DNA from: Methanospirillum hungatei
GTDB taxonomy: Archaea > Halobacteriota > Methanomicrobia > Methanomicrobiales > Methanospirillaceae
Assembly (NCBI RefSeq): GCF_019263745.1
Contig: NZ_CP077107.1
Location: 3,224,001 to 3,288,000 of the forward strand
Direction of reading: 5' to 3'
DNA length: 64,000 nt
This document shows, one piece after another, positions 1 to 64,000 of the stretch. Both the position numbers and the translations under genes were made by a program. Position 1 is the stretch's first letter. Each line of letters begins with the position of its first letter. The notes below the pieces were generated by a model. That model worked only from the letters and a program-made list of their open reading frames with translations. It ran no database searches and was not told the DNA's origin.

Positions 1-38
1 ATAAACCTGGTATCATCAACCACTAAAATGCGGACCAT
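1..38 (-). CDS. Response regulator receiver protein, N-terminal end only
   Basis: Only the first 12 or so codons are in the window; the gene runs off the left edge. The reading is M-V-R-I-L-V-V-D-D-T-R-F, the usual beta1 strand and acidic pair of a CheY-like receiver domain. A strong GGAGG Shine-Dalgarno lies at 45-49, seven bases before the ATG, which supports the start. It follows the REC-PAS gene at 64-1227 on the same strand with a 25-base gap, so the two are probably co-transcribed. The output domain cannot be seen. Confidence 0.75.
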   Translation of the reverse strand, partial: MVRILVVDDTRF

Positions 39-63
39 TCAAAACCTCCTATCTGGAAACAGA

Positions 64-1227
64 CTATTCACCTCTATCTTTTTCCAGAGCAACAATCTCA
101 TGAATCATCCCATCTGGGATTTCCATGGTGATTCCAAGTACACCAATAATATCATCATTCTGGCTGATTGGAAGTGTCCATGACAGGAACGCTGACCCCT
201 TAACGCCTGGTTCTTCCGGCAATAAAGATAGGGATTTCTTACCTGTCAATGCGGTTTTGCATCGGTTTTTCCAATCCTCCTTTACTCCTTCATCGGTTGG
301 AATATCATCAATACACTTTCCTATCAGATTTCCCCACCGCTCAATATGGGCTGAGTTTTGCTGGGTAAAGAGATTGTCCGTGTTTATTGCCCATATTCGT
401 GCAGGAAATGTGTTCACAAGAGTAGAGAGAAATGCCTCACGATCTGATAGAATATTACGCAGTATTACCTGCTCTGTAAGATCTATACCAACACCAACAA
501 GGCCAGAGATCACACCTTTCGAATCTTTCACCGGTTGACGACGGAAAAAAATACTTCTTGTATCACCAGATGCGGTTTTGATTTCTTCAAGGTTTTCAAG
601 GTGAGGAATGCCATGTTTAAAAATCAGATCTTCATACCTGCTAAACGATTCTGCAAGGCTTTGGTTGAATAGGTCATAATCTGATCTTCCAGTGATCTCT
701 GCGGCCTTTTTCCCGGAAATTTCTTCAAATAACTGATTAACATGCAAAAATTTTCTTTCTGCATCTTTCATATAGACAATGCCCGGTACAGTAGCAAGCA
801 TTGTCGTCAGGATCTGGTTACTTAAAGTAATTTCGTCGGTCTTTTGTTTCAAACTAATGTGGGTTTTAATCCGTGCGAGCATCTCTCTCGTATCAAACGG
901 CTTTGTCAGATAATCTCCTGCACCAAGCCGGAATGCAAGTTCCTTATCCTGAACAAGACCAAGGGCAGTAACCATAATGATTGGAATATGGTTATATTGA
1001 GGATCAGCTTTGAGCATTCGTAACAGATCAAATCCTGACTGACCTGGCATAATGACATCAAGGAGGATGAGATCCATGTCCGGAGTATCATGCAGAACAT
1101 TCAATGCTTTGTCAACATCTTCTGCGTCATGGACTGTATATCCCTCCATTGAGAGCCGGTTTGTTAAATAATCCCGGATTCCGGGATCATCATCAACCAC
1201 CAGGAGCCTGGTATCCGATGCCACCAT
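64..1227 (-). CDS. Response regulator with receiver domain and PAS domains
   Basis: The 387-residue protein begins with a CheY-like receiver domain (about residues 7-122). It shows the acidic DDD cluster after the first strand, the phospho-acceptor Asp in LILLDVIMPG, and the conserved Lys in DYLTKPFD. A PAS domain follows at about 140-255, ending in the typical GVGIDLTEQ, and a second PAS-like segment runs from about 260 to 375. There is no kinase or DNA-binding domain, so phosphorylation probably changes partner binding. It is a plausible output for the many kinases in the window, but no direct partner is shown. A second receiver gene begins 25 bases downstream. Confidence 0.85.
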   Translation of the reverse strand: MVASDTRLLVVDDDPGIRDYLTNRLSMEGYTVHDAEDVDKALNVLHDTPDMDLILLDVIMPGQSGFDLLRMLKADPQYNHIPIIMVTALGLVQDKELAFRLGAGDYLTKPFDTREMLARIKTHISLKQKTDEITLSNQILTTMLATVPGIVYMKDAERKFLHVNQLFEEISGKKAAEITGRSDYDLFNQSLAESFSRYEDLIFKHGIPHLENLEEIKTASGDTRSIFFRRQPVKDSKGVISGLVGVGIDLTEQVILRNILSDREAFLSTLVNTFPARIWAINTDNLFTQQNSAHIERWGNLIGKCIDDIPTDEGVKEDWKNRCKTALTGKKSLSLLPEEPGVKGSAFLSWTLPISQNDDIIGVLGITMEIPDGMIHEIVALEKDRGE

Positions 1228-1289
1228 GTATCATAACTCTTCGTGAAAGATTATAATTCAGAAGGGTTTAGTTTTATAATTTATTGGAA

Positions 1290-1697
1290 TTATATACAGT
1301 GACGGTCAAGCTCTTCATTGCATAATAGGTCACAAAGTGCAACGTCCGGATTCGTCCTTGGAACATGTTCCCATGATACGTGTTGGTATTGAGCGGACAG
1401 TTTTTTCACCTCATTATAAAGATTTTGTAGATGAGGTTTATGAATTTTGTATAAACCGGTTATTTGCCTTATTGCAAGCTGACTATCCGAGTAAATTGTC
1501 AGGTACGGATCTGAATACAAGTGTGCTTTGGTAAGGGCTCTGATTATGGCTGTATACTCCGCAACATTGTTTGTCGTCTCTCCTAAAAATTCAACATATG
1601 ATTCAATCAAAGTTCCATTTTCATCTTTGATTATATACGAACAGGCAGCAGCTCCTGGATTTCCCCGTGATGCACCATCTGTAGAGATCTTCAACAT
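1290..1697 (-). CDS. rnhA: Ribonuclease HI
   Basis: The 135-residue protein has the RNase H fold signatures in order: STDGASRGNPG with catalytic Asp7, NNVAEY with Glu47, YSDSQL with Asp71, and CDLLCNEELD with Asp123. This DEDD set hydrolyses the RNA strand of RNA-DNA hybrids using divalent metal. The length fits the short archaeal and bacterial RNase HI forms. The second-last motif is slightly unusual, with VPRTNPDV where VPRxxN is commonly followed by an Ala-Asp pair. The ATG abuts the region from which the LysE-type gene is read divergently, so the two may share a promoter region. Confidence 0.9.
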   Translation of the reverse strand: MLKISTDGASRGNPGAAACSYIIKDENGTLIESYVEFLGETTNNVAEYTAIIRALTKAHLYSDPYLTIYSDSQLAIRQITGLYKIHKPHLQNLYNEVKKLSAQYQHVSWEHVPRTNPDVALCDLLCNEELDRHCI

Positions 1698-1741
1698 TGG
1701 GTATAGTGTTCATCGTATCAGACACATACATGTATGGATAC

Positions 1742-2353
1742 ATGACGATCCCCGAACTTGCTCTCATGGGATTTATCATCGGTCTGACCGGTGCTCTCGC
1801 TCCCGGACCAACACTGGTGGCAACCATTCATTCAGCCCTTCGTATCGGCTGGACCGGGGGGCCACGGGTTACGGTTGGGCACATTATTGCAGAAATGGGA
1901 ATTGTTTTGCTTATAGTGGCAGGAGTCACAACCGTATCAGATACTTATCGCCCGGTAATTGCTGGAATCGGAGGGGTTGCCCTTGTAATTTTTGGTGGGA
2001 TGACTCTTCTTGGTGCCCGAAATGCAACCCTGTTATCTGGTAACTGTGAAGGAAAAAATGCAGGCCCTGTTCTTGCCGGACTCATTACCAGCATCTCAAA
2101 TCCCTACTTTTGGATCTGGTGGTTTTCTGTAGGGAGTGCCCTGTTATTCAGTTCATTTTCTCAAGGAATTGCAGGTTTACTTGCATTTATTGGTGGGCAC
2201 TGGTCAGCGGATCTTGCCTGGTTTACTCTTGTCTCTGTTGGTATTCACCGGAGTAAAACAGTAATTGACAATAGAATATATCGGGGAATCTTACTTGGAT
2301 GCGGACTTCTTTTAGTTATATTTGGTATGTGGTTTCTTACCCAGGCGTTATAA
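1742..2353 (+). CDS. LysE/RhtB-family exporter
   Basis: This is a polytopic membrane protein with five to six hydrophobic segments. Its N-terminal LTGALAPGPTLVATI resembles the conserved GxxxPGPxx segment of the LysE/RhtB superfamily, which exports amino acids or related small molecules. The ATG at 1742 was chosen because MTIPELALMG is the natural family N terminus. The frame is open back to a TTG at 1697, and an ATG at 1730 is also possible; none has a strong Shine-Dalgarno. The substrate cannot be inferred. It is divergent from rnhA and convergent with the PAS remnant at 2427-3134. Confidence 0.8.
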   Translation: MTIPELALMGFIIGLTGALAPGPTLVATIHSALRIGWTGGPRVTVGHIIAEMGIVLLIVAGVTTVSDTYRPVIAGIGGVALVIFGGMTLLGARNATLLSGNCEGKNAGPVLAGLITSISNPYFWIWWFSVGSALLFSSFSQGIAGLLAFIGGHWSADLAWFTLVSVGIHRSKTVIDNRIYRGILLGCGLLLVIFGMWFLTQAL

Positions 2354-2426
2354 TCGGGATATTAGCAAAAAATTTGGTGTCTCCAGTGGAAATAAAGGGG
2401 TGATAAACTCTTCCAGGCGCATGGGA

Positions 2427-3134
2427 CTACGTGATATCCTGTTCATCAATTTCAGGCATAAATTCATCCATGGTTCGCCTCAAAAATCTCCTTACTTTTT
2501 CAGATTCTGTAAATCCCTGGTCCAACCGGTCTACAATACGGTTGATCAACCGAACACCTTCTAGAATGCGTTGTTGGTATGGTCCTTCTTCAATACCTGC
2601 ACTCATTGATATCAGAGTGAGGGGATTTCGTATCTCATCATTCAAAGCAGCTAACTGAGCAATATTTTTATCAATCTGTGAAATTGCGATCTTCTGATCC
2701 TGTAGCAGTCTGGTCTCCCAGGTAATATCCCGTCCGATACAAAACCGGAGCATATTGTCTTCAATCTCCACGAATTTGATCTGCATATCAAGAAAAATTT
2801 GGTTCCCAAGAACGTTTGTGAACTCCCAGGTGAACCGTTTTCCTTCCCTTTTTGGGTGATACCAGTGATACACCAGGGATTCGCAATTATCCGAATTAGT
2901 ATTACACCTAGGAAGAGAGGATATGGGAATTCCTATGATCTGTTCTGAAGAGAGTCCGGTGATTTCTTCAAACCGGGGATTACACACCAACACTCCATCT
3001 TCATCACCGATAATAATTGGATCAGGGGCAGCGTGAAACAAGATCTACCATCTCGCTTCCACAGCCTGTAACCGCCGATATATCTGTTCGGACGGAAATG
3101 ATTGTAGGTCCATCTTACTCGCCTCGTCCTTCAT
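2427..3134 (-). pseudogene. PAS protein with kinase-like (His-less) domain, interrupted by an in-frame amber codon
   Basis: The intended ATG at 3134 overlaps the stop of the upstream kinase in an ATGA, a translational-coupling arrangement. Codon 30 is TAG (3045-3047), after which the same frame continues as an intact PAS domain (from FHAAPDPIIIGD) to 2427. Translation could restart at the TTG at 3041, giving 204 residues. The PAS domain is followed by about 70 residues resembling a DHp helix, with LNDEIRNPL where kinases have SHEIRTPL, so Asp replaces the phospho-accepting His. No ATPase domain follows. The same module occurs inside the kinase at 26705-31216. Pyrrolysine readthrough is unlikely in Methanomicrobiales, so a nonsense mutation is the simplest reading. 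Confidence 0.75.
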
Positions 3135-6109
3135 GATTCTCCCTTTCCTGTATCTCCAACTCGATATCGATTATGTGGTATATGGAAAACAAACCTGACA
3201 CCTGTCCCATATGTACCCTCTTCAGAAATGCTAATATCAGTAATGGCAAGAACCTCTTTTATCAAAAAAAGACCGAGACCAGTATTTTTCCCATACCCTC
3301 TTAAGAATATTTTATCTTTATCATCATCAGGAATTCCTCCTCCATTATCTTCATACTGTAAGAGACCCTCCTCAGCATTTGATTCAAATGAAAGACGAAT
3401 ACAAGTTACGTTTACTCCATGTCTGGTTGAGTTCTCAACAAGGTTATAAAATACCTGTTTAATAAGAGCATCTGAGTACAACTCAAGAGGTGGAATGTCA
3501 CAGGAATAGTTGAGTTCAATTGCAACCTGCCGTACTGCCCAATCAAATAATTGCCGGACATTATGCCACGAAGGTTCATGTATACCAATTTCTTCATATG
3601 TTTTGCTGAAGTCGATTAATTTCCCAATATCTGCTACCGCTTTTTTCTGATGTGATAATATTTCGGTTACTTTTGGATCATTTGTTTCAGTTTCTGCAAA
3701 AAATCTGAACCCATCGATGATGGTAACTTTGTTTCTGATATCATGTCTGGTCAGAGAAGAAAGAAGCATTAATTTATTATTCAGTTCTGATTGCTTCTTT
3801 AAGGCGAACTTCAGATCTGTAATGTCTCTTATTGTTTCTATTGCACCAACCAGATTTCCTTTACTATCATACAATGGCCCAGCAACTGCCCATTCATGCC
3901 GATTCACTCCTGTCGACGTAATATGTTCAAGTTCTGCAGATATGACTCCGTTTTCATATTTTACGTTACTATAATATTTTGAGATATCAAGGGCAGAATC
4001 TAATATTTTGTCAATCAGGATAGGGCGTTGGTTTTTATATACTGCACATGAATAGGTCTTTTCTCCTGTCATCAACTCCTGCATGGGGGTTTGAGAGTAA
4101 TCTTCCATTGCCCGGTTCCATGCAAGTATCCTGCCTCTTGTGTCAATAACAAAAGTCGGATCCGGAAGGTGTGCCAGAATACTATTGAGAAGGCGTAATG
4201 AATCTGATAGTGATTCCTTTTCAAGCGTCAGCTTCCAGAGTTGAAGTTGGTATGTAATATCCTGGATGTTAAGAATAAGGTATTTTTCTCCATGTGAATT
4301 TGTAATGATGGTTAAATCGTGGAGTGCTGGAAATTGAGTTCCGTCCTTTCTGACTCGAATCGCTTCTCCGGTAGAATGACCAGTATCTGAAGCCATCCGA
4401 ATCCATACGGGAATGTCTCCCTGACTATCTGAATGAACTGGTCCAAAAAATCCGTTTTCCAAAGCCTCTTCAGAAGAAAATCCATGCATTGATACATATG
4501 CGTCATTAACTGTATCTGGTCTTTCAATTGGTCCGGCGATAATGCCTGCACGGGTATTTCTGACTATGTCCGCAAGTTGATGGATTTCATCATGCATCCG
4601 CTTCTCTTCGGTGATGTCGCGTATTTGAAGAAGATCGAGGGATACATCATCGAGAATGAGTGGGACTTTCCGAATATTTACAATTAATTTTCCTTTCCTG
4701 GAAATATTTGTGCTTTGCTCCCATTCTTTATCGTTCTCATGAGTACTGCCTACCAATGAGGTTATCAGGCTGGAGCAGTTGAGTAAATATTCAAGACTTT
4801 CTTTTTGTGTATCCCATCCAAACATTGTATAAGCCGCTGGATTAGCATGGATGATTTTTTCCCCATCCCAGAGAATGATTGCATCTGATGCATTCGAAAA
4901 CAAAGAATAATACCGCTTTTCTGATGTTGCTAAAGAACTGATGTTTCTCCGAATTGAATCTATCATTGAAGATGTTGTCTGAGCAATCCGGTTGAGTTCC
5001 TGATGTCTTGATGGTCGTATGTGATGGTCCAGATCTCCCTCAGCAATTACATCAAGATCTTCAAGTAATGACTCTATGGGGCTAAATAAAAATCGTGAAA
5101 AAAGAAATGCCAACAAAGAAGATAATAATATCGAAATGAGGAGTAATGAAATTGTCAATGATAACAGGTATCCCTTTTCTTTGTGATATTCGCTGGTTTT
5201 AAAAACCATTCTAGCAATATAATCGATATATTCAGAAGCAGGACTTGTTCTGTCTCCACTTTCAATAAAAAAATATCTGGTAAGGGTCTGGTTTTCATCA
5301 TCATAGATATCTCTGGAACCATGGATTGCATACAATTCCATGGAAATATTGGCAACGTCAGGATGAGCAGGGATTGGAATCTCATCAACCTCGCTCATAA
5401 TCATTCCTGTACTCCCGATAAGGTCCAATTCCAAAACCCGTGAGTCCTGGTTCATCACCTGGTTCACCAGAGCATTTAATGATAGTTCGTTCCGTTCAGT
5501 CTGGTAATCATTAAAAATATTATATGCAATTTCTACCAGGAACCTGTGGTCTGGTGTCGGTTGATATGCAAATATTCTCCAGGGTTTATTTGTATCAAAG
5601 CCTCTGACTACCCTGTCAAGACGAAAACTATCATTCATCCGTATATCTGTAATGGTCTTATTAAAAGAGACCCATTTACGAAAGTCTAGGTACAGATCAT
5701 TCAAATTAGAACTATATTCCACTACTCCTGAACTATTAATTATCAGAATATCAATCCTGTTACGATAGTCTGGATCGGTCTGATTAATGATATAATGTAG
5801 GTCGATCTGTGAAGGATCCCTGGAATGAGATTCATACTCTTTAATAACAAGATCTGATACTGTCCTCAGAGGTTTATTATATGTTGATTCCCAGAGCATC
5901 TGTCCCTTCGTTATCCGGTCTGATGCACCTTTTAAGAAAAATTCGGTCTGGTTCAAATCTTTATAAAAACGGTCATCAATCTGTTTTGATGTCTCTGAAT
6001 AATAAATTGCAGTGATCGATATGAGCGAAATGAGTATTATGATAATGAATAAAGCCATCAGGCTTCTTTTAAAAGATAATTCTGACCCTGAAGGTATAGT
6101 TAGTGTCAT
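3131..6109 (-). CDS. Membrane sensor histidine kinase with extracellular sensor, HAMP and three PAS domains
   Basis: In this 992-residue protein, transmembrane helix 1 (about 17-37) and helix 2 (about 312-338) flank a roughly 270-residue extracellular region of Cache-like size. A HAMP segment follows (about 340-395), with three PAS domains between about 400 and 780. The H box is LSSLTRHDIRNKV with phospho-accepting His789. The ATPase domain has the N-box NSTRHG, DNGGGIPDDD and GKNTGLGLFLIKE. It should autophosphorylate in response to an external ligand that cannot be named. Its stop overlaps the start of the PAS gene at 2427-3134, so that product was probably its partner. No clear Shine-Dalgarno precedes the start. 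Confidence 0.9.
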   Translation of the reverse strand: MTLTIPSGSELSFKRSLMALFIIIILISLISITAIYYSETSKQIDDRFYKDLNQTEFFLKGASDRITKGQMLWESTYNKPLRTVSDLVIKEYESHSRDPSQIDLHYIINQTDPDYRNRIDILIINSSGVVEYSSNLNDLYLDFRKWVSFNKTITDIRMNDSFRLDRVVRGFDTNKPWRIFAYQPTPDHRFLVEIAYNIFNDYQTERNELSLNALVNQVMNQDSRVLELDLIGSTGMIMSEVDEIPIPAHPDVANISMELYAIHGSRDIYDDENQTLTRYFFIESGDRTSPASEYIDYIARMVFKTSEYHKEKGYLLSLTISLLLISILLSSLLAFLFSRFLFSPIESLLEDLDVIAEGDLDHHIRPSRHQELNRIAQTTSSMIDSIRRNISSLATSEKRYYSLFSNASDAIILWDGEKIIHANPAAYTMFGWDTQKESLEYLLNCSSLITSLVGSTHENDKEWEQSTNISRKGKLIVNIRKVPLILDDVSLDLLQIRDITEEKRMHDEIHQLADIVRNTRAGIIAGPIERPDTVNDAYVSMHGFSSEEALENGFFGPVHSDSQGDIPVWIRMASDTGHSTGEAIRVRKDGTQFPALHDLTIITNSHGEKYLILNIQDITYQLQLWKLTLEKESLSDSLRLLNSILAHLPDPTFVIDTRGRILAWNRAMEDYSQTPMQELMTGEKTYSCAVYKNQRPILIDKILDSALDISKYYSNVKYENGVISAELEHITSTGVNRHEWAVAGPLYDSKGNLVGAIETIRDITDLKFALKKQSELNNKLMLLSSLTRHDIRNKVTIIDGFRFFAETETNDPKVTEILSHQKKAVADIGKLIDFSKTYEEIGIHEPSWHNVRQLFDWAVRQVAIELNYSCDIPPLELYSDALIKQVFYNLVENSTRHGVNVTCIRLSFESNAEEGLLQYEDNGGGIPDDDKDKIFLRGYGKNTGLGLFLIKEVLAITDISISEEGTYGTGVRFVFHIPHNRYRVGDTGKGES

Positions 6110-6222
6110 AATTATGTTTGGGGGGATTCAGCCAGTTTTAAGGAAATGAATTCTATTGGTGCTTATTTTGTCTTATTGTCTCTTGAGCATCTTCCTTGAT
6201 AAAGGTATATATTTCATATATT

Positions 6223-6714
6223 TTATCCAATTTTTGAGATAATAAGGTATAATACTAAAAGACCAGCCAGGATACCAATTATGATCAGGGGAATGTGTTG
6301 CTCAAATGGTCTGTCTGGAGTTTTATCGATTTTGACTTGAATATTTTTTATTGCATCTGAAATTGTAGTTATATTCTCTCTCATTATAGAAATCTGTATT
6401 TCATGCTCCTCTGAATGATTATTCCGAGCCGTCAGATTTTCTGCTAGTTTTGAGAGACCAGTGTGTAATGCATGAAGTTCTGTTCGAAGAAATGAGATCT
6501 CTTCATCTTTTATCGTAAGTTCTCTATTTTGAGCTTTCAGATCTATTCTTAGTCGTTCGGTTTCAGTCTCACTTTTCATAACATGAACTGACTGGATCAG
6601 CCGTCCGATTGCTTCCTGCCTTGTTATCCCTAGTACCATTGACTCTTCGTCGATATATGCCAGAATTTCTTCAGGTAATTTCTTTTCAATTTTTTCATAA
6701 CTCATGGATATCAC
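6223..6714 (-). CDS. Small coiled-coil membrane-anchored protein
   Basis: I do not recognise a named family. The 163-residue protein has three visible parts. The N-terminal part (EKKLPEEILAYIDEES and ITRQEAIGRLIQ) resembles a ribbon-helix-helix dimer. A long charged heptad-rich segment follows (about 45-130). A C-terminal transmembrane helix (about 141-160, PLIIIGILAGLLVLYLIISK) leaves almost nothing beyond the membrane. Met4 is an equally possible start. It begins 13 bases after the stop of the polyphosphate kinase gene on the same strand, so the two are likely co-transcribed. A tail-anchored scaffold is the obvious inference; function is unknown. Confidence 0.7.
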   Translation of the reverse strand: MISMSYEKIEKKLPEEILAYIDEESMVLGITRQEAIGRLIQSVHVMKSETETERLRIDLKAQNRELTIKDEEISFLRTELHALHTGLSKLAENLTARNNHSEEHEIQISIMRENITTISDAIKNIQVKIDKTPDRPFEQHIPLIIIGILAGLLVLYLIISKIG

Positions 6715-6727
6715 AGAATTCTTCGGT

Positions 6728-8908
6728 TCATACGTTATTCACCCGTGGGATTAGGATGTCTTTTTGGTTCGTAGCCTCAGTATTTTGATGGTTTTTATTC
6801 CATAGTCCCCTGTTTTCTATCAACCATTCCTGTGCTTGAACTGGTTCGTTCTGATCCCGGCAAACCCGTGAATATGATCCATCGGGGAGTAATATTCTAG
6901 TCTTTATTGTATCATGTAAATGGTTTGGCAGTATAGTATGAATAATCTCATCCCGAATACCGGTATCCAGAATTGGAAAGAGTATCTCTATACGTCGTTT
7001 TAAATTTCGTGGCATGAGATCAGAACTTCCCATAAGGATAACAGGGTCACCACCATTATGGAAATAATAGATCCTGGTGTGCTCAAGAAATCTTCCAACA
7101 ATTGTTGTAACGGTAATATTCTCTGATATTCCTTTAAGACTTGGCCGAAGACAACAGATTCCCCGGACTTGCAGATGGATGGTTACTCCTTCCTGTGATG
7201 CACGATACAAAGCACGAATAACACCAGAGTCTTGTAATGCATTGAGTTTAAAGATAAGTTTCCCGTCACCATGCGTTTTCTGCCTTGCAATTTCCTGATC
7301 AATTAAGGAAATAATCCCTTTTTTAATTCCACCAGGAGCAACAAGCAGATGGTTATATGAATTATACTGTGAATATCCGGTCAATACATTAAACAGGTGA
7401 GATACATCTGATGAAATCTCTTCATTTGCAGTAAAAATGCCTATATCTGTATATATTTTTGCTGTTGCTGCGTTATAATTCCCAGAGCTCATGTGAACAT
7501 ACCGGACAATACCTGTTTTTTCTTTTCTGACAACAAGGCAAAGTTTTGCATGGACTTTAAGACCCATAATTCCAAATACGACATGTGCTCCTGCCCGCTC
7601 AAGTGCCCGGGCCCATCCGATATTATTCTCTTCATCAAATCGTGCTTTGAGTTCAACCAGAACAGAGACAGCTTTTCCATGTTCCCGTGCATCAAGAAGA
7701 GCCTGAACAATTGGAGAGTTTGTCCCTGTCCGGTACAGAGTCATTTTTATTGCCAGGACATCTGGATCATGTGCCGCTTTTTGTAAAAATTCAATAACCG
7801 GCTGAAAACTCTCATACGGGTGAAAAAGAATGATGTCACGTTGTTTTATGGCATGAAAGATATCCGGATCCCGTTCTAACCATTCCGGGACTGATGGAAG
7901 GAATGGATAATCCTTCAAATCAGGTCGATCGAGGTTTAATAGGCAAAAGAGATCAGCCATCCCCATCGGACCTTTCACCTGGTAAAACATATGGGGGTAT
8001 TTTGCAAGTTTTGCACCCATCATATCAACGATGGCCGGGATCATGTTGTTATCAATTTCAATCCTTACCGGAGTTCCGATCCAACGTTTACTAATAGACT
8101 GCTCCACAGCGCTTAAGAGATCATCAGCTTCATCCTCTTCGATTTCAATGTCGGCATCCCTTGTAACCCGGAAAGGGTATGCTGCGACAATTTCCATTCC
8201 AGGAAAGAGAAGATCCAGGTTATCAGCAATCAGATCTTCAAGAAATATAAACTCCTGGTTTTCCCTAAGGTGATTATTCTCTGGATCAACAGGGATCTCG
8301 ATAAGCCGTGGAAATAGTTTATTAGGTATTTTTATCCGAGCAAATAGTTCATCCGAACTTCCGGGTCTTTTTAGGATAACTGCGAGATTTAAGGCAAGGT
8401 TTGAGATAAAGGGAAAGGGGTGGGATTTATCAAATGCAAGGGGGGTCAGAACTGGAAAAATATCCCGGTAAAAATATTTCCGAAGTCGTTTTCGTTGTTT
8501 TTCATCCAGAGACTCCCGTTTATGTATAATAATTCCTGATTTTGCAAGTTCAGGAACAATCTCTTCAATCCATACCCGGGTTTGTTCATCAAGTAATGGG
8601 ATGAGATCTTTGTTTATCCGTTCCAGTTGTTCCATCGTTGTCAGCCCATCGGGTGGGAGCTTTATGACACCTTCTGCCAGCTGATGATGGAGCCCTGAAA
8701 CTCTCACCATAAAGAACTCATCAAGATTATTAGAGAAAATTGCAAGAAATTTAATTCGTTCAAGAAGTGGGTGAGAAGGATCCTTTGCCTCATCCAGGAC
8801 GTGACTATTGAACCGAATCCATGATAACTCCCGGTTAATATAGAGAGAAGGATCAGATAAGAGTGAACATGCCGTGTCTGAATGAAGAGATTCTTCGGAC
8901 TGATCCAT
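6728..8908 (-). CDS. ppk1: Polyphosphate kinase 1
   Basis: PPK1 reversibly transfers the terminal phosphate of ATP to polyphosphate through a phosphohistidine. The 726-residue protein has the family's N-terminal signature (NRELSWIRFNSHVLDEA) and the FSNNLDEFFMVRVSGL segment. The catalytic-domain motifs are GLKVHAKLCLVVR, with the probable autophosphorylated His, and FLEHTRIYYFHNGGD, with the second conserved His. A phospholipase-D-like GSSDLMPRNLKRRIE follows. Length matches the usual 690-740 residues. The last 40 or so residues extend past the core. The small coiled-coil membrane protein is directly downstream. Confidence 0.95.
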   Translation of the reverse strand: MDQSEESLHSDTACSLLSDPSLYINRELSWIRFNSHVLDEAKDPSHPLLERIKFLAIFSNNLDEFFMVRVSGLHHQLAEGVIKLPPDGLTTMEQLERINKDLIPLLDEQTRVWIEEIVPELAKSGIIIHKRESLDEKQRKRLRKYFYRDIFPVLTPLAFDKSHPFPFISNLALNLAVILKRPGSSDELFARIKIPNKLFPRLIEIPVDPENNHLRENQEFIFLEDLIADNLDLLFPGMEIVAAYPFRVTRDADIEIEEDEADDLLSAVEQSISKRWIGTPVRIEIDNNMIPAIVDMMGAKLAKYPHMFYQVKGPMGMADLFCLLNLDRPDLKDYPFLPSVPEWLERDPDIFHAIKQRDIILFHPYESFQPVIEFLQKAAHDPDVLAIKMTLYRTGTNSPIVQALLDAREHGKAVSVLVELKARFDEENNIGWARALERAGAHVVFGIMGLKVHAKLCLVVRKEKTGIVRYVHMSSGNYNAATAKIYTDIGIFTANEEISSDVSHLFNVLTGYSQYNSYNHLLVAPGGIKKGIISLIDQEIARQKTHGDGKLIFKLNALQDSGVIRALYRASQEGVTIHLQVRGICCLRPSLKGISENITVTTIVGRFLEHTRIYYFHNGGDPVILMGSSDLMPRNLKRRIEILFPILDTGIRDEIIHTILPNHLHDTIKTRILLPDGSYSRVCRDQNEPVQAQEWLIENRGLWNKNHQNTEATNQKDILIPRVNNV

Positions 8909-9048
8909 ATTACAAGAATTTCATCAGAATATGATAAAGGTTGAGTTTGTGTTTTGGGAGAAAATTAATGTTCGACCATGTCATATGAGAGTACACTTTT
9001 TTGTTCTTCTATCATCAGGTATATTATCTGTTGCGTAGTATTGATGGT

Positions 9049-9825
9049 ATGGACCTTCCTTTTAAAAGTGATTTTATCAGCCGATGGGAGACTTATTTTC
9101 CTGGAGAGCCTCTCCCCATTACGTTTGAACTCTCTTCAGATCTTCGTGGTATCCAAAAAGCTAGGACCGCCGATACATGGAGATGTTTTGTGTGTGATCT
9201 GACAAAAGTCAGGAATGGTACATCTCTTGCATTTCATGAGGATTCCATATCCTGTAGTGGAGGTAAAAGATATTGCGGATATCAGTCAGTTCCATTTAGT
9301 GATTTTCCATATTTTCTTTCATATGGCATAGAAGGAAAACTTGAAGGAGAACGATATAAAAAAGATCCTGCTTTAGTTGATGAATGGCAGAAGAATATCC
9401 ATATTATTCCCGCTTCGGGGAAGTATTTGATCTTTAAAAGATGGGATCTGCTTGATAATGATGATAATCCATCAGTAGTGATATTTTTTGCACGACCTGA
9501 AGTATTATCCGGCCTTTTCACCCTGGCAAATTATGATCGTGCAGATTTGTATGGTGTTGTTATGCCAATGGGAGCGGGATGCTCTTCTATAGTCCATTAT
9601 CCCTGGCATGAAGAACAGTCTGACGATCCAAAGGCAATTCTAGGAATGATGGATCCATCGGCACGACCCTGTGTTCCTCTTGATGTTATGACCTTTGCAG
9701 TTCCGATGAAAAAATTTGTCCGAATGGTTACGTATATGGATGAAAGTTTTCTTATTACTCCTGCATGGGAAAAAGTAAAAAAGAAAATTGTGCAAAGCCA
9801 GAAGCAGAGTGCACATTCATCATGA
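9049..9825 (+). CDS. DUF169 family protein
   Basis: The sequence resembles the DUF169 family of archaea and anaerobic bacteria, for which I know no established biochemical role. Visible features are a cysteine cluster (WRCFVCDL, then SISCSGGKRYCGY) in the first third, and the later stretch MPMGAGCSSIVHYPW. The conserved Cys and Gly-Cys-Ser positions suggest a redox or metal centre, but that is inference. The ATG at 9049 gives MDLPFKSDF; the frame is open to a TTG at 9001, and a TTG at 9031 is also possible. The next gene starts 38 bases downstream on the same strand. Confidence 0.75.
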   Translation: MDLPFKSDFISRWETYFPGEPLPITFELSSDLRGIQKARTADTWRCFVCDLTKVRNGTSLAFHEDSISCSGGKRYCGYQSVPFSDFPYFLSYGIEGKLEGERYKKDPALVDEWQKNIHIIPASGKYLIFKRWDLLDNDDNPSVVIFFARPEVLSGLFTLANYDRADLYGVVMPMGAGCSSIVHYPWHEEQSDDPKAILGMMDPSARPCVPLDVMTFAVPMKKFVRMVTYMDESFLITPAWEKVKKKIVQSQKQSAHSS

Positions 9826-9863
9826 GTCAAACATAGAGATCATAATTACCTGGAATAATACCT

Positions 9864-10646
9864 ATGAATATTCTGGCATTTATTTGTGTTTTTTTCCTCC
9901 TCATGGTGAGTGTGAGCGCAGAAACCCGATATGATACAAATTCTCTTATCTCTGATGATATCAGGTTCAGGCAAGCTGTGGTTGACAGACTCTGTGATAT
10001 AGATGAGCACATCTCAATGACATCATTAAACCTGACAGATTCAGATATCACGAATCTAACTATTCAATCGGATATCAAATCTCTTGTCGATTCCGAGTCC
10101 CTCATTCGCTCGGCACTGTATATTTCACAAAATGGAGAAATTATGGCTGCTTATCCTGAATCAGTTATTATGAACAATAATTCTTTTTATGAAGATCTAA
10201 TCAATAACGATATAAGGACACCGCAGATCGTTGGAAATACTTCTTTTGAGTTGTTACCAGGGGATTCAATTCCTTTTTATGGGAAAATTTTCATTTATCC
10301 TGTTCGAACCACCCGTGGCATTGAGTATATGGTTTTGTTTCTGGATACAGACAATCTCTGTCTTCAGGCAGCAAAAGATGTTGGATTATCTCCAGAGTTA
10401 TTCTCAGTTGTTATTGATAAGGATGGAACTGTGCTCTGGTGCTCAGATTATGATGAACTGAACTCCATTCCTCCGGATGATGTATTAACAGAATTTCCCA
10501 CGTTTCGTGAGGTGAAAGAGTTAGTTCTGTATGCTTGGTCAGGAAGAACTATTTACGATGTGTGGAATGAGGGTTTAGTTCGTAATGGAGCCTGGTCATC
10601 AGTTCAGTTTTACAATCAGGTTTTGAAGATTTTTGTGGCAGGATAA
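9864..10646 (+). CDS. Secreted stand-alone Cache-like sensor domain protein
   Basis: The 260-residue protein starts with a clear signal peptide (MNILAFICVFFLLMVSVSAE). The rest resembles the extracellular half of a Cache-type sensor: an N-terminal helix, then strands with ALYISQNGEIMAAYPE, and a second lobe with FSVVIDKDGTVLWCSD. No second transmembrane helix or cytoplasmic domain follows, so it cannot signal alone as a receptor. It lies upstream of a large chemoreceptor gene on the same strand, about 217 bases away. It might be a periplasmic binding partner of a membrane receptor; that is inference. Cache assignment is by pattern only. Confidence 0.65.
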   Translation: MNILAFICVFFLLMVSVSAETRYDTNSLISDDIRFRQAVVDRLCDIDEHISMTSLNLTDSDITNLTIQSDIKSLVDSESLIRSALYISQNGEIMAAYPESVIMNNNSFYEDLINNDIRTPQIVGNTSFELLPGDSIPFYGKIFIYPVRTTRGIEYMVLFLDTDNLCLQAAKDVGLSPELFSVVIDKDGTVLWCSDYDELNSIPPDDVLTEFPTFREVKELVLYAWSGRTIYDVWNEGLVRNGAWSSVQFYNQVLKIFVAG

Positions 10647-10863
10647 TTTTCTTTAATGGATTGTAACTATAATTGAATATTTCTTTATTTTTGGTAAAAT
10701 TATTGGTTACTTCCAGTGTCGCTTTTTTATCAGAAATTTTTGTGTTAGATTCTCAATTTTTTTGTAAATTTTCTGATTAGTCATGTATACAATTGGTTTT
10801 AATAATTGAAAAAGAAAAGAGTTGAATCATTATTGTTCTCGTTTAGCTGGATGTGGTTTACGT

Positions 10864-13800
10864 ATGACTGGAAATATTCGAACACAGGACATTGCGTCTC
10901 TGAAAACAATTCTTGATGGTACCTCGGCATCTATTCAAATTGTAGGTCCGGATGGGGTATTTATTGATTGTAATGCAGCAACTTATGCACTGTTTCGTGC
11001 ACAAAATTATGAAGATATCATTGGGAAACCCCCATCAATACTCTCCCCTGAAAAACAGAGCGATGGAACCTACTCTGATGTAGGAGCGAAAAAATATATT
11101 GATAAGGCATTTTCCGGAGAATCGGTCACTTTTGAGTGGGAGCATAAACGCCTTGATGGAACAATAATCCCTTGTCAGGTGACCTTACAACTGATCACGT
11201 ATGAAGGGCAGACCTGTCTGATGGCAACGATGATTGATATTACTGATTTGGTAGCAATTCGGCGAAAATCAGAACTTATAATAGAAAAATCACCAATCCC
11301 AATTATTGATGTCCGTCCGGATCTCTCTATTTTAGCCGGAAATTTGGCATTTGGGAATTTAACAGACATGTCTGCAGAAGAATTATCCGTGATGAAACTT
11401 TCAGATTTTAATGTCCAAAACAGAGTTGGGAGATCACTTACTGAGGGAATAGAAACAAAAAGCCCGGTTTCTGGTGATTTGGATGCTGTTGTTCCATCCG
11501 GAACAAAACACCTGCAATATCTTTATTACCCGATATTTGATCATAATGGAACATTATCTTCGATAATTGCATATTATATTGATAAAACAGCAGAACGAAG
11601 AGCTGTTCGGGATATTATCGCACTGACAGAAAAATGCCAGGCTGGAAATCTTGATGCCAGGTTAGACGTCAGTCAGTATTCAGGAGAATTATTTGATCTC
11701 ACAAAAGGAATAAATGGAACATTAGATAGTGTTATCGGTCCCTTAAACGTGGCGGCAGAATATATGGATAGAATTGCCAAGGGTGATATTCCTCCAAAAA
11801 TTACTGACCAGTATAACGGCGATTTTAATGAGATTAAAAATAACCTGAACACCTGTATTGACAGCCTGCAACAACTTATTTCCGATACCAATACGATGTA
11901 CCGGGCTCAAAAAGAAGGAGATATCGAGGCAAAAATAGATACTAACCGATATCAGGGTGTATATTTAGATATTATAACCGGATACAATGATGTTGTAAAC
12001 CTTCACATTTCTAGTATTCTGAAGATACTTACCATCCTAAGTTCATATGCGGAAGGCAATTTCTCCCCAACTCTTGAAAAATTACCTGGAAAGCAGGTTC
12101 TTGCAAATGAAAAGATGGATCTTCTTCAAGGGAACATTCAGTCTCTCATACGTGATTGTGATACCCTTATTCATGCAGCAACTCATGGAGAACTTCAGGT
12201 AAGGGCTGATGAGGCGAACCATCAGGGTGATTATCGAAAGATAATTGAAGGCATGAACGGGATCATGGATGCTGTTGTAACTCCACTTCATGATGCTGGA
12301 TCAGTCCTTGAGCGAATGGCGGTCAATGATCATACGGTAGGAATGGATGAATCGAAATACTTGGGTGAATTTGTAACCCTGGCTTCAAACATAAACGCCG
12401 TTCGTGAAAGGGTAAATCATATTGCAGATTCAATAATCGAAATTAGTATCGGTGATCTCTCTGAGCTTGACACGTACAAAAGCATAGGGAGACGATCTGA
12501 TCAAGATCGGATTGTTCCAAATCTTATCAAAGCATTTGAAAACCTTCAGGCACTAACGACTGATACAAAAATGCTGGTTGAGGCTGCATCACATGGTACC
12601 TTTAATGTCCGGGCAGATGCTGACCAACATCAAGGAGAATACCGAAGAATTATTGAGGGTATTAATGCCACAGTTGAAACAATTGCGGATAAAGTAGCCT
12701 GGTATGAATCCATTCTTGATGCTGTGCAGTTCCCGATTCATGTCACTGATATGAATATGAAATGGACTTACATGAATAAGGCCTTTGAAGCGGTTTTGTT
12801 GAAAAATAAAGTTATAAATGACCGAAAATCTGCATATGGTCTCCCTTGTTATACAGCTGATGCAACTATCTGCCGGACTGAAAAATGTGGTATTGAACAA
12901 CTAAGAAAAACCGGAGCTACTGAATCCTATTTTGAATGGCAGGGAATGAATGGAAAACAGGTGACAAAACCGGTAATGAATGCCAAGGGAGAACAGATCG
13001 GATATGTCGAGACGGTTCAGGACTTAACTGATCAATTGAATCAGATTGCATATTATGAATCTATTCTGGATGCAGTACCGATGGGTATCACGGTTACTGA
13101 TTTGAACTCACGATGGACCTTTGTCAATAAAGCCGTCGAAAACATGCTCAAGAAATCCAGGAAAGAACTGATAGGACGCCCCTGTAGCGAGTGGGGTGCT
13201 GCCATTTGTAATACGGATAATTGTGGTATTAACCGGTTGAAAAAAGGTATTACAAAAACGAAATTTGAGCAGGATGGAGGCTTTTACAATGTTGACTGTG
13301 CCTATGTATTTGATGCCCAGGGTGAAACGGTCGGTCAGGTTGAAGTTGTTGGTGACGTTACTGCAATCACAAAGGTCGGCAATTTCCTGGATGAATCAGT
13401 ACGTAACATTTCTGCATGTCTTGAAGAATTTTCCAAGGGGAAAACTGATTTTGTTGTCTCCATTCCTAACTCAGATCAATACACGGAAGAAGTAAAAACG
13501 AAAATAGACACTCTTACCAATAATCTGTACCTGGCCCGCGATGCTGTGAAAAACCTTGTTCTTGAAGCAAACGCTCTGGCCCAGGCAGCAATACTTGGAG
13601 ATCTGAAACACCGTGCTGATGCTCTAAAAATCTCCGGAGATTTTGCTGAAGTGGTGAATGGGGTTAACGCAACCCTCGATTCGGTTGTCACACCGGTACA
13701 GGAAGCTATCCGGGTAGCAGATGAATATGCACATGCAAATTTCACAGAAAGGTTTAATCCCTCAATTACTGTTGCAGGAGACTGGGTAGGATTCAAATCA

Positions 13801-14760
13801 GCATTGGATAATATCGGAATTCAGATCTGCGATGCTATCTCAAAGATTAACAAACAAGTACTTGATCTGGCTTCGAATGCTGAAGAAGCGACGGCAAGTG
13901 TTGAAGAGATTTCTGCTGGTGCCCAACAGATAGCAAAGAATGCAGGGAGTGTCAGTGCAAATGCTGAACAAGGGGATGAAGGTATTGTCCAGGTTCTCAA
14001 GGCGATGGAGGATCTTACCATAACGGTTGGAGAAGTGTCCCAGCGGGCTGAAAAGGTTTCAGCATTTGCCACACAGGCAAACCAGTTCTCAAAAGAGGGT
14101 ATTGATCTTGCGAGAAAGTCTGAATCAGCCATGGAAGGAATCATGAATTCCACGAATGAGGTTGATCAGGTCGTAAAAGAGATCAATAAACAGATGGATG
14201 AAATCGGAAAAATTGTCCGTCTTATCACAGATATTTCCAATCAAACTAACCTTCTGGCACTCAATGCTGCCATTGAAGCAGCACGGGCTGGAGAGGCAGG
14301 AAGAGGGTTTGCAGTTGTTGCAGCAGAAGTTAAATCTCTTGCCCAGGATTCAAGACAATCTGCTGAAAATATTGCTGATATGATCTCAGGTCTGCAGGAT
14401 AAAGCACGAAAAGCAAATGATGCGATGATTACTGCAGGAACTGCTGTAGAAGATGGAAACCGGGCACTTGAAGCTACTGTTGGAGCATTTAGTAAAATTG
14501 CAGATTCGGTTGAAGACATCACTAAGAATGCTATGGATGTTGCATCAGCTTCTGAAGAACAAGCTGCTTCAGTCGAAGAAATTACGGCTAGTGTGAATGA
14601 GGTTTCAATTCTCATTCAGGGAACATCCCGGGAAGCTGGAGATGCAGCTGCAGCAACCGAAGAGGCATCAGCTTCTATTGAACAGATTGGCCGGGTTGTT
14701 GCTAATGTGAGTGGGATAGCTGATAGTATTTCGAGGGAGATGACTAAGTTTAAAATTTAA
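10864..14760 (+). CDS. Cytoplasmic methyl-accepting chemotaxis protein with PAS and poly-HAMP-like repeats
   Basis: This receptor of about 1,298 residues has no transmembrane segment. A PAS domain is at the N terminus (from [16 protein letters not shown]) with a second PAS-like segment after it. A series of HAMP-like repeats follows, each with GD(F/Y)xxIxxxxN patterns. Two Cys-bearing PAS domains come next ([16 protein letters not shown] and [16 protein letters not shown]), then more HAMP-like repeats. The methyl-accepting signalling domain has the hairpin tip [20 protein letters not shown]. It should control CheA through CheW from the cytoplasm. The frame is open to a TTG at 10822; ATG 10864 is preferred, although neither has a strong Shine-Dalgarno. 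Confidence 0.9.
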
Positions 14761-14987
14761 GTGCCAGGAAATTTTCATAATTTCCGATATTTTTTTAAAA
14801 AAAGGTATTAATGAGGAATATTGAAACGAAAATTAAAAAATAGTTAGATAATGGACGTAACTCATATTCGTTCCTGCCAAGTGTTAAATAAAGGAAACTA
14901 GCACCTCAGTAACAGGAGCAAAATTTATAATTTTAGTTCCGACAGGCAAATATCAACTATTCTAGTATTCTACTATGGTTATTAATG

Positions 14988-15024
14988 CCCATTTTTCATG
15001 GGGATTTTTATAAAAATCTTTTTT
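14988..15024. terminator. Likely bidirectional terminator between convergent genes
   Basis: A hairpin (CCCAT, five-base loop, ATGGG, at 14988-15002) is followed directly by a perfect 16-base palindrome at 15003-15018 and a run of T. It lies between the end of the chemoreceptor gene and the end of the receiver gene on the other strand, where transcripts from both sides should stop. The remaining A/T-rich sequence from 14761 to 15042 shows no gene. Confidence 0.45.
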
Positions 15025-15042
15025 AGGATTTGGTATGATGCA

Positions 15043-15681
15043 TCAATTCCTGAATACCGGATACTGAAACTGAATCAAATCGCGTTCGGATTGTTTCTGA
15101 GTAATTATCTGATTTATCTGGAAGAGTCGTTGTTGTAAAAATTCTTCAGGAGAAATTGGCTCCTGAATAATGAGAGGGGGTGTAAGAATCTCTTTTATCT
15201 GGTTCATGGCCCGAATCTGTCTATTCAGCTGAACCCATTTTTTCCGTACAGACTCTGGAACACCTTGTATGAGTGCTGCATGAGATATTTTTAAAAGTGT
15301 TTCATAAAAAGAAAAGAACTCATTCACGGTTTCACATAATTCACTATCTAAAAATGGTTTTATAATAAATCCATCCATTGAATCTCCGTATCTGATGAGT
15401 TCATCCGGGTGCAATTTTTTTGCTGATGACATCATAACCGGCACCATATTCCCATTTGTATGGGACCGGATATGGTTGAGAATATCCCATCCATCGACCG
15501 GATCCATCATGATATCTAAAAGAACAAGGTCAATTGAATCTTTTTTGAGCTGCATAATACCCTCAGATGGATCCTGCTTTGTGATGCAAAAATATCCACA
15601 AGGGATGAGGGCTTTTTTTGATGCTTCAAGAAATACCGCTTCGTCATCGATGATAAGTATTTTTTTGGGAGGTTTAACCAT
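15043..15681 (-). CDS. Receiver-domain protein with helical C-terminal extension
   Basis: The 212-residue protein has a CheY-like domain at residues 8-125: IIDDEAVF, the phospho-acceptor in LVLLDIMMDP, and the Lys in GFIIKPFLD. About 85 residues of mostly helical sequence follow that I do not recognise. There is no DNA-binding or enzymatic domain. It is 98 bases downstream of cheW on the same strand, so it is probably part of the chemoreceptor-cheW unit. A role in phosphate flow or adaptation in this pathway is a reasonable inference. Confidence 0.85.
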   Translation of the reverse strand: MVKPPKKILIIDDEAVFLEASKKALIPCGYFCITKQDPSEGIMQLKKDSIDLVLLDIMMDPVDGWDILNHIRSHTNGNMVPVMMSSAKKLHPDELIRYGDSMDGFIIKPFLDSELCETVNEFFSFYETLLKISHAALIQGVPESVRKKWVQLNRQIRAMNQIKEILTPPLIIQEPISPEEFLQQRLFQINQIITQKQSERDLIQFQYPVFRN

Positions 15682-15779
15682 TCTGACCTCTCTGATATTG
15701 TGTGTTGTGATATGAATAACCTTACTTTGATCAAAATGTGTTCTTGTTTATCTGATATGACTGGATATGAAGAACAACA

Positions 15780-16286
15780 CTAATCCATTTGAGATATTAA
15801 CTCCCGAATATCTATCCAAATTACAAGTTCTTTCTTACTTTCCCCTTTCTCACCAATCTCTTTCTTAATAATACCAAGGATATATCCTCCTTCTTCTACG
15901 CTTCCTCTTGAAGCTTGATCGATATCTGTTACTGGAACTGTCAGAACTGATGTTACTTCATCGACCACTATTCCTGTTTTTTGTGCTGATACAGTATCAT
16001 CAAGGACGATAAACCGGAGGTCTGCAGTGGTTAAGTCTTGTGCAGCCTGGATTTGCAATAACTGGCGTAGATCAATTATTGTAGTAATTTCTCCTCGCAG
16101 ATCAATAATTCCTCTGATATATGATGATGCATGGGGAAGAGGAGTGATTTTGGAGGCTTCTACAATCTCCCGAACATCAAAAAGGTTGATGGCGAACTTA
16201 TCATCACCAATAATAAATTCAACGACCTGGATTTCGTCTTCCTGGTCAGAACGTTTTGTTTGTTTTAAATTATCTACAATACTCAT
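15780..16286 (-). CDS. cheW: Chemotaxis coupling protein CheW
   Basis: The 168-residue protein matches CheW in size and pattern. It starts strands with [21 protein letters not shown] and contains [24 protein letters not shown], the family's most conserved stretch, then [13 protein letters not shown]. CheW links receptors to the kinase CheA in the cytoplasm. Its ATG overlaps the stop of the upstream chemoreceptor gene (ATGA), so the two are translationally coupled and this CheW may be dedicated to that receptor. No cheA is in the window, so the kinase is encoded elsewhere. Confidence 0.95.
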
Positions 16287-19171
16287 GATTCTTCCTGAAT
16301 TTTAAACTTGGACATTTCTCTGGAGACAATTTCTACGATTTCATTGACATTTGCAACAATTTTGCTGATCTGTTCAATGGAAGCTGATGCTTCTTCGGTT
16401 GCGGTAGCTGCATCTCCTGCTTCCTTTGCTGTGTTTTGCACAAGCCCGCTTACTTCATTGATACTCGCCGTCACTTCTTCAACTGACGCGGCCTGCTCTT
16501 CAGAAGATGATGCTACATCGGTTGCATTTCGTGTTATATCATCTATTGATGTTGCAATCTGTTCAAATGATCCCAGGGTATGAGATAGAGATTCACTTCC
16601 CAATTCTACAGTTTCTCCTGCATACCCCATCGCTTCATTCGCTTTCTTCGCTTTGTTTTGAAGAGATGCAATCATATCCGCAATATTCTCGGCAGATTGC
16701 CTTGAATCCTGGGCAAGAGATTTTACTTCTGCTGCAACAACTGCAAATCCTCTTCCCGCTTCTCCAGCTCGTGCAGCTTCAATGGCAGCATTGAGTGCCA
16801 GAAGGTTTGTCTGATTTGCTATGTCGGAGATGAGGCGGACAATTTTTCCGATTTCATCCATCTGCTGATTAATTTCTTTTACTATCTGGTCTACTTCAGC
16901 AGACGAACGTTTGATTTCAGTCATTGCCGTTTCAGATTTATGAGCAAGATCAACCCCATTCTTTGCATATTCATTTGCCTTGGTTGCTGTGGCAGAAACC
17001 TGTTCAGCACGTCTTGAAACCTCTGCAACGGTAATATTGAGATCTTCCATGGCTTTTAAAACCTGGATAATACCATCTTCTCCTTTCAAGGAATTGCTAC
17101 TGACTTCACCCGCATTTCTGGCAATTTGCTGTGCTCCTGCTGTTACCTCTTCGATGCTAGCTGTTGCTTCTTCTGCGTTTGATGCCAGATCCATGAGTTG
17201 TTTATTGATCAGACCGACTGCATTTGATATCTGGATACCAATGTTGTTAAGTGCATCTTTAAAGGCAACCCAGTCTCCGGAAACCTTAAGAGAAGTATCG
17301 ACCCGAGCAGCAAAATTTGAATTTGCATACTCTTTTGACACCCGGAGTGCTTCATTTACCGGAATGGTTACGCTGTCAAGTGTTTCATTCACTCCCTGAA
17401 CAATTTTTTGGTAATCACCCAGATGTTTGGATGCATCGGCTCTGGTTTGTAATTTTCCAGAAATCCCTGCATCTGAAAGCATAAGGGCATCTTGAACGAG
17501 GAGTTGAATCGCTTCATTAACCTGAGTAAGTCTTGCATTAATCTTCACAAAATTCTCATGAGCCTCTTTGGTATATTGATCTGCATCGGTTACTGCAATA
17601 TTGAGATTTGTATCTCCTTTACTGAGTTTTTCAAGGTTTTCACCTAATTTATTCACCTCATTATTCAGATAATTAGATAATCTAACCGATGCAGTCTGGT
17701 CCTGGATAAATTCAAATGCCCCAGTTATCTCTCCTTTTAAGTTTTTTATTGGAATACCGGTGTACGAGATTTCAAGTTCTTTTCCAACAGGATTTGCACG
17801 GGTTTGACGGTTTATCTCCTTATTTTGGTCCATTGCCTGAGCACATGCACAGTTTTGTGTCTGACAATCTCCTGTTTTAAATTGTGAATAGCATCTTTTA
17901 CCGATAATGTCAGACTTGCCAGATTCTAAGAGTTTTACCCCGTTTTCATTCATATAAAGAATATTGAAGGATTTGTCAAGTGCCAAAGTGGGGAGGGGTA
18001 GTCTGTCAATATATCCAACCAGAACGTTTAATATTGTATTGATGCCGTCAATGATTTTTCGAAAATCACCCTGGTGTCTTACAGTATCTGATCTGTAATC
18101 AAGTCGGCCTTCAACAATAGCATCTATCAGAGTTTGTGCATCTGTAACAAGATAGTTGAATGCTTCGATACAGGTATTCAGATTATTTTTGATTTCATTA
18201 AAATCACCTTTATATTCACCAGTTATCTTTTCCGGAATATCTCCTTTTGAAATCCGGTCTACATACTCTGCAGCAAGATTCAGAGGTTCTATTACCGCAT
18301 CCAGTGTCCCGTTTACCCCGTCAATTATTTTTTTGAAATCCCCCCGATGTCTGGATGAATCAGCTCTTGTGTCTAATTTTCCTTCTACTGCTGCCTGTGT
18401 CAATAAAAGAATCTCTTGAATTGCTTCTTTTTGTTCAGTGAGATCGGTGATATATTCTACTGCACCAGTGCAGATTCCTTCTTCTGTTACAAGGGGTGTT
18501 GAGGTTATGAGAATTGGAATATTTTTAAATCCGATATGCGCAACTGTTTCTTCAGTAATTACTCTTTTTTCTTTAATGCTGCGCATTGTTGCACAATTAC
18601 CTTCCTGACACACGTCGGTATTAAATAATGTATGGCAAATAGTCCCTATGAGATCATCAGGTTTTTTCAGAAACAGATCTGCACCTGTTTTATTAATATG
18701 AGTAATTCTTTGTTCTGTATCAATGGCAATAACCGGGGTAGCAATCCCATTTAATACCCCTTGAATATCCCGACTTGCGTTTTTTAATTCTTTTTCTTTA
18801 TTTTTTATTTCGGTGAGGTCTTCAAAGTACTCGACCGCTCCAATTACAGTCCCAGATGAATCAAAAAGTGGAGATGCATAATAGTGAATAGGAATTTTTT
18901 TTCCATTGATGTGTGCTATCGTTTCACTTTCTATCTTTCTCTTCTCTCTCATTGCCCGGAGTGTTGCACATTCTCCACCTTCACAATCATCGGTTTTGAA
19001 TAGTTCATGACATTTTTTCTCTATTGCTTGTTCGCGTGAGAGTCCTAAAATATTAAGAGCTGCATCATTTATTATCTCAATATTTCTATCAGGCGTTATC
19101 TGAATAACCGGAGTTGCTACACCATTTAGAATATTTTGACAGAACGATAATTCGTTTTGATCTATTTTCAT
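16283..19171 (-). CDS. Cytoplasmic methyl-accepting chemotaxis protein with three Cys-bearing PAS domains
   Basis: This 962-residue receptor has no transmembrane helices. Three PAS domains each carry a conserved three-Cys loop: [36 protein letters not shown] and [22 protein letters not shown]-like repeats lie between and after them (for example [19 protein letters not shown]). The C-terminal signalling hairpin has the tip [20 protein letters not shown]. It is closely similar in build and sequence to the receptor at 10864-14760. The regular Cys spacing suggests redox, metal or cofactor sensing, not proven. A GGTG Shine-Dalgarno lies just before the start. Its stop overlaps the cheW start. Confidence 0.92.
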
Positions 19172-19271
19172 TTTTTACACCGTATTGTTTTTGATATTAT
19201 ATATGAATATGAATAAATAATCATGTATATGTCGCTCAGATTGGGCCCCAATTTACAATTGTGATAATTGT

Positions 19272-21386
19272 TTATCCAACATTGAATCTTCCCATATCCG
19301 ACGAAATTCGTTGTAATGCAATCGATGCATCGGTGATTACCCTGTTTATCTGCTCTACTGATGCTGATACCTCCTCTGTCGCTGCAGCAGAGTGAACTGC
19401 TTCTTTTGCGGTCTGCCTGACCATGTCATCCACTTCAGTAATACTTGCGGTAATTTCCTGAACTGCTGCAGCCTGTTCTTCTGCAGCACCTGCTACTTCG
19501 GTCATATTCTGATGAACTTCATTGATCGCCTGGACTATCTGGTCAAATAACTGGAGTGTTTTTCCAACCGCCTCATTTCCTGTTTTCACTTCATTGGACG
19601 AGGATTTCATCGAATCTGATACCATCTGGGATTTTTTCTGCAGGTTTCCGATGATAGTAGCAATATTTTCTGCAGATTTCTGTGACTCAAGGGCCAGGGA
19701 TTTTACTTCATCAGCAACGACTGCAAATCCCATTCCTGCATCTCCTGCCCGTGCTGCTTCAATTGCTGCGTTTAGTGCCAATAGCCCGGTCTGTTCTGCG
19801 ATTCCTGTAATAACATCCACTATCCGACCAATTTCATCCATCTGGTTTGTAATGTCGTTTACGATTGTTTCTGTTCCTGCAAAGGACTCTATAATATTTT
19901 CCATTCCCTTTTCTGCATTTCCGGCTAGTTCCATTCCATCATTTGAAAGATCCACTGTCTTTTGTGCAAGAGCGGATGCATTTTCTGCTTTATTTGCAAC
20001 AGAACCAACAGTTCGTGAGAGGTCTTCCATTGCAGTCAGGGTCTGCTGAATTCCTTCACCGCTTTTTTCAGCCAGGGAACTGACATGTGATGAATTTTCA
20101 GTGAGAAGCTCAACACTGTTTGCTACCTCTTCAACACTTGATGCGGTTTCTTCCATTCCGGCAGTAATACCTTCAACCTCATTTTTTACATTTCCAACAG
20201 CGAGGCTTGTTTCTTTGCCCAGATGATTTAAGGCGTTTTTAAAGTCAATGAAATCGCCAGCAACTGCAAGTGAGGGATTTACCCGGTCAACAAAATTTCC
20301 ATTTGCGTAACTTTTTGAAAGACGCATCGCTTCCTGAACAGGAATAATCACAGATTCAAGTGTTTCATTAATACCTGCTACAATATTTCTAAACCGGCCT
20401 TGGAATTTCGTATCATCCCCACGGACGGATAGATCTCCATTTTTTGCAGCATTGATGAGGTTTGTTGTTTCCTCGGTAAGACCACGTAGTGCCGTGGCGA
20501 GTGTGTTAATCGCTGATCCGATCTCATCAGTCTCATCTTTCATTAATGCGATATCAATCCGCTCACCCTGGGCGATTCGGCGAATTACACCAACCGCTTT
20601 ATGTTGCAGATCATCAGAAAAACTGTCCATCGTCCGTGCCATGTCTCCGAGTTCATCTTTTCTTGTAAAATGAAGCCGACCTGAAAGATGGCCCATACTC
20701 ATTTCAGATAATAACTCTTTGACTTGTACACAGGGAATTGTAATGCTTCGGGTAATCGTAATTGCTAGGACAAGCGAAATTATTATGCCAATAATAGTTA
20801 CAATTGCAATTATTAAGACAGAATTAGTAAATCTTCCAACGGCATTGGATTTAATGCGTTCAGCATCCTTTTGGTTGATTTGATACAGGTTCGCAATAGC
20901 ATCATCTACGGGTTTTCTTGCATCTGCAACACTACCCCCGGTGGATATTGAGGCTATAGCTTCAGTCTCTTTTCCAGAATCAAATAATGCAATGGTTCCT
21001 TGTATTCTACTATAATAATCCTTCCAGGCTGCTTCAAATTTTTTTAACTCAGCTTCTTCTTCAGGTAGTAGTTTGTTTTTTTTATATTCTTCAATCAGAG
21101 ATTCAAGTTCTTCTCTGTTTTGTGCAATTGTTTCCTTTAATTGCGCTCTTTCATTTGGAAGGAGAGCAAATTTGAGCGTATCTCCCCGGACATATAAGAG
21201 TTCATCAGATACTGATGCAATTTGTGAAAGAGGGATTAAACGGTCATCATATATGGCTGTCACTCCATCGTTGATTTCCATCATATTCAATAGTCCAACC
21301 AAAGCAATGATAACAAGCATCAATATCAAAATAAAAAAACTTCCCGCCAATTTTCGACTGATTTTTAAATTATCAAGAAACTCCAT
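19272..21386 (-). CDS. Membrane methyl-accepting chemotaxis protein with four-helix-bundle sensor
   Basis: In this 704-residue protein, transmembrane helix 1 (about 13-35) and helix 2 (about 188-212) enclose an extracellular region of about 150 residues. That region is predicted helical and resembles the four-helix-bundle MCP sensor ([18 protein letters not shown]). A HAMP domain and a second HAMP-like unit follow, then the signalling domain with [26 protein letters not shown] Shine-Dalgarno precedes the ATG. The gene is 100 bases upstream of the cytoplasmic receptor on the same strand and divergent from the winged-helix/PAS regulator. The ligand cannot be inferred. Confidence 0.93.
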
Positions 21387-21562
21387 ATTACGCCCTCTCT
21401 AATCACACACAACTGGTTTGTATCACCGATTGTTCGGAGGAGTTCACCCCTTGGACTCCCGCGATAAGTAATCGTCTATCTATTTGTATATATATGATTG
21501 TAGTATTGCTATAATTATGTTTAAAATAAACCTTAGCATTAATTTTGTATACTCTAAAAACA

Positions 21563-23320
21563 ATGAATCCAGCACTGATGAAAATACGTGATGATAAGTA
21601 CAGTTCAGATGAAGAGAAAATCATACGTGATATTCAGCAACTTCTTACAAAAAATCGTCATGGGATGACAATCTCAGAAATCTCCAGGAATCTAGGCATT
21701 AACCGTACTTTAATCCTGAATGTTCTGAATCTCATGGTAGGACAGGGAGAAATTTCCATGAGATCATTTGGAAGAGCAAAAGTGTACACACTATCATCTA
21801 AAATTCCCATTGCGCGACTTTTGAGTCTTTCCTCTGATCTTTTTCTTGTTGTAGATGAGGAACTCTTCATAGAGGATTTAAATGATGCATTTGCTTCTTT
21901 TTTCAAAATGAATAGTGATGTTATAAAAGGAACAAATGTCATATATTCACCGATACCTCATTTTTTTTCACATGATATTATTCAGGCTTTACAGGATGCA
22001 TCATCTGGAACAAAACGAATATTTGAAGATTATGTAGGATTTGAAGGCAGTCAATTTTTTTTCAGGATTTCCTGTATTCCGATTCAGGAGAGTGATTTCT
22101 CCACAAAAGTGGCCCTTGTTTTACACGATCTGACACTTCATAAAAAATATGAGGAAGAACTAGAAAGACAACTCAATGCACGAACCAGTGAATTATCATC
22201 TAGTATCCGTAGGTATGAGGTTCTTGCCGAAGTAGCCCCGGTTGGTATATTTGAGACTGACGTACAAGGAAAAGTAATTTATGTGAATAAAAAATGGTGT
22301 GAAATCACGGGAACTGACTCCGATGAAGTTACGGGATCAAAATGGATGAAATCCATCCACCGTGATGACCGGGAGTGGATCAAAAAACTCTGGTATGAGC
22401 ACGTTTCAGAACAGATTCCATGGAACCATCCAATCCGATACCAGAAAAAAAATGGGGAAGAAGTGCATACCCTTGGAATGGCTGTTCCCCTAAGAACTGA
22501 TAATGGGGAAGTTACTGGTTATCTTGGGACTATTGTAGATATTACGGAACGAGTTGCTGCTGAACAGATTATTCAGAATTTGAATGAGTATCTGACTACT
22601 GTTCTAGAAAATGCGAACGATGGTGTTGCAACTCTTGATATTGAACGTAAATTTACAAGTTGCAATGCTGCAGGATGCAAAATACTGGGATATGAACGAA
22701 GCGATTTACTTGGTCAGAGTATCCGGAAATTGTATGAATCAGATGACGAATTTAAAAATAATGGAAAGGAGATTTACCTGGAATTATCACAAACCGGCCA
22801 TTATCGAGGGGAAGTTAATATTGTAAGAGGTGATGGTAAAAACCGGATTGTTGAGGTTTCGATAAGTGAAATGAAAAACAATGGTACTATTACTGGAATT
22901 ATTATTTTATTCCGGGATGTAACTGAAAGCATTCGTGTGAAAAATGAGGCACTTATCCAGGAACAACGACTAAAAACCATTCTGGATGGACTTGTTGATG
23001 CAGTATGTGTAATTGACCGGCATGGGAATATCTTATATGCAAATGCATGTGCAAGTCGATACTTGTCAGGATCTGATGTCCTTAATGGAGAAAAACATCA
23101 ATTATCAGAATATATTCCTAAAAATGAACTAAATTCATTGCGTTCCTATTATCAGAAAATTATCGATTCACAAATACCTGATTCAAAAATTATTTGCCTG
23201 ACTATAAGAGAACAAAATATCTGTTTTTTAAATCGTGCAGTGCCTATTCGATTTGGAGAACATAGTGTGGATGCTGTTTTATCTTTATCACTCGATACGA
23301 GGATCCTGGAGCATGAGTAA
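21563..23320 (+). CDS. Winged-helix regulator with multiple PAS domains
   Basis: The protein of about 585 residues begins with a winged-helix DNA-binding domain (about 12-80: MTISEISRNLGINRTLILN is the recognition region and ISMRSFGRAKVYTL the wing). Four PAS or PAS-like domains follow, ending in NNGEVTGYLGTIVDITE, GIIILFRDVTE and so on. There is no kinase, so this is a one-component regulator in which PAS ligands should control DNA binding. The ATG at 21563 has no Shine-Dalgarno, and a T/A-rich box (TTTAAAATA) starts about 45 bases upstream, so the transcript may have a very short leader. It is divergent from the membrane chemoreceptor. Confidence 0.82.
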   Translation: MNPALMKIRDDKYSSDEEKIIRDIQQLLTKNRHGMTISEISRNLGINRTLILNVLNLMVGQGEISMRSFGRAKVYTLSSKIPIARLLSLSSDLFLVVDEELFIEDLNDAFASFFKMNSDVIKGTNVIYSPIPHFFSHDIIQALQDASSGTKRIFEDYVGFEGSQFFFRISCIPIQESDFSTKVALVLHDLTLHKKYEEELERQLNARTSELSSSIRRYEVLAEVAPVGIFETDVQGKVIYVNKKWCEITGTDSDEVTGSKWMKSIHRDDREWIKKLWYEHVSEQIPWNHPIRYQKKNGEEVHTLGMAVPLRTDNGEVTGYLGTIVDITERVAAEQIIQNLNEYLTTVLENANDGVATLDIERKFTSCNAAGCKILGYERSDLLGQSIRKLYESDDEFKNNGKEIYLELSQTGHYRGEVNIVRGDGKNRIVEVSISEMKNNGTITGIIILFRDVTESIRVKNEALIQEQRLKTILDGLVDAVCVIDRHGNILYANACASRYLSGSDVLNGEKHQLSEYIPKNELNSLRSYYQKIIDSQIPDSKIICLTIREQNICFLNRAVPIRFGEHSVDAVLSLSLDTRILEHE

Positions 23321-23465
23321 TCCAATTGTCTGCATTTTTCTTCTCTCTCAAAAAATTTCTATTCAGGAAATCTTTACACCACTGGTTGGAATGACAATAA
23401 AATATGCCATCTCAAATTTGCATTTCCCATATCACATTGTGCTGAAATATTAAGACGTGATTCGT

Positions 23466-26435
23466 ATGTATAAAAATTCGTCCCCTTTTTCAGATCCTCT
23501 AAGAATATTAGCAGTGGATGATGACGAAATTGTTCTGGAAGCCTCCAAACAGTATATGTCAACTGTTTATTCATTTGACATTGATACTGCTCGTTCAGGA
23601 GCTGAGGCGATGGTAATGATTGCCACTTCTCATTATGATGCCATTATTGCTGATTATGAAATGGAAGGTATGAGTGGATTGGACCTGTTAAAAAAGTTGA
23701 GATCATCAGGAGATGAGACTCCTTTTATAATGTTTACCGGTAAAGGAAGGGAGGAAGTGGTGATTGCATCATATGACAATGGTGCTGATGGATATGTGCA
23801 GAAAGGCGGAGAAATTTGTTCGCAATTTGCAGAACTCAGTCATCGGATCAGATCAATTATCTGGAAAAAAAGAGCAGAAAAATGTCTTGTTCAAAGCGAA
23901 GCTCAATATCGACAATTATATGAAGAATCACCTCTGGCGTATATCACTGTTGATAATTCCGGAAAAATAGTTCGATGCAATAAAAAGGGAGGAGAAATTC
24001 TTGGAAAAGTTGCGGATTCTCTTATTGGAATGCCCGTTCTGGATATCTATGCTGAACAGCCGGAAGGGAAAGACCGAATTCGTGAGATTATTGAGGAATT
24101 TCTTAATAATGGGGTAGTCACAGACAAAGAACTTGTAATAAGAAGGGAAGATGGAACCAGTCGATGGGTAAATGTTTCTGTTCAGGCCATACGAGATGAA
24201 CAGGGAAAAATTCTTAAGAGCAATTCAATATTACAGGATATCACAGAACGGAAAAGGGCAGAAGAAGCTCTTCGGGAAAGTGAGGAAAGGTTTCGTCAAC
24301 TCTTCAATAATGCTTCAGATGCAATCATCCTCCATGAGATAAAAGCAGAGGGGAGACCTGGCAGAATTCTTGAAGTCAATGATTCAGCTTGCGAGATGCT
24401 TGGGCATACCCGAGAAGAGTTTGTTTCGTTAGAAGTATCAAACCTAAATACTCCGGAAAGTAATGCACTTATTCCAACGATAGCACCATCACTATTAAAA
24501 AATCATCATCTCACTTTTGAATGTACTCATCAACGAAAAAATGGTTCTATCGTTCCGGTTGAAATTGCAACCCATCTCTTTCATCTCCATGATCAGGAAG
24601 TAATTCTTGCCATATGTCGGGATATTACAGAACGAAAACACTCTGAAAAAGAGAAAGAAGCCATTCTATCTGGCCTTAAAGATATTGTTGTTGAGTATAT
24701 TGACTGCGATATGAAGATCATCTGGGGAAATAAGGCAACACAGGATGCTTTTCATTTGGGTGACTCTTTTATAGGTAAATTTTGTTATCAGATCATTCAT
24801 GGAAGAGATAGTCCTTGTCCAGGGTGTACTGCAATAAAAGCAATAGAGACCGGGGTGTTTCAAGAAGGGGAAATCACCACTCCAGACGGGAGACACTGGA
24901 TGATCAGGAGTAATCCGGTTATTGAAAATGGATATGTGACAAGTGTTGTACATCTTGCTATAGATATTACTCAACGAAAGTCTGCTGAAGAGGCTTTAGG
25001 CCGTTCTGAACAACGACTACACGATATTATCGATTTTCTCCCTGATGCAACCTTTGTCGTTGATAAAAACGGGATTGTAATAGCCTGGAACAGAGCAATT
25101 GAGGAGATGACAGGTATCCGTGCGTCGGACATAATCGGGAAAACAAATTATGAATATTCCATCCCTTTTTATGGAGAACGAAGGCCGATCCTTATTGATC
25201 TTGCAATGCAGTTTGATTCCAGTATCAGTCAAAACTACGAAGATTTTCAGAAAGAAGGACAAAAATTCATATCTGAATCCATCATTGCCAACTTCAGGGG
25301 TCAAGATGTTACTCTCTGGAGTATTGCATCTCCTCTTTTTGACAAATCCGGTTGGTTTGTTGGTGCTATTGAATCAATACGTGATATCTCCGAACGAAAA
25401 AGAATTGAGGATGCATTACGGGAAGCTCGGGATACATTAAATACGGTTATGGATAGTATTGATGCTCTTGTGTATGTATCAGACATGCAGACACATGAGA
25501 TCCTGTTTCTTAATGAGTATGGAAAACAAATCTGGGGAGATGCAGTTGGAAAAATCTGTTATTTAGCACTCCAATGTGATCAGGATGTCCCGTGCAGTTT
25601 CTGTACAAATCATTTGCTTTTAGATGGTGATGGTAATCCATCCAAGACTATTACCTGGGAATACGAGAATTCCATAACAAAGCGGTGGTACCAGTGTCAT
25701 GATAGTGCCATCAGGTGGATTGATGGCCGAATCGTTCGACTTGAGATTGCAACGGATATTTCTGACCAGAAATTAATAGAACATGCTCTCCGGCAGGCAA
25801 ACCGCCAGCTCAACATGTTAACAGATATCACTCGGCATGATATTTTAAACAGTATCAACGCTATTCAACTCCTATTAGATCTGATGAAAGGGAAAATAGA
25901 CGTTACTCCTGCTTTATGTGAATTTGAAAATATTGAACATGCAATCTCTCTTATTCAATCACATATAGAGTTCACGAGAATATACAAGGATCTTGGAACC
26001 CATGCTCCGGTATGGCATCATCTTTCCGGATCGATTCAAAATTTTTCAGATAAATATTACCTTGATATCATCAATTCTACTATGGATATCGATATATATG
26101 CGGATCCACTTATGGCAAAAGTCTTTGATAATCTTATAGATAATTCAATACGACACGGTCAGAAAGTAACCCGGATATCATTATCAAATTTGATGAATGG
26201 AGAGACATATATATTATTTTTTGAGGATAATGGGGTCGGTATTCCTGCCCATGAAAAAAATCTGATATTTGAACGAGGGTATGGCAACAATACAGGATTC
26301 GGTCTTTTTTTCATTCGTGAAATAATGTCTGCTACCGGGATTTCGATAGAGGAAACAGGAACTCCTGGGAAGGGAGTTAAATTTGAAATTCATATCCCGA
26401 AAGGACTCTGGAGAAATCACAATGCTGCAGAATAG
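23466..26435 (+). CDS. Hybrid histidine kinase: receiver, five PAS domains, kinase module
   Basis: The protein of about 989 residues starts with a receiver domain (AVDDDEIVLEA, phospho-acceptor in AIIADYEMEGMSGL, FTGKGREEVV). Five PAS domains follow. The third and fifth contain clustered cysteines (SPCPGCTAIKA and VPCSFCTNHL). The kinase module has the H box ITRHDILNSI (His near 791), the N-box NSIRHGQ, DNGVGIPAHEKN and GNNTGFGLFFIRE. There is no transmembrane helix. The GTG at 23457 is an alternative start; neither has a clear Shine-Dalgarno. An N-terminal receiver suggests it accepts phosphate from another kinase. Confidence 0.9.
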   Translation: MYKNSSPFSDPLRILAVDDDEIVLEASKQYMSTVYSFDIDTARSGAEAMVMIATSHYDAIIADYEMEGMSGLDLLKKLRSSGDETPFIMFTGKGREEVVIASYDNGADGYVQKGGEICSQFAELSHRIRSIIWKKRAEKCLVQSEAQYRQLYEESPLAYITVDNSGKIVRCNKKGGEILGKVADSLIGMPVLDIYAEQPEGKDRIREIIEEFLNNGVVTDKELVIRREDGTSRWVNVSVQAIRDEQGKILKSNSILQDITERKRAEEALRESEERFRQLFNNASDAIILHEIKAEGRPGRILEVNDSACEMLGHTREEFVSLEVSNLNTPESNALIPTIAPSLLKNHHLTFECTHQRKNGSIVPVEIATHLFHLHDQEVILAICRDITERKHSEKEKEAILSGLKDIVVEYIDCDMKIIWGNKATQDAFHLGDSFIGKFCYQIIHGRDSPCPGCTAIKAIETGVFQEGEITTPDGRHWMIRSNPVIENGYVTSVVHLAIDITQRKSAEEALGRSEQRLHDIIDFLPDATFVVDKNGIVIAWNRAIEEMTGIRASDIIGKTNYEYSIPFYGERRPILIDLAMQFDSSISQNYEDFQKEGQKFISESIIANFRGQDVTLWSIASPLFDKSGWFVGAIESIRDISERKRIEDALREARDTLNTVMDSIDALVYVSDMQTHEILFLNEYGKQIWGDAVGKICYLALQCDQDVPCSFCTNHLLLDGDGNPSKTITWEYENSITKRWYQCHDSAIRWIDGRIVRLEIATDISDQKLIEHALRQANRQLNMLTDITRHDILNSINAIQLLLDLMKGKIDVTPALCEFENIEHAISLIQSHIEFTRIYKDLGTHAPVWHHLSGSIQNFSDKYYLDIINSTMDIDIYADPLMAKVFDNLIDNSIRHGQKVTRISLSNLMNGETYILFFEDNGVGIPAHEKNLIFERGYGNNTGFGLFFIREIMSATGISIEETGTPGKGVKFEIHIPKGLWRNHNAAE

Positions 26436-26678
26436 AGAGATGGTTTTTTAAGATCCTCTAAACTATTCATTTATTTCAAACACCTTCTATGAACGATTAA
26501 AGTATGAAGAGTTTATGCACAGATTAATTATCTATACCCATATAAAAATAAATAAAACTAAATATTTCGTAAAAATAATATTTGAAACTAAAAATCGGAT
26601 ATTTTTTGTAAAATCCGAAAACTGAGATATTTCGAAATAGTTATTCGGTATGGGGCACAAAGTCATCTCATATCGGTA

Positions 26679-26694
26679 CTTCCTCACCGGAAGG
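26679..26694 (+). promoter_or_regulatory. Hairpin covering the Shine-Dalgarno of the large kinase gene
   Basis: CTTCC (26679-26683), a five-base loop and GGAAG (26689-26693) can pair, and the right arm is part of the GGAAGG Shine-Dalgarno ten bases before the ATG at 26705. Folding would hide the ribosome site. A second possible stem-loop (CGGAT...ATCCG) lies near 26595-26616. The stem is short, so this may be chance. The 269-base gap holds no gene. Confidence 0.25.
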
Positions 26695-26704
26695 ATAATT
26701 CATA

Positions 26705-29700
26705 ATGTCGTTACATGAGTCATTGCAGGTAACTCCAAAAGTATCTTTATATGCCCTTATTATTTCATCACTCATTGTAATCATTTTAACAATTATCTCC
26801 CTTTCATTAGGAATAACAATAGTCTTTCAAAATCTGTATTATTTCCCGATAATCATCGCATGTGCATTTTATCTTCGGAAAGGATTTATTTTTTCATTAA
26901 TATTAATTGGAATTTACGGATTGTTCATCTTAATATTTGCCCATACCCAGAATGAATTGATATCAGCTCTTATCCGGGTTTTAATCTTTATTGTTGTAGC
27001 TGGCGTTGTCACCTGGTTATCATCTAGATACGAGGAACGAACAAAAGAACTCATAGAAAGCGAAAAAAAATTCAAGCAACTCTTTAATGCAAATGATTCC
27101 GGAATTGCCCTTCATGAGATCATCTGTGATGAAAGAGGAAATCCTGTTGATTATCGGTTTCTTAATGTAAATCCCTCATATGAGAAAATGACAGGCCTTC
27201 TCGGGTCAGATATTGTTGGAAAAACAGTACGTGAGATCCTTCCTGGCACTGAGGACTACTGGGTTGAAGCATATGGAGCCGTGGCAAAAACGGGTATCAC
27301 AAAAAAATTTGAGCAATATAGTAAGGAACTTGGAAAATATTTTGAGGTAACAGCCTATTCTCCCGAGCCTGGAACATTTGCATGTCTTATCCATGATGTT
27401 ACAGACCGGAAAAATCAGGAAAAACTCGTAAATGAGACAAACGCATATCTTGAAAACCTCATTACCCATGCCAATGTTCCGATTATCATCTGGGATCCTG
27501 ATTACCATATAACTCGGGTAAATCGGGCATTTGAACTCTTATGTGGCAGACCCGCTGAGTACCTGGAAGGAGGACATCTTTCAATTCTCTTTTATCCTGC
27601 TCATGCAGATCGATCGATGCGGCTAATCAAAACGACTCATGAAGGGGTCAGATGGGATACCGTAGAGATTCCAATTATCCATCAGGATGGAACTGCACGA
27701 ACAGTTCTGTGGAATTCAGCAACCATTTATGGTCCGGATGGAAAAAAACCCGTAGCAACAATTGCACAAGGATGTGATGTCACCCTTGAAAGGTTTTTGG
27801 AATTGGAAAAAGAACGGGCAGCAATTCAGATCCAGGAAAATATTGCCCAACTCGCTATTTTGAATGACGGTATACGAAATCCGCTCACGATAATTGCTTC
27901 ATATGCTGATCTGGCAGGAGATGAGCAAATAGCAGCCAGGATACAGCATGAAGTAATGCGTATTGATGAAATGGTTAATAACCTTGATCGGGAGTGGGTG
28001 CATTCAGAAAAAATTCTAAATTATTTACGAAAAAATGATAAAGTGGCTATAGATTTTGTCCCGACTCATGCTCATACTAACAAGGGGCAATCACATTTTC
28101 TGCAGACCGAGCAAGTACTATCATCACCCTACTTGAGCAGTCATGAACGGTATGTCGAAGAGATTCAGACCAGGCTCTATTCTATTCTGGATAGTACTGA
28201 TGCCTATATCTATGTTGTTGATTTAGAGACGTATGATATCTTATATTTAAACGAACAGGGAAGAAAACTCTTTGGAAATGTAATTGGGCAGAAATGTTAT
28301 GGAAGTATCTATGGCATACGTGATGGCCCATGTTCTTTTTGTACAAACAATCTTATTAGGGAAAAAGCCGGTTCCAAAGAGGTTATCAAAGGAGAGTTTT
28401 TACTTCCGAAAACTGATCGGTGGTATGAATCGCGGACCCGGGCCATTCCATGGGCTGACGGGCGTCTGGTAAGGCTTGAGATTGGAACAGACGTTACTGA
28501 CAGAAAACTGGCAGAAAAGCGGGACAAATTACAACTTGTCAGATTAGAAGCATTTTTAACCCTTCTTAATATGGCAGATTCATCAGAGATGGATATCTTA
28601 AGCTTCTCTCTTGAAAAGAGTTTAACAGTAAGTGAAAGTATCTACGCTTTTGTCGGTCTCATGTCTTCTGATGAATCAGAGATGGAAATACATACCTGGT
28701 CTCAGGGTGCCTTGGAAATCTGCTCAATACTGGAAAAACCAATTCATTTTCCCATAAAGGATGCGGGAATCTGGGGGGAGTGTGTCAGAACCCGTTCTCC
28801 ATTTATTCACAACGACTATTCTGGTCCCCATCCGGCAAAACATGGATCACCAGAAGGCCATATACCCATCACCAGATTTTTAGGTGTTCCGATATGTGAT
28901 GGTAATCAGATTGTTGCTGTTCTCGCTGTGGCAAATAAACTGAATGATTACTCGTATGATGATGTCAATACCCTTCTCACTCTTGGCAATATTATGTGGG
29001 AAATGGTTCATCGAGGACGGATTAGTGATGAACTAATACAAAAAAACAGATACAACCGGACATTAATTGAGACAAGCCTGGATCCATTGGTAACAATTGG
29101 AAAAGATGGGAAGATTACGGATGTCAATTCCGCAACTGAACAAATTACTGGGTATTCCAGAGATGATCTGATAGGTACTGATTTTTCAGATTACTTTACT
29201 GATCCAGAACTTGCCCGGACCGGGTATCTGACAGTATTTGAAAAGGGATTGGTTAGGGATTATCCTCTCGCTATCAGGCATAAAGATGGGACTATTACTG
29301 ATGTTCTCTATAATGCGTCTGTTTATTTGAATGAACATGGGGAGATGGAAGGGGTCTTTGCAGCAGCACGAGATGTTACAGAACGTAAAAAAATTGAAAT
29401 AGCACTCTTTGAACAGGAGGAACGGTTTCGACTGGCATTAAGGGCAACAAATGATGTTATCTGGGACTATGATATCATCAATGATACTCAACGATGGAAT
29501 GAATCAGGAACTGTTGTGTTTGGATGGACCGATATTGTTCACCATCAACAATCAGCTGCATGGTGGACAGATCGGGTTCACACTGATGATTGTAAACGGG
29601 TTGCCAGAGAATTTGAAAATGCATTAAGAGATCCTCTCTGCTTGAAATGGCATGATGAGTACAGGTTCAGAAGAGCGGATGGACAGTATGCATATGTTAT

Positions 29701-31216
29701 GGATCGCGGGTATATTATTCGTGATTCTAGTGGTCAGGCAATCCGTATGATTGGAGCTATGCTTGATATTTCTAACCGGAAGAAAGCCGAAGAAGCACTT
29801 GCAGAGAGCGAAAAACGGTTTAGAGATCTCGTTGATACTATTACAAGCGGGGTTGGGGTTTATTCGGTCCAGGGTGATGGAAGGTATGGGAAGGATTATA
29901 TTATAACCGATTTTAACCGGATGGCCCTTGAAATTGAAGGAAAAATGATTGAAGAAGTTATTGGTAAAAGTCTTGCAGATCTCAGACCGAATATTGATGA
30001 ATATGGTCTTATCCCGGTTTTTCAGCGGGTATGGAAAACCGGAATTCCAGAATATTTCCCACAAAAGTTATATCTAGATCAACAATATGCGAATTATTAT
30101 GAAAATCGTGTCTTCAAATTGAAAAGTGGAGAGATTGTTGCTGTATATAATGATGTGACCGATCAGAAACGACTTGAAGTAGCATTACAGGAGAGCAGAG
30201 CTCTTCTTGATAGTACGCAACATCTTGCAAAAGTAGGCGGGTGGGAATATGATGTCAGAACACACGCAATGACATGGACCGATGAGACATATCGTATTCA
30301 TGAAATTGAACCAGGAACTATTCCGGTTGGATCTCCTGATCATATCTTGGAAAGTCTTCGCTGTTATGATAAAATAGATCAACCGGTTATCCAGCAGGCT
30401 TTCAATTTATGTGTCTCTGAAGGAATTCCATACGTGCTCGAATTTCCTCTCACAACACAGAAAAACAACCGTATATGGATACAGACCATGGGCAGAGCTG
30501 TCCTTGAAGACGGACAGGTGGTAAAAGTAATTGGAAATATTGTTGATATCACTGAAAGAAAACGGATCGAAGATGCTCTCCGACAGGCAAACCGACAGTT
30601 AAATCTGTTGACTGCTGTTACCCGGCATGATATCATCAATAAAACCTCGGTAATTTATGATTCCCTTGGTATTGCTGAGATAGATCATACAGATCCCTCG
30701 CTTGATCAACTCTTCAGGATCATCAAATCAGCAACAGATGCAATAAAAAGTCATATTGAGTTTACCAGGACATACCAAAAACTTGGATCTCATGAGCCGC
30801 AATGGTATCTGTTAGATGATGTTATGCCTTCAACAGTTCCATCAACGATTCAATTCAGAAAAGAAACCGGAAATTATGAAGTATTTGCCGATCCGATGTT
30901 CAGTCAGGTGTTTACCAATCTTCTTGATAATTCTGTCCGGCACGGGAAGCATGTGACTGAAATTCGTGTTCATACTGTTAACCAAAAGGATGAACTGGTG
31001 ATCATGTGGGAGGATAATGGTATCGGGGTTCCTTTTGACTATAAGGAACGGGTTTTCGATCGGGGAATCGGAGATAACACGGGTTATGGATTATTTCTGG
31101 TCCGGGAAGTTCTTCAGATAACCGGGATTACTATCAGCGAGTGTGGGGTGGAAGGAAAAGGAGCGAGATTTGAGATCATTGTTCCTAAATGGAAATTCCG
31201 GAGAAAAGATACGTGA
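26705..31216 (+). CDS. Very large membrane histidine kinase with PAS domains, a GAF domain and an internal His-less kinase-like domain
   Basis: This 1,503-residue protein opens with about four hydrophobic segments (residues 12-105). Two PAS domains follow (about 120-375). Next is a DHp-like segment, LAILNDGIRNPLTII, with Asp388 where the phospho-accepting His should be and no ATPase after it. Then come a Cys-bearing PAS (GPCSFCTNN), a GAF domain (about 610-765, GIWGECVRTRSPFIHNDY), four more PAS domains, and the true kinase module. That module has TRHDIINKT with His1308, the N-box NSVRHGK, DNGIGVP and GDNTGYGLFLVRE. The internal degenerate domain suggests an ancestral fusion with a protein like that at 2427-3134. 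Confidence 0.9.
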   Translation: MSLHESLQVTPKVSLYALIISSLIVIILTIISLSLGITIVFQNLYYFPIIIACAFYLRKGFIFSLILIGIYGLFILIFAHTQNELISALIRVLIFIVVAGVVTWLSSRYEERTKELIESEKKFKQLFNANDSGIALHEIICDERGNPVDYRFLNVNPSYEKMTGLLGSDIVGKTVREILPGTEDYWVEAYGAVAKTGITKKFEQYSKELGKYFEVTAYSPEPGTFACLIHDVTDRKNQEKLVNETNAYLENLITHANVPIIIWDPDYHITRVNRAFELLCGRPAEYLEGGHLSILFYPAHADRSMRLIKTTHEGVRWDTVEIPIIHQDGTARTVLWNSATIYGPDGKKPVATIAQGCDVTLERFLELEKERAAIQIQENIAQLAILNDGIRNPLTIIASYADLAGDEQIAARIQHEVMRIDEMVNNLDREWVHSEKILNYLRKNDKVAIDFVPTHAHTNKGQSHFLQTEQVLSSPYLSSHERYVEEIQTRLYSILDSTDAYIYVVDLETYDILYLNEQGRKLFGNVIGQKCYGSIYGIRDGPCSFCTNNLIREKAGSKEVIKGEFLLPKTDRWYESRTRAIPWADGRLVRLEIGTDVTDRKLAEKRDKLQLVRLEAFLTLLNMADSSEMDILSFSLEKSLTVSESIYAFVGLMSSDESEMEIHTWSQGALEICSILEKPIHFPIKDAGIWGECVRTRSPFIHNDYSGPHPAKHGSPEGHIPITRFLGVPICDGNQIVAVLAVANKLNDYSYDDVNTLLTLGNIMWEMVHRGRISDELIQKNRYNRTLIETSLDPLVTIGKDGKITDVNSATEQITGYSRDDLIGTDFSDYFTDPELARTGYLTVFEKGLVRDYPLAIRHKDGTITDVLYNASVYLNEHGEMEGVFAAARDVTERKKIEIALFEQEERFRLALRATNDVIWDYDIINDTQRWNESGTVVFGWTDIVHHQQSAAWWTDRVHTDDCKRVAREFENALRDPLCLKWHDEYRFRRADGQYAYVMDRGYIIRDSSGQAIRMIGAMLDISNRKKAEEALAESEKRFRDLVDTITSGVGVYSVQGDGRYGKDYIITDFNRMALEIEGKMIEEVIGKSLADLRPNIDEYGLIPVFQRVWKTGIPEYFPQKLYLDQQYANYYENRVFKLKSGEIVAVYNDVTDQKRLEVALQESRALLDSTQHLAKVGGWEYDVRTHAMTWTDETYRIHEIEPGTIPVGSPDHILESLRCYDKIDQPVIQQAFNLCVSEGIPYVLEFPLTTQKNNRIWIQTMGRAVLEDGQVVKVIGNIVDITERKRIEDALRQANRQLNLLTAVTRHDIINKTSVIYDSLGIAEIDHTDPSLDQLFRIIKSATDAIKSHIEFTRTYQKLGSHEPQWYLLDDVMPSTVPSTIQFRKETGNYEVFADPMFSQVFTNLLDNSVRHGKHVTEIRVHTVNQKDELVIMWEDNGIGVPFDYKERVFDRGIGDNTGYGLFLVREVLQITGITISECGVEGKGARFEIIVPKWKFRRKDT

Positions 31217-31380
31217 AATTCTTGAAGATGGTAATCACATCACGTTTCACGAATTCTAAAAAGACTGGGAACCTTGATAATAACAGGTAAAAAAGGGGTT
31301 GGGATTATAGAAAATGAAAATATGAATGGAAAAAAACGATACAATACCTATACTTTTTGGCAAATACCGGAGGGTATACC

Positions 31381-34224
31381 ATGACCGGTCATATATCAGT
31401 TCTCTATGTAGACGACGAACCAGATCTTTTGACACTTGGAAAAATTTTTCTTGAGCGAACTGGTAATTTTATAGTTACCACCGTTCCGGGTGCACAAAAA
31501 GCCCTTGATCTGATTACACATCAGGATTTTGATGCCATAGTATCTGATTACCAGATGCCTGAAATGGATGGTATCGAATTTTTAAAGCATCTGAAATCTA
31601 CAGGAAATCCAACCCCATTTATTCTTTTTACCGGTAAAGGCAGAGAAGAGGTGGTCATAGAAGCTCTCAATAATGGAGCGGATTTTTACCTTCAAAAAGG
31701 AGGTGATCCAAAAGCACAGTTTGTAGAACTTGTCAATAAAATCCTCCATGCTACATCACGTCGTCGAGCTGAAATCCAGGTTTTAGAATTAAAGCAACGT
31801 GAGTCAGATATCATTAATTTCCTGCCTGATGCAACGTTTGCAATAAATACAAACCATGAGGTCATTGCCTGGAATCGTGCCATGGAACAACTTTCAGGCA
31901 TTTTTGCAACAGAGATTATCGGGAAAGGAGACTATGCTTATTCAATTCCATTTTATCAGAAAAAGCGCCCGATGCTAATTGATTTGGTTCTGGATTGTAA
32001 TCCAGAAATCATTGAAAAATACCCTGGTGTCAAGCGAGAGGATCAAAATCTGATGACTGAAATAAATCGTCCATGGATCCACGAGGGAAAAGAGATCTTT
32101 TTCTGGATTACAGCATGTCCTCTTTATAATACACAAGGAACAATAATCGGAGCAATTGAATCACTTCGAGATATTACTTCACTCAAAAAAGCCAGAGAAT
32201 TATTAGAGGAAAGCGAATCACGATACCGTCTTACTCTTGATGCATCAAATGAAGGGATATGGGATTGGAATCTCAAAACAGGTTCAGCGTTTTTTAGTCC
32301 TCATTGGTATACCATGTTAGGGTATGAACCAGACGAATTCCCCGCATCATATGAAGCACTTCAGTCATTACTCCATCCTGAAGACCTTGATCGTGCAAAA
32401 ACATCCATTGAAGATCATTTGAACCGAAAAAATGATGGTTATTCTATAGAATTTCGTCTGAAAACAAAATCGGGAGATTGGAAGTGGATATTAGCAAGAG
32501 GAAGGATTATCGAATGGGATGACTCAAACCTTCCTGTCCGAATGGTTGGAACTCATACAGATATCACCAGTTTAAAACATACAGAAGAGAAATTAAGGCT
32601 CGATGAGTCCAGGCTTGAAACATTACTGACATTAACCCTGATGACACAAAAGCCGGTTCGTGATATTACTGATTTTGCACTTGAAGAAGCAGTCCGACTG
32701 ACAGAAAGTGCAATTGGGTATGTTGCTTTTTTAAATGAGGATGAAACGATCCTTACGATGCATGCCTGGTCACATGTAGCAATGGAAGAATGTCAGGTTC
32801 AATATCGAACCATTGAGTACACGGTTGCAGATACTGGATTGTGGGGAGAACCAGTCAGACAACGCAGACCAGTAATTACCAATGATTATTCAACTCCGGA
32901 TCCATTAAAAAAAGGTACACCAGCCGGTCATGTATCAATAATACGACATCTTGGAGTTCCAATTTTTGATAAAAACCGGATCGTGATGCTGGTTGGTGTT
33001 GCGAATAAACCTGGTGATTATGGTGCAGAAGACATACGACAGCTTACGCTTCTCATGGCCGGAGTATGGAATATTGTTCAGAGAAAAAATGCAGATGAAG
33101 CCGTTCTCCGGAGTAATGAAGAACTTTCCGCTGCATATGAAGAGCTTTCAGCAACAGAAGAAGAACTCCGGACCCAATATAATATTACCACACAATCAAT
33201 AGAGCACATCCGTCATAGCGAAAACCAGCTCCGCATTCTTGTTGAAAACCTGCTTGACCCGGTTATCATAATCGGATTTGATAGCCGAATATTATATGGG
33301 AATCCTGCAGCATTTACCTTTTTCGAATTAGATCGAACAAATAAGGGACCATTTCATATACAATCATTTCTTTCCGCAGAATCATGGAATAAAGCCTCTG
33401 CAGATCTTATCGAAATTCAAAAAACAGGCGGTCCGGTTGTTGATGAGTATGACATTCTCACATCCAATGGAAAGGTTAGAACTATCGAAGCAGCTGGACA
33501 TCTCATTTACTGGGATGGACAGGATGCAGATCTCGTATCCATTCGAGATATTACCGACCGAAAAGGAGATAAAGATGCTCTGGTCCGGGCCAACAGGAAA
33601 TTAACTATTCTCTCTTCGATAACCCGCCATGACATCTTAAACCAGGTAACCGGTCTTTTAGGGTACCTTGAATTACTATATGATACTGTTCCTGAAGATC
33701 CCCAGCATATGTATATTCAAAAATGTCTGGATTTTACTAACACTATTGAGAGTCAGATTGGGTTTACCAAACTTGTTGATGAAATCCGGAGTAATTCATT
33801 ATCATGGCAGTATACTGAACGGATGGTTACTCACGTACTACATGGATTTGCAATCGGAGAGATAACCTGTCAGGTAAACCTGAATGGATTATATCTGTAT
33901 GCAGATCCAATTTTGGAGAAGGTCATTTTCACACTGATTGAAAATTCAATTCGTCATGGTGGTCAGGTCAGTCATATTCACTTTTCATTCCAGATTGTTC
34001 ATGATACCTGCATATTTTTGTATGAAGATGATGGATCAGGAATTCCTGTGGATGAGAAAGAGAAAATATTCCAACAGGGGTATGGGAAGCATACCGGCCT
34101 TGGACTCTTTTTAGTCCGGGAGATCCTGGCAATAAATAATATGGAGATAATTGAGACTGGAACTCCGGGAAAAGGTGCCAGGTTTGAGATACACATCCCT
34201 TCAGGGAAATGGAGAATTAATTAA
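31381..34224 (+). CDS. Hybrid histidine kinase: receiver, PAS, PAS, GAF, PAS, kinase module
   Basis: The ATG at 31381 is preferred over an upstream TTG at 31357 because a GGAGGG Shine-Dalgarno (31369-31374) sits six bases before it and the protein then starts cleanly with MTGHISVLYVDDEP. The 947 residues contain a receiver domain (1-120), two PAS domains, a GAF domain (about 410-560, GLWGEPVRQRRPVITNDY, similar to that of the preceding kinase), a coiled linker (NEELSAAYEELSATEEEL), a PAS domain and the kinase module. That module has TRHDILNQV with His750, NSIRHGG, DDGSGIPVDE and GKHTGLGLFLVRE. It is soluble and convergent with the next kinase. Confidence 0.92.
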   Translation: MTGHISVLYVDDEPDLLTLGKIFLERTGNFIVTTVPGAQKALDLITHQDFDAIVSDYQMPEMDGIEFLKHLKSTGNPTPFILFTGKGREEVVIEALNNGADFYLQKGGDPKAQFVELVNKILHATSRRRAEIQVLELKQRESDIINFLPDATFAINTNHEVIAWNRAMEQLSGIFATEIIGKGDYAYSIPFYQKKRPMLIDLVLDCNPEIIEKYPGVKREDQNLMTEINRPWIHEGKEIFFWITACPLYNTQGTIIGAIESLRDITSLKKARELLEESESRYRLTLDASNEGIWDWNLKTGSAFFSPHWYTMLGYEPDEFPASYEALQSLLHPEDLDRAKTSIEDHLNRKNDGYSIEFRLKTKSGDWKWILARGRIIEWDDSNLPVRMVGTHTDITSLKHTEEKLRLDESRLETLLTLTLMTQKPVRDITDFALEEAVRLTESAIGYVAFLNEDETILTMHAWSHVAMEECQVQYRTIEYTVADTGLWGEPVRQRRPVITNDYSTPDPLKKGTPAGHVSIIRHLGVPIFDKNRIVMLVGVANKPGDYGAEDIRQLTLLMAGVWNIVQRKNADEAVLRSNEELSAAYEELSATEEELRTQYNITTQSIEHIRHSENQLRILVENLLDPVIIIGFDSRILYGNPAAFTFFELDRTNKGPFHIQSFLSAESWNKASADLIEIQKTGGPVVDEYDILTSNGKVRTIEAAGHLIYWDGQDADLVSIRDITDRKGDKDALVRANRKLTILSSITRHDILNQVTGLLGYLELLYDTVPEDPQHMYIQKCLDFTNTIESQIGFTKLVDEIRSNSLSWQYTERMVTHVLHGFAIGEITCQVNLNGLYLYADPILEKVIFTLIENSIRHGGQVSHIHFSFQIVHDTCIFLYEDDGSGIPVDEKEKIFQQGYGKHTGLGLFLVREILAINNMEIIETGTPGKGARFEIHIPSGKWRIN

Positions 34225-34333
34225 GTTTCAGATGAGGCAAAATTTTCTCCTTCAACAGAACTGACATACTTAGGAAACGCCTTTACAGGAATGGGGAGTT
34301 TCTTTCTTTCTCTAAAAAATGTGATCTCAATTT

Positions 34334-36484
34334 TCAAATGTTTACAGAGTATGCACCTTTTGGTATACACATGTCAAATCTGGCACCGGATCCTTTTTTC
34401 CCAGTCTCCTGAATAGAGATGCCAGTAAGTGCAAGGATTTCCCGGACCAGGAATAAACCAAGACCGGTATTTGCCCCGTGTCCCCGCTCAAATATCAATT
34501 CTTTTTCCTCCACACCGACACCAACTCCGTCATCCTCCCAGCTTAACATAAACCCATCTGGTCTATCTGTTCCAGTTACCAGGATATGAGTTACATTCTT
34601 ACCATGTCGGAGTGAATTGTCAAGAAGATTGTAAAACACTTTCTCCAACATTGGATCTGCAAAAATTGAAACATGGTGCACATGGTTCTCTATTGTCACG
34701 TTTTTCGGAACCTGCAGATTACCAATTATTTGTTCCGGATTCTGCCAGAAAGGTTCATGGATGCCAAGATCCTGGTATTCTCTGGTAAATTCTATCTGCC
34801 TTTGAATTGCGACGGTTGCATTCTCAATAATATCAAAATAATGTGATATTTCTGGAACCAAACATTCCAATTCTGCTACTTCAATGGCACCTAGGATGAC
34901 AGTCACTTTATTTAAAATATCATGCCGGGTAATACTGTTCATCAGATTTATCTGATTTGAAGCCTTTCGAAGGGCTTCTTCCGTCTTTTTTCGTTCGGAA
35001 ATATCATGTGCTATACCAAGATAAACCAAATTACCTGTATTAACATCATGAATCATAGAGGCTGTTGATGAAAACCATTTCCATACCCCGTCCTTATGGC
35101 GAGCCCTGAATTCAACACCACTCCCTTTTTTTTCCGTATGGGTAACTAAATAAAAGAAACTAGTACAGACAGGAAGATCATCTGGATGGACAAATTCTGT
35201 AAAAGAATGCCCGATGACTTCTTCGGGCACATGACCAAGAAATTCAGTCCAGTTAGGTGAAATATAAATAAATAATCCCTCCTTGGAGAGAGAATAGACA
35301 ACGTCATTTGCATGTTCGACAAATGAACGGAATTGTTCCTCACTTCTTCGGAGAGCTTCCTGTGCTTGTTTTCGATCTGTGATATCACGAAGCGAGAGCA
35401 AATCGGCCTTTTTCCCCTCATATCGAATTGCTTTTCCAATACTCTCAACAGTAACCCGCCGACCCTTTGCGGTGATCACATCATACTCAGCCACATATGC
35501 ATCATGACCTTGAGATACTTCTACAAAATCACGAATAACATCCTTTTGAGAAACGGGGGCGATAAACTCAATAACATTCCGACCAATGAACGAAAAGATT
35601 TCATCCCCTTCAATCAGTTTTAATGCAGCACTATTCGCAAACAAAATGCTCCCCTGCATATCAACGATCAGGATGGGTTCTAGAGCATTTGTTACGAGAA
35701 AACGATATTTCTCCTCACTTTCAAGTAATGCCTGTTGTGCAATATATTGTTCTGTTACATCATGCATAACACCAAACACAACATTTGCATCAATATCATA
35801 TTCGGCTAATGATTGAACATATATGATTTTCCCGTCAGTTTTACGGTGAATCTGATATGAAACATTAAATGGTTCGCCTTTTGTTATGAGGGTATGAAAG
35901 AGGTATGATAATTTTTGTTCCAATTCGGGAGGAGCAAAGGAAAGAAACTCCGTATATGGCCATTCATCTCCGGAAAGACCACAGATGTTTTGTGTGCCAT
36001 GTGACAATAACACCATACCGGTATCCGGGTGGTACTCCCAGTGTCCAAATCCTGCAATTTCTTCAGCATGACGAAGCTTTTTAAGACTGTGTTCAAGGTT
36101 TTTTTTCGCCTGATATTTTTCTACAACATTTTCAATCGTAAATGCAAGATCAGTCAATAAAGTTTTTAAATCACAATTTTTTCGAACATAGGAATCTGCT
36201 TTATATTCAATGGCTCGAAGAACAACGTCTTCATCCCCTTTTCCGGTAAAAATTATAAAAGGGAGATCTCCATAGTTTTTTCGAACCTCAACCAGGAAAT
36301 CAATACCATTCATGCGTGGCATGAGATAATCGGAGACAATTACGTCATAGGTTTTTTTATGTAAAACCAGAAATGCATCTTCAACTGAAGTGCAGGTGTC
36401 CACAACAAATCCCTTTTGTGAAAATAACCGGGAAGATGCAGCACAGAGGTCTGGTTCATCATCTACATACAGAACAGATATCAT
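34334..36484 (-). CDS. Hybrid histidine kinase: receiver, three PAS domains, kinase module
   Basis: The 716-residue protein starts with a receiver domain (VLYVDDEPDL, VIVSDYLMPRMNG, FTGKGDEDVV). PAS domains follow at about 145-250, 255-375 and 380-500. The kinase module has ITRHDILNKV with His521, NSLRHGK, DDGVGVGVEEK and GANTGLGLFLVRE. There is no transmembrane helix. GAGAGG upstream can act as Shine-Dalgarno. The receiver retains acidic residues and the phospho-acceptor Asp, so it should be able to receive phosphate. The 286-base gap to the YqhA-like gene is A/T-rich and holds both promoters. Confidence 0.92.
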   Translation of the reverse strand: MISVLYVDDEPDLCAASSRLFSQKGFVVDTCTSVEDAFLVLHKKTYDVIVSDYLMPRMNGIDFLVEVRKNYGDLPFIIFTGKGDEDVVLRAIEYKADSYVRKNCDLKTLLTDLAFTIENVVEKYQAKKNLEHSLKKLRHAEEIAGFGHWEYHPDTGMVLLSHGTQNICGLSGDEWPYTEFLSFAPPELEQKLSYLFHTLITKGEPFNVSYQIHRKTDGKIIYVQSLAEYDIDANVVFGVMHDVTEQYIAQQALLESEEKYRFLVTNALEPILIVDMQGSILFANSAALKLIEGDEIFSFIGRNVIEFIAPVSQKDVIRDFVEVSQGHDAYVAEYDVITAKGRRVTVESIGKAIRYEGKKADLLSLRDITDRKQAQEALRRSEEQFRSFVEHANDVVYSLSKEGLFIYISPNWTEFLGHVPEEVIGHSFTEFVHPDDLPVCTSFFYLVTHTEKKGSGVEFRARHKDGVWKWFSSTASMIHDVNTGNLVYLGIAHDISERKKTEEALRKASNQINLMNSITRHDILNKVTVILGAIEVAELECLVPEISHYFDIIENATVAIQRQIEFTREYQDLGIHEPFWQNPEQIIGNLQVPKNVTIENHVHHVSIFADPMLEKVFYNLLDNSLRHGKNVTHILVTGTDRPDGFMLSWEDDGVGVGVEEKELIFERGHGANTGLGLFLVREILALTGISIQETGKKGSGARFDMCIPKGAYSVNI

Positions 36485-36770
36485 TCCGGCCTCTCATCAT
36501 CTGAATCTTTCTTCAATATGTTGTTTTTTCCCTTTTATCCGATTATTCTGGCAAAATCAAATAAAACAAAACTCAGAAATAGTATCCTATTTTATGTATC
36601 TATATATATTATTTTGCCATGCAAGTGACTGTTTACTAAACTTCTTTTTCTAAAAAATTCTTGTGTAGGAAAATCATGTCCTTCGATTAGTACTCGAATA
36701 TATATGCTGTATCCAATTTCAGGGCAAATGCTTATTGCTTTATTATTCCCCATGTATTTGGAGTAAAAGT

Positions 36771-37334
36771 ATGCTAAAAAAAATTATTCCTGATAGTAAT
36801 GAAGCACTTGAGTGTAAAATACTAAATCCAATAGAGTACTGGCTGTGGAAGTTCCGGTATGTATCTTTTCTGGCAGTGGTTTTTTGTGCTATTGCCTCTG
36901 TTGCGCTCTTTATTATGGGTACACTTGAGATTATTCATCCGATTAAAGAGATACTCATAGCAACCATTAGTTCTGCCTCAGACCATCCAACATTGAAAAA
37001 TGAAGAGATATTAAAAGGATTTATTGGAGCATTAGATCTTTATCTGATAGCTGTATTCTTCCTGATCTTTAGTTTTGGTCTGTATGAGCTTATCATCTCA
37101 AAAATTGATGTGGCAAGAAATTCCTGTGATGATGTTGAGCATCCACTTCTTCAGATAACCTCTCTTGATGAACTTAAAAGTAAGATAATAAAAGTTATCA
37201 TCATCATCCTGATTGTAGCATTCTTTAAAAATGTAATCTCAATGAAGATGATAGAAGTCAGTGATGCTCTTATGCTTGCAATTGCCATCCTTGCACTTTG
37301 TATTGGATCATATTTCCTGACAAAAGAACACTAA
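36771..37334 (+). CDS. YqhA/UPF0114-type membrane protein
   Basis: The ATG at 36771 is chosen because GGAG (36760-36763) lies seven bases upstream. The resulting 187-residue protein has four hydrophobic segments (near residues 25-55, 88-110, 130-155 and 165-180) and the sequence LWKFRYVSFLAVVFCAIASV. It resembles the YqhA/UPF0114 family of small inner-membrane proteins, whose function I do not know to be settled. It is divergent from the kinase at 34334-36484 and convergent with rubrerythrin. Confidence 0.7.
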   Translation: MLKKIIPDSNEALECKILNPIEYWLWKFRYVSFLAVVFCAIASVALFIMGTLEIIHPIKEILIATISSASDHPTLKNEEILKGFIGALDLYLIAVFFLIFSFGLYELIISKIDVARNSCDDVEHPLLQITSLDELKSKIIKVIIIILIVAFFKNVISMKMIEVSDALMLAIAILALCIGSYFLTKEH

Positions 37335-37430
37335 TGTCGTGTACTTTAGAAAAACAACACTTTTTTTGAATATACCAAACATCTCTGACAAAGATATTCG
37401 AAAATGAAATGAGAGAGTTAAAAAAGAAGA

Positions 37431-38003
37431 TTAATAGCTCTCACAAAAGAGCTCAAAATATGCAATTGCATGTGAACATACGGGACAAGGATCTGGAGCA
37501 CTAGCTCCTTCATGGACATATCCACAGTTTCTGCATTTCCATTTTAATTGAGTATCACGTTTGAAAACAACGTCCTTTTCTATATTGGATATAAGTTTTC
37601 TAAACCTCGTCTCATGGGCAACTTCTGCTTTTGCAACCTGACGGAAAATATGAGCGATTTCAGAAAACCCTTCCTTATCTGCTACATCAGCAGCTTCAGG
37701 ATATAAAATCCCCCACTCATGGTTTTCACCATCGGCTGCTGCTTTCAAATTTTCAAGGGTGGATTTAATCATACCGGATGGATATGATGTGGTTATTTCA
37801 GCTTCTCCCCCTGGCAACTGTTTAAAGAATAATTTTGCATGTTCTTTTTCATTATCAGCAGTTTCAGTAAAAATAGCTGAAATTTGTTCGTACCCTTCTT
37901 TTTTTGCTACACTTGCAAAATAGTTATATCTCATTCTTGCTTGAGATTCGCCAGCGAATGCGGCGAGCAGGTTCTTTTCAGTTTTACTTCCTTTTAAATC
38001 CAT
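37431..38003 (-). CDS. rbr: Rubrerythrin
   Basis: Rubrerythrin reduces hydrogen peroxide in anaerobes using a diiron site and a rubredoxin-type iron. The 190-residue protein begins MDLKGSKTEKNLLAAFAGES. The ferritin-like helices carry the diiron ligands (ESQARMRYNYF, ADNEKEHAKLF, EVAHETRF). The C-terminal rubredoxin domain has CRNCGYVHEG and DPCPVCSHAIAYFEL. The start was placed at 38003, not further upstream, because a GATCACCC complement (a GGGTGATC Shine-Dalgarno, 38007-38014) precedes it and the family begins here. Two inverted repeats lie in its promoter region. Confidence 0.96.
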   Translation of the reverse strand: MDLKGSKTEKNLLAAFAGESQARMRYNYFASVAKKEGYEQISAIFTETADNEKEHAKLFFKQLPGGEAEITTSYPSGMIKSTLENLKAAADGENHEWGILYPEAADVADKEGFSEIAHIFRQVAKAEVAHETRFRKLISNIEKDVVFKRDTQLKWKCRNCGYVHEGASAPDPCPVCSHAIAYFELFCESY

Positions 38004-38014
38004 ATTGATCACCC

Positions 38015-38075
38015 TCATGCATATGCATGATGAGAATAGATTGTACAGATAATAATCTGTTTGTGGTTTATAAAT
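38015..38075 (-). promoter_or_regulatory. Rubrerythrin promoter with two inverted repeats
   Basis: Reading toward rbr there is a TATA-like element (complement of TTTATAAATA, about 38068-38077). Next is an inverted repeat ACAGAT-AATA-ATCTGT at 38045-38060, roughly where transcription should start. Last is a perfect 16-base palindrome, TCATGCATATGCATGA, at 38015-38030, immediately before the Shine-Dalgarno. Either could bind a peroxide- or redox-responsive repressor; the DtxR-family regulator encoded just upstream is one candidate. Boundaries of the TATA element are approximate. Confidence 0.5.
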
Positions 38076-38248
38076 ATGTGTCAGATATGATCTTTCCTTA
38101 GTACAAACACGATACTTGAAAAAATAGTGGAAAATATATAAAATAACTATTTCATCCAATTTTCTTCTGAATACATATGTAATGTATTGGCAGAACTCTC
38201 AATAAAAAAAAGGTTCTTCGAAAGGAAGTTATGGAAAGATGGATTAAA

Positions 38249-38689
38249 TCAACCTGACTCTTCCCGGACCATGGTATCGAACAACTTTTTCTGAGCAGGT
38301 TTTTTACAACACTCTTCAATAAAAGCAACGACTTTCATGAGTTTGTCATATGATTCAGGGGACAATCCATGTTCCATGATACATGCATCATGATCTGCAA
38401 CATCTGTATCGACTCCGGCAAGTTCCAGCAGATTACGGAGTATGGTGTGAGATTGCTTTGTTCTCTCAGCAATATCCCTCCCTTCAACAGTCAAAGTAAC
38501 TCCTCCGTATGGTTCGTAATTTACTAGACCTGCATCCTGGAGCCGTTTGAATCCGTCAGTTACTGTTGCCGGGGTAATGCTTAATGCTGCAGCGATATCC
38601 CGTGATTTTGCATATCCCTTTTCCATTGAGATCTCATAGATTACTTCTAAAAGATCTTCATTTCTCCGGGTTACTTTTTCTTCGGCCAT
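38249..38689 (-). CDS. DtxR-family metal-dependent transcriptional regulator
   Basis: The 146-residue protein has an N-terminal winged helix (about 8-70: NEDLLEVIYEISMEKGYAKS, SITPATVTDGFKRLQDAGL). The dimerisation/metal domain contains HDACIMEHGLS, matching the Cys-x-x-Glu-His ligand signature of DtxR/IdeR, and there is no SH3-like third domain. It should repress genes when bound to Fe(II) or Mn(II). It lies upstream of rubrerythrin on the same strand with a 245-base gap, so the two are probably separately transcribed. Several Cys residues near the C terminus (EECCKKP) are unusual. Confidence 0.9.
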   Translation of the reverse strand: MAEEKVTRRNEDLLEVIYEISMEKGYAKSRDIAAALSITPATVTDGFKRLQDAGLVNYEPYGGVTLTVEGRDIAERTKQSHTILRNLLELAGVDTDVADHDACIMEHGLSPESYDKLMKVVAFIEECCKKPAQKKLFDTMVREESG

Positions 38690-38874
38690 GAAAATAATAG
38701 TGTGAGTGGATATTCGTTATTCGGTAGATAGTTACCTGTTAGATCTCATATGCCTTAAATTCATCAGAAGACTGGTAATATATCGCAATTGTGTATATCT
38801 GTTCCTACAGTTCTTATTTCAGACTTCAATCGATCAGATCGTATTGTACAGAATTTAAAAGGTCCTTAAAAAAA

Positions 38875-39510
38875 TCAGGAAAGGGAAAGGAGATAATTTT
38901 GTTTTCCGGCTAATTGTTCTGCAACTCTTGCGACATACTTCCCCTGGTATCGTGCTCCACTTAATTCATTGTCTGATGGGAATCGCTCACCCGATCCTCC
39001 TGCGATTGTTGATGCCCCATACGGAGAACATCCGGTGATTTCGGTCATGATAGTCTGCCCTGCAAATGTGTATGGTAGTCCTGCAATGATCATACCATGA
39101 TGAAGAAGTGTAATATGCATTGAAAGAATTGTTGATTCCTGACCACCATGCTGGGTACCACTGCTGGTAAAGACACTTCCTACTTTACCGGCCAGAGCTC
39201 CTTTGCTCCAAATCCCTCCGGTCGAATCTAAAAACTGACGCATCTGTCCGACCATGTTTCCAAACCTGGTTGGAGTCCCAAAAATTACTGCATCAGCTTT
39301 TGAAAGTTCATCTGGAGTAATAACCGGGAGCTTTCGAAACTCTGTCTGAAAAGAAGTAGCTCCCATCTTCTCAATCACTACATCCGGCAAGGTTTCCGGA
39401 ACACGGAAAAACTCAGCTTTAAATCCTGCATCACTGACACCTTCTGAAACAGCCTGAGCCATTTTATGGATATGGCCATAGAGCGAGTAATAAACAATGA
39501 AAATTCTCAT
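38875..39510 (-). CDS. wrbA: NAD(P)H:quinone oxidoreductase, WrbA type flavoprotein
   Basis: The 211-residue protein has the flavodoxin-like FMN-binding start IFIVYYSLYGHIHKMAQA. It also has AVIFGTPTRFGNMVGQMRQFLDS, FTSSGTQHGGQESTIL and SPYGASTIAGG, all characteristic of WrbA. These are cytosolic tetramers that reduce quinones by two electrons and protect against oxidative stress. The C-terminal ten residues (KQNYLLSLS) extend slightly past the usual end. GGGAGAAG before the ATG acts as Shine-Dalgarno. Near rubrerythrin and a DtxR regulator, it fits an oxidative-stress neighbourhood. Confidence 0.95.
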   Translation of the reverse strand: MRIFIVYYSLYGHIHKMAQAVSEGVSDAGFKAEFFRVPETLPDVVIEKMGATSFQTEFRKLPVITPDELSKADAVIFGTPTRFGNMVGQMRQFLDSTGGIWSKGALAGKVGSVFTSSGTQHGGQESTILSMHITLLHHGMIIAGLPYTFAGQTIMTEITGCSPYGASTIAGGSGERFPSDNELSGARYQGKYVARVAEQLAGKQNYLLSLS

Positions 39511-39972
39511 ATTCTTCTCCCATTATCATGTTTAAATAGTTCATGAGATATGATATACATTCGTATTAAAATGATTAAATTCATGTTGGTTTTCATATTT
39601 GAATGAGAAAAAAACACATTCTGGTGAAATGATCCTTTTTAGATGAATATAGCGATAAATTACACATAAAATTTTCACGACCAAGAGAAGAGTTGTATCA
39701 GAAGGAAGAAGACCGGTAACAATGGTTTGGTCATTGAAAAGATATTGAATAACCGGTCAGGCTGGTATCTTCCTACAAAGGCGATTTCGAGGAATCTTTT
39801 TTGTTATTCTTTTTTACAAACCTCCAGACAATACCGGTTCTCCAGGGTGTCTAATCAATACTTCATTTTTTGGTTCATATGAGAGGTTCCCTAACCCTTT
39901 TTGAAACAGAAAAAAACTGTGAGCATTCAATTATGAAAGAAATGAGCAATTGTATCGATTATCAAGAAGTTA
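39511..39972. other. Intergenic stretch with an imperfect inverted repeat
   Basis: No gene is seen in these 462 bases. The right-hand promoter of wrbA lies at its left end (TTTAAATAG near 39531). An imperfect inverted repeat pairs AGGAAGA (39703-39709) and ACCGGT (39712-39717) with ACCGGT (39752-39757) and TCTTCCT (39768-39774). It could be a structured RNA or the scar of a lost element. T-rich tracts follow. Confidence 0.4.
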
Positions 39973-40989
39973 CTATTTTTTCCCAATCGTCCACTCAAGT
40001 TCGCCTATTGGTGACTGGACCATTTTCGTTCTCACTCGGTGAAATCCTGTATGAAACATGGCATTCGCGATGAAATCTTCACGAATGGCCATATTCTGTC
40101 CCAACAGATCAGGAAGTAACATCGATATCACTATCTCCTCTGGTTTGGATCCGTTCTGTGTTCTACCATCAGAAAGTGTTGCACATACACCTCCGTGGTT
40201 TAATCCCTCATAGATCTTTTTCATTAGGCGATCAAACGAACCAAGGGCATAATTCAAGGTCATTGAAGCCAGGATAAGATCATATCCATCTCCAAATGAA
40301 TCATTTAGGTAATTCCCGGCCATGGTAGTTACTCTGTCAGATACACCATATTCCAATACACAACGCTCTGCCACACTAATAATATCAGGTTTATCAAAAA
40401 GAATTACATTCAATGTAGGATGATCCAGTGCCAGAGCAATACCAAGAAGACCTGGACCACACCCCAGATCAAGCATTCGGTTAAAGTCGCTATATTCTGG
40501 AAGTGATGAAACGAGCCGGACAACCATATGAGCCATCCCTGAACGTTGATAGTTGATTGATCTTCGTGTTTGCATCTCCAAAAAATTTTCAGAATGAGGA
40601 TTTACATCTCGTTCAGCTTGTTTTGGTCCTTCTCGAACAAGTTTGCATATCATTTCAGGGGAGATTGCATACCAAGGATCGCACGTACGAAGATAATCGC
40701 CAAGGTAGGTAGGTTTCCCAGAAACAAGAAAATCGTTCGCAATAGGAGAGTTATTATATATATCTCCGTCTTTCCAAATCAAATTAAACGCAACAAGAGC
40801 ATTCAGAATATGAGCAGTATTTTGTGGGTGAAGATGAAGGATTTGTGCGATACCTTCTGCAGAGTGATTCTTTTCCAGCACAGAAAAGAGATCAAGTTCA
40901 ATTGCAGCAAGGAGTATATTTGCCTCTGATTTCTTCAGCAGGAGATCCTGAAGTGGTTTGAAACCAATTTGAATATCTGGCATATCCAT
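39973..40989 (-). CDS. SAM-dependent methyltransferase with N-terminal dimerisation domain
   Basis: The 338-residue protein has a winged-helix-like dimerisation region (about 15-95: ILLAAIELDLFSVLEKN, NTAHILNALVAFNLI). A class I methyltransferase fold follows, with motif I MLDLGCGPGLLGIALA, then VILFDKPDI and DLILASMTLNYALGSFDRLMKKIYEGLNHGG. This is the build of O-methyltransferases of the Methyltransf_2 type. The substrate is unknown. It begins 3 bases after the stop of the His-rich transporter gene, so the two are almost certainly one operon, which hints that they act on the same metabolite or metal-related compound. Confidence 0.85.
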   Translation of the reverse strand: MDMPDIQIGFKPLQDLLLKKSEANILLAAIELDLFSVLEKNHSAEGIAQILHLHPQNTAHILNALVAFNLIWKDGDIYNNSPIANDFLVSGKPTYLGDYLRTCDPWYAISPEMICKLVREGPKQAERDVNPHSENFLEMQTRRSINYQRSGMAHMVVRLVSSLPEYSDFNRMLDLGCGPGLLGIALALDHPTLNVILFDKPDIISVAERCVLEYGVSDRVTTMAGNYLNDSFGDGYDLILASMTLNYALGSFDRLMKKIYEGLNHGGVCATLSDGRTQNGSKPEEIVISMLLPDLLGQNMAIREDFIANAMFHTGFHRVRTKMVQSPIGELEWTIGKK

Positions 40990-40992
40990 GGA

Positions 40993-42063
40993 TTACTCAC
41001 CCTCTTCATGGTCATGAAAATGGTGCAGGTCCGGGGTGTGAGGGTGGATATGCTCAACCTGTTCATGTTCATGGGTATGGGCATGGACAACTCCTTTCAT
41101 AGCCGGATCTTGGTGATGACTATGATGCCCATCTTCATGACTATGCCGGTGCTCATGACTGGACGAATCATGAATATGACGATGACCATGCTCTTCGGTG
41201 GCAATCAGCCATGCTCCGGCTGCCATCAGGGGAAGACTCAGCAGTATCTGTAATCCGGGGTTCTCACCAGGGAGTGGAAGAGAGAGGACCAGACCGATAA
41301 ATGGAGCAGTTGCAAATAATGCACCGGTCCGGGCTGATCCCAGAACTCTCATCGCTCGAATGACAAAGAATATCGAAACTCCATACCCGAGGCACCCAAT
41401 GAGAAGGACTGCCGGGATAATTGTCAGGGACGGAGCCGTTTCTCCGATTGCATACCCCAGGCCGACACTGAATATTCCAGCAACAAATCCCTTGACCATA
41501 ACAATCTGGGCGGGTTCTTTTCCTGATATTACACGGGTAAAATTATTATCCAGACCCCAGCAGAAACATGCCAGAATGATAAGGAGTGAACCCGCTGACA
41601 GCCCAAAAGTTCCTGCAGGATCATATGATAAAATAAGGCCACCAAGGGCGACTGCAGTGATGGCATACAGCCCCCGTCTTCCAAGCGGTTCACGAAATCC
41701 AATCACGGCAATCAGGGTTGTAAAAGCCAGCTCAGCATTGATGAGCAGAGAAGCAGTCGATGCCGGAGTAGTAGTAAGGCCGATCATACAGAGGATTGGA
41801 CCGATGATGCTGCCAAAGGCAATGATCCCAACAAGCCAGGGAAGATCAATTCTCCGTATTGGAGACTCGGTCGTCCCTTCCGGATTTGTGAATCTTCGGA
41901 TCAAAAGCCCTCCGGCACCTGCTCCCAGATAGAGTAACCCGACAAGAGTGACTGGACCGATATCGAAAAGGAGAATACGGGAAGCAGGAATAACTGCACC
42001 AAAAAGGGCAGCGGCAAGGAGTGCCATCAGGATCGCGTCCCGGTTGCTGGGTTGCATGATCAT
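40993..42063 (-). CDS. EamA/DMT-family transporter with a His-rich C-terminal tail
   Basis: The first 280 or so residues form about ten hydrophobic segments in the two-repeat pattern of the drug/metabolite transporter superfamily (ALFGAVIPASRILLFDIGP in repeat one, ACFCWGLDNNFTRVIS in repeat two). The last 70 or so residues are a cytoplasmic tail with 23 histidines by hand count, in repeats such as SHEHRHSHEDGHHSHH and HAHTHEHEQVEH. This is typical of metal-binding extensions. A role in Ni, Zn or Co handling is inferred. Met1 or Met3 may be the start. It is co-transcribed with the methyltransferase gene. Confidence 0.85.
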   Translation of the reverse strand: MIMQPSNRDAILMALLAAALFGAVIPASRILLFDIGPVTLVGLLYLGAGAGGLLIRRFTNPEGTTESPIRRIDLPWLVGIIAFGSIIGPILCMIGLTTTPASTASLLINAELAFTTLIAVIGFREPLGRRGLYAITAVALGGLILSYDPAGTFGLSAGSLLIILACFCWGLDNNFTRVISGKEPAQIVMVKGFVAGIFSVGLGYAIGETAPSLTIIPAVLLIGCLGYGVSIFFVIRAMRVLGSARTGALFATAPFIGLVLSLPLPGENPGLQILLSLPLMAAGAWLIATEEHGHRHIHDSSSHEHRHSHEDGHHSHHQDPAMKGVVHAHTHEHEQVEHIHPHTPDLHHFHDHEEGE

Positions 42064-42144
42064 TTTTGCATCTGCGATCGGATAAGCTCTTTTCAGCCTA
42101 ATTTATCTAAATGCCCAATCCATAATAATTATCTCTGGTCGAAT

Positions 42145-42663
42145 ACATGTCCGAATATTCGACTGACTATCCGATCATGGATTGGATATCTTCAGGATTC
42201 CTTTCTTATATCTGAATGCTTTAAGTTTGATTATTCACTCCGTCGTCAGCATGCTCATCAGAAAAAGATCTATGTAATTGGTACTGGTTTTCGGAATACC
42301 GTATCATTCAGATTCTCAGGAGATACCAGACTGTTGTTTGAACAGGCAGTCTGGATGGAATATAAAAGTCGCGGACATGAATTGTTCTGGTTTAAAGCAG
42401 ATGGCGAATGCGATTTCCTCATTTTTGAACAGGGGAAGATCACCACATGTATTCAGGCATGTACTGAGTTGACTATGGAAAACCAGGAACGGGAGATATC
42501 AGGATTACTGGAGGCCATGAAAGAAACGCAGTGCAATGATGGAGTAATACTTACACTTCGGCAATATCAGGACATGGTTATTGAGGGAATAAGGATAAAG
42601 ATACGCCCGTTTTGGAATGCAATACTTGCTGACTGCCCATTAATCCAAAAGTTAAAGTGGTAA
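42145..42663 (+). pseudogene. Remnant of an AAA+ ATPase with DUF4143 and nuclease-like C-terminal domain
   Basis: The readable sequence starts abruptly in the middle of a family I recognise as the DUF4143-type ATPases. It shows IGYLQDSFLISECFKFDYS, then KKIYVIGTGFRN, LLFEQAVWMEYKSRGHELF and the DCDF-like GECDFLIF of the nuclease-like fold. It continues to a natural stop. The Walker motifs and the first half of the protein are absent; upstream sequence in the same frame (NHNNYLWSNT...) does not look coding. The 5' part was probably lost when the neighbouring transporter operon was joined here. The left boundary is approximate. Confidence 0.7.
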
Positions 42664-42687
42664 ACCAGAGACAGGAGACACAATTCC

Positions 42688-42748
42688 CGGAGCCGGAGCA
42701 GCCAGTATGATTCACGCTCTATCATTCAAATGAGGATTTATGACAGAT
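42688..42748 (+). repeat. Decayed copy of the feoA-feoB junction
   Basis: About 60 bases match the end of the second feoA and the start of feoB (46200-46260). The first 21 bases are identical (ending GCAGCCAGTATG), the middle is diverged, and the FeoA stop, GAGG Shine-Dalgarno and start region (TCAAATGAGG, then ATTTATGA) are kept. No open reading frame survives. The stop codon of the XRE gene on the other strand falls inside it. It implies that a second feo locus once stood here. Confidence 0.75.
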
Positions 42749-42971
42749 AAACATCTTCTTCTTCATTGTTATTTTCTTCATCTTCAAAACAGAAGAGTTC
42801 CTCAATGGTCACGTGAAACAGTTTTGCCATTTTATATGCTACATCAATTGAAGGATTATATTTTCCTCCTTCAATTGAATTTACCGTTTTCCTGGTGACC
42901 GATATCTTCCGGGCCAGCTCTTCCTGTGTAAGGTTATGGATTGCCCGGTAAATTCGAATATTATTCTTCAT
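42738..42971 (-). CDS. XRE-family helix-turn-helix regulator
   Basis: The 77-residue protein is almost only a Cro/CI-type DNA-binding domain: RIYRAIHNLTQEELARKISVTRKTVNSIEGGKYNPSIDVAYKMAKLF. A highly acidic tail follows (EDEENNNEEEDV). Its ATG overlaps the stop of the upstream membrane protein gene (TGATG), so they are co-translated. Small XRE regulators of this form often accompany a DUF2178 membrane protein and may be membrane-controlled. The signal is unknown. Confidence 0.92.
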   Translation of the reverse strand: MKNNIRIYRAIHNLTQEELARKISVTRKTVNSIEGGKYNPSIDVAYKMAKLFHVTIEELFCFEDEENNNEEEDVYLS

Positions 42972-43555
42972 CAGGTTTCAGGATCCATTTTTTTATTATA
43001 ATAGTATGAAAATGCTGTAAAAAGACCTGCAATGAGAATTGTCATGATTCCAAATGCAAGACCCATGAACATCGGTCCATCTCTCACCCGGTATCCTAGG
43101 CCGAATAACCGTTCAAGAGAGAACAGTTCATCTCCGGAAATATTGTCCATATCCTGAATAAACAAACGTTCATCATACATCGGATGAAAACCCGGGTACC
43201 AGACTGTGAAATGAACTGTGGCCGACCCATTATCAAAAGTATGAATCCCGGAACCAAGACCTCCTCCGTTGCCCCAATAGAGCATCATCGTGCAGGCAAA
43301 CAATATCGCACCAAGCACCGTAAGAATTTCAAGAGTCCGTATTGCTGCTTTCCCGCTGATTGCTTTAGATAAATCATCGGTCATGACTTCATTAATCCGC
43401 CGGTGAAACACAAATGCCACGATTATCGCAATAATCACCACAAGAGCGATAATAAGCAGACTTCCCACTGCAATCCCAAGCCCTAAGCCCAGAATGATAC
43501 CCAAACAGATTCCGGCCAGACACAGGTAATATGTCATTTTGCTTATACCAGTCAT
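42971..43555 (-). CDS. DUF2178-like membrane protein
   Basis: The ATG at 43555 gives 194 residues; a GTG at 43564 is in frame upstream. Four hydrophobic segments are seen (near 6-30, 31-50, 75-98 and 160-185), with a soluble loop of about 60 residues between the third and fourth (WYPGFHPMYDERLFIQDM). The segment INEVMTDDLSKAISGKAAIRTLE resembles the linker of DUF2178 proteins, which commonly precede XRE regulators as here. The family assignment is by pattern. A GTAAC-ACAT-GTTAC inverted repeat lies just before the start. Confidence 0.7.
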   Translation of the reverse strand: MTGISKMTYYLCLAGICLGIILGLGLGIAVGSLLIIALVVIIAIIVAFVFHRRINEVMTDDLSKAISGKAAIRTLEILTVLGAILFACTMMLYWGNGGGLGSGIHTFDNGSATVHFTVWYPGFHPMYDERLFIQDMDNISGDELFSLERLFGLGYRVRDGPMFMGLAFGIMTILIAGLFTAFSYYYNKKMDPET

Positions 43556-43557
43556 AT

Positions 43558-43604
43558 GTAACACATGTTACTCTTTTAGAGTAAATAGTTTCTCATGTCT
43601 AAAA
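43558..43604 (-). promoter_or_regulatory. Inverted repeats before the DUF2178-XRE operon
   Basis: GTAAC (43558-43562) and GTTAC (43567-43571), separated by ACAT, lie directly before the ATG. Slightly further up, TTTTAGA (43574-43580) and TCTAAAA (43598-43604) form a second inverted repeat with a 17-base spacer. Position suggests autoregulation by the XRE protein. No clear Shine-Dalgarno is seen. Confidence 0.4.
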
Positions 43605-43970
43605 ACCACACATGATCAAGATGTAAAAAAACCATGGAAAACATCCAAAATTGATTATTGATGATGAAAAGAGAAAAACCGCGTATTATACAGATATATG
43701 AACATCATAAGGATGAATATAATCAGGAAAAATAGCAGAGTATCTCCAACCAGGTTTTCAGGATGTAGTCTCTGGACGATCTCAATTTCTGCGATATATG
43801 CATGAGTTGACATGAGACATCAACAGACAAATACTCCACGTAAACTACCATTAAACTTTTCATTGAGGTGTGTTGGATTTAAAAATTTTTATCACCATTT
43901 TCTGAAAATTAACATCGGCAAATTAAAAAACAAATACTCCATATCTATCAATCTCGAGTGAGGTGTGTAG
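43605..43970. repeat. Intergenic stretch with a duplicated leader segment
   Basis: No gene is evident in these 366 bases. Two elements occur twice in the same order: ACAAATACTCCA at 43827-43838 and 43930-43941, and TGAGGTGTGT at 43864-43873 and 43959-43968. The second TGAGGTGTGT is the Shine-Dalgarno of the secreted-protein gene at 43971. The first copy is followed by GGATTT and no start codon. This looks like a tandem duplication of the 5' leader. Confidence 0.5.
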
Positions 43971-44666
43971 ATGAAACATATTCTCTTAATTGGTTTGGTA
44001 ATGACAATTACTCTGCTTCTCATTGTCCCAGGGTGGGCGGATGAAAAAACAGAAATAAATGGTTCTGACGTAGAAAATTGGATTGGAACCTGGACAGATG
44101 TTAATCATACGATTTCAATTGAACAGAATGGAACTGAATTGATTGGAATCGGAACTCCATTTAAACCAGATGAAGATTATTCCTTTTTACTCACGGGAAC
44201 TATATCTGAAGATGGTACAGTATATCAAACAGTAATGAAATCATCTGGAACCAGAAATCTTCAAATTTCAGATGATTTAATGTCATTTTCAGGAACTGGA
44301 ACAGTTGATTCAGTCGATAATTCCAGTGATCCATATACCTATGTGATAAATGCAACCAGGAATGGAACCACGACTGATCCGGATAATCTCTGGACAGGAG
44401 AATGGCTGTCTAGAAATAACTCTATCATCTTCGATCAGAATGGTACTATTGTCACCGGGAAAGCCTATTTTATTCCAGATCCTACATATACTGAAGAGTT
44501 TGAAGGAACTGTCATAGATGATGGAAAATCCGTGTTTATGACCTGGTCATATGAAGAGGATGTAAACTTCATTCTATCTGATGATGGTATGAACCTTATT
44601 GAGACAGAATGTGGAGAAAAAGAAATCGCAAATGGAGAACTTTGTTTCAACCTGACAAAAGCATAG
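43971..44666 (+). CDS. Secreted two-repeat protein of unknown function
   Basis: The 231-residue protein has a signal peptide (MKHILLIGLVMTITLLLIVPGWADE). The mature part is two similar beta-rich repeats of about 95 residues: ENWIGTWTDVNHTISIEQNGTELIG in the first aligns with NLWTGEWLSRNNSIIFDQNGTIVTG in the second. Each ends in a strand like LQISDDLMSFSG or FILSDDGMNLIE. This pattern suggests a small beta-barrel or lipocalin-like fold, but I do not recognise a named family. NxS/T sequons are frequent, as in archaeal surface proteins. The Shine-Dalgarno is GAGGTG just before the ATG. Confidence 0.75.
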   Translation: MKHILLIGLVMTITLLLIVPGWADEKTEINGSDVENWIGTWTDVNHTISIEQNGTELIGIGTPFKPDEDYSFLLTGTISEDGTVYQTVMKSSGTRNLQISDDLMSFSGTGTVDSVDNSSDPYTYVINATRNGTTTDPDNLWTGEWLSRNNSIIFDQNGTIVTGKAYFIPDPTYTEEFEGTVIDDGKSVFMTWSYEEDVNFILSDDGMNLIETECGEKEIANGELCFNLTKA

Positions 44667-44762
44667 CAATCTTGAATATCTCTTTTTTTTAAGATCATTT
44701 TTCCAGTAAAGTCAAAACCTGGTATACCATACTGGGAGAAAAAAAATAGATTGAGTATCTCT

Positions 44763-45398
44763 TCAGGATACCGGAGCCTCAGTCGGGGCTATTGTATTAC
44801 TCACTGTCGGAACCGGCCGGGGTTTATAGGTTGTAGTCGGGACCGGTGTCGGTTTTTGATTTTCAACCACACAGAGTTCATTCACCGAAGGATGAAGTGG
44901 AATAACCGATGCTGCTATCACAGAAAACTCTTCTGACTTTTCCTTTGCATCATCCATGGTCTCGTATGAACCAAAGACTGCAACAACATTGCCATGAATC
45001 AGTCTTAAGAAGAGATTTGAAGTCTTTCCATCAGAATATTTTCCATACTGGGTTACATTGTCAGTGCCATATTCCGGTTCTGAAAGGCTTGCAATACCCG
45101 CTTTTGCATTAAATATATCAAGGTTGACTTTCAGGTTCTCCTCAATTACCTGCGAACAATTCATATTCTGATATACCTGAATTGAAATCACATTGGTAAT
45201 ATCATTGTTATCCATAACACCGGTTGCCATTCCTGCATAGGAGTTGACAGCAAAATGAGACCAATCTGCAGGCAATTTCACTACAAATTGATCATTAATC
45301 GTCTGGTTGGCAGAAGTTCCTGACTCAGCTGCAGAGACAGGAAGAAGAATGGCAGCAATCAAAATACAAAAACAACTGCATATTCGAAATAGATCCAT
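44763..45398 (-). CDS. Secreted protein with Pro/Thr-rich C terminus, function unknown
   Basis: The ATG at 45398 gives MDLFRICSCFCILIAAILLPVSAAE, a good signal peptide, with GTGAT before it as Shine-Dalgarno; the frame is open further upstream but without signal-peptide sense. The 211-residue protein has a globular part (about 30-170, FVVKLPADWSHFAVNSYAGMA) resembling PsbP-like or stress-response secreted domains, only weakly. It ends in a proline/threonine spacer (KPTPVPTTTYKPRPVPT) typical of surface-attached proteins. It is divergent from the feo operon and shares its upstream region. Confidence 0.7.
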   Translation of the reverse strand: MDLFRICSCFCILIAAILLPVSAAESGTSANQTINDQFVVKLPADWSHFAVNSYAGMATGVMDNNDITNVISIQVYQNMNCSQVIEENLKVNLDIFNAKAGIASLSEPEYGTDNVTQYGKYSDGKTSNLFLRLIHGNVVAVFGSYETMDDAKEKSEEFSVIAASVIPLHPSVNELCVVENQKPTPVPTTTYKPRPVPTVSNTIAPTEAPVS

Positions 45399-45770
45399 AC
45401 TATCACGTTCGATTGGGAAGACTATGAGGTTTCTGGTGTTAACCAGAGAGGCTGTAGATGTAAACACAATATCTGGTAAGTTCCAGGATTTCTTCCCGCG
45501 TTTTTCCCCAGAGAAAATAAACCAAAGGACAAAAGATTGAAAATTGAAAGTTTAAACAAAATTTAAGGAAATTAATGGTAGATCTAACAAACCAATGTAA
45601 GATATTAATTTTTTCTGTAGTAATTTGCAAATGAGCAAAATTAATTGTTCGTTTCATTATATTCTTGTTTAATGTAATTATTTTGAGATGTAGAAATTCT
45701 ATTTAGGATCCACTAATTTAATATATTTAAACATAATAATTTAGATGAGTCTAAAATTATTAGGTGAATC
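45399..45770. promoter_or_regulatory. Divergent upstream region with two TTTAG-N6-CTAAW operators at the feo promoter
   Basis: These 372 bases hold no gene. A TATA-like box (TTTAATATATTTAA, about 45716-45730) lies before feoA. It is flanked by two inverted repeats of one type: TTTAG-GATCCA-CTAAT at 45702-45717 and TTTAG-ATGAGT-CTAAA at 45740-45755. The second would overlap the expected transcription start, leaving a leader of about 20 bases with a GGTGA Shine-Dalgarno at 45763-45767. The layout is that of a repressor-controlled iron operon. DtxR-family proteins bind similar TTAGG/CCTAA-type repeats, so the DtxR-kinase fusion or the DtxR at 38249 are candidates. Confidence 0.65.
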
Positions 45771-46013
45771 ATGGCCACCATTACACTCGAGAAATTACCA
45801 CCCGGATCATCGGGAACGATTACGTCAATTCTTGGTGATTCAGTTATTCGCCGTAGATTAATGGAAATGGGAGTACTTCCCGGTTCAGAGTTAACCCTCA
45901 TTAAGTGGGCCCCTCTTGGAGATCCTGCTGAATGCAGTATCCGTGGGTACAAATTGTCTCTTCGGAGAGCAGAAGCAGCTTTGATCACTGTTGAACCAAA
46001 ACTGAGGAAGTGA
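45771..46013 (+). CDS. feoA: Ferrous iron transport protein FeoA (first copy)
   Basis: This is an 80-residue SH3-like protein with the FeoA pattern: LPPGSSGTITSILGDSVIRRRLMEMGVLPGSELTLI, then DPAECSIRGYKLSLRRAEAALI. FeoA is a small cytosolic partner of the FeoB transporter. It starts the operon feoA-feoA-feoB. The Shine-Dalgarno GGTGA is four bases before the ATG. Only six bases separate it from the next feoA. Confidence 0.93.
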   Translation: MATITLEKLPPGSSGTITSILGDSVIRRRLMEMGVLPGSELTLIKWAPLGDPAECSIRGYKLSLRRAEAALITVEPKLRK

Positions 46014-46019
46014 TGTATT

Positions 46020-46244
46020 ATGGTTCCCTTAAGCCTTTCAAAAGCCGGAGACCAGGTTGTAGTCCGGTCTATATGTGGAACTGGTCACCTGGCAAAAACA
46101 CTTGGTCAACTTGGGATCATAATCGGAATTGAACTTACCATTATTCAAAAAGCAAAAGAATCTGTGATTGTCCGGATTGGAGAGAGTAGATATGCTCTTG
46201 GAGCCGGAGCAGCCAGTATGGTTCTCGTCGAACCACTCAAATGA
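46020..46244 (+). CDS. feoA: Ferrous iron transport protein FeoA (second copy)
   Basis: This is a 74-residue FeoA-type SH3-like protein: LSKAGDQVVVRSICGTGHLAKTLGQLGIIIGIELTII, then IVRIGESRYALGAGAASMVLV. It is clearly diverged from the first copy, so the two may form a heteromeric partner for FeoB, as in other organisms with paired FeoA proteins. Its stop codon overlaps the Shine-Dalgarno of feoB (ATGAGG), giving tight coupling. A decayed duplicate of this 3' end lies at 42688-42748. Confidence 0.9.
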   Translation: MVPLSLSKAGDQVVVRSICGTGHLAKTLGQLGIIIGIELTIIQKAKESVIVRIGESRYALGAGAASMVLVEPLK

Positions 46245-46251
46245 GGAATTT

Positions 46252-48240
46252 ATGAAAGATATTCGTATATTACTTACAGGAAACCCCAATGTGGGAAAAA
46301 CCACCCTGTTTAACAGCATATGTGGAGTTCATCAACACACTGGGAATTATCCAGGAGTGACTGTTGAGATAAAAGAAGGAAAACGACAAATAAATGAATA
46401 TTCATTGATTGTCTCCGATCTCCCCGGAACGTACAGTCTTTCTGCCTTTACTCCGGACGAACAGGTTGCTCGTGATGCACTTCTGACCTCACATCCTGAT
46501 GCTGTTGTTCAGATTATTGATGCCACAAATGTTGAGAGAAACCTGTTTTTAACGACTCAACTGATGGAAATTGGCATTCCAATGGTAATAGCTCTGAATA
46601 TGTGCGATCTGGCAGATGAACAGGGAATTTCCATTGATGCAGAGTGTCTTGAAAAGAATCTAAAAATTCCAGTCGTTCGGATTGTAGCACGAAAAGGAGA
46701 GGGAATAGACACATTAATCGATACAATCATCAGAGTCACAAAAGAGAAATCTTCCGTCCAATCAAAAGAGATCGAATATCCACATTCTGTCACATCTCAT
46801 ATCAACGAAATTGGATCATTTCTCACCTCTCACTCATCATCCCTAGGAAGTTTATCACCACAGTATGCAGCAATCCGGCTTATGGAAGGGGATGAACACC
46901 TTGAAAAAATGCTCCATGATAAGGGACTTGCGATTCCATTTATTGACAAGGCGGATCCGGCAGAGCGGGATGGAATTGCAGAAGATATTCTACTGGCACG
47001 ATACCGGACAGCAGAAGAAATCACTACTTGTTCGGTTACATGCACCATGGGGCGTGTTATGCCTGCAGATCTTATTGATCAGGTATTGACACACCGAATC
47101 TTTGGAATCCCAATCTTCCTTTCATGTATGTGGTTTGCATTCCAGCTCACCTTTAGTGCATCCAATCCATTCCTTGTAGGAATAGAGTACGTTTTCGGGT
47201 ATTTCACTGAATTGATGAATAACGTCGACATGGATCCATTTATCCGGTCCTTCCTGTCTGATGGAGTAATTGGTGGTGTTGGTTCAGTGCTTGTCTTTGT
47301 TCCAAGCATATTTGTCATGTTTTTGCTACTCTCTATCCTTGAAGATACCGGATACCTAGCGAGGGCCGCTTTTGTAATGGATAGGCTCATGCATTCAGTC
47401 GGGCTTCATGGGCGTTCATTCATTCCGTTCCTCATAGGTTTTGGATGTAATGTGCCGGCCATCATGGCAACCAGAACACTCCAAAGCAAAGCAGACCGGA
47501 TAATTACCATTATCACTATCCCGTTCATGTCCTGTGCAGCACGGCTTCCGGTATATGTTCTCTTCGCGGGTGTATTCTTCGGAGCAGCAGCAGGAAATGT
47601 TATATTCTTCCTGTATGTCCTTGGAATCGCGGTTGCAATCCTGTCAGCTCTGATATTCCGGCGTCTGGTGTTCAAAGATGAGCCATCTCCCTTCATCATG
47701 GAACTGCCACCATACCGGAGACCAAGCGGATTTGCTGCAGCGGTCCATATGTGGTTTAAAGGCAGGGAATATCTGAAACGTGCAGGTCTTGTCATATTTG
47801 GAGGAGTTATCGTCGTCTGGGCATTAGCAACCCTTCCGGTAGGAGTGGAATATGGATCTGCAGAAAGCCTTGCAGGAATCATCGGGCAAGCATTTCAACC
47901 AATATTTGCTCCGCTTGGGTTTAACTGGCAATTGGTTGTAGGACTCATCTTCGGATTCATCGCGAAAGAAGTGGTTGTAGGATCTCTTGGAACCCTCTAT
48001 GGAGGAGAAGAGATGCTTGAATCATCCCTTGCTGCAGACCCGACTTTAAGTCCGGTAATTGCCCTTGCATACATGGTCTTTGTCCTCCTCTACCTTCCCT
48101 GTGTGGCTGCACTGGGAGTAATCAGGCAGGAGATGGGGAACTGGAAATGGACGGGAATTGCAATCGGATGGGGAATACTCGTCGCATATGTCTTCGCGTT
48201 CATCATATTACACGTAGGTTCACTCGTAATCGGAGCATAA
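46252..48240 (+). CDS. feoB: Ferrous iron transporter FeoB
   Basis: This 662-residue protein imports Fe(II). The N-terminal G domain has G1 GNPNVGKTTLF, G3 DLPGTYSLSAF and G4 ALNMCD; a helical spacer follows, then the membrane domain with about eight helices. The two Gate segments contain the signature GFGCNVPAIMATRTL and FMSCAARLPVYVLFAG. GAGG just upstream supports the ATG at 46252, although the frame is open to 46168. Its stop is three bases before the next gene, so the transporter is part of a six-gene operon. Confidence 0.97.
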   Translation: MKDIRILLTGNPNVGKTTLFNSICGVHQHTGNYPGVTVEIKEGKRQINEYSLIVSDLPGTYSLSAFTPDEQVARDALLTSHPDAVVQIIDATNVERNLFLTTQLMEIGIPMVIALNMCDLADEQGISIDAECLEKNLKIPVVRIVARKGEGIDTLIDTIIRVTKEKSSVQSKEIEYPHSVTSHINEIGSFLTSHSSSLGSLSPQYAAIRLMEGDEHLEKMLHDKGLAIPFIDKADPAERDGIAEDILLARYRTAEEITTCSVTCTMGRVMPADLIDQVLTHRIFGIPIFLSCMWFAFQLTFSASNPFLVGIEYVFGYFTELMNNVDMDPFIRSFLSDGVIGGVGSVLVFVPSIFVMFLLLSILEDTGYLARAAFVMDRLMHSVGLHGRSFIPFLIGFGCNVPAIMATRTLQSKADRIITIITIPFMSCAARLPVYVLFAGVFFGAAAGNVIFFLYVLGIAVAILSALIFRRLVFKDEPSPFIMELPPYRRPSGFAAAVHMWFKGREYLKRAGLVIFGGVIVVWALATLPVGVEYGSAESLAGIIGQAFQPIFAPLGFNWQLVVGLIFGFIAKEVVVGSLGTLYGGEEMLESSLAADPTLSPVIALAYMVFVLLYLPCVAALGVIRQEMGNWKWTGIAIGWGILVAYVFAFIILHVGSLVIGA

Positions 48241-48243
48241 ATC

Positions 48244-48690
48244 ATGGAAAATACAACATACCCTCACCAATATCTTTATGGATGGACAGGACTTGTAGCA
48301 CTGACCACCTTTGTCGCAGGACTCCTCTCAATCCTTGAAGGGGCCGGGATCGTAACCGGATTATTTATCTTACCGGATATTCCGGGAGGATGCATCCTGA
48401 TCATGATATCAGCATTGTTTGGATCTGCCTTCTTAAAAGGCAAAACAGATCGCCCAGGCTGGATAAGTTTCTCATATATCGGAGCTCTCCTCCTTGTAGT
48501 GTTCGCGGGATGTGCCATACTTGTTGAAGGTGGAAATGTGCTCACCCTCATCATGGAAGGTGAAGAAGCAAATCTCCTGACAATCATCAGTTCATCTTTC
48601 ATTTGGGCAGCAATTCTTGTGTTGCCACTTCTGGCCGGAGTATCAAAACTCTTATACGGATGTTCATGTGGTGGTGAATACTGTGAGTGA
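48244..48690 (+). CDS. Four-helix membrane protein of the feo operon
   Basis: The 148-residue protein starts three bases after feoB and has four hydrophobic segments (about 14-40, 43-60, 75-95 and 112-138). It ends in a small Cys motif, GCSCGGEYCE, on the side after the last helix. I do not recognise the family. Its place in the operon suggests a role as accessory subunit or regulator of FeoB, and the Cys tail may bind metal. The next gene overlaps its last eight bases. Confidence 0.75.
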   Translation: MENTTYPHQYLYGWTGLVALTTFVAGLLSILEGAGIVTGLFILPDIPGGCILIMISALFGSAFLKGKTDRPGWISFSYIGALLLVVFAGCAILVEGGNVLTLIMEGEEANLLTIISSSFIWAAILVLPLLAGVSKLLYGCSCGGEYCE

Positions 48691-49045
48691 AGGTCTTGAA
48701 ATCCTTCATCTTATCAGCCAGAGGGGGGGATGCCTCCTCTCCGAACTTGCCACCGAACTTGGGATTCCGAAAAACTCGGTACAATCCTGGGTATCTATGC
48801 TGTGTAGCACCGGATACCTGAAACGTGACGGAGAGGAATTATCGGAATGTTCCTGCAGGAAAAGTAGCATGAAATGTGTCTGTTGTCATTGTTCCTGTGA
48901 AGAAAAGACGGTATCCAGTGAAAACAGAATTGAACTTACCGAACGTGGGCGTTCTCTCATCAGGAGGAAATGGGATGAAAAAACCGGATCAGAAATTATC
49001 TCAAGCAATGGAAGATTATCTCGAAACAATATATGTACTCAGTAA
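48683..49045 (+). CDS. FeoC-like winged-helix protein with a dense Cys cluster
   Basis: The GTG at 48683 is chosen because GGTGGTGA (48670-48677) lies five bases upstream. The 120-residue protein has a winged helix (about 5-50: LEILHLISQRGGCLLSELATELGIPKNSVQSWVSMLCSTGYL). It is followed by a loop with seven cysteines in 18 residues (ECSCRKSSMKCVCCHCSC). This matches the layout of FeoC, whose wing loop holds cysteines that can bind an iron-sulphur cluster, but the cluster here is denser and the protein longer. It could sense iron or oxygen and act on feo transcription or FeoB stability. The 3' end overlaps the next gene by 71 bases. Confidence 0.75.
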   Translation: MSEGLEILHLISQRGGCLLSELATELGIPKNSVQSWVSMLCSTGYLKRDGEELSECSCRKSSMKCVCCHCSCEEKTVSSENRIELTERGRSLIRRKWDEKTGSEIISSNGRLSRNNICTQ

Positions 49046-50213
49046 AGACAAAGGATATGCACGAACAGGCGAAATAGCCCGATCTTTAAGTGTCTCACCT
49101 TCGTCAGTGGTTGAGATGGTCGGAAAGATATCAAAGCTTGGTTTTGTTGAATGGAGGCGGTATGAGGGTGTTTTTCTCTCTCCGGAAGGCAGATTACGAG
49201 GAGAAGTAATTCATATCCGTCATGAAACTCTGCGTCAATTTTTTGAGTTTATCGGGGTTGCCCCGGATATTGCTAATAAAGAAGCATGTATTATCGAACA
49301 TGAATTATCTCCCATTACAACCTCAGCAATTGGAAACCTGGTTAGTTTTTTAAACACTCAGGCAGGTTCACAAACGATATCTGCTCTTGAACTCTTTCTC
49401 AAGATGCAGGGCGTTGGAATAGTGTGGGATAGTCCTGAAAAAATCCAGGAATCAGCCCTCAAAGAGACTGTTATTCATTCGGTTCTAAAAAATCAGGCAA
49501 ATCATGATATCCTCTCGGTGATCACCCGCCATGATCTCCTTAATACGACAACGTCTCTTCACCGGTATCTTGATCTCTTAAAAACAATGAGCTCCGGTGA
49601 GGAGATGAATCTGGTAATATCTAGAATTGAGGCCACAATTCAAGCCATCAACAGACAGATTTCAACCAGTTCAGATCATCTCATACCAGGCCATGCAGGA
49701 CACATGTGGATGAACCTGGGCAAGTTAATATCCCATGCTCAATCCATGATTCAAACAGAATCAGTTGTTATAGAACATGATGTATGGGCTGTTGAAGTAT
49801 TTGGGGATTCACTTCTCGAAAAAGTAGTATATAATCTATTTGACAATGCTATCCGACATGGAGATGGTGTATCCCGAATAAATAGCGGATATGTGCAAAA
49901 AGCTGACTCAATTCTCTGGTATGTACAGGATAATGGAAAAGGAATGCCTGAGGCGGAAAGAGAACATATATTCCGAGCTTCATCACAGACAGATAAAGGA
50001 AAAGGATTATATCTAGCATATCAGATTCTCAATGCTTGCGGAATGCAGATATCTGAATGTGGGGCCCAATATGGAACGGGAGCACGGTTTGAGATCACCA
50101 TTCCTGATGGGTTGTATCGTTTCGTTGAAGTTCAGAAATCCAAATCCATATCCGTTTTTGGTCAGGATTTTGAATGTCCTAAAAACACGGCCATAATTTC
50201 TCATGGTCAATAA
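48975..50213 (+). CDS. DtxR-type metal-responsive regulator fused to a histidine kinase module
   Basis: One uninterrupted 412-residue frame with GGAGG (48963-48967) before its ATG. Residues 8-70 are a winged helix very like MntR/DtxR (MEDYLETIYVLSKDKGYART). Residues 75-140 are the dimerisation/metal domain with IRHETLRQFFEF and ACIIEHELS, retaining Cys, Glu and His ligands. From about 175 the protein becomes a kinase: H box VITRHDLLNTT with His186, N-box NLFDNAIRHGD, DNGKGMPEAE and DKGKGLYLAYQIL, and ATP-domain end GTGARFEITIPDG. The kinase half belongs to the same type as the other seven kinases here. It closes the feo operon. Function as a metal-sensing, DNA-binding kinase is inferred. Confidence 0.9.
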   Translation: MKKPDQKLSQAMEDYLETIYVLSKDKGYARTGEIARSLSVSPSSVVEMVGKISKLGFVEWRRYEGVFLSPEGRLRGEVIHIRHETLRQFFEFIGVAPDIANKEACIIEHELSPITTSAIGNLVSFLNTQAGSQTISALELFLKMQGVGIVWDSPEKIQESALKETVIHSVLKNQANHDILSVITRHDLLNTTTSLHRYLDLLKTMSSGEEMNLVISRIEATIQAINRQISTSSDHLIPGHAGHMWMNLGKLISHAQSMIQTESVVIEHDVWAVEVFGDSLLEKVVYNLFDNAIRHGDGVSRINSGYVQKADSILWYVQDNGKGMPEAEREHIFRASSQTDKGKGLYLAYQILNACGMQISECGAQYGTGARFEITIPDGLYRFVEVQKSKSISVFGQDFECPKNTAIISHGQ

Positions 50214-50724
50214 ACTGGTGAATCTTTTTTTATTCATTTTAGAACCTTCTGAGCGATTTTGAACCATCCATAATTGTTCATGATAAAATAAGAATAAACT
50301 CGGGAGAGATCGAATAATCTCTGAATCACACCAAAACATACATAATGGAGCTGCTATGGAAGGATTTTAGTTTTGGTTTTTTCAGGTGTGGTGATTATAC
50401 GATCCTAATTGTCCTGTTCCAATGACTGCATGTGATAACGAATGGTACCAGGAAAGACAGACAATAATGACAACCTGTATAACCGATTATGATTGACTAT
50501 TTATTCTATCTTTCTTTTTTGATTAGTATCAATCAACGGGGTTTTATCATCGAGTGGCAGATCCATATGTTTCCATAGGAATTCTGGAATTAAATCCATT
50601 GTTAATACCCCTCTGATTGATGCATGACAACCCATGTGACCTCCGAAATAGTAACTGATCACCTGGCTACACAGAAGGGAATTTATTATTATTCTGTGTT
50701 TTTCCAGGTGAGCTAAATCCACGT
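50214..50724. other. Intergenic stretch with one doubtful short reading frame
   Basis: These 511 bases carry little. A 73-codon frame on the minus strand (50501-50722, GTG start three bases after the small gene at 50725-50907) reads DLAHLEKHRIIINSLLCSQV and GGHMGCHASIRGVLTM. It has no clear Shine-Dalgarno and no recognised family. It could be a second cistron after the small coiled-coil gene or chance. A possible terminator for the feo operon is the T-rich run near 50226. Confidence 0.35.
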
Positions 50725-50907
50725 CTAGAACGGTTCTGGATTTATGGAAGATTGTGTCGTTTCATCTACCAGGTGATGCAGATGCTCATCCAGGTTTTTT
50801 ATGTGGCTTATGAGAGCCTCCAAATCACGTTGTACATGTTCTATATCCCCATGAACATGATCAAGTTCTTCTTTTAAATGTGTAATTAATTCTGATTTTT
50901 CACTCAT
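50725..50907 (-). CDS. Small coiled-coil protein
   Basis: The 60-residue protein starts at the ATG at 50907 (GGAG at 50913-50916, upstream on its strand). It is almost one amphipathic helix: ELITHLKEELDHVHGDIEHV, then RDLEALISHIKNLDEHLHHL. Regular heptads suggest a dimeric coiled coil. Seven of the 60 residues are His. It is divergent from the marR/P-type ATPase operon and shares its 196-base promoter region, so it may be co-regulated with metal export. I do not recognise a family. Confidence 0.6.
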   Translation of the reverse strand: MSEKSELITHLKEELDHVHGDIEHVQRDLEALISHIKNLDEHLHHLVDETTQSSINPEPF

Positions 50908-51058
50908 TTGTTCTCCGTTTCGCGGGTTTGAACTCCCGCATACCAATATTTCTATTTTGGCTGATATGAGACATATCCTAAATTTTTTTGCTGAATAGAA
51001 CAAATATGGAAATCTCTATTTTTCTTAAATTCTGGCGATCAAAATATCTATCATTCAA

Positions 51059-51079
51059 ATAGTTTGATGATCAAACTAT
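51059..51079. promoter_or_regulatory. Perfect MarR-type operator palindrome
   Basis: Arms ATAGTTTGAT (51059-51068) and ATCAAACTAT (51070-51079) are perfect inverted repeats around a single G. It ends 24 bases before the MarR start, in the divergent region shared with the small coiled-coil gene. The size and symmetry fit a MarR dimer site, so autoregulation is likely. Confidence 0.7.
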
Positions 51080-51103
51080 ATTGAAACAATCGGAGATCTC
51101 GAT

Positions 51104-51532
51104 ATGGATAAGAAAGATCCTTTAAAAGAAGAATTAAATGAAAGCCTTGTTGAATTTTTTGACAGATTTACCTCCTGGGAATCATCAGTTATTGAATCAA
51201 GTAATCTGAAAATATCTGATGCTCATGCCATCGAGATTCTCGGCCATTATGGTCGGATGAATATGAAAGAACTGGCAGGAAAACTAGGTATTACGACAGG
51301 AACAACGACAATTACGGTAGATAGACTGGAACGGGAAGGCTATGCACAACGGGTCAGAGCTGAACATGACAGGCGATCGTACATAATTGAATTAACAGAA
51401 GACGGGGCGTTGGCATATGAAGAACATCACCGTCATCACCTGAATCTGGCAAGTGAAATCGCATCCGTTCTAGGTGATGATGAGACGAGGATCTTTATTG
51501 ATCTGCTGAAAAAAATCAACGAGCATATCTAA
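51104..51532 (+). CDS. MarR-family transcriptional regulator
   Basis: The 142-residue protein has the MarR winged helix. A helical N terminus (LNESLVEFFDRFTSWESSVI) precedes helix-turn-helix ILGHYGRMNMKELAGKLGI, TTGTTTITVDRLEREGYAQR, and a wing with the conserved acidic/basic RAEHDRRSYIIELTEDG (DxRS). A GGAG Shine-Dalgarno is at 51092-51095. The P-type ATPase gene follows after 20 bases, so this is probably its metal- or stress-responsive repressor, acting at the palindrome just upstream. Confidence 0.92.
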   Translation: MDKKDPLKEELNESLVEFFDRFTSWESSVIESSNLKISDAHAIEILGHYGRMNMKELAGKLGITTGTTTITVDRLEREGYAQRVRAEHDRRSYIIELTEDGALAYEEHHRHHLNLASEIASVLGDDETRIFIDLLKKINEHI

Positions 51533-51552
51533 TAAACGGTGGCAGAAAGACC

Positions 51553-53487
51553 ATGTCAAAAAGCCAGATATCCTGTGAATCAGAAGCCTGTAATTGTCAT
51601 GGATATGGATGTTCGCATGAGCATACAGAGAGAGAACTGAAAATAAACCTCATCAGACTTGTAACAGCAGGATTTTTTGTTACACTGGCAGTCCTCACAG
51701 AATATAGATTTATACCTCTCACGGAACTAGAAATCCCTGCAGCTTTTATTGCTCTAGCTCTGACTGCATATCCTATCCTGAAAGAAGCGGCTTTGGGACT
51801 TATCAAGGGTGTATGGAATGTATGCGAATTGGCAGCCCTGGCCCTTGTTGCAGCAGTTCTCATTGGTGAGTTTACCGCTGCAGCCGAAATAGCATTTATT
51901 CTCACCATTGGTGAAATGGTTGAAGACTATCTTTATGCCAGGACTCAAAAAGATATTCATTCACTCATGCTTCATGTCCCCACCACTGCGAATATAATTA
52001 GAAATGAAGAGATAATTGAGATCGCGGTTGATGATATCAAGATCGGAGACATAATTTTAATTAGGCCTGGTGAAAGAATTCCGGTAGATGGAGAGATCCA
52101 GAAAGGCCATTCAGATGTTGATGAATCGTTCCGAACCGGAGAAAGTCTTCCGATTCAGAAAAATCCAGGAGATACTGTCTACTCGGGAAGCATTAACCTG
52201 GATGGCATACTGGTCATTACTGCCATTAAACTTGCAAATCAGTCATCTTATGCGAAAGTGGTAGAACTTGTACAAAAAGCAGGAATGCGACGACCACCAT
52301 CACACCCGATGATAGATACATTTGCACACTATTACACCCCCCTAATTCTTGTCATTGCTTTTGGAACTGCGTTCGTCACGAACGATATTGTCCGGGGAAT
52401 CACAGTTCTTATCGTTGCCTGTCCGTGTGCACTTCTTCTTGCAACTCCGTCAGCAGTGCTAGCAGCTATCGGGCCGGCAGCGAAACAAGGTATCCTCATT
52501 AAGAGTGGCTTATTTTTGGAAATGTGTAAAAAAATCACAACAATAGTTTTTGATAAAACCGGGACACTAACCTCTGGTGAGATGAACGTAACAACCATAA
52601 TACCCGAAAATGGATCAACACAAGAAGAAGTCTTAAAAATTGCCGGTTCCGCGGAACGATCATCTCCTCATCCGATTGCACGGGCAATCCTAAAAGAAGC
52701 AAAAAGAACAGGAATTGTGTTTTCAGGAGTTGGAACTGGCCGACATATCCCTGGCAAAGGAGCTGCAGATACATGGAATGGTACACCTGTTCTGGTTGGT
52801 AATAGAGATTTTTTTAAAGAAAACTCAATCCCGGTATTAGAATCGGCAAAACAAGATAATATCCAGAAGAATATGTTTGAGACCGAGGTGTTGGTGGCTA
52901 AAAACGGTGAATATATCGGAAAAATCCTCATATCAGATACGCTCCATACCGATACAAAAAAAGCCCTGGCTTCACTCAGGCATTTAGGATATTCACAATA
53001 TGCAATAATCACTGGAGACAATAAAAAAGCTGCACAGGCAATTGCAGATGAATTGGAAATCCCAGAATCTATGACCTATTCCGGATTGTTACCATCAGAT
53101 AAAGAAAAATTCGTAGCAGATCTCCAGGAAAAAGGAGAACGAGTATGTTTTGTAGGTGATGGAACAAATGACGGTCCAGCTCTTATTCGGGCGGATATCG
53201 GAGTAGGAATGGGAAGTCGTGCAAACACTCTGGCATTGGAGAGTTCGGGAGTAATTCTCATGGAACAAGGGCTTTCATCACTTCCGACATTTATGAAACT
53301 GGGCAAGAAGACATCCCAGACAATAAAAGAGAATATTTCGCTTGCTTTACTGCTAAATTGTATGCTCATCGGATTAGCTGCAGGAGGCTTAATTACACCA
53401 GTTATCGGGGCAATAGGCCACCAGTTTGCAACGATCATTGTTCTGGTAAACTCTATTCGATTATCATATACTTTCTCTGGATACTAG
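51553..53487 (+). CDS. Heavy-metal P1B-type ATPase
   Basis: The 644-residue efflux pump has a short Cys/His-rich N terminus (CESEACNCHGYGCSHEH) in place of a full HMA domain. The transport motif is CPC in VACPCALLLATPSA, the phosphorylation motif is DKTGTLT, and SPHPIARAI and GDGTNDGPALIRADIG are present. The last two helices read NISLALLLNCMLIG and IGHQFATIIVLVNSIRLS. These lack both the Lys/Asp pair of Zn/Cd pumps (P1B-2) and the MSxS pattern of Cu pumps (P1B-1), so the metal cannot be called. It is co-transcribed with MarR. Confidence 0.93.
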   Translation: MSKSQISCESEACNCHGYGCSHEHTERELKINLIRLVTAGFFVTLAVLTEYRFIPLTELEIPAAFIALALTAYPILKEAALGLIKGVWNVCELAALALVAAVLIGEFTAAAEIAFILTIGEMVEDYLYARTQKDIHSLMLHVPTTANIIRNEEIIEIAVDDIKIGDIILIRPGERIPVDGEIQKGHSDVDESFRTGESLPIQKNPGDTVYSGSINLDGILVITAIKLANQSSYAKVVELVQKAGMRRPPSHPMIDTFAHYYTPLILVIAFGTAFVTNDIVRGITVLIVACPCALLLATPSAVLAAIGPAAKQGILIKSGLFLEMCKKITTIVFDKTGTLTSGEMNVTTIIPENGSTQEEVLKIAGSAERSSPHPIARAILKEAKRTGIVFSGVGTGRHIPGKGAADTWNGTPVLVGNRDFFKENSIPVLESAKQDNIQKNMFETEVLVAKNGEYIGKILISDTLHTDTKKALASLRHLGYSQYAIITGDNKKAAQAIADELEIPESMTYSGLLPSDKEKFVADLQEKGERVCFVGDGTNDGPALIRADIGVGMGSRANTLALESSGVILMEQGLSSLPTFMKLGKKTSQTIKENISLALLLNCMLIGLAAGGLITPVIGAIGHQFATIIVLVNSIRLSYTFSGY

Positions 53488-53596
53488 ACCAGATTAGTAC
53501 CAAATCCTTCAATTTTTTCCCATTCCATATAGGCGACATTTTCCTATCTGATATGTGAGTACACGGTAGACAGAACCAAGTATGAGGAGGATAAAT

Positions 53597-53614
53597 ATGG
53601 AAATCATACTATGA
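53597..53614 (+). CDS. Five-codon minicistron coupled to the next kinase
   Basis: GAGGAGG (53584-53590) lies six bases before an ATG that reads M-E-I-I-L and then TGA. The TGA overlaps the kinase's ATG (ATGA at 53611-53614). The kinase ATG itself is 20 bases from this Shine-Dalgarno, too far for normal initiation, and no in-frame start lies nearer. Ribosomes may translate the five codons and restart on the kinase. Confidence 0.45.
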   Translation: MEIIL

Positions 53615-56199
53615 TCCGGATCCTCTACGTTGACGATGAAGATCTACTTCTTGATCTCGCCAAAATTTTCCTGGAAAAAAGTGGCGAATTTTCTGTAGAT
53701 ATATCAACAACAGCTGTAGGTCTAGCGGATTCATCCCGGATTTCGTCCTATGAGGCGATTATTTCTGACTACCAGATGCCGGACATGAACGGTATTGAGT
53801 TTCTCAAAGAGATCAGAAAACGATACCCGGATTTACCTTTTATTCTTTTCACCGGCCGTGGACGGGAAGAAGTTGTAATTGAGGCTATTAACAACGGTGC
53901 TGATTTTTATCTTCAAAAAGGAGGGGATCCAAAGGCACAGTTCGCAGAGCTGAATCATAAAGTGCTCCAGGCAGTGAAACGAAGAAGAACAGAACGAGAA
54001 CTATATAATTCTGAAAATAATGCAAGAGAAATATTAGAAACCTTACGGAAAACTCAAAGTGTCGCTCATGTAGGCAATTGGGTATTAGATCTTAAAACAA
54101 ATCGATATACGGCATCTGATGAAGCATTACAGTTAATTGGATTATCTCCGGGGATTTCCCCTACCTTTGAAGATATTGCCAACATAATTCACCCAGAAGA
54201 CCGCCCTCGTATCAGGGATTTGTTTGTTCATTCACTTACAACAGGTGAATCTTACTCTACAGAGATGCGGATTATTTTACCTACAACCGGAGAGATGAGA
54301 TATCTTGCAACATTTGGAGAGATAAAGCAAGATAAGAATGGGAAACCGGTTCAGGTATTTGGAGTAAATCAGGATATCACTGAGTTAAAAAATACCAGTT
54401 GTGCATTGGCTGAACATGAGACCCAATTCAGACAAATCATCGATAATCTTCCAATTTCTATAAGTATTGTCACACTGGATGGAAAGATTCTTTATGCAAA
54501 TCCAGAGGCCGTCAAACTTTTTGAGTTTGATACTATTGAACAGTTATATAACACAAAAGCTCCGGACGTATGGGCCGATATACATAGCAGAAATAACTGG
54601 GTTTCTGAACTAAAAAAATCAGGAATTGTGACAAATTTTGAAATGGACTTAATTACTCCATCTGGTAAAAAATTCTGGGCTATAGGATTTGGAATAATAA
54701 TTATGTTTCAGGGTCAGGAATGTGTATTATCTGCCCTTCATGATATCACTGACAGGAAACTAGCCGAAGAGGAACTTAAAAAAGGTGAAGAAAAATTTCG
54801 ATTTATTACCGACAATACCTTGGATGTTATCTGGACACTCAATTTCTCTGGTCAATTCACATATGTAAGCCCTTCTGTGTATCATTTGCGGGGTTATACA
54901 CCCCAGGAAGTAATGGACAGCCCGCTTACTCAGGCAATAAGCCCGGGATCTCTTCAAAAATCATTAGATGCATTCAATAGGGCGACAAAACTGATAAAAC
55001 AAGGAAAAACTCCGGACCCGGTCATTATTGAGATAGAGCAGCCATGTAAAGATGGCTCTTCAGTCTGGACCGAAGTCGTTGCCAGGCCGTTTTACGACAA
55101 ATGGGGTGATACAGTCGGATTCATCGGAGTAAGCAGAGACATTACAAAACGAAAAATCGTTGAAGAAAAACTGAAAGAAAATGAGATAAAATTCATAACA
55201 ATATTTAACCAAACACCAGATCCCATATTGATCCTTGATCAAAATGGAAAAATTCTTGAAGTAAACCAAGGTTTTCATGATATATTCGGACACAATGATG
55301 AAGAAGTCATCGGTAAGACCATCGAAGAGATGAGAATTCTATCAAAAGACCAAAATGGATTTCATGATCTATTAAACAATACCTGGGATGATATCCATCG
55401 TCAGGAGATGATGTTTGTAAATCAAAGTAAAATTCCATTCATAGCCGAAGTTGCCATTTCCCATTTCAGAATTCGCTATGACCCATACTCACTCATTCAG
55501 ATCCATGATATCAATGAGATAAGAAAATCACATGATGCTGCTCAAAAGGCGAATAATAAATTAAATATCCTCTCAAGTATTACCAGGCATGATATTTTAA
55601 ATCGGGTCATGATTGCTTCACTATATAGTGAGGAATTGAAAGAAGCAGTTCATGATCCCACTTTGACCAGATATGTTGAAACGATTTCACAGGCATCCCG
55701 AGATATCGAGCATCTGATTAAATTTACAAAGGAATACGAGGATTTAGGTACATCTGCTCCTGGATGGCAACGGGTTGAAACCCTAATTCTGGAGCCAACA
55801 ATTCAAGATCTCGCTCATGGTATTCAGATACAATCTGAATTGGGAGAACTTGAGATCTACGCGGACATGATGCTCGAAAAAGTCCTCTATAATCTTACTG
55901 ACAATTCAATCAGACATGGGCATACCCTATCCTGGATACGATACTCATACCGGAAAGAGAGAGACGGTTGTATTCTCATATATGAAGATGATGGAGGAGG
56001 AGTCCTAATTGAAGAAAAAGAAAAGATATTTGAGAGAGGATTTGGTAAAAATACTGGAATGGGGTTATTTTTGATTCGTGAGATCCTATCCATTACCGGT
56101 ATATCAATTCAGGAGACTGGAACTTATGGAGATGGAGTACGGTTTGAGATGAAAGTTCCGGCAGGAAAGTGGCGGATTTTACCATATGAGTCCGGTTAG
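53611..56199 (+). CDS. Hybrid histidine kinase: receiver, four PAS domains, kinase module
   Basis: The 862-residue protein starts directly with a receiver domain (MIRILYVDDEDLLLD, EAIISDYQMPDMNG, FTGRGREEVV). The stretch NNGADFYLQKGGDPKAQF is nearly identical to that of the kinase at 31381. Four PAS domains follow (about 145-260, 265-385, 390-515 and 520-630). The kinase module has ITRHDILNRV with His660, NSIRHGH, DDGGGVLIEE and GKNTGMGLFLIRE. There is no transmembrane helix. Its start is coupled to a five-codon frame. Confidence 0.92.
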   Translation: MIRILYVDDEDLLLDLAKIFLEKSGEFSVDISTTAVGLADSSRISSYEAIISDYQMPDMNGIEFLKEIRKRYPDLPFILFTGRGREEVVIEAINNGADFYLQKGGDPKAQFAELNHKVLQAVKRRRTERELYNSENNAREILETLRKTQSVAHVGNWVLDLKTNRYTASDEALQLIGLSPGISPTFEDIANIIHPEDRPRIRDLFVHSLTTGESYSTEMRIILPTTGEMRYLATFGEIKQDKNGKPVQVFGVNQDITELKNTSCALAEHETQFRQIIDNLPISISIVTLDGKILYANPEAVKLFEFDTIEQLYNTKAPDVWADIHSRNNWVSELKKSGIVTNFEMDLITPSGKKFWAIGFGIIIMFQGQECVLSALHDITDRKLAEEELKKGEEKFRFITDNTLDVIWTLNFSGQFTYVSPSVYHLRGYTPQEVMDSPLTQAISPGSLQKSLDAFNRATKLIKQGKTPDPVIIEIEQPCKDGSSVWTEVVARPFYDKWGDTVGFIGVSRDITKRKIVEEKLKENEIKFITIFNQTPDPILILDQNGKILEVNQGFHDIFGHNDEEVIGKTIEEMRILSKDQNGFHDLLNNTWDDIHRQEMMFVNQSKIPFIAEVAISHFRIRYDPYSLIQIHDINEIRKSHDAAQKANNKLNILSSITRHDILNRVMIASLYSEELKEAVHDPTLTRYVETISQASRDIEHLIKFTKEYEDLGTSAPGWQRVETLILEPTIQDLAHGIQIQSELGELEIYADMMLEKVLYNLTDNSIRHGHTLSWIRYSYRKERDGCILIYEDDGGGVLIEEKEKIFERGFGKNTGMGLFLIREILSITGISIQETGTYGDGVRFEMKVPAGKWRILPYESG

Positions 56200-56300
56200 C
56201 TGACAGATATATTGTTGTATTAGCCGATTACCCAAAGATACAAATTTCCCATATTCATAAAATGAAAGGTCATGTCTTGAGCCGTCTCATATATCCATTA

Positions 56301-58766
56301 TCAAGCCCCGGATATTCTCCATTTCCCAACCGGAACACGTATCTCAAACCTGACGCCTTTTCCGGGTTCTCCATTTTCCACAATTTCGATACCTGTTATT
56401 GATAAAATTTCTCTTATCAGGAAAAGGCCAAGTCCGGTGTTCTTTCCAAAACCTTTCTCAAACACCTTTTCTTTCTCGGCTAATGCAATTCCTCCACCAT
56501 CATCTTCATATGAAATTATCATATCAGAATTGCTTTGATGGCAGGAAAGGGAGATATTAGTCATATCTTTCCCATGTCTGACAGAATTTTCGATGAGATT
56601 ATAGAGGACTTTCTCGAGCATGCGGTCAGTATAGATCTCAAGACCTCCAAGTTCAGAGGTCAGAGTCACATTCATGAGTAATCCCTGAATCGGAGGAATT
56701 TTCAGAACATTATCCGGTGCAAGCCACAAAGGGGCAGTAGCTCCGAGATCCTGATATTCTCTAGTAAATTCGATAAGGGAACGTATCTCTTCTGTTGCTT
56801 TTGAGATAAGATCCAGTTGTTTTCGGAGTTTCTCATCAGATATTGCATTCTTAATTTCACCACTATAAAATGATGTAACCATGATGCGGTTGAGAATGTC
56901 ATGCCTGGTAATACTTGAGAGGATATTCAGTTTATGATTCACCTGGGCAACTGCGTCATGAGCACGACGGATTTCATCGATATCATGGATCTGGATAAGA
57001 TAACAGGGATCAGACCGGATAACTATTTTCGATATTGAAACATCTGCAACAAACGGCATATTCTGTTTGTTTAAAAATGTCATCTCTTTTCGATACACCA
57101 TCCCATCCAGAACCAGCCTGCATTCTCTACTCAATTCTGAAAGGGATAATGAAAGAGCGGTATCCTGAAATTTCCTTCCGGATAATTCATTATTAGAAAA
57201 ACCGAATAACGATTCAAATCCCAGGTTTACTTCAATAATCTCACTGGTTGCACTTGTAATCAGGATAGGATCAGGAGTTTGTTGGAATATTGAGATAAAT
57301 TTCACTTCATTTTCCAAAACTTCTTCTTCTGCTCTGATTCTATCGGTAATATCAGTAAAAAAACTTTGAATAGCAGGTTTCTCTTCCCAATGAATGAGGA
57401 CTGAATTCATTTCAATCCATTTTACAGTACCATCTTTACAGACAACCCGGAATCTGTACCTGCTTTCAACCGTCTTACCCTGTATCCGATTATAATAATT
57501 CTCTGATACAAAATTGACATCCTCCGGGTGAATAAACAGAGTAAATGGCATCGTCTTAATTTCTTCAGCTGAATAACCAATTAATTGAGGAACAATCGGA
57601 TTAAAAAATTTGAGCAGGCCATCCTGAACGACACAGATTCCTTCGATTGAATTCTCTATTAGGAGACGAAATTTTTCTTCACTCACCCGCAGGGCTGCAT
57701 CATTTTTCGCAATTATTTCAAGTTGATCATGAAGTTCTTCGCTCAGCCTGACAAGTTGTTCTTCCCGCTTTGCCAGACTTTTATTAAACCGCTTCTGTTG
57801 AAATCCGTACAAAAAGCCAATTCCGGTGAGAATAGAGAATACAATAATAATTTGAAAGATAAGGTTGTAATCAATCCCCGTCTGGGCCTCGATAGAAATA
57901 TGGCGATTTACTATCTGTTGAACTTCTTGTGGTGTCAGTGTGCTGATTCCCCGGTTTATTATGTCCCGGAGCATTGGCTGGTCTTTTGAAACACCAATTC
58001 GGAAATGGTTAGTATAATTTGGGATCTGACCGGAGATTTTAAGATTGAAAAGACCTTCTTTACGTATTGTATATGCAGCCATCGTCAGAGAGCGAAGTGT
58101 CATATCTGCCTTCTTCTCTTCGACAAGGGTAAATGTATCAGCTTCAGAAGACCCGGTAGTTATTATGGTAAGATGAGGATAATCCTGTCGGACTCGTTCT
58201 TCCACACTGGTGCCTGAGGGTAATGCAATGGTATGATTGATGAGCAGGGCTGGATCAGGAATGAAATCATGTTCTGCCCTGGTAATTATGACATTTGGAT
58301 CAGAAAAATATGGTTCGGTAAACAGCAACCATTCATTCCGGGCAGGAGTTTGTGTAAGAAAAGACAGAATGAGGCATTTACCTTCTTTTGAAACATTCAA
58401 ACTCTCGTCCCAGTCTTTTGTAGGGACAAGTTTTACATCAATTCCTGAGCGATATGCGATAAGCCGGATCAGGTCTGCTGCGATACCTACATGATTCCCA
58501 TCTTCAGAAATACTCTCATATGGTTCCCAGTCAGGATCCACACACATGGTAACATTACCAAGGTTAGAGAGGTAAGATTTTTCTTCTGGTGTAAGCTGAA
58601 CAGGATCTCCAAACTGAAATGACGAAGTATTGATACTGCCTTGTTTTTCTCCGCCATCAGTTTGTGCAAAAACAAGGCTCACAATAAATAATCCGGTAAT
58701 TAAAAAATAAAGCGTGAGGGTGTAGAGTTTTCGACCCGTAAATGCTGATATTCCCAAAAGTCCCAT
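56301..58766 (-). CDS. Histidine kinase with periplasmic solute-binding domain (BvgS-like)
   Basis: From the ATG at 58766 the protein has 821 residues; the frame extends to 58799. A signal/anchor helix (LTLYFLITGLFIVSLVFAQ) is followed by a bacterial extracellular solute-binding protein family 3 domain (about 45-285: VTMCVDPDWEPYESISEDG, GIAADLIRLIAYRSGIDVKLV, HTIALPSGTSVEERV). A transmembrane helix follows (about 305-325), then a coiled linker, two PAS domains, and the kinase module with ITRHDILNRI (His about 622), NSVRHGK, DDGGGIALAE and GKNTGLGLFLIRE. It should bind an amino-acid-like ligand outside the cell. It is convergent with the previous kinase. Confidence 0.9.
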   Translation of the reverse strand: MGLLGISAFTGRKLYTLTLYFLITGLFIVSLVFAQTDGGEKQGSINTSSFQFGDPVQLTPEEKSYLSNLGNVTMCVDPDWEPYESISEDGNHVGIAADLIRLIAYRSGIDVKLVPTKDWDESLNVSKEGKCLILSFLTQTPARNEWLLFTEPYFSDPNVIITRAEHDFIPDPALLINHTIALPSGTSVEERVRQDYPHLTIITTGSSEADTFTLVEEKKADMTLRSLTMAAYTIRKEGLFNLKISGQIPNYTNHFRIGVSKDQPMLRDIINRGISTLTPQEVQQIVNRHISIEAQTGIDYNLIFQIIIVFSILTGIGFLYGFQQKRFNKSLAKREEQLVRLSEELHDQLEIIAKNDAALRVSEEKFRLLIENSIEGICVVQDGLLKFFNPIVPQLIGYSAEEIKTMPFTLFIHPEDVNFVSENYYNRIQGKTVESRYRFRVVCKDGTVKWIEMNSVLIHWEEKPAIQSFFTDITDRIRAEEEVLENEVKFISIFQQTPDPILITSATSEIIEVNLGFESLFGFSNNELSGRKFQDTALSLSLSELSRECRLVLDGMVYRKEMTFLNKQNMPFVADVSISKIVIRSDPCYLIQIHDIDEIRRAHDAVAQVNHKLNILSSITRHDILNRIMVTSFYSGEIKNAISDEKLRKQLDLISKATEEIRSLIEFTREYQDLGATAPLWLAPDNVLKIPPIQGLLMNVTLTSELGGLEIYTDRMLEKVLYNLIENSVRHGKDMTNISLSCHQSNSDMIISYEDDGGGIALAEKEKVFEKGFGKNTGLGLFLIREILSITGIEIVENGEPGKGVRFEIRVPVGKWRISGA

Positions 58767-58799
58767 ACAATCCCCCGACGCTTCATTCCAAACGAACAA

Positions 58800-59191
58800 T
58801 CATAGTATTATTACCATATTAATTGAAGGTTTTGAATGAGAAAGAGGAGAAAATTATAAAATATCACAAAATGACAAGATCAACAGAAATGGGGATAATT
58901 CATTCCTCCATTTCAAAGAAGGGATGTGTATTTTAAACCGGCTAACGATTCTAGGAGAATTAATCTATTTATTGGTTCTTTGTCAGTTTCAGCAGTCATA
59001 AACCGCCGTTCATCTGGAAACATCGGTAATGAGAGAAATCAATCCTGTATTTTATAGTAAATGGAAATGGTACTCAATTTTATACTTTATGATAAATGAA
59101 TGAGATGCAATTCTTACCTTCATATTTTTTGAAATTCTTTCAAATGATCAAAATCAGATACATAGTCTTATTCAGCAAAAGGAGATTTATA
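58800..59191. other. A/T-rich intergenic stretch without a gene
   Basis: No coding sequence is seen. The left end holds the promoter region of the kinase at 56301-58766. The rest is low-complexity A/T-rich sequence leading into the helicase remnant, and I see no repeat or structured RNA. Confidence 0.5.
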
Positions 59192-59630
59192 TATATGAAT
59201 CATCGCCTTTACACCGGTCAATCCCATGATGCACCCATGAACGGAGTGAAGGGGCAAACCATTGTATCTCTCATTCCCAGTTTCCGACAACCGACATTGG
59301 GCATATCAGGAGGGTCGGAGTTCCGGGTTTTTCTTTCTACTTGAGATAGAGGGGCCATGCAAGCGTCTGGGGAGTTTTTCCTAGCCCCATGTCATCAGCA
59401 AGGCAGGCTCCAAAGCCCCTCCTGGTACACTGACAGAGGAAAGAGAATCCTTCTTCCTGATATGGCCTGAGTTCCCCTTTAAATTTCTTCAGAACTGGAA
59501 CAGCCTGGTTTGTCTCGGTCCTGAAAAAGTCCAGAAGATCAGCAACCCAGTCATCTTTTGCATGAATCGAGACCGGTACCTCTGAATCCTCCATTTTTTC
59601 AGGGATAGCCGCAGTGAATCCAAGAGACAT
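59192..59630 (-). pseudogene. Internal fragment of a SNF2-family helicase with two in-frame stops
   Basis: Read continuously on the minus strand, the frame gives KFKGELRPYQEEGFSFLCQC, then ACLADDMGLGKTPQTLAWPL (Walker A), then YLK-TAG (59337-59339). Past this it continues without shift into PGTPTLLICPMSVVGNWE, TGA (59271-59273), and FAPSLRSWVHHGIDR. These are consecutive parts of archaeal and bacterial SNF2 proteins, motif I to Ia. The region before and after is missing. The gene is dead. A 49-codon frame on the plus strand (59195-59344) with a nice-looking GGAG is only the antisense of this remnant. Confidence 0.85.
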
Positions 59631-59692
59631 ATGAGGAAAAAAGTGAATGTGGGGTGTTGAGCCTTTTTTTAGGTCCCTGAGCCATCGCTACC

Positions 59693-60322
59693 TCAAAATT
59701 TACGATCTGCGCAATTACACCAATCCCTGCTACATTTTATTCCCATTTCGTAATCCCAACAACATGCTTTGTAACAGCCATGCCCCGGCTCCGGTATCCC
59801 GTAGCATTCTCCGCATCTAAACGAATCAGGGACATTATCTGGGGGATTTATCATTTCCTCTATATATATTCTGGTTTCGTCGTGTTGACCCTTAAATATG
59901 GTATTCCCTTCATTCTTCTCACTCTCAAAGAATGTAAGCAACTGTCCATCATAAAACTCAAGTGGTTTTACCGTCAGGGTCAGACCCGTAGTATCATTGG
60001 AGAGCGAGAGATTTAAAACCTCAACCATTGATGTGCTTTGCGTATCAGCCCCGGAAAAGACCAGAGCCCCATTCAGGGGTTCATCTAAGGTTGTCAGGAT
60101 TTCAAATGGCATCAGGGAACTTCTCTCTCCGGTTTTTATATGGAGATACGGGATGATATCCTGAACGGTTATAAGATACAATCCGTCAGTTTTTTCTGTG
60201 ATTACACTCTCCCCGCCCTGAACGAATATAAGAGAACTGGGAATTTCTTCCGCCATACATACCCCTATCAATAAGAGCAACAACAGGATGCAGGTACATC
60301 CACGTGAAAGGTGATGAGTCAT
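59693..60322 (-). CDS. Secreted protein with Cys-rich C terminus
   Basis: The ATG at 60322 gives MTHHLSRGCTCILLLLLLIGVCMAEE, a signal peptide. The 209-residue protein has a beta-rich middle (SSLIFVQGGESVITEKTDGLYLITVQDIIPYL). It ends in about 45 residues with nine cysteines (RCGECYGIPEPGHGCYKACC, then IKCSRDWCNC), a knot-like pattern suggesting disulphides or metal binding outside the cell. I do not recognise a family. No strong Shine-Dalgarno is seen. It sits between two degraded genes, so it may be part of a recent accessory segment. Confidence 0.6.
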   Translation of the reverse strand: MTHHLSRGCTCILLLLLLIGVCMAEEIPSSLIFVQGGESVITEKTDGLYLITVQDIIPYLHIKTGERSSLMPFEILTTLDEPLNGALVFSGADTQSTSMVEVLNLSLSNDTTGLTLTVKPLEFYDGQLLTFFESEKNEGNTIFKGQHDETRIYIEEMINPPDNVPDSFRCGECYGIPEPGHGCYKACCWDYEMGIKCSRDWCNCADRKF

Positions 60323-60665
60323 GATTGATATTCTCCTATTCAAGATGAAATAACTTATCCACTGGCAGGTCTTTTCCATGATCAGGACCATCTTATGAAC
60401 AGGGATAATTCCTCTGATCCTCTGAAACCCGGTTTCCTTTTGGTGGAATAGCGGGTGAATTTTCGACTGAAAGCGGGGTAGATGGAGTAAGGGAATACTG
60501 GCATGAGCGATATCTCAGAAAATGAGGTTTTCTGCCTGTCATCCGGTAGTCAAAACGGGTATGACCTGAGAAACACATGAGAAAAAAGAGGAGAACGTAC
60601 GGAATCAGGGATCATAGAAACGAGGGTATATTATAGGATAAACATTCCCGGCACAATGTCTGTCA
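60323..60665. other. Non-coding stretch in the degraded zone
   Basis: These 343 bases lie between the Cys-rich secreted protein and the hsdM fragment. A 61-codon frame on the minus strand (60393-60578) has no recognisable family or ribosome site and is probably spurious. It may be remnant sequence of a former gene. Confidence 0.4.
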
Positions 60666-60807
60666 GTCCCTCCGGGTTCTTCACAGTCCAGGTCTCTGCC
60701 CGTTTATGGTGGTTTTCCGGATGATAGCAGCTGATGAACTCTTCAAGGTCTGAGAATTTCATCGGGTTCTTCTTCTGGGTATGATGGATATTGGTCTGGT
60801 AATCGTA
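60666..60807 (-). repeat. 142-base fragment of hsdM
   Basis: This segment aligns without gaps to 63399-63540 inside the hsdM gene, at about 88% identity by hand count. In the hsdM frame it still reads [20 protein letters not shown] and [11 protein letters not shown]. It is flanked on the right by the truncated transposase. It is a separate partial copy, not part of a working gene. Confidence 0.85.
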
Positions 60808-61066
60808 TATCGCATCCCTCGGACAATTGTTCCATGACAGAAACTACTTGATCGTAGTCTATTTTTGGGTTAAATAAAACAGTGCCTCTGGTTTCAGAAA
60901 AGCGATAGCCAAAAGTCCTACATCTCAACATCCGGTTTCCTTGGCCTCCAGACGTTCCACTTACTATAAGATTTCCTAGCTCACGTTTACCAGACTCGGA
61001 ACAATCTGGATTTTGACAGCAAAAAAGATGAATATCATCTGTTTTTAGGGGAAATTTAGATCGCAT
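60808..61066 (-). pseudogene. Truncated IS1/ISNCY-like transposase, N-terminal zinc-binding part
   Basis: The readable N-terminal portion has the layout of small transposase N termini: CCQNPDCSESGKRELGN, then NRMLRCRTFGYRFSETRGTV and VVSVMEQLSEGCDIR. That is, a Cys-type finger in which the second Cys pair has become Cys-x-x-Phe, followed by a helix-turn-helix-like region. The frame then crosses into the hsdM fragment in another frame and ends at 60743. The catalytic domain is missing, so the element is dead. An A/T-rich region (61067-61140) may hold its end. Confidence 0.65.
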
Positions 61067-61179
61067 TAGTTCATTAATAATTTAATATATAATTAAATTT
61101 ATTGCGGTTTTCAAATAATAATATCACAACCGAAAATTCATGATATCATTCTTATTAAGATTCTGAACAAACGAGGTAT

Positions 61180-62037
61180 ATGGATTTTACTCCTGAATTT
61201 CCGAATTTAAATAGATACTCTGGATGGGCTATTTTTTCTCTAATTCTCATCGGATATGTAATTCTTTATATAATCAATATTTTCCTGCCTCTGGATTTTT
61301 CTTTTCCTTTTGAATATCAAAACCTCACCTCACGAATATGGTCATGGACAGAACTTCTTCTTGGAGTTGGAGCAATAATGAACCTTTTTATAAATCGGGC
61401 TGGATTCTCAACATCTGGTTTAATTAGGGGAATTATTCTCGGGATAATAAGCGGAGCAAGTCACTATGGAATGAACCAAAGCCTGACTGATGGAATACTC
61501 ACCGGTTTACTGGTCTTGGTTTGTTATGTTTCTGCTTTAACCATATTCCGGACAGGACATGGGGTTCCGGTTATATCCTTCCAGGAATCACCCGTATATA
61601 TTTTACGGCTTATTCTCTTTGGAATTATTATATCTGTTCCTTTTGCTTGCATCAATCTTGGATATTTTTACCTGAATCAGGGTCTTCTACTCTCTCCCGG
61701 AATAATTGATGCCATATTTCTGGCATGTAATCCGGCAATATCAGAAGAGATAATTTTTAGGTTTTTCCCTGTTATCCTGACTTTTGCATTACTTCGAAAT
61801 GAATCTTCAGATAGACGTACTCTTTGTGCAGTAATCTTCATTGGTGTTGTCCCTCACAGCCTGAACCATCTTCCTGAATTGTTCGTAACAAACCCGATAG
61901 GAGCGGTTATCATGTGTATTCTGACATCTCTGCTTTTTGGTTTGCCTATGTGCCTGCTACAACTCTATAAAGGACTCCCTTCTGCTTGTGGATTTCACTG
62001 GTTTGTGGATATGACAAGATTTTTGGCTGGATATTAA
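61180..62037 (+). CDS. CPBP-family intramembrane metalloprotease-like protein
   Basis: The 285-residue protein has about eight hydrophobic segments. It carries the CPBP/Abi motifs SEEIIFRFFPV (EExxxR), PHSLNHLPE (the FxxxH equivalent), and FHWFVDMTRFL (the HxxxN/D-type third motif). These proteins cleave within the membrane or have prenyl-protease-like roles, and some relate to bacteriocin or phage resistance. GAGG is three bases before the ATG. No partner gene is apparent. Confidence 0.85.
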   Translation: MDFTPEFPNLNRYSGWAIFSLILIGYVILYIINIFLPLDFSFPFEYQNLTSRIWSWTELLLGVGAIMNLFINRAGFSTSGLIRGIILGIISGASHYGMNQSLTDGILTGLLVLVCYVSALTIFRTGHGVPVISFQESPVYILRLILFGIIISVPFACINLGYFYLNQGLLLSPGIIDAIFLACNPAISEEIIFRFFPVILTFALLRNESSDRRTLCAVIFIGVVPHSLNHLPELFVTNPIGAVIMCILTSLLFGLPMCLLQLYKGLPSACGFHWFVDMTRFLAGY

Positions 62038-62194
62038 TTCTACAATATCCTGACTATTCAAAAATTAGCGAAGTGGATACTATGTATAAGATATCAGCAA
62101 AAAAATAGAAACCAAATTCAGGAGCAGATCATTTTTCCGGGCATAATTATCAGAAGAAGCACTTTATTGAGATAGTACAAACGGTTTTTAACCC

Positions 62195-62863
62195 ATGTTA
62201 CAAGGAAAATCCTCTCTCTGTACTATTCCTTTTTGTATGGTAATTATCATCGGAAATCCGGTCATCGGTGTAATTCCCGATGAAATTTCTTTTGATTCTA
62301 TAGATATTACTGATTCACCACAGCAGATTATCTTATCCGGACATGTTACAAGTAAGGACTGTAAACAAGTCGGTGTTGAGATCTTTCCCCTTCTTTATTG
62401 GGAGAAGGTAGGTGAATTAGCCCGTAATAGACAAGCAAAAGGATTCAAATTGTCATTACTTTCTGTAGTTCAGAATATCAATACTGCAAAGTCAGAGAGT
62501 AATGGAGATACCTATGGTGGCGTTTTTCTGTATATTTTCAATCCGGATGGAACAATAACGTATCTTCCTGCTCCTCCATGTCCGGACCACCAGATACAAT
62601 TTGCCAAGGTGATTGAAAAAACCGGGAAAAAGTGCTGGTCAAAATCAATCGATGAAAGGAAAAACCGCCATAGACTGAGTTCTGGAACATATGTTGTACT
62701 GCTATGGGATGCAACGAACCAGCGTATCTATACTGATACCCATATCGAGAATATTTATGATGTTATACATGGGTTTATCTATCCAACTACAGGATCCGGG
62801 CTTATCTGGGATCAGAAGAACAGGAAAAAACTCTTTTCAACACGGATTCTGGTTAAATATTAA
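62195..62863 (+). CDS. Hypothetical, probably secreted protein
   Basis: The 222-residue protein begins with a weak signal-like stretch (CTIPFCMVIIIGNPVIGVIP). A beta-rich domain follows: SPQQIILSGHVTSKDCKQVGV, GDTYGGVFLYIFNPDGTI, and RHRLSSGTYVVLLWDATNQR. This resembles Ig-like surface domains of methanogens, but no named family is recognised. Its stop overlaps the end of the AIPR-like remnant on the other strand by a few bases. Confidence 0.6.
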   Translation: MLQGKSSLCTIPFCMVIIIGNPVIGVIPDEISFDSIDITDSPQQIILSGHVTSKDCKQVGVEIFPLLYWEKVGELARNRQAKGFKLSLLSVVQNINTAKSESNGDTYGGVFLYIFNPDGTITYLPAPPCPDHQIQFAKVIEKTGKKCWSKSIDERKNRHRLSSGTYVVLLWDATNQRIYTDTHIENIYDVIHGFIYPTTGSGLIWDQKNRKKLFSTRILVKY

Positions 62864-63095
62864 ATAGATGAACAAAGTCTTCAGAAAGGTGGATTGCATC
62901 TACACCGAAATCCCCGGATCCTTCAGTCATATAATCAAGGGTCTCCTCATCGGTCAGATCCAGGGGATGGTTTTGACGGTAAGAAAGACAAAGCTGAGTG
63001 ATTTCAAGCGGGTCTCATCAATAATCCCCAGCTCTTCTTTCGCCTGGTCCCGGATCTGTTCAGAGATCTTTTTGAGACGCGGATCGATGATTGAG
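62853..63095 (-). pseudogene. Frameshifted N-terminal remnant of an AIPR-like protein
   Basis: On the minus strand one frame reads DPRLKKISEQIRDQAKEELG and then IIDETRLKSLSFVFLTVKT. A frame change near 62970 leads into PLDLTDEETLDYMTEGSGDF, then GVDAIHLSEDFVHL, ending at 62853. The pattern (conserved SxxFVFL and DFGVDAI) resembles the N terminus of abortive-infection AIPR-type proteins. It lies directly after hsdM, a usual place for defence genes. Frameshift and early end make it non-functional. Confidence 0.65.
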
Positions 63096-63174
63096 ATACA
63101 TGTATTTATTGCGTGATCCTCCCGTTGTATCGGTTTTTTCTGTGTTTTCTTTCGGTAGGTTCAATATGGCTCTT

Positions 63175-64000
<826 letters not shown>

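Follow-up and report, generated by a model that had tools for sequence, protein, structure and literature searches.

The feo operon of Methanospirillum hungatei described here lies within a stretch of 64,000 nucleotides (hereafter the window). It is composed of two feoA copies, feoB, a gene for a membrane protein, a gene for a small winged-helix protein with a cysteine cluster and, in the last position, a single gene that joins a repressor of the MntR/DtxR type to a histidine-kinase core (Table 1). The start of feoB is likely the ATG at 46252, where its homologues begin, the frame itself being open from 46168. The gene for the cysteine-cluster protein (48683-49045) shares 71 bases with the fusion gene in a different frame; its product may be FeoC-like in layout (FeoC being an iron-sulphur regulator), and it gave no match to the FeoC family.

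Near the 3' side of the operon, at 51104-53487, a gene for a MarR-family regulator is followed by one for a heavy-metal P-type ATPase, an arrangement conserved in several relatives. A lone MntR-like DtxR protein of 146 residues is encoded on the reverse strand at 38249-38689, near a flavodoxin-like gene. Elsewhere in the same genome (C1, about 844-846 kb; L052:3081-5575), a second, divergent feoB is found directly 3' of the gene for a DtxR-FeoA protein.

Table 1. Features of the feo operon, its promoter and the fusion gene (positions of the window unless a locus is given)
Feature	Position	Strand	Basis
TATA-like box tttaatatat of feo promoter	45717..45726	+	sequence; aligned A/T-rich box in relatives; putative function
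Palindrome TTTAGATGAGTCTAAA, likely operator, over expected transcription start	45740..45755	+	conserved in nine promoters; binder presumed
feoA, first copy	45771..46013	+	Pfam FeoA, E 5e-22
feoA, second copy	46020..46244	+	Pfam FeoA, E 2e-15
feoB, ferrous iron transporter	46252..48240	+	Pfam FeoB_N, Gate, FeoB_C
Predicted membrane protein, 148 aa, function unassigned	48244..48690	+	no family match; operon member conserved in genus
Small winged-helix protein, Cys cluster CSCRKSSMKCVCCHCSC	48683..49045	+	HTH_IclR/HTH_24 matches; kept in all operons
Fusion gene, MntR/DtxR-type repressor and histidine-kinase core, 412 aa	48975..50213	+	ORF, Pfam, PDB relatives, model
Winged-helix DNA-binding domain, residues 1-68, ligands D14 and E17	48975..49178	+	PF01325; pLDDT ~97 at 11-60
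Metal-binding/dimerisation domain and one extra helix, residues 70-146, ligands H83/C105/E108/H109	49182..49412	+	PF02742
Variable linker, residues 147-163	49413..49463	+	pLDDT about 42-44; least conserved stretch between domains
Two-helix dimerisation/phospho-acceptor domain, residues 164-230, H-box TRHDLLN	49464..49664	+	model, alignment
Phospho-acceptor His186	49530..49532	+	invariant in nine copies; aligns with kinase H-box His
ATP-binding catalytic domain, residues 243-383, N/G1/F/G2 boxes	49701..50123	+	HATPase_c; motif table; CpxA, HK853, ZraS fold match
REC-PAS-PAS gene in relatives	L041:1593-2900, L044:8521-9810, L046:7124-8197, L047:6766-8091, L048:5050-6315		

Repressor and kinase in a single frame

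DtxR-family metalloregulators and two-component kinases normally form separate regulatory layers. The initial annotation had described their fusion in one frame at the end of the feo operon, and our analysis confirmed this description. The gene is one open frame of 412 codons, with an AGGAGG ribosome-binding site just 5' of its ATG, and its product has three Pfam matches that all exceed the curated cut-offs: Fe_dep_repress (PF01325; residues 7-66, E 5e-19, 68.7 bits against a cut-off of 26), Fe_dep_repr_C (PF02742; residues 70-129, E 1e-10, 41.9 bits against 27) and HATPase_c (PF02518; residues 280-378, E 8e-13, 49.3 bits against 26.4). Pfam HisKA gave no match on the protein. Among PDB structures, residues 10-128 come closest to the manganese-responsive MntR and residues of about 157-378 to histidine kinases. 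With 112.6 bits against a cut-off of 138, the protein misses the NCBIfam MntR equivalog NF003025; it resembles MntR without qualifying as that equivalog.

A structure model built from a 51-row alignment (mean pLDDT 81; the nine-orthologue alignment alone gave a weaker model, with a mean pLDDT of 55) contains both folds. It runs from the winged helix through the dimerisation domain and a helix up to residue 146, followed by a low-confidence linker, the two-helix domain with H186 and the ATP-binding domain, and its Foldseek matches include CpxA, HK853 and ZraS as well as MntR. Since the pTM of the model is just 0.48, the relative placement of the two halves is not predicted by it, and the linker, being variable and predicted to be flexible, provides no rigid path between repressor and kinase.

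Distribution and origin of the fusion gene

The full-length fusion was found in 9 of the 12 Methanospirillum genomes, at the same place and always last in the feo operon (in G011 a short contig covers the last three operon genes alone), and the eight other copies are 47-71% identical to that of the window. In G003, a genome that is 99% complete, the operon is intact and the fusion gene is a remnant (L074:7048-7322), which has a stop codon at residue 41 followed by a frameshift and loses homology past about residue 80. G004 and G005 are incomplete drafts that also lack this feoB. Absence of the fusion from related genomes and a frameshift between the halves had been named beforehand among the observations that would count against it; the join is intact in all nine genomes. 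An architecture so unusual and confined to one genus might be suspected of being two genes joined through sequencing error or misassembly, but the same intact join recurs in isolates and in metagenome assemblies, the joint gene has its ribosome-binding site and selection spans the join. We consider such an artefact practically inconceivable, since the same full-length protein in nine genomes of the genus, from separate assemblies, excludes it.

In the 393 genomes sampled from the phylum, the Halobacteriota, and among close relatives outside the genus, no other full-length fusion was found. The next-best matches in the phylum were kinases, at about 160 bits, and DtxR proteins standing alone, at about 124 bits; a fusion of comparable parts should clearly outscore both. 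When 84,980 species were scanned for two peptide patterns of this family, the fusion was found just in Methanospirillum or in Methanomicrobiales records of the same set, and the viral contigs searched gave no match. A 554-residue DtxR frame in G032 was considered as another fusion and rejected, being a DtxR-FeoA protein of the ordinary kind whose frame is over-long. As far as we searched, the DtxR-kinase fusion appears to be restricted to the genus Methanospirillum. Our literature search found no description of such a protein; each half is ordinary, and the combination is new as far as the searched literature goes.

With respect to its origin, the fused front halves form one clade in the tree (100/100), whose moderately supported neighbours (82/84) are unfused MntR-like proteins from the same order, whereas the other DtxR genes of the window genome, including the one at 38249-38689, branch apart. 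Among these unfused relatives, the repressors of G063 and G068 (family f4, same order) are about 52% identical to the front half and have the same ligands, and their genes close operons with the order FeoA, FeoB, membrane protein and repressor, like that of the fusion. They differ from it in having no kinase and in their promoter palindrome. The kinase half, in turn, is 28-41% identical to PAS kinases found in the window and in the order, and is a member of the soluble kinase family that is abundant in these methanogens, with which it shares the TRHDxxN H-box and the N, G1 and G2 boxes; these kinases differ in having PAS or REC input rather than a DNA-binding metal sensor. Since the same operon slot is occupied by an unfused MntR-like repressor in another family, a resident repressor probably acquired the kinase, in line with the recruitment of a local kinase proposed in the initial annotation. 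The simplest reading is that the joining of the kinase core to the resident feo repressor probably took place before the known Methanospirillum species split.

Metal site and candidate operator

Alignment supports the metal ligands that had been recognised from the sequence and gives six positions in all. D14, E17, H83, E108 and H109 correspond to D8, E11, H77, E102 and H103 of the MntR of Bacillus subtilis (PDB 1on1, 6kta relatives), whose winged helix and dimerisation domain align with the fusion over about 120 residues and whose fold matches it with a TM of 0.85 over 133 columns at 37% identity. The fusion differs from MntR in its additional kinase core and in the sixth ligand, C105, which takes the position of MntR E99, the place of Cys102 in DtxR. 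The ligand roles given to these positions are those established for MntR and DtxR. All six are invariant in the nine copies, and the unfused MntR-like relatives have the same pattern. DtxR/IdeR and the DtxR-FeoA proteins of methanogens, which are also linked to feo, have the Cys-x-x-Glu-His motif in common with the fusion, although Met10 of DtxR/IdeR is replaced by Asp14 and the kinase core takes the place of the SH3/FeoA domain. A C-terminal extra domain is usual in these proteins; the earlier statement that DtxR proteins normally act alone was too strong, since many have an SH3 or FeoA domain at the C terminus, including one in this very genome. The metal site of the fusion is a hybrid of the MntR and DtxR selectivity patterns, so that Fe(II) and Mn(II) are not distinguishable from sequence, and the operon context favours Fe(II).

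In the nine feo promoters that we aligned, similarity is limited to the TATA-like box and the motif TTTAGATnAnwCnAAr, about 18 bases 3' of the centre of the box, a spacing that would fit the expected archaeal start site. In the window this motif is the palindrome TTTAGATGAGTCTAAA, perfect except for its four central bases; its distance from feoA is constant in 9/9 promoters compared, and its window version has no second exact counterpart in the genome. The pattern derived from these promoters is close to unique in each genome, with 14 occurrences over the twelve: nine are the source feo promoters themselves, and the remaining five are scattered, with no recognisable metal gene alongside. The putative regulon of the palindrome is the feo operon itself, of which TTTAGATGAGTCTAAA is the likely operator. 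As we envisage it, Fe(II) or Mn(II) would fill the D14/E17/H83/C105/E108/H109 site and the metal-loaded dimer would bind the palindrome TTTAGAnnnnTCTAAA that overlies the predicted start of feo, blocking transcription. The fused metal switch is most likely what turns off the genes for iron uptake. G003 keeps the palindrome though its fusion gene is broken, and the operator could belong instead to the cysteine-rich winged-helix protein of the operon or to another DtxR paralogue. The feo promoters of the G063/G068 family have a different conserved palindrome 5' of feoA, TTCGGAAA..ATTTCCGAA (L086, L089), which is a likely operator of the unfused repressor.

Kinase half and possible signalling

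The kinase core was said to be complete, with His186, the N-box and two G-boxes, and the window copy indeed has all of these, as well as the F box. H186 and the RHD motif are unchanged in the nine copies, G006 included, and six of these copies have an intact N-box, G1 and G2. The first glycine of G2 is replaced in G009 and G011, and the G001 copy is without the Asn of a possible phosphatase motif. The G006 copy (L046:5105-6325) has lost the Asn of the N-box and the glycines of both G1 and G2, its repressor half and H186 being conserved; it appears to be a natural pseudokinase version. With the ATP site dead in this lineage, catalysis is not essential in every lineage, and it may have been lost once.

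Selection was compared between domains through dN/dS, from pairs with unsaturated synonymous change. The values for the pairs G010/G011 and G010/G009, respectively, were 0.05 and 0.04 for the DtxR half, 0.08 and 0.03 for the phospho-acceptor domain, 0.17 and 0.16 for the ATP domain (synonymous change being near saturation in the latter pair) and 0.6 and 1.0 for the C-terminal tail. These values place both halves under purifying selection, stronger on the DtxR half: the kinase value is well below 1, so that this half is selected, though less than the repressor.

We favour, with belief and doubt about evenly balanced, a reading in which the fusion is a metal-dependent autorepressor of feo that gained a kinase core in the Methanospirillum ancestor and signals its metal state to an unlinked receiver. 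The kinase core would be carried by the same dimer, and because it hangs from the repressor dimer, the metal state, perhaps together with DNA binding, would also set its autokinase/phosphatase state; phosphate would then pass to an unlinked receiver protein. Here we infer which metal acts, the binding of the operator by the fusion protein, the coupling of half to half and any receiver partner. We propose more tentatively, as a possibility worth holding, that one dimer has two coupled outputs, namely repression at its own operator and a kinase that reports metal status to the large two-component network of the cell.

The fading ATP site could also be taken to mean that the DtxR half alone matters, the kinase core being an extra dimerisation or stabilising domain whose catalysis is disappearing. 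This would account for the position of the core where other DtxR proteins have an SH3/FeoA domain, for the weaker constraint on the kinase half, for the lack of a linked receiver and for G006, which keeps repressor and operon without any ATP-site motif. We nonetheless find it unlikely, given a phospho-acceptor and RHD motif that are invariant even in G006, ATP-site boxes that are intact in two thirds of the copies and a kinase half that is itself under selection.

The feo operon of the window copy contains no receiver gene. In five relatives (G001, G006, G007, G008 and G009) a convergent REC-PAS-PAS gene lies downstream of the fusion; G002 has a remnant of it (L042:8322-8528), it is absent at the locus in the window genome (G000) and in G010, and no close ortholog was found elsewhere in these three genomes. 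As an obligate partner it was rejected, since its loss does not track the loss of kinase motifs: copies without the gene keep the motifs, and G006, which has the gene, does not.

An unlinked partner would be in keeping with the finding that M. hungatei kinases are generally not linked to partners (PMC4704411); cytoplasmic kinases that, like the fusion, have no linked partner are common in this species (PMC4704411, PMC5847659). In the sections on kinase sensor domains consulted in a survey of archaeal two-component systems, the domains described are PAS, GAF, MEDS, PocR, 7TM and CACHE, and the account includes no DNA-binding metal sensor ahead of a kinase (PMC5847659). The same survey mentions archaeal phospho-acceptor proteins without kinase activity, for which roles in phosphotransfer or phosphatase activity have been suggested (PMC5847659). 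Such proteins would also fit G006, and they lend something to a reading in which the flow is reversed: the kinase half would be the input, and phosphorylation or ATP binding would alter the grip of the repressor on its operator, the signal being the energy state, the redox state or phosphate donated by a partner receiver, so that iron uptake would follow the metal and another cue. The DNA-binding half does provide a direct output already, and no receiver is linked, but the protein has no sensor domain besides DtxR that could bring a second signal, and we regard both this direction of flow and these inputs as quite improbable.

On the reading that we favour, the combination of repressor and kinase in Methanospirillum means that one protein may both repress feo and report metal status. 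A fusion conserved across the genus at feo would be a defined case where phosphorylation could be under the direct control of a metal sensor in the cytosol, in archaea that have a great many kinases without a linked partner. Because a likely operator, the ligands and the phospho-acceptor have been identified, two purified proteins together with one DNA fragment would suffice to test the coupling.

Between the fusion genes of G008 and G002 (L041:3754-4986, L042:6231-7463), dS is 0-0.02 in the kinase part and 0.19-0.41 in the DtxR part and linker, a contrast that suggests recombination inside the fusion gene.
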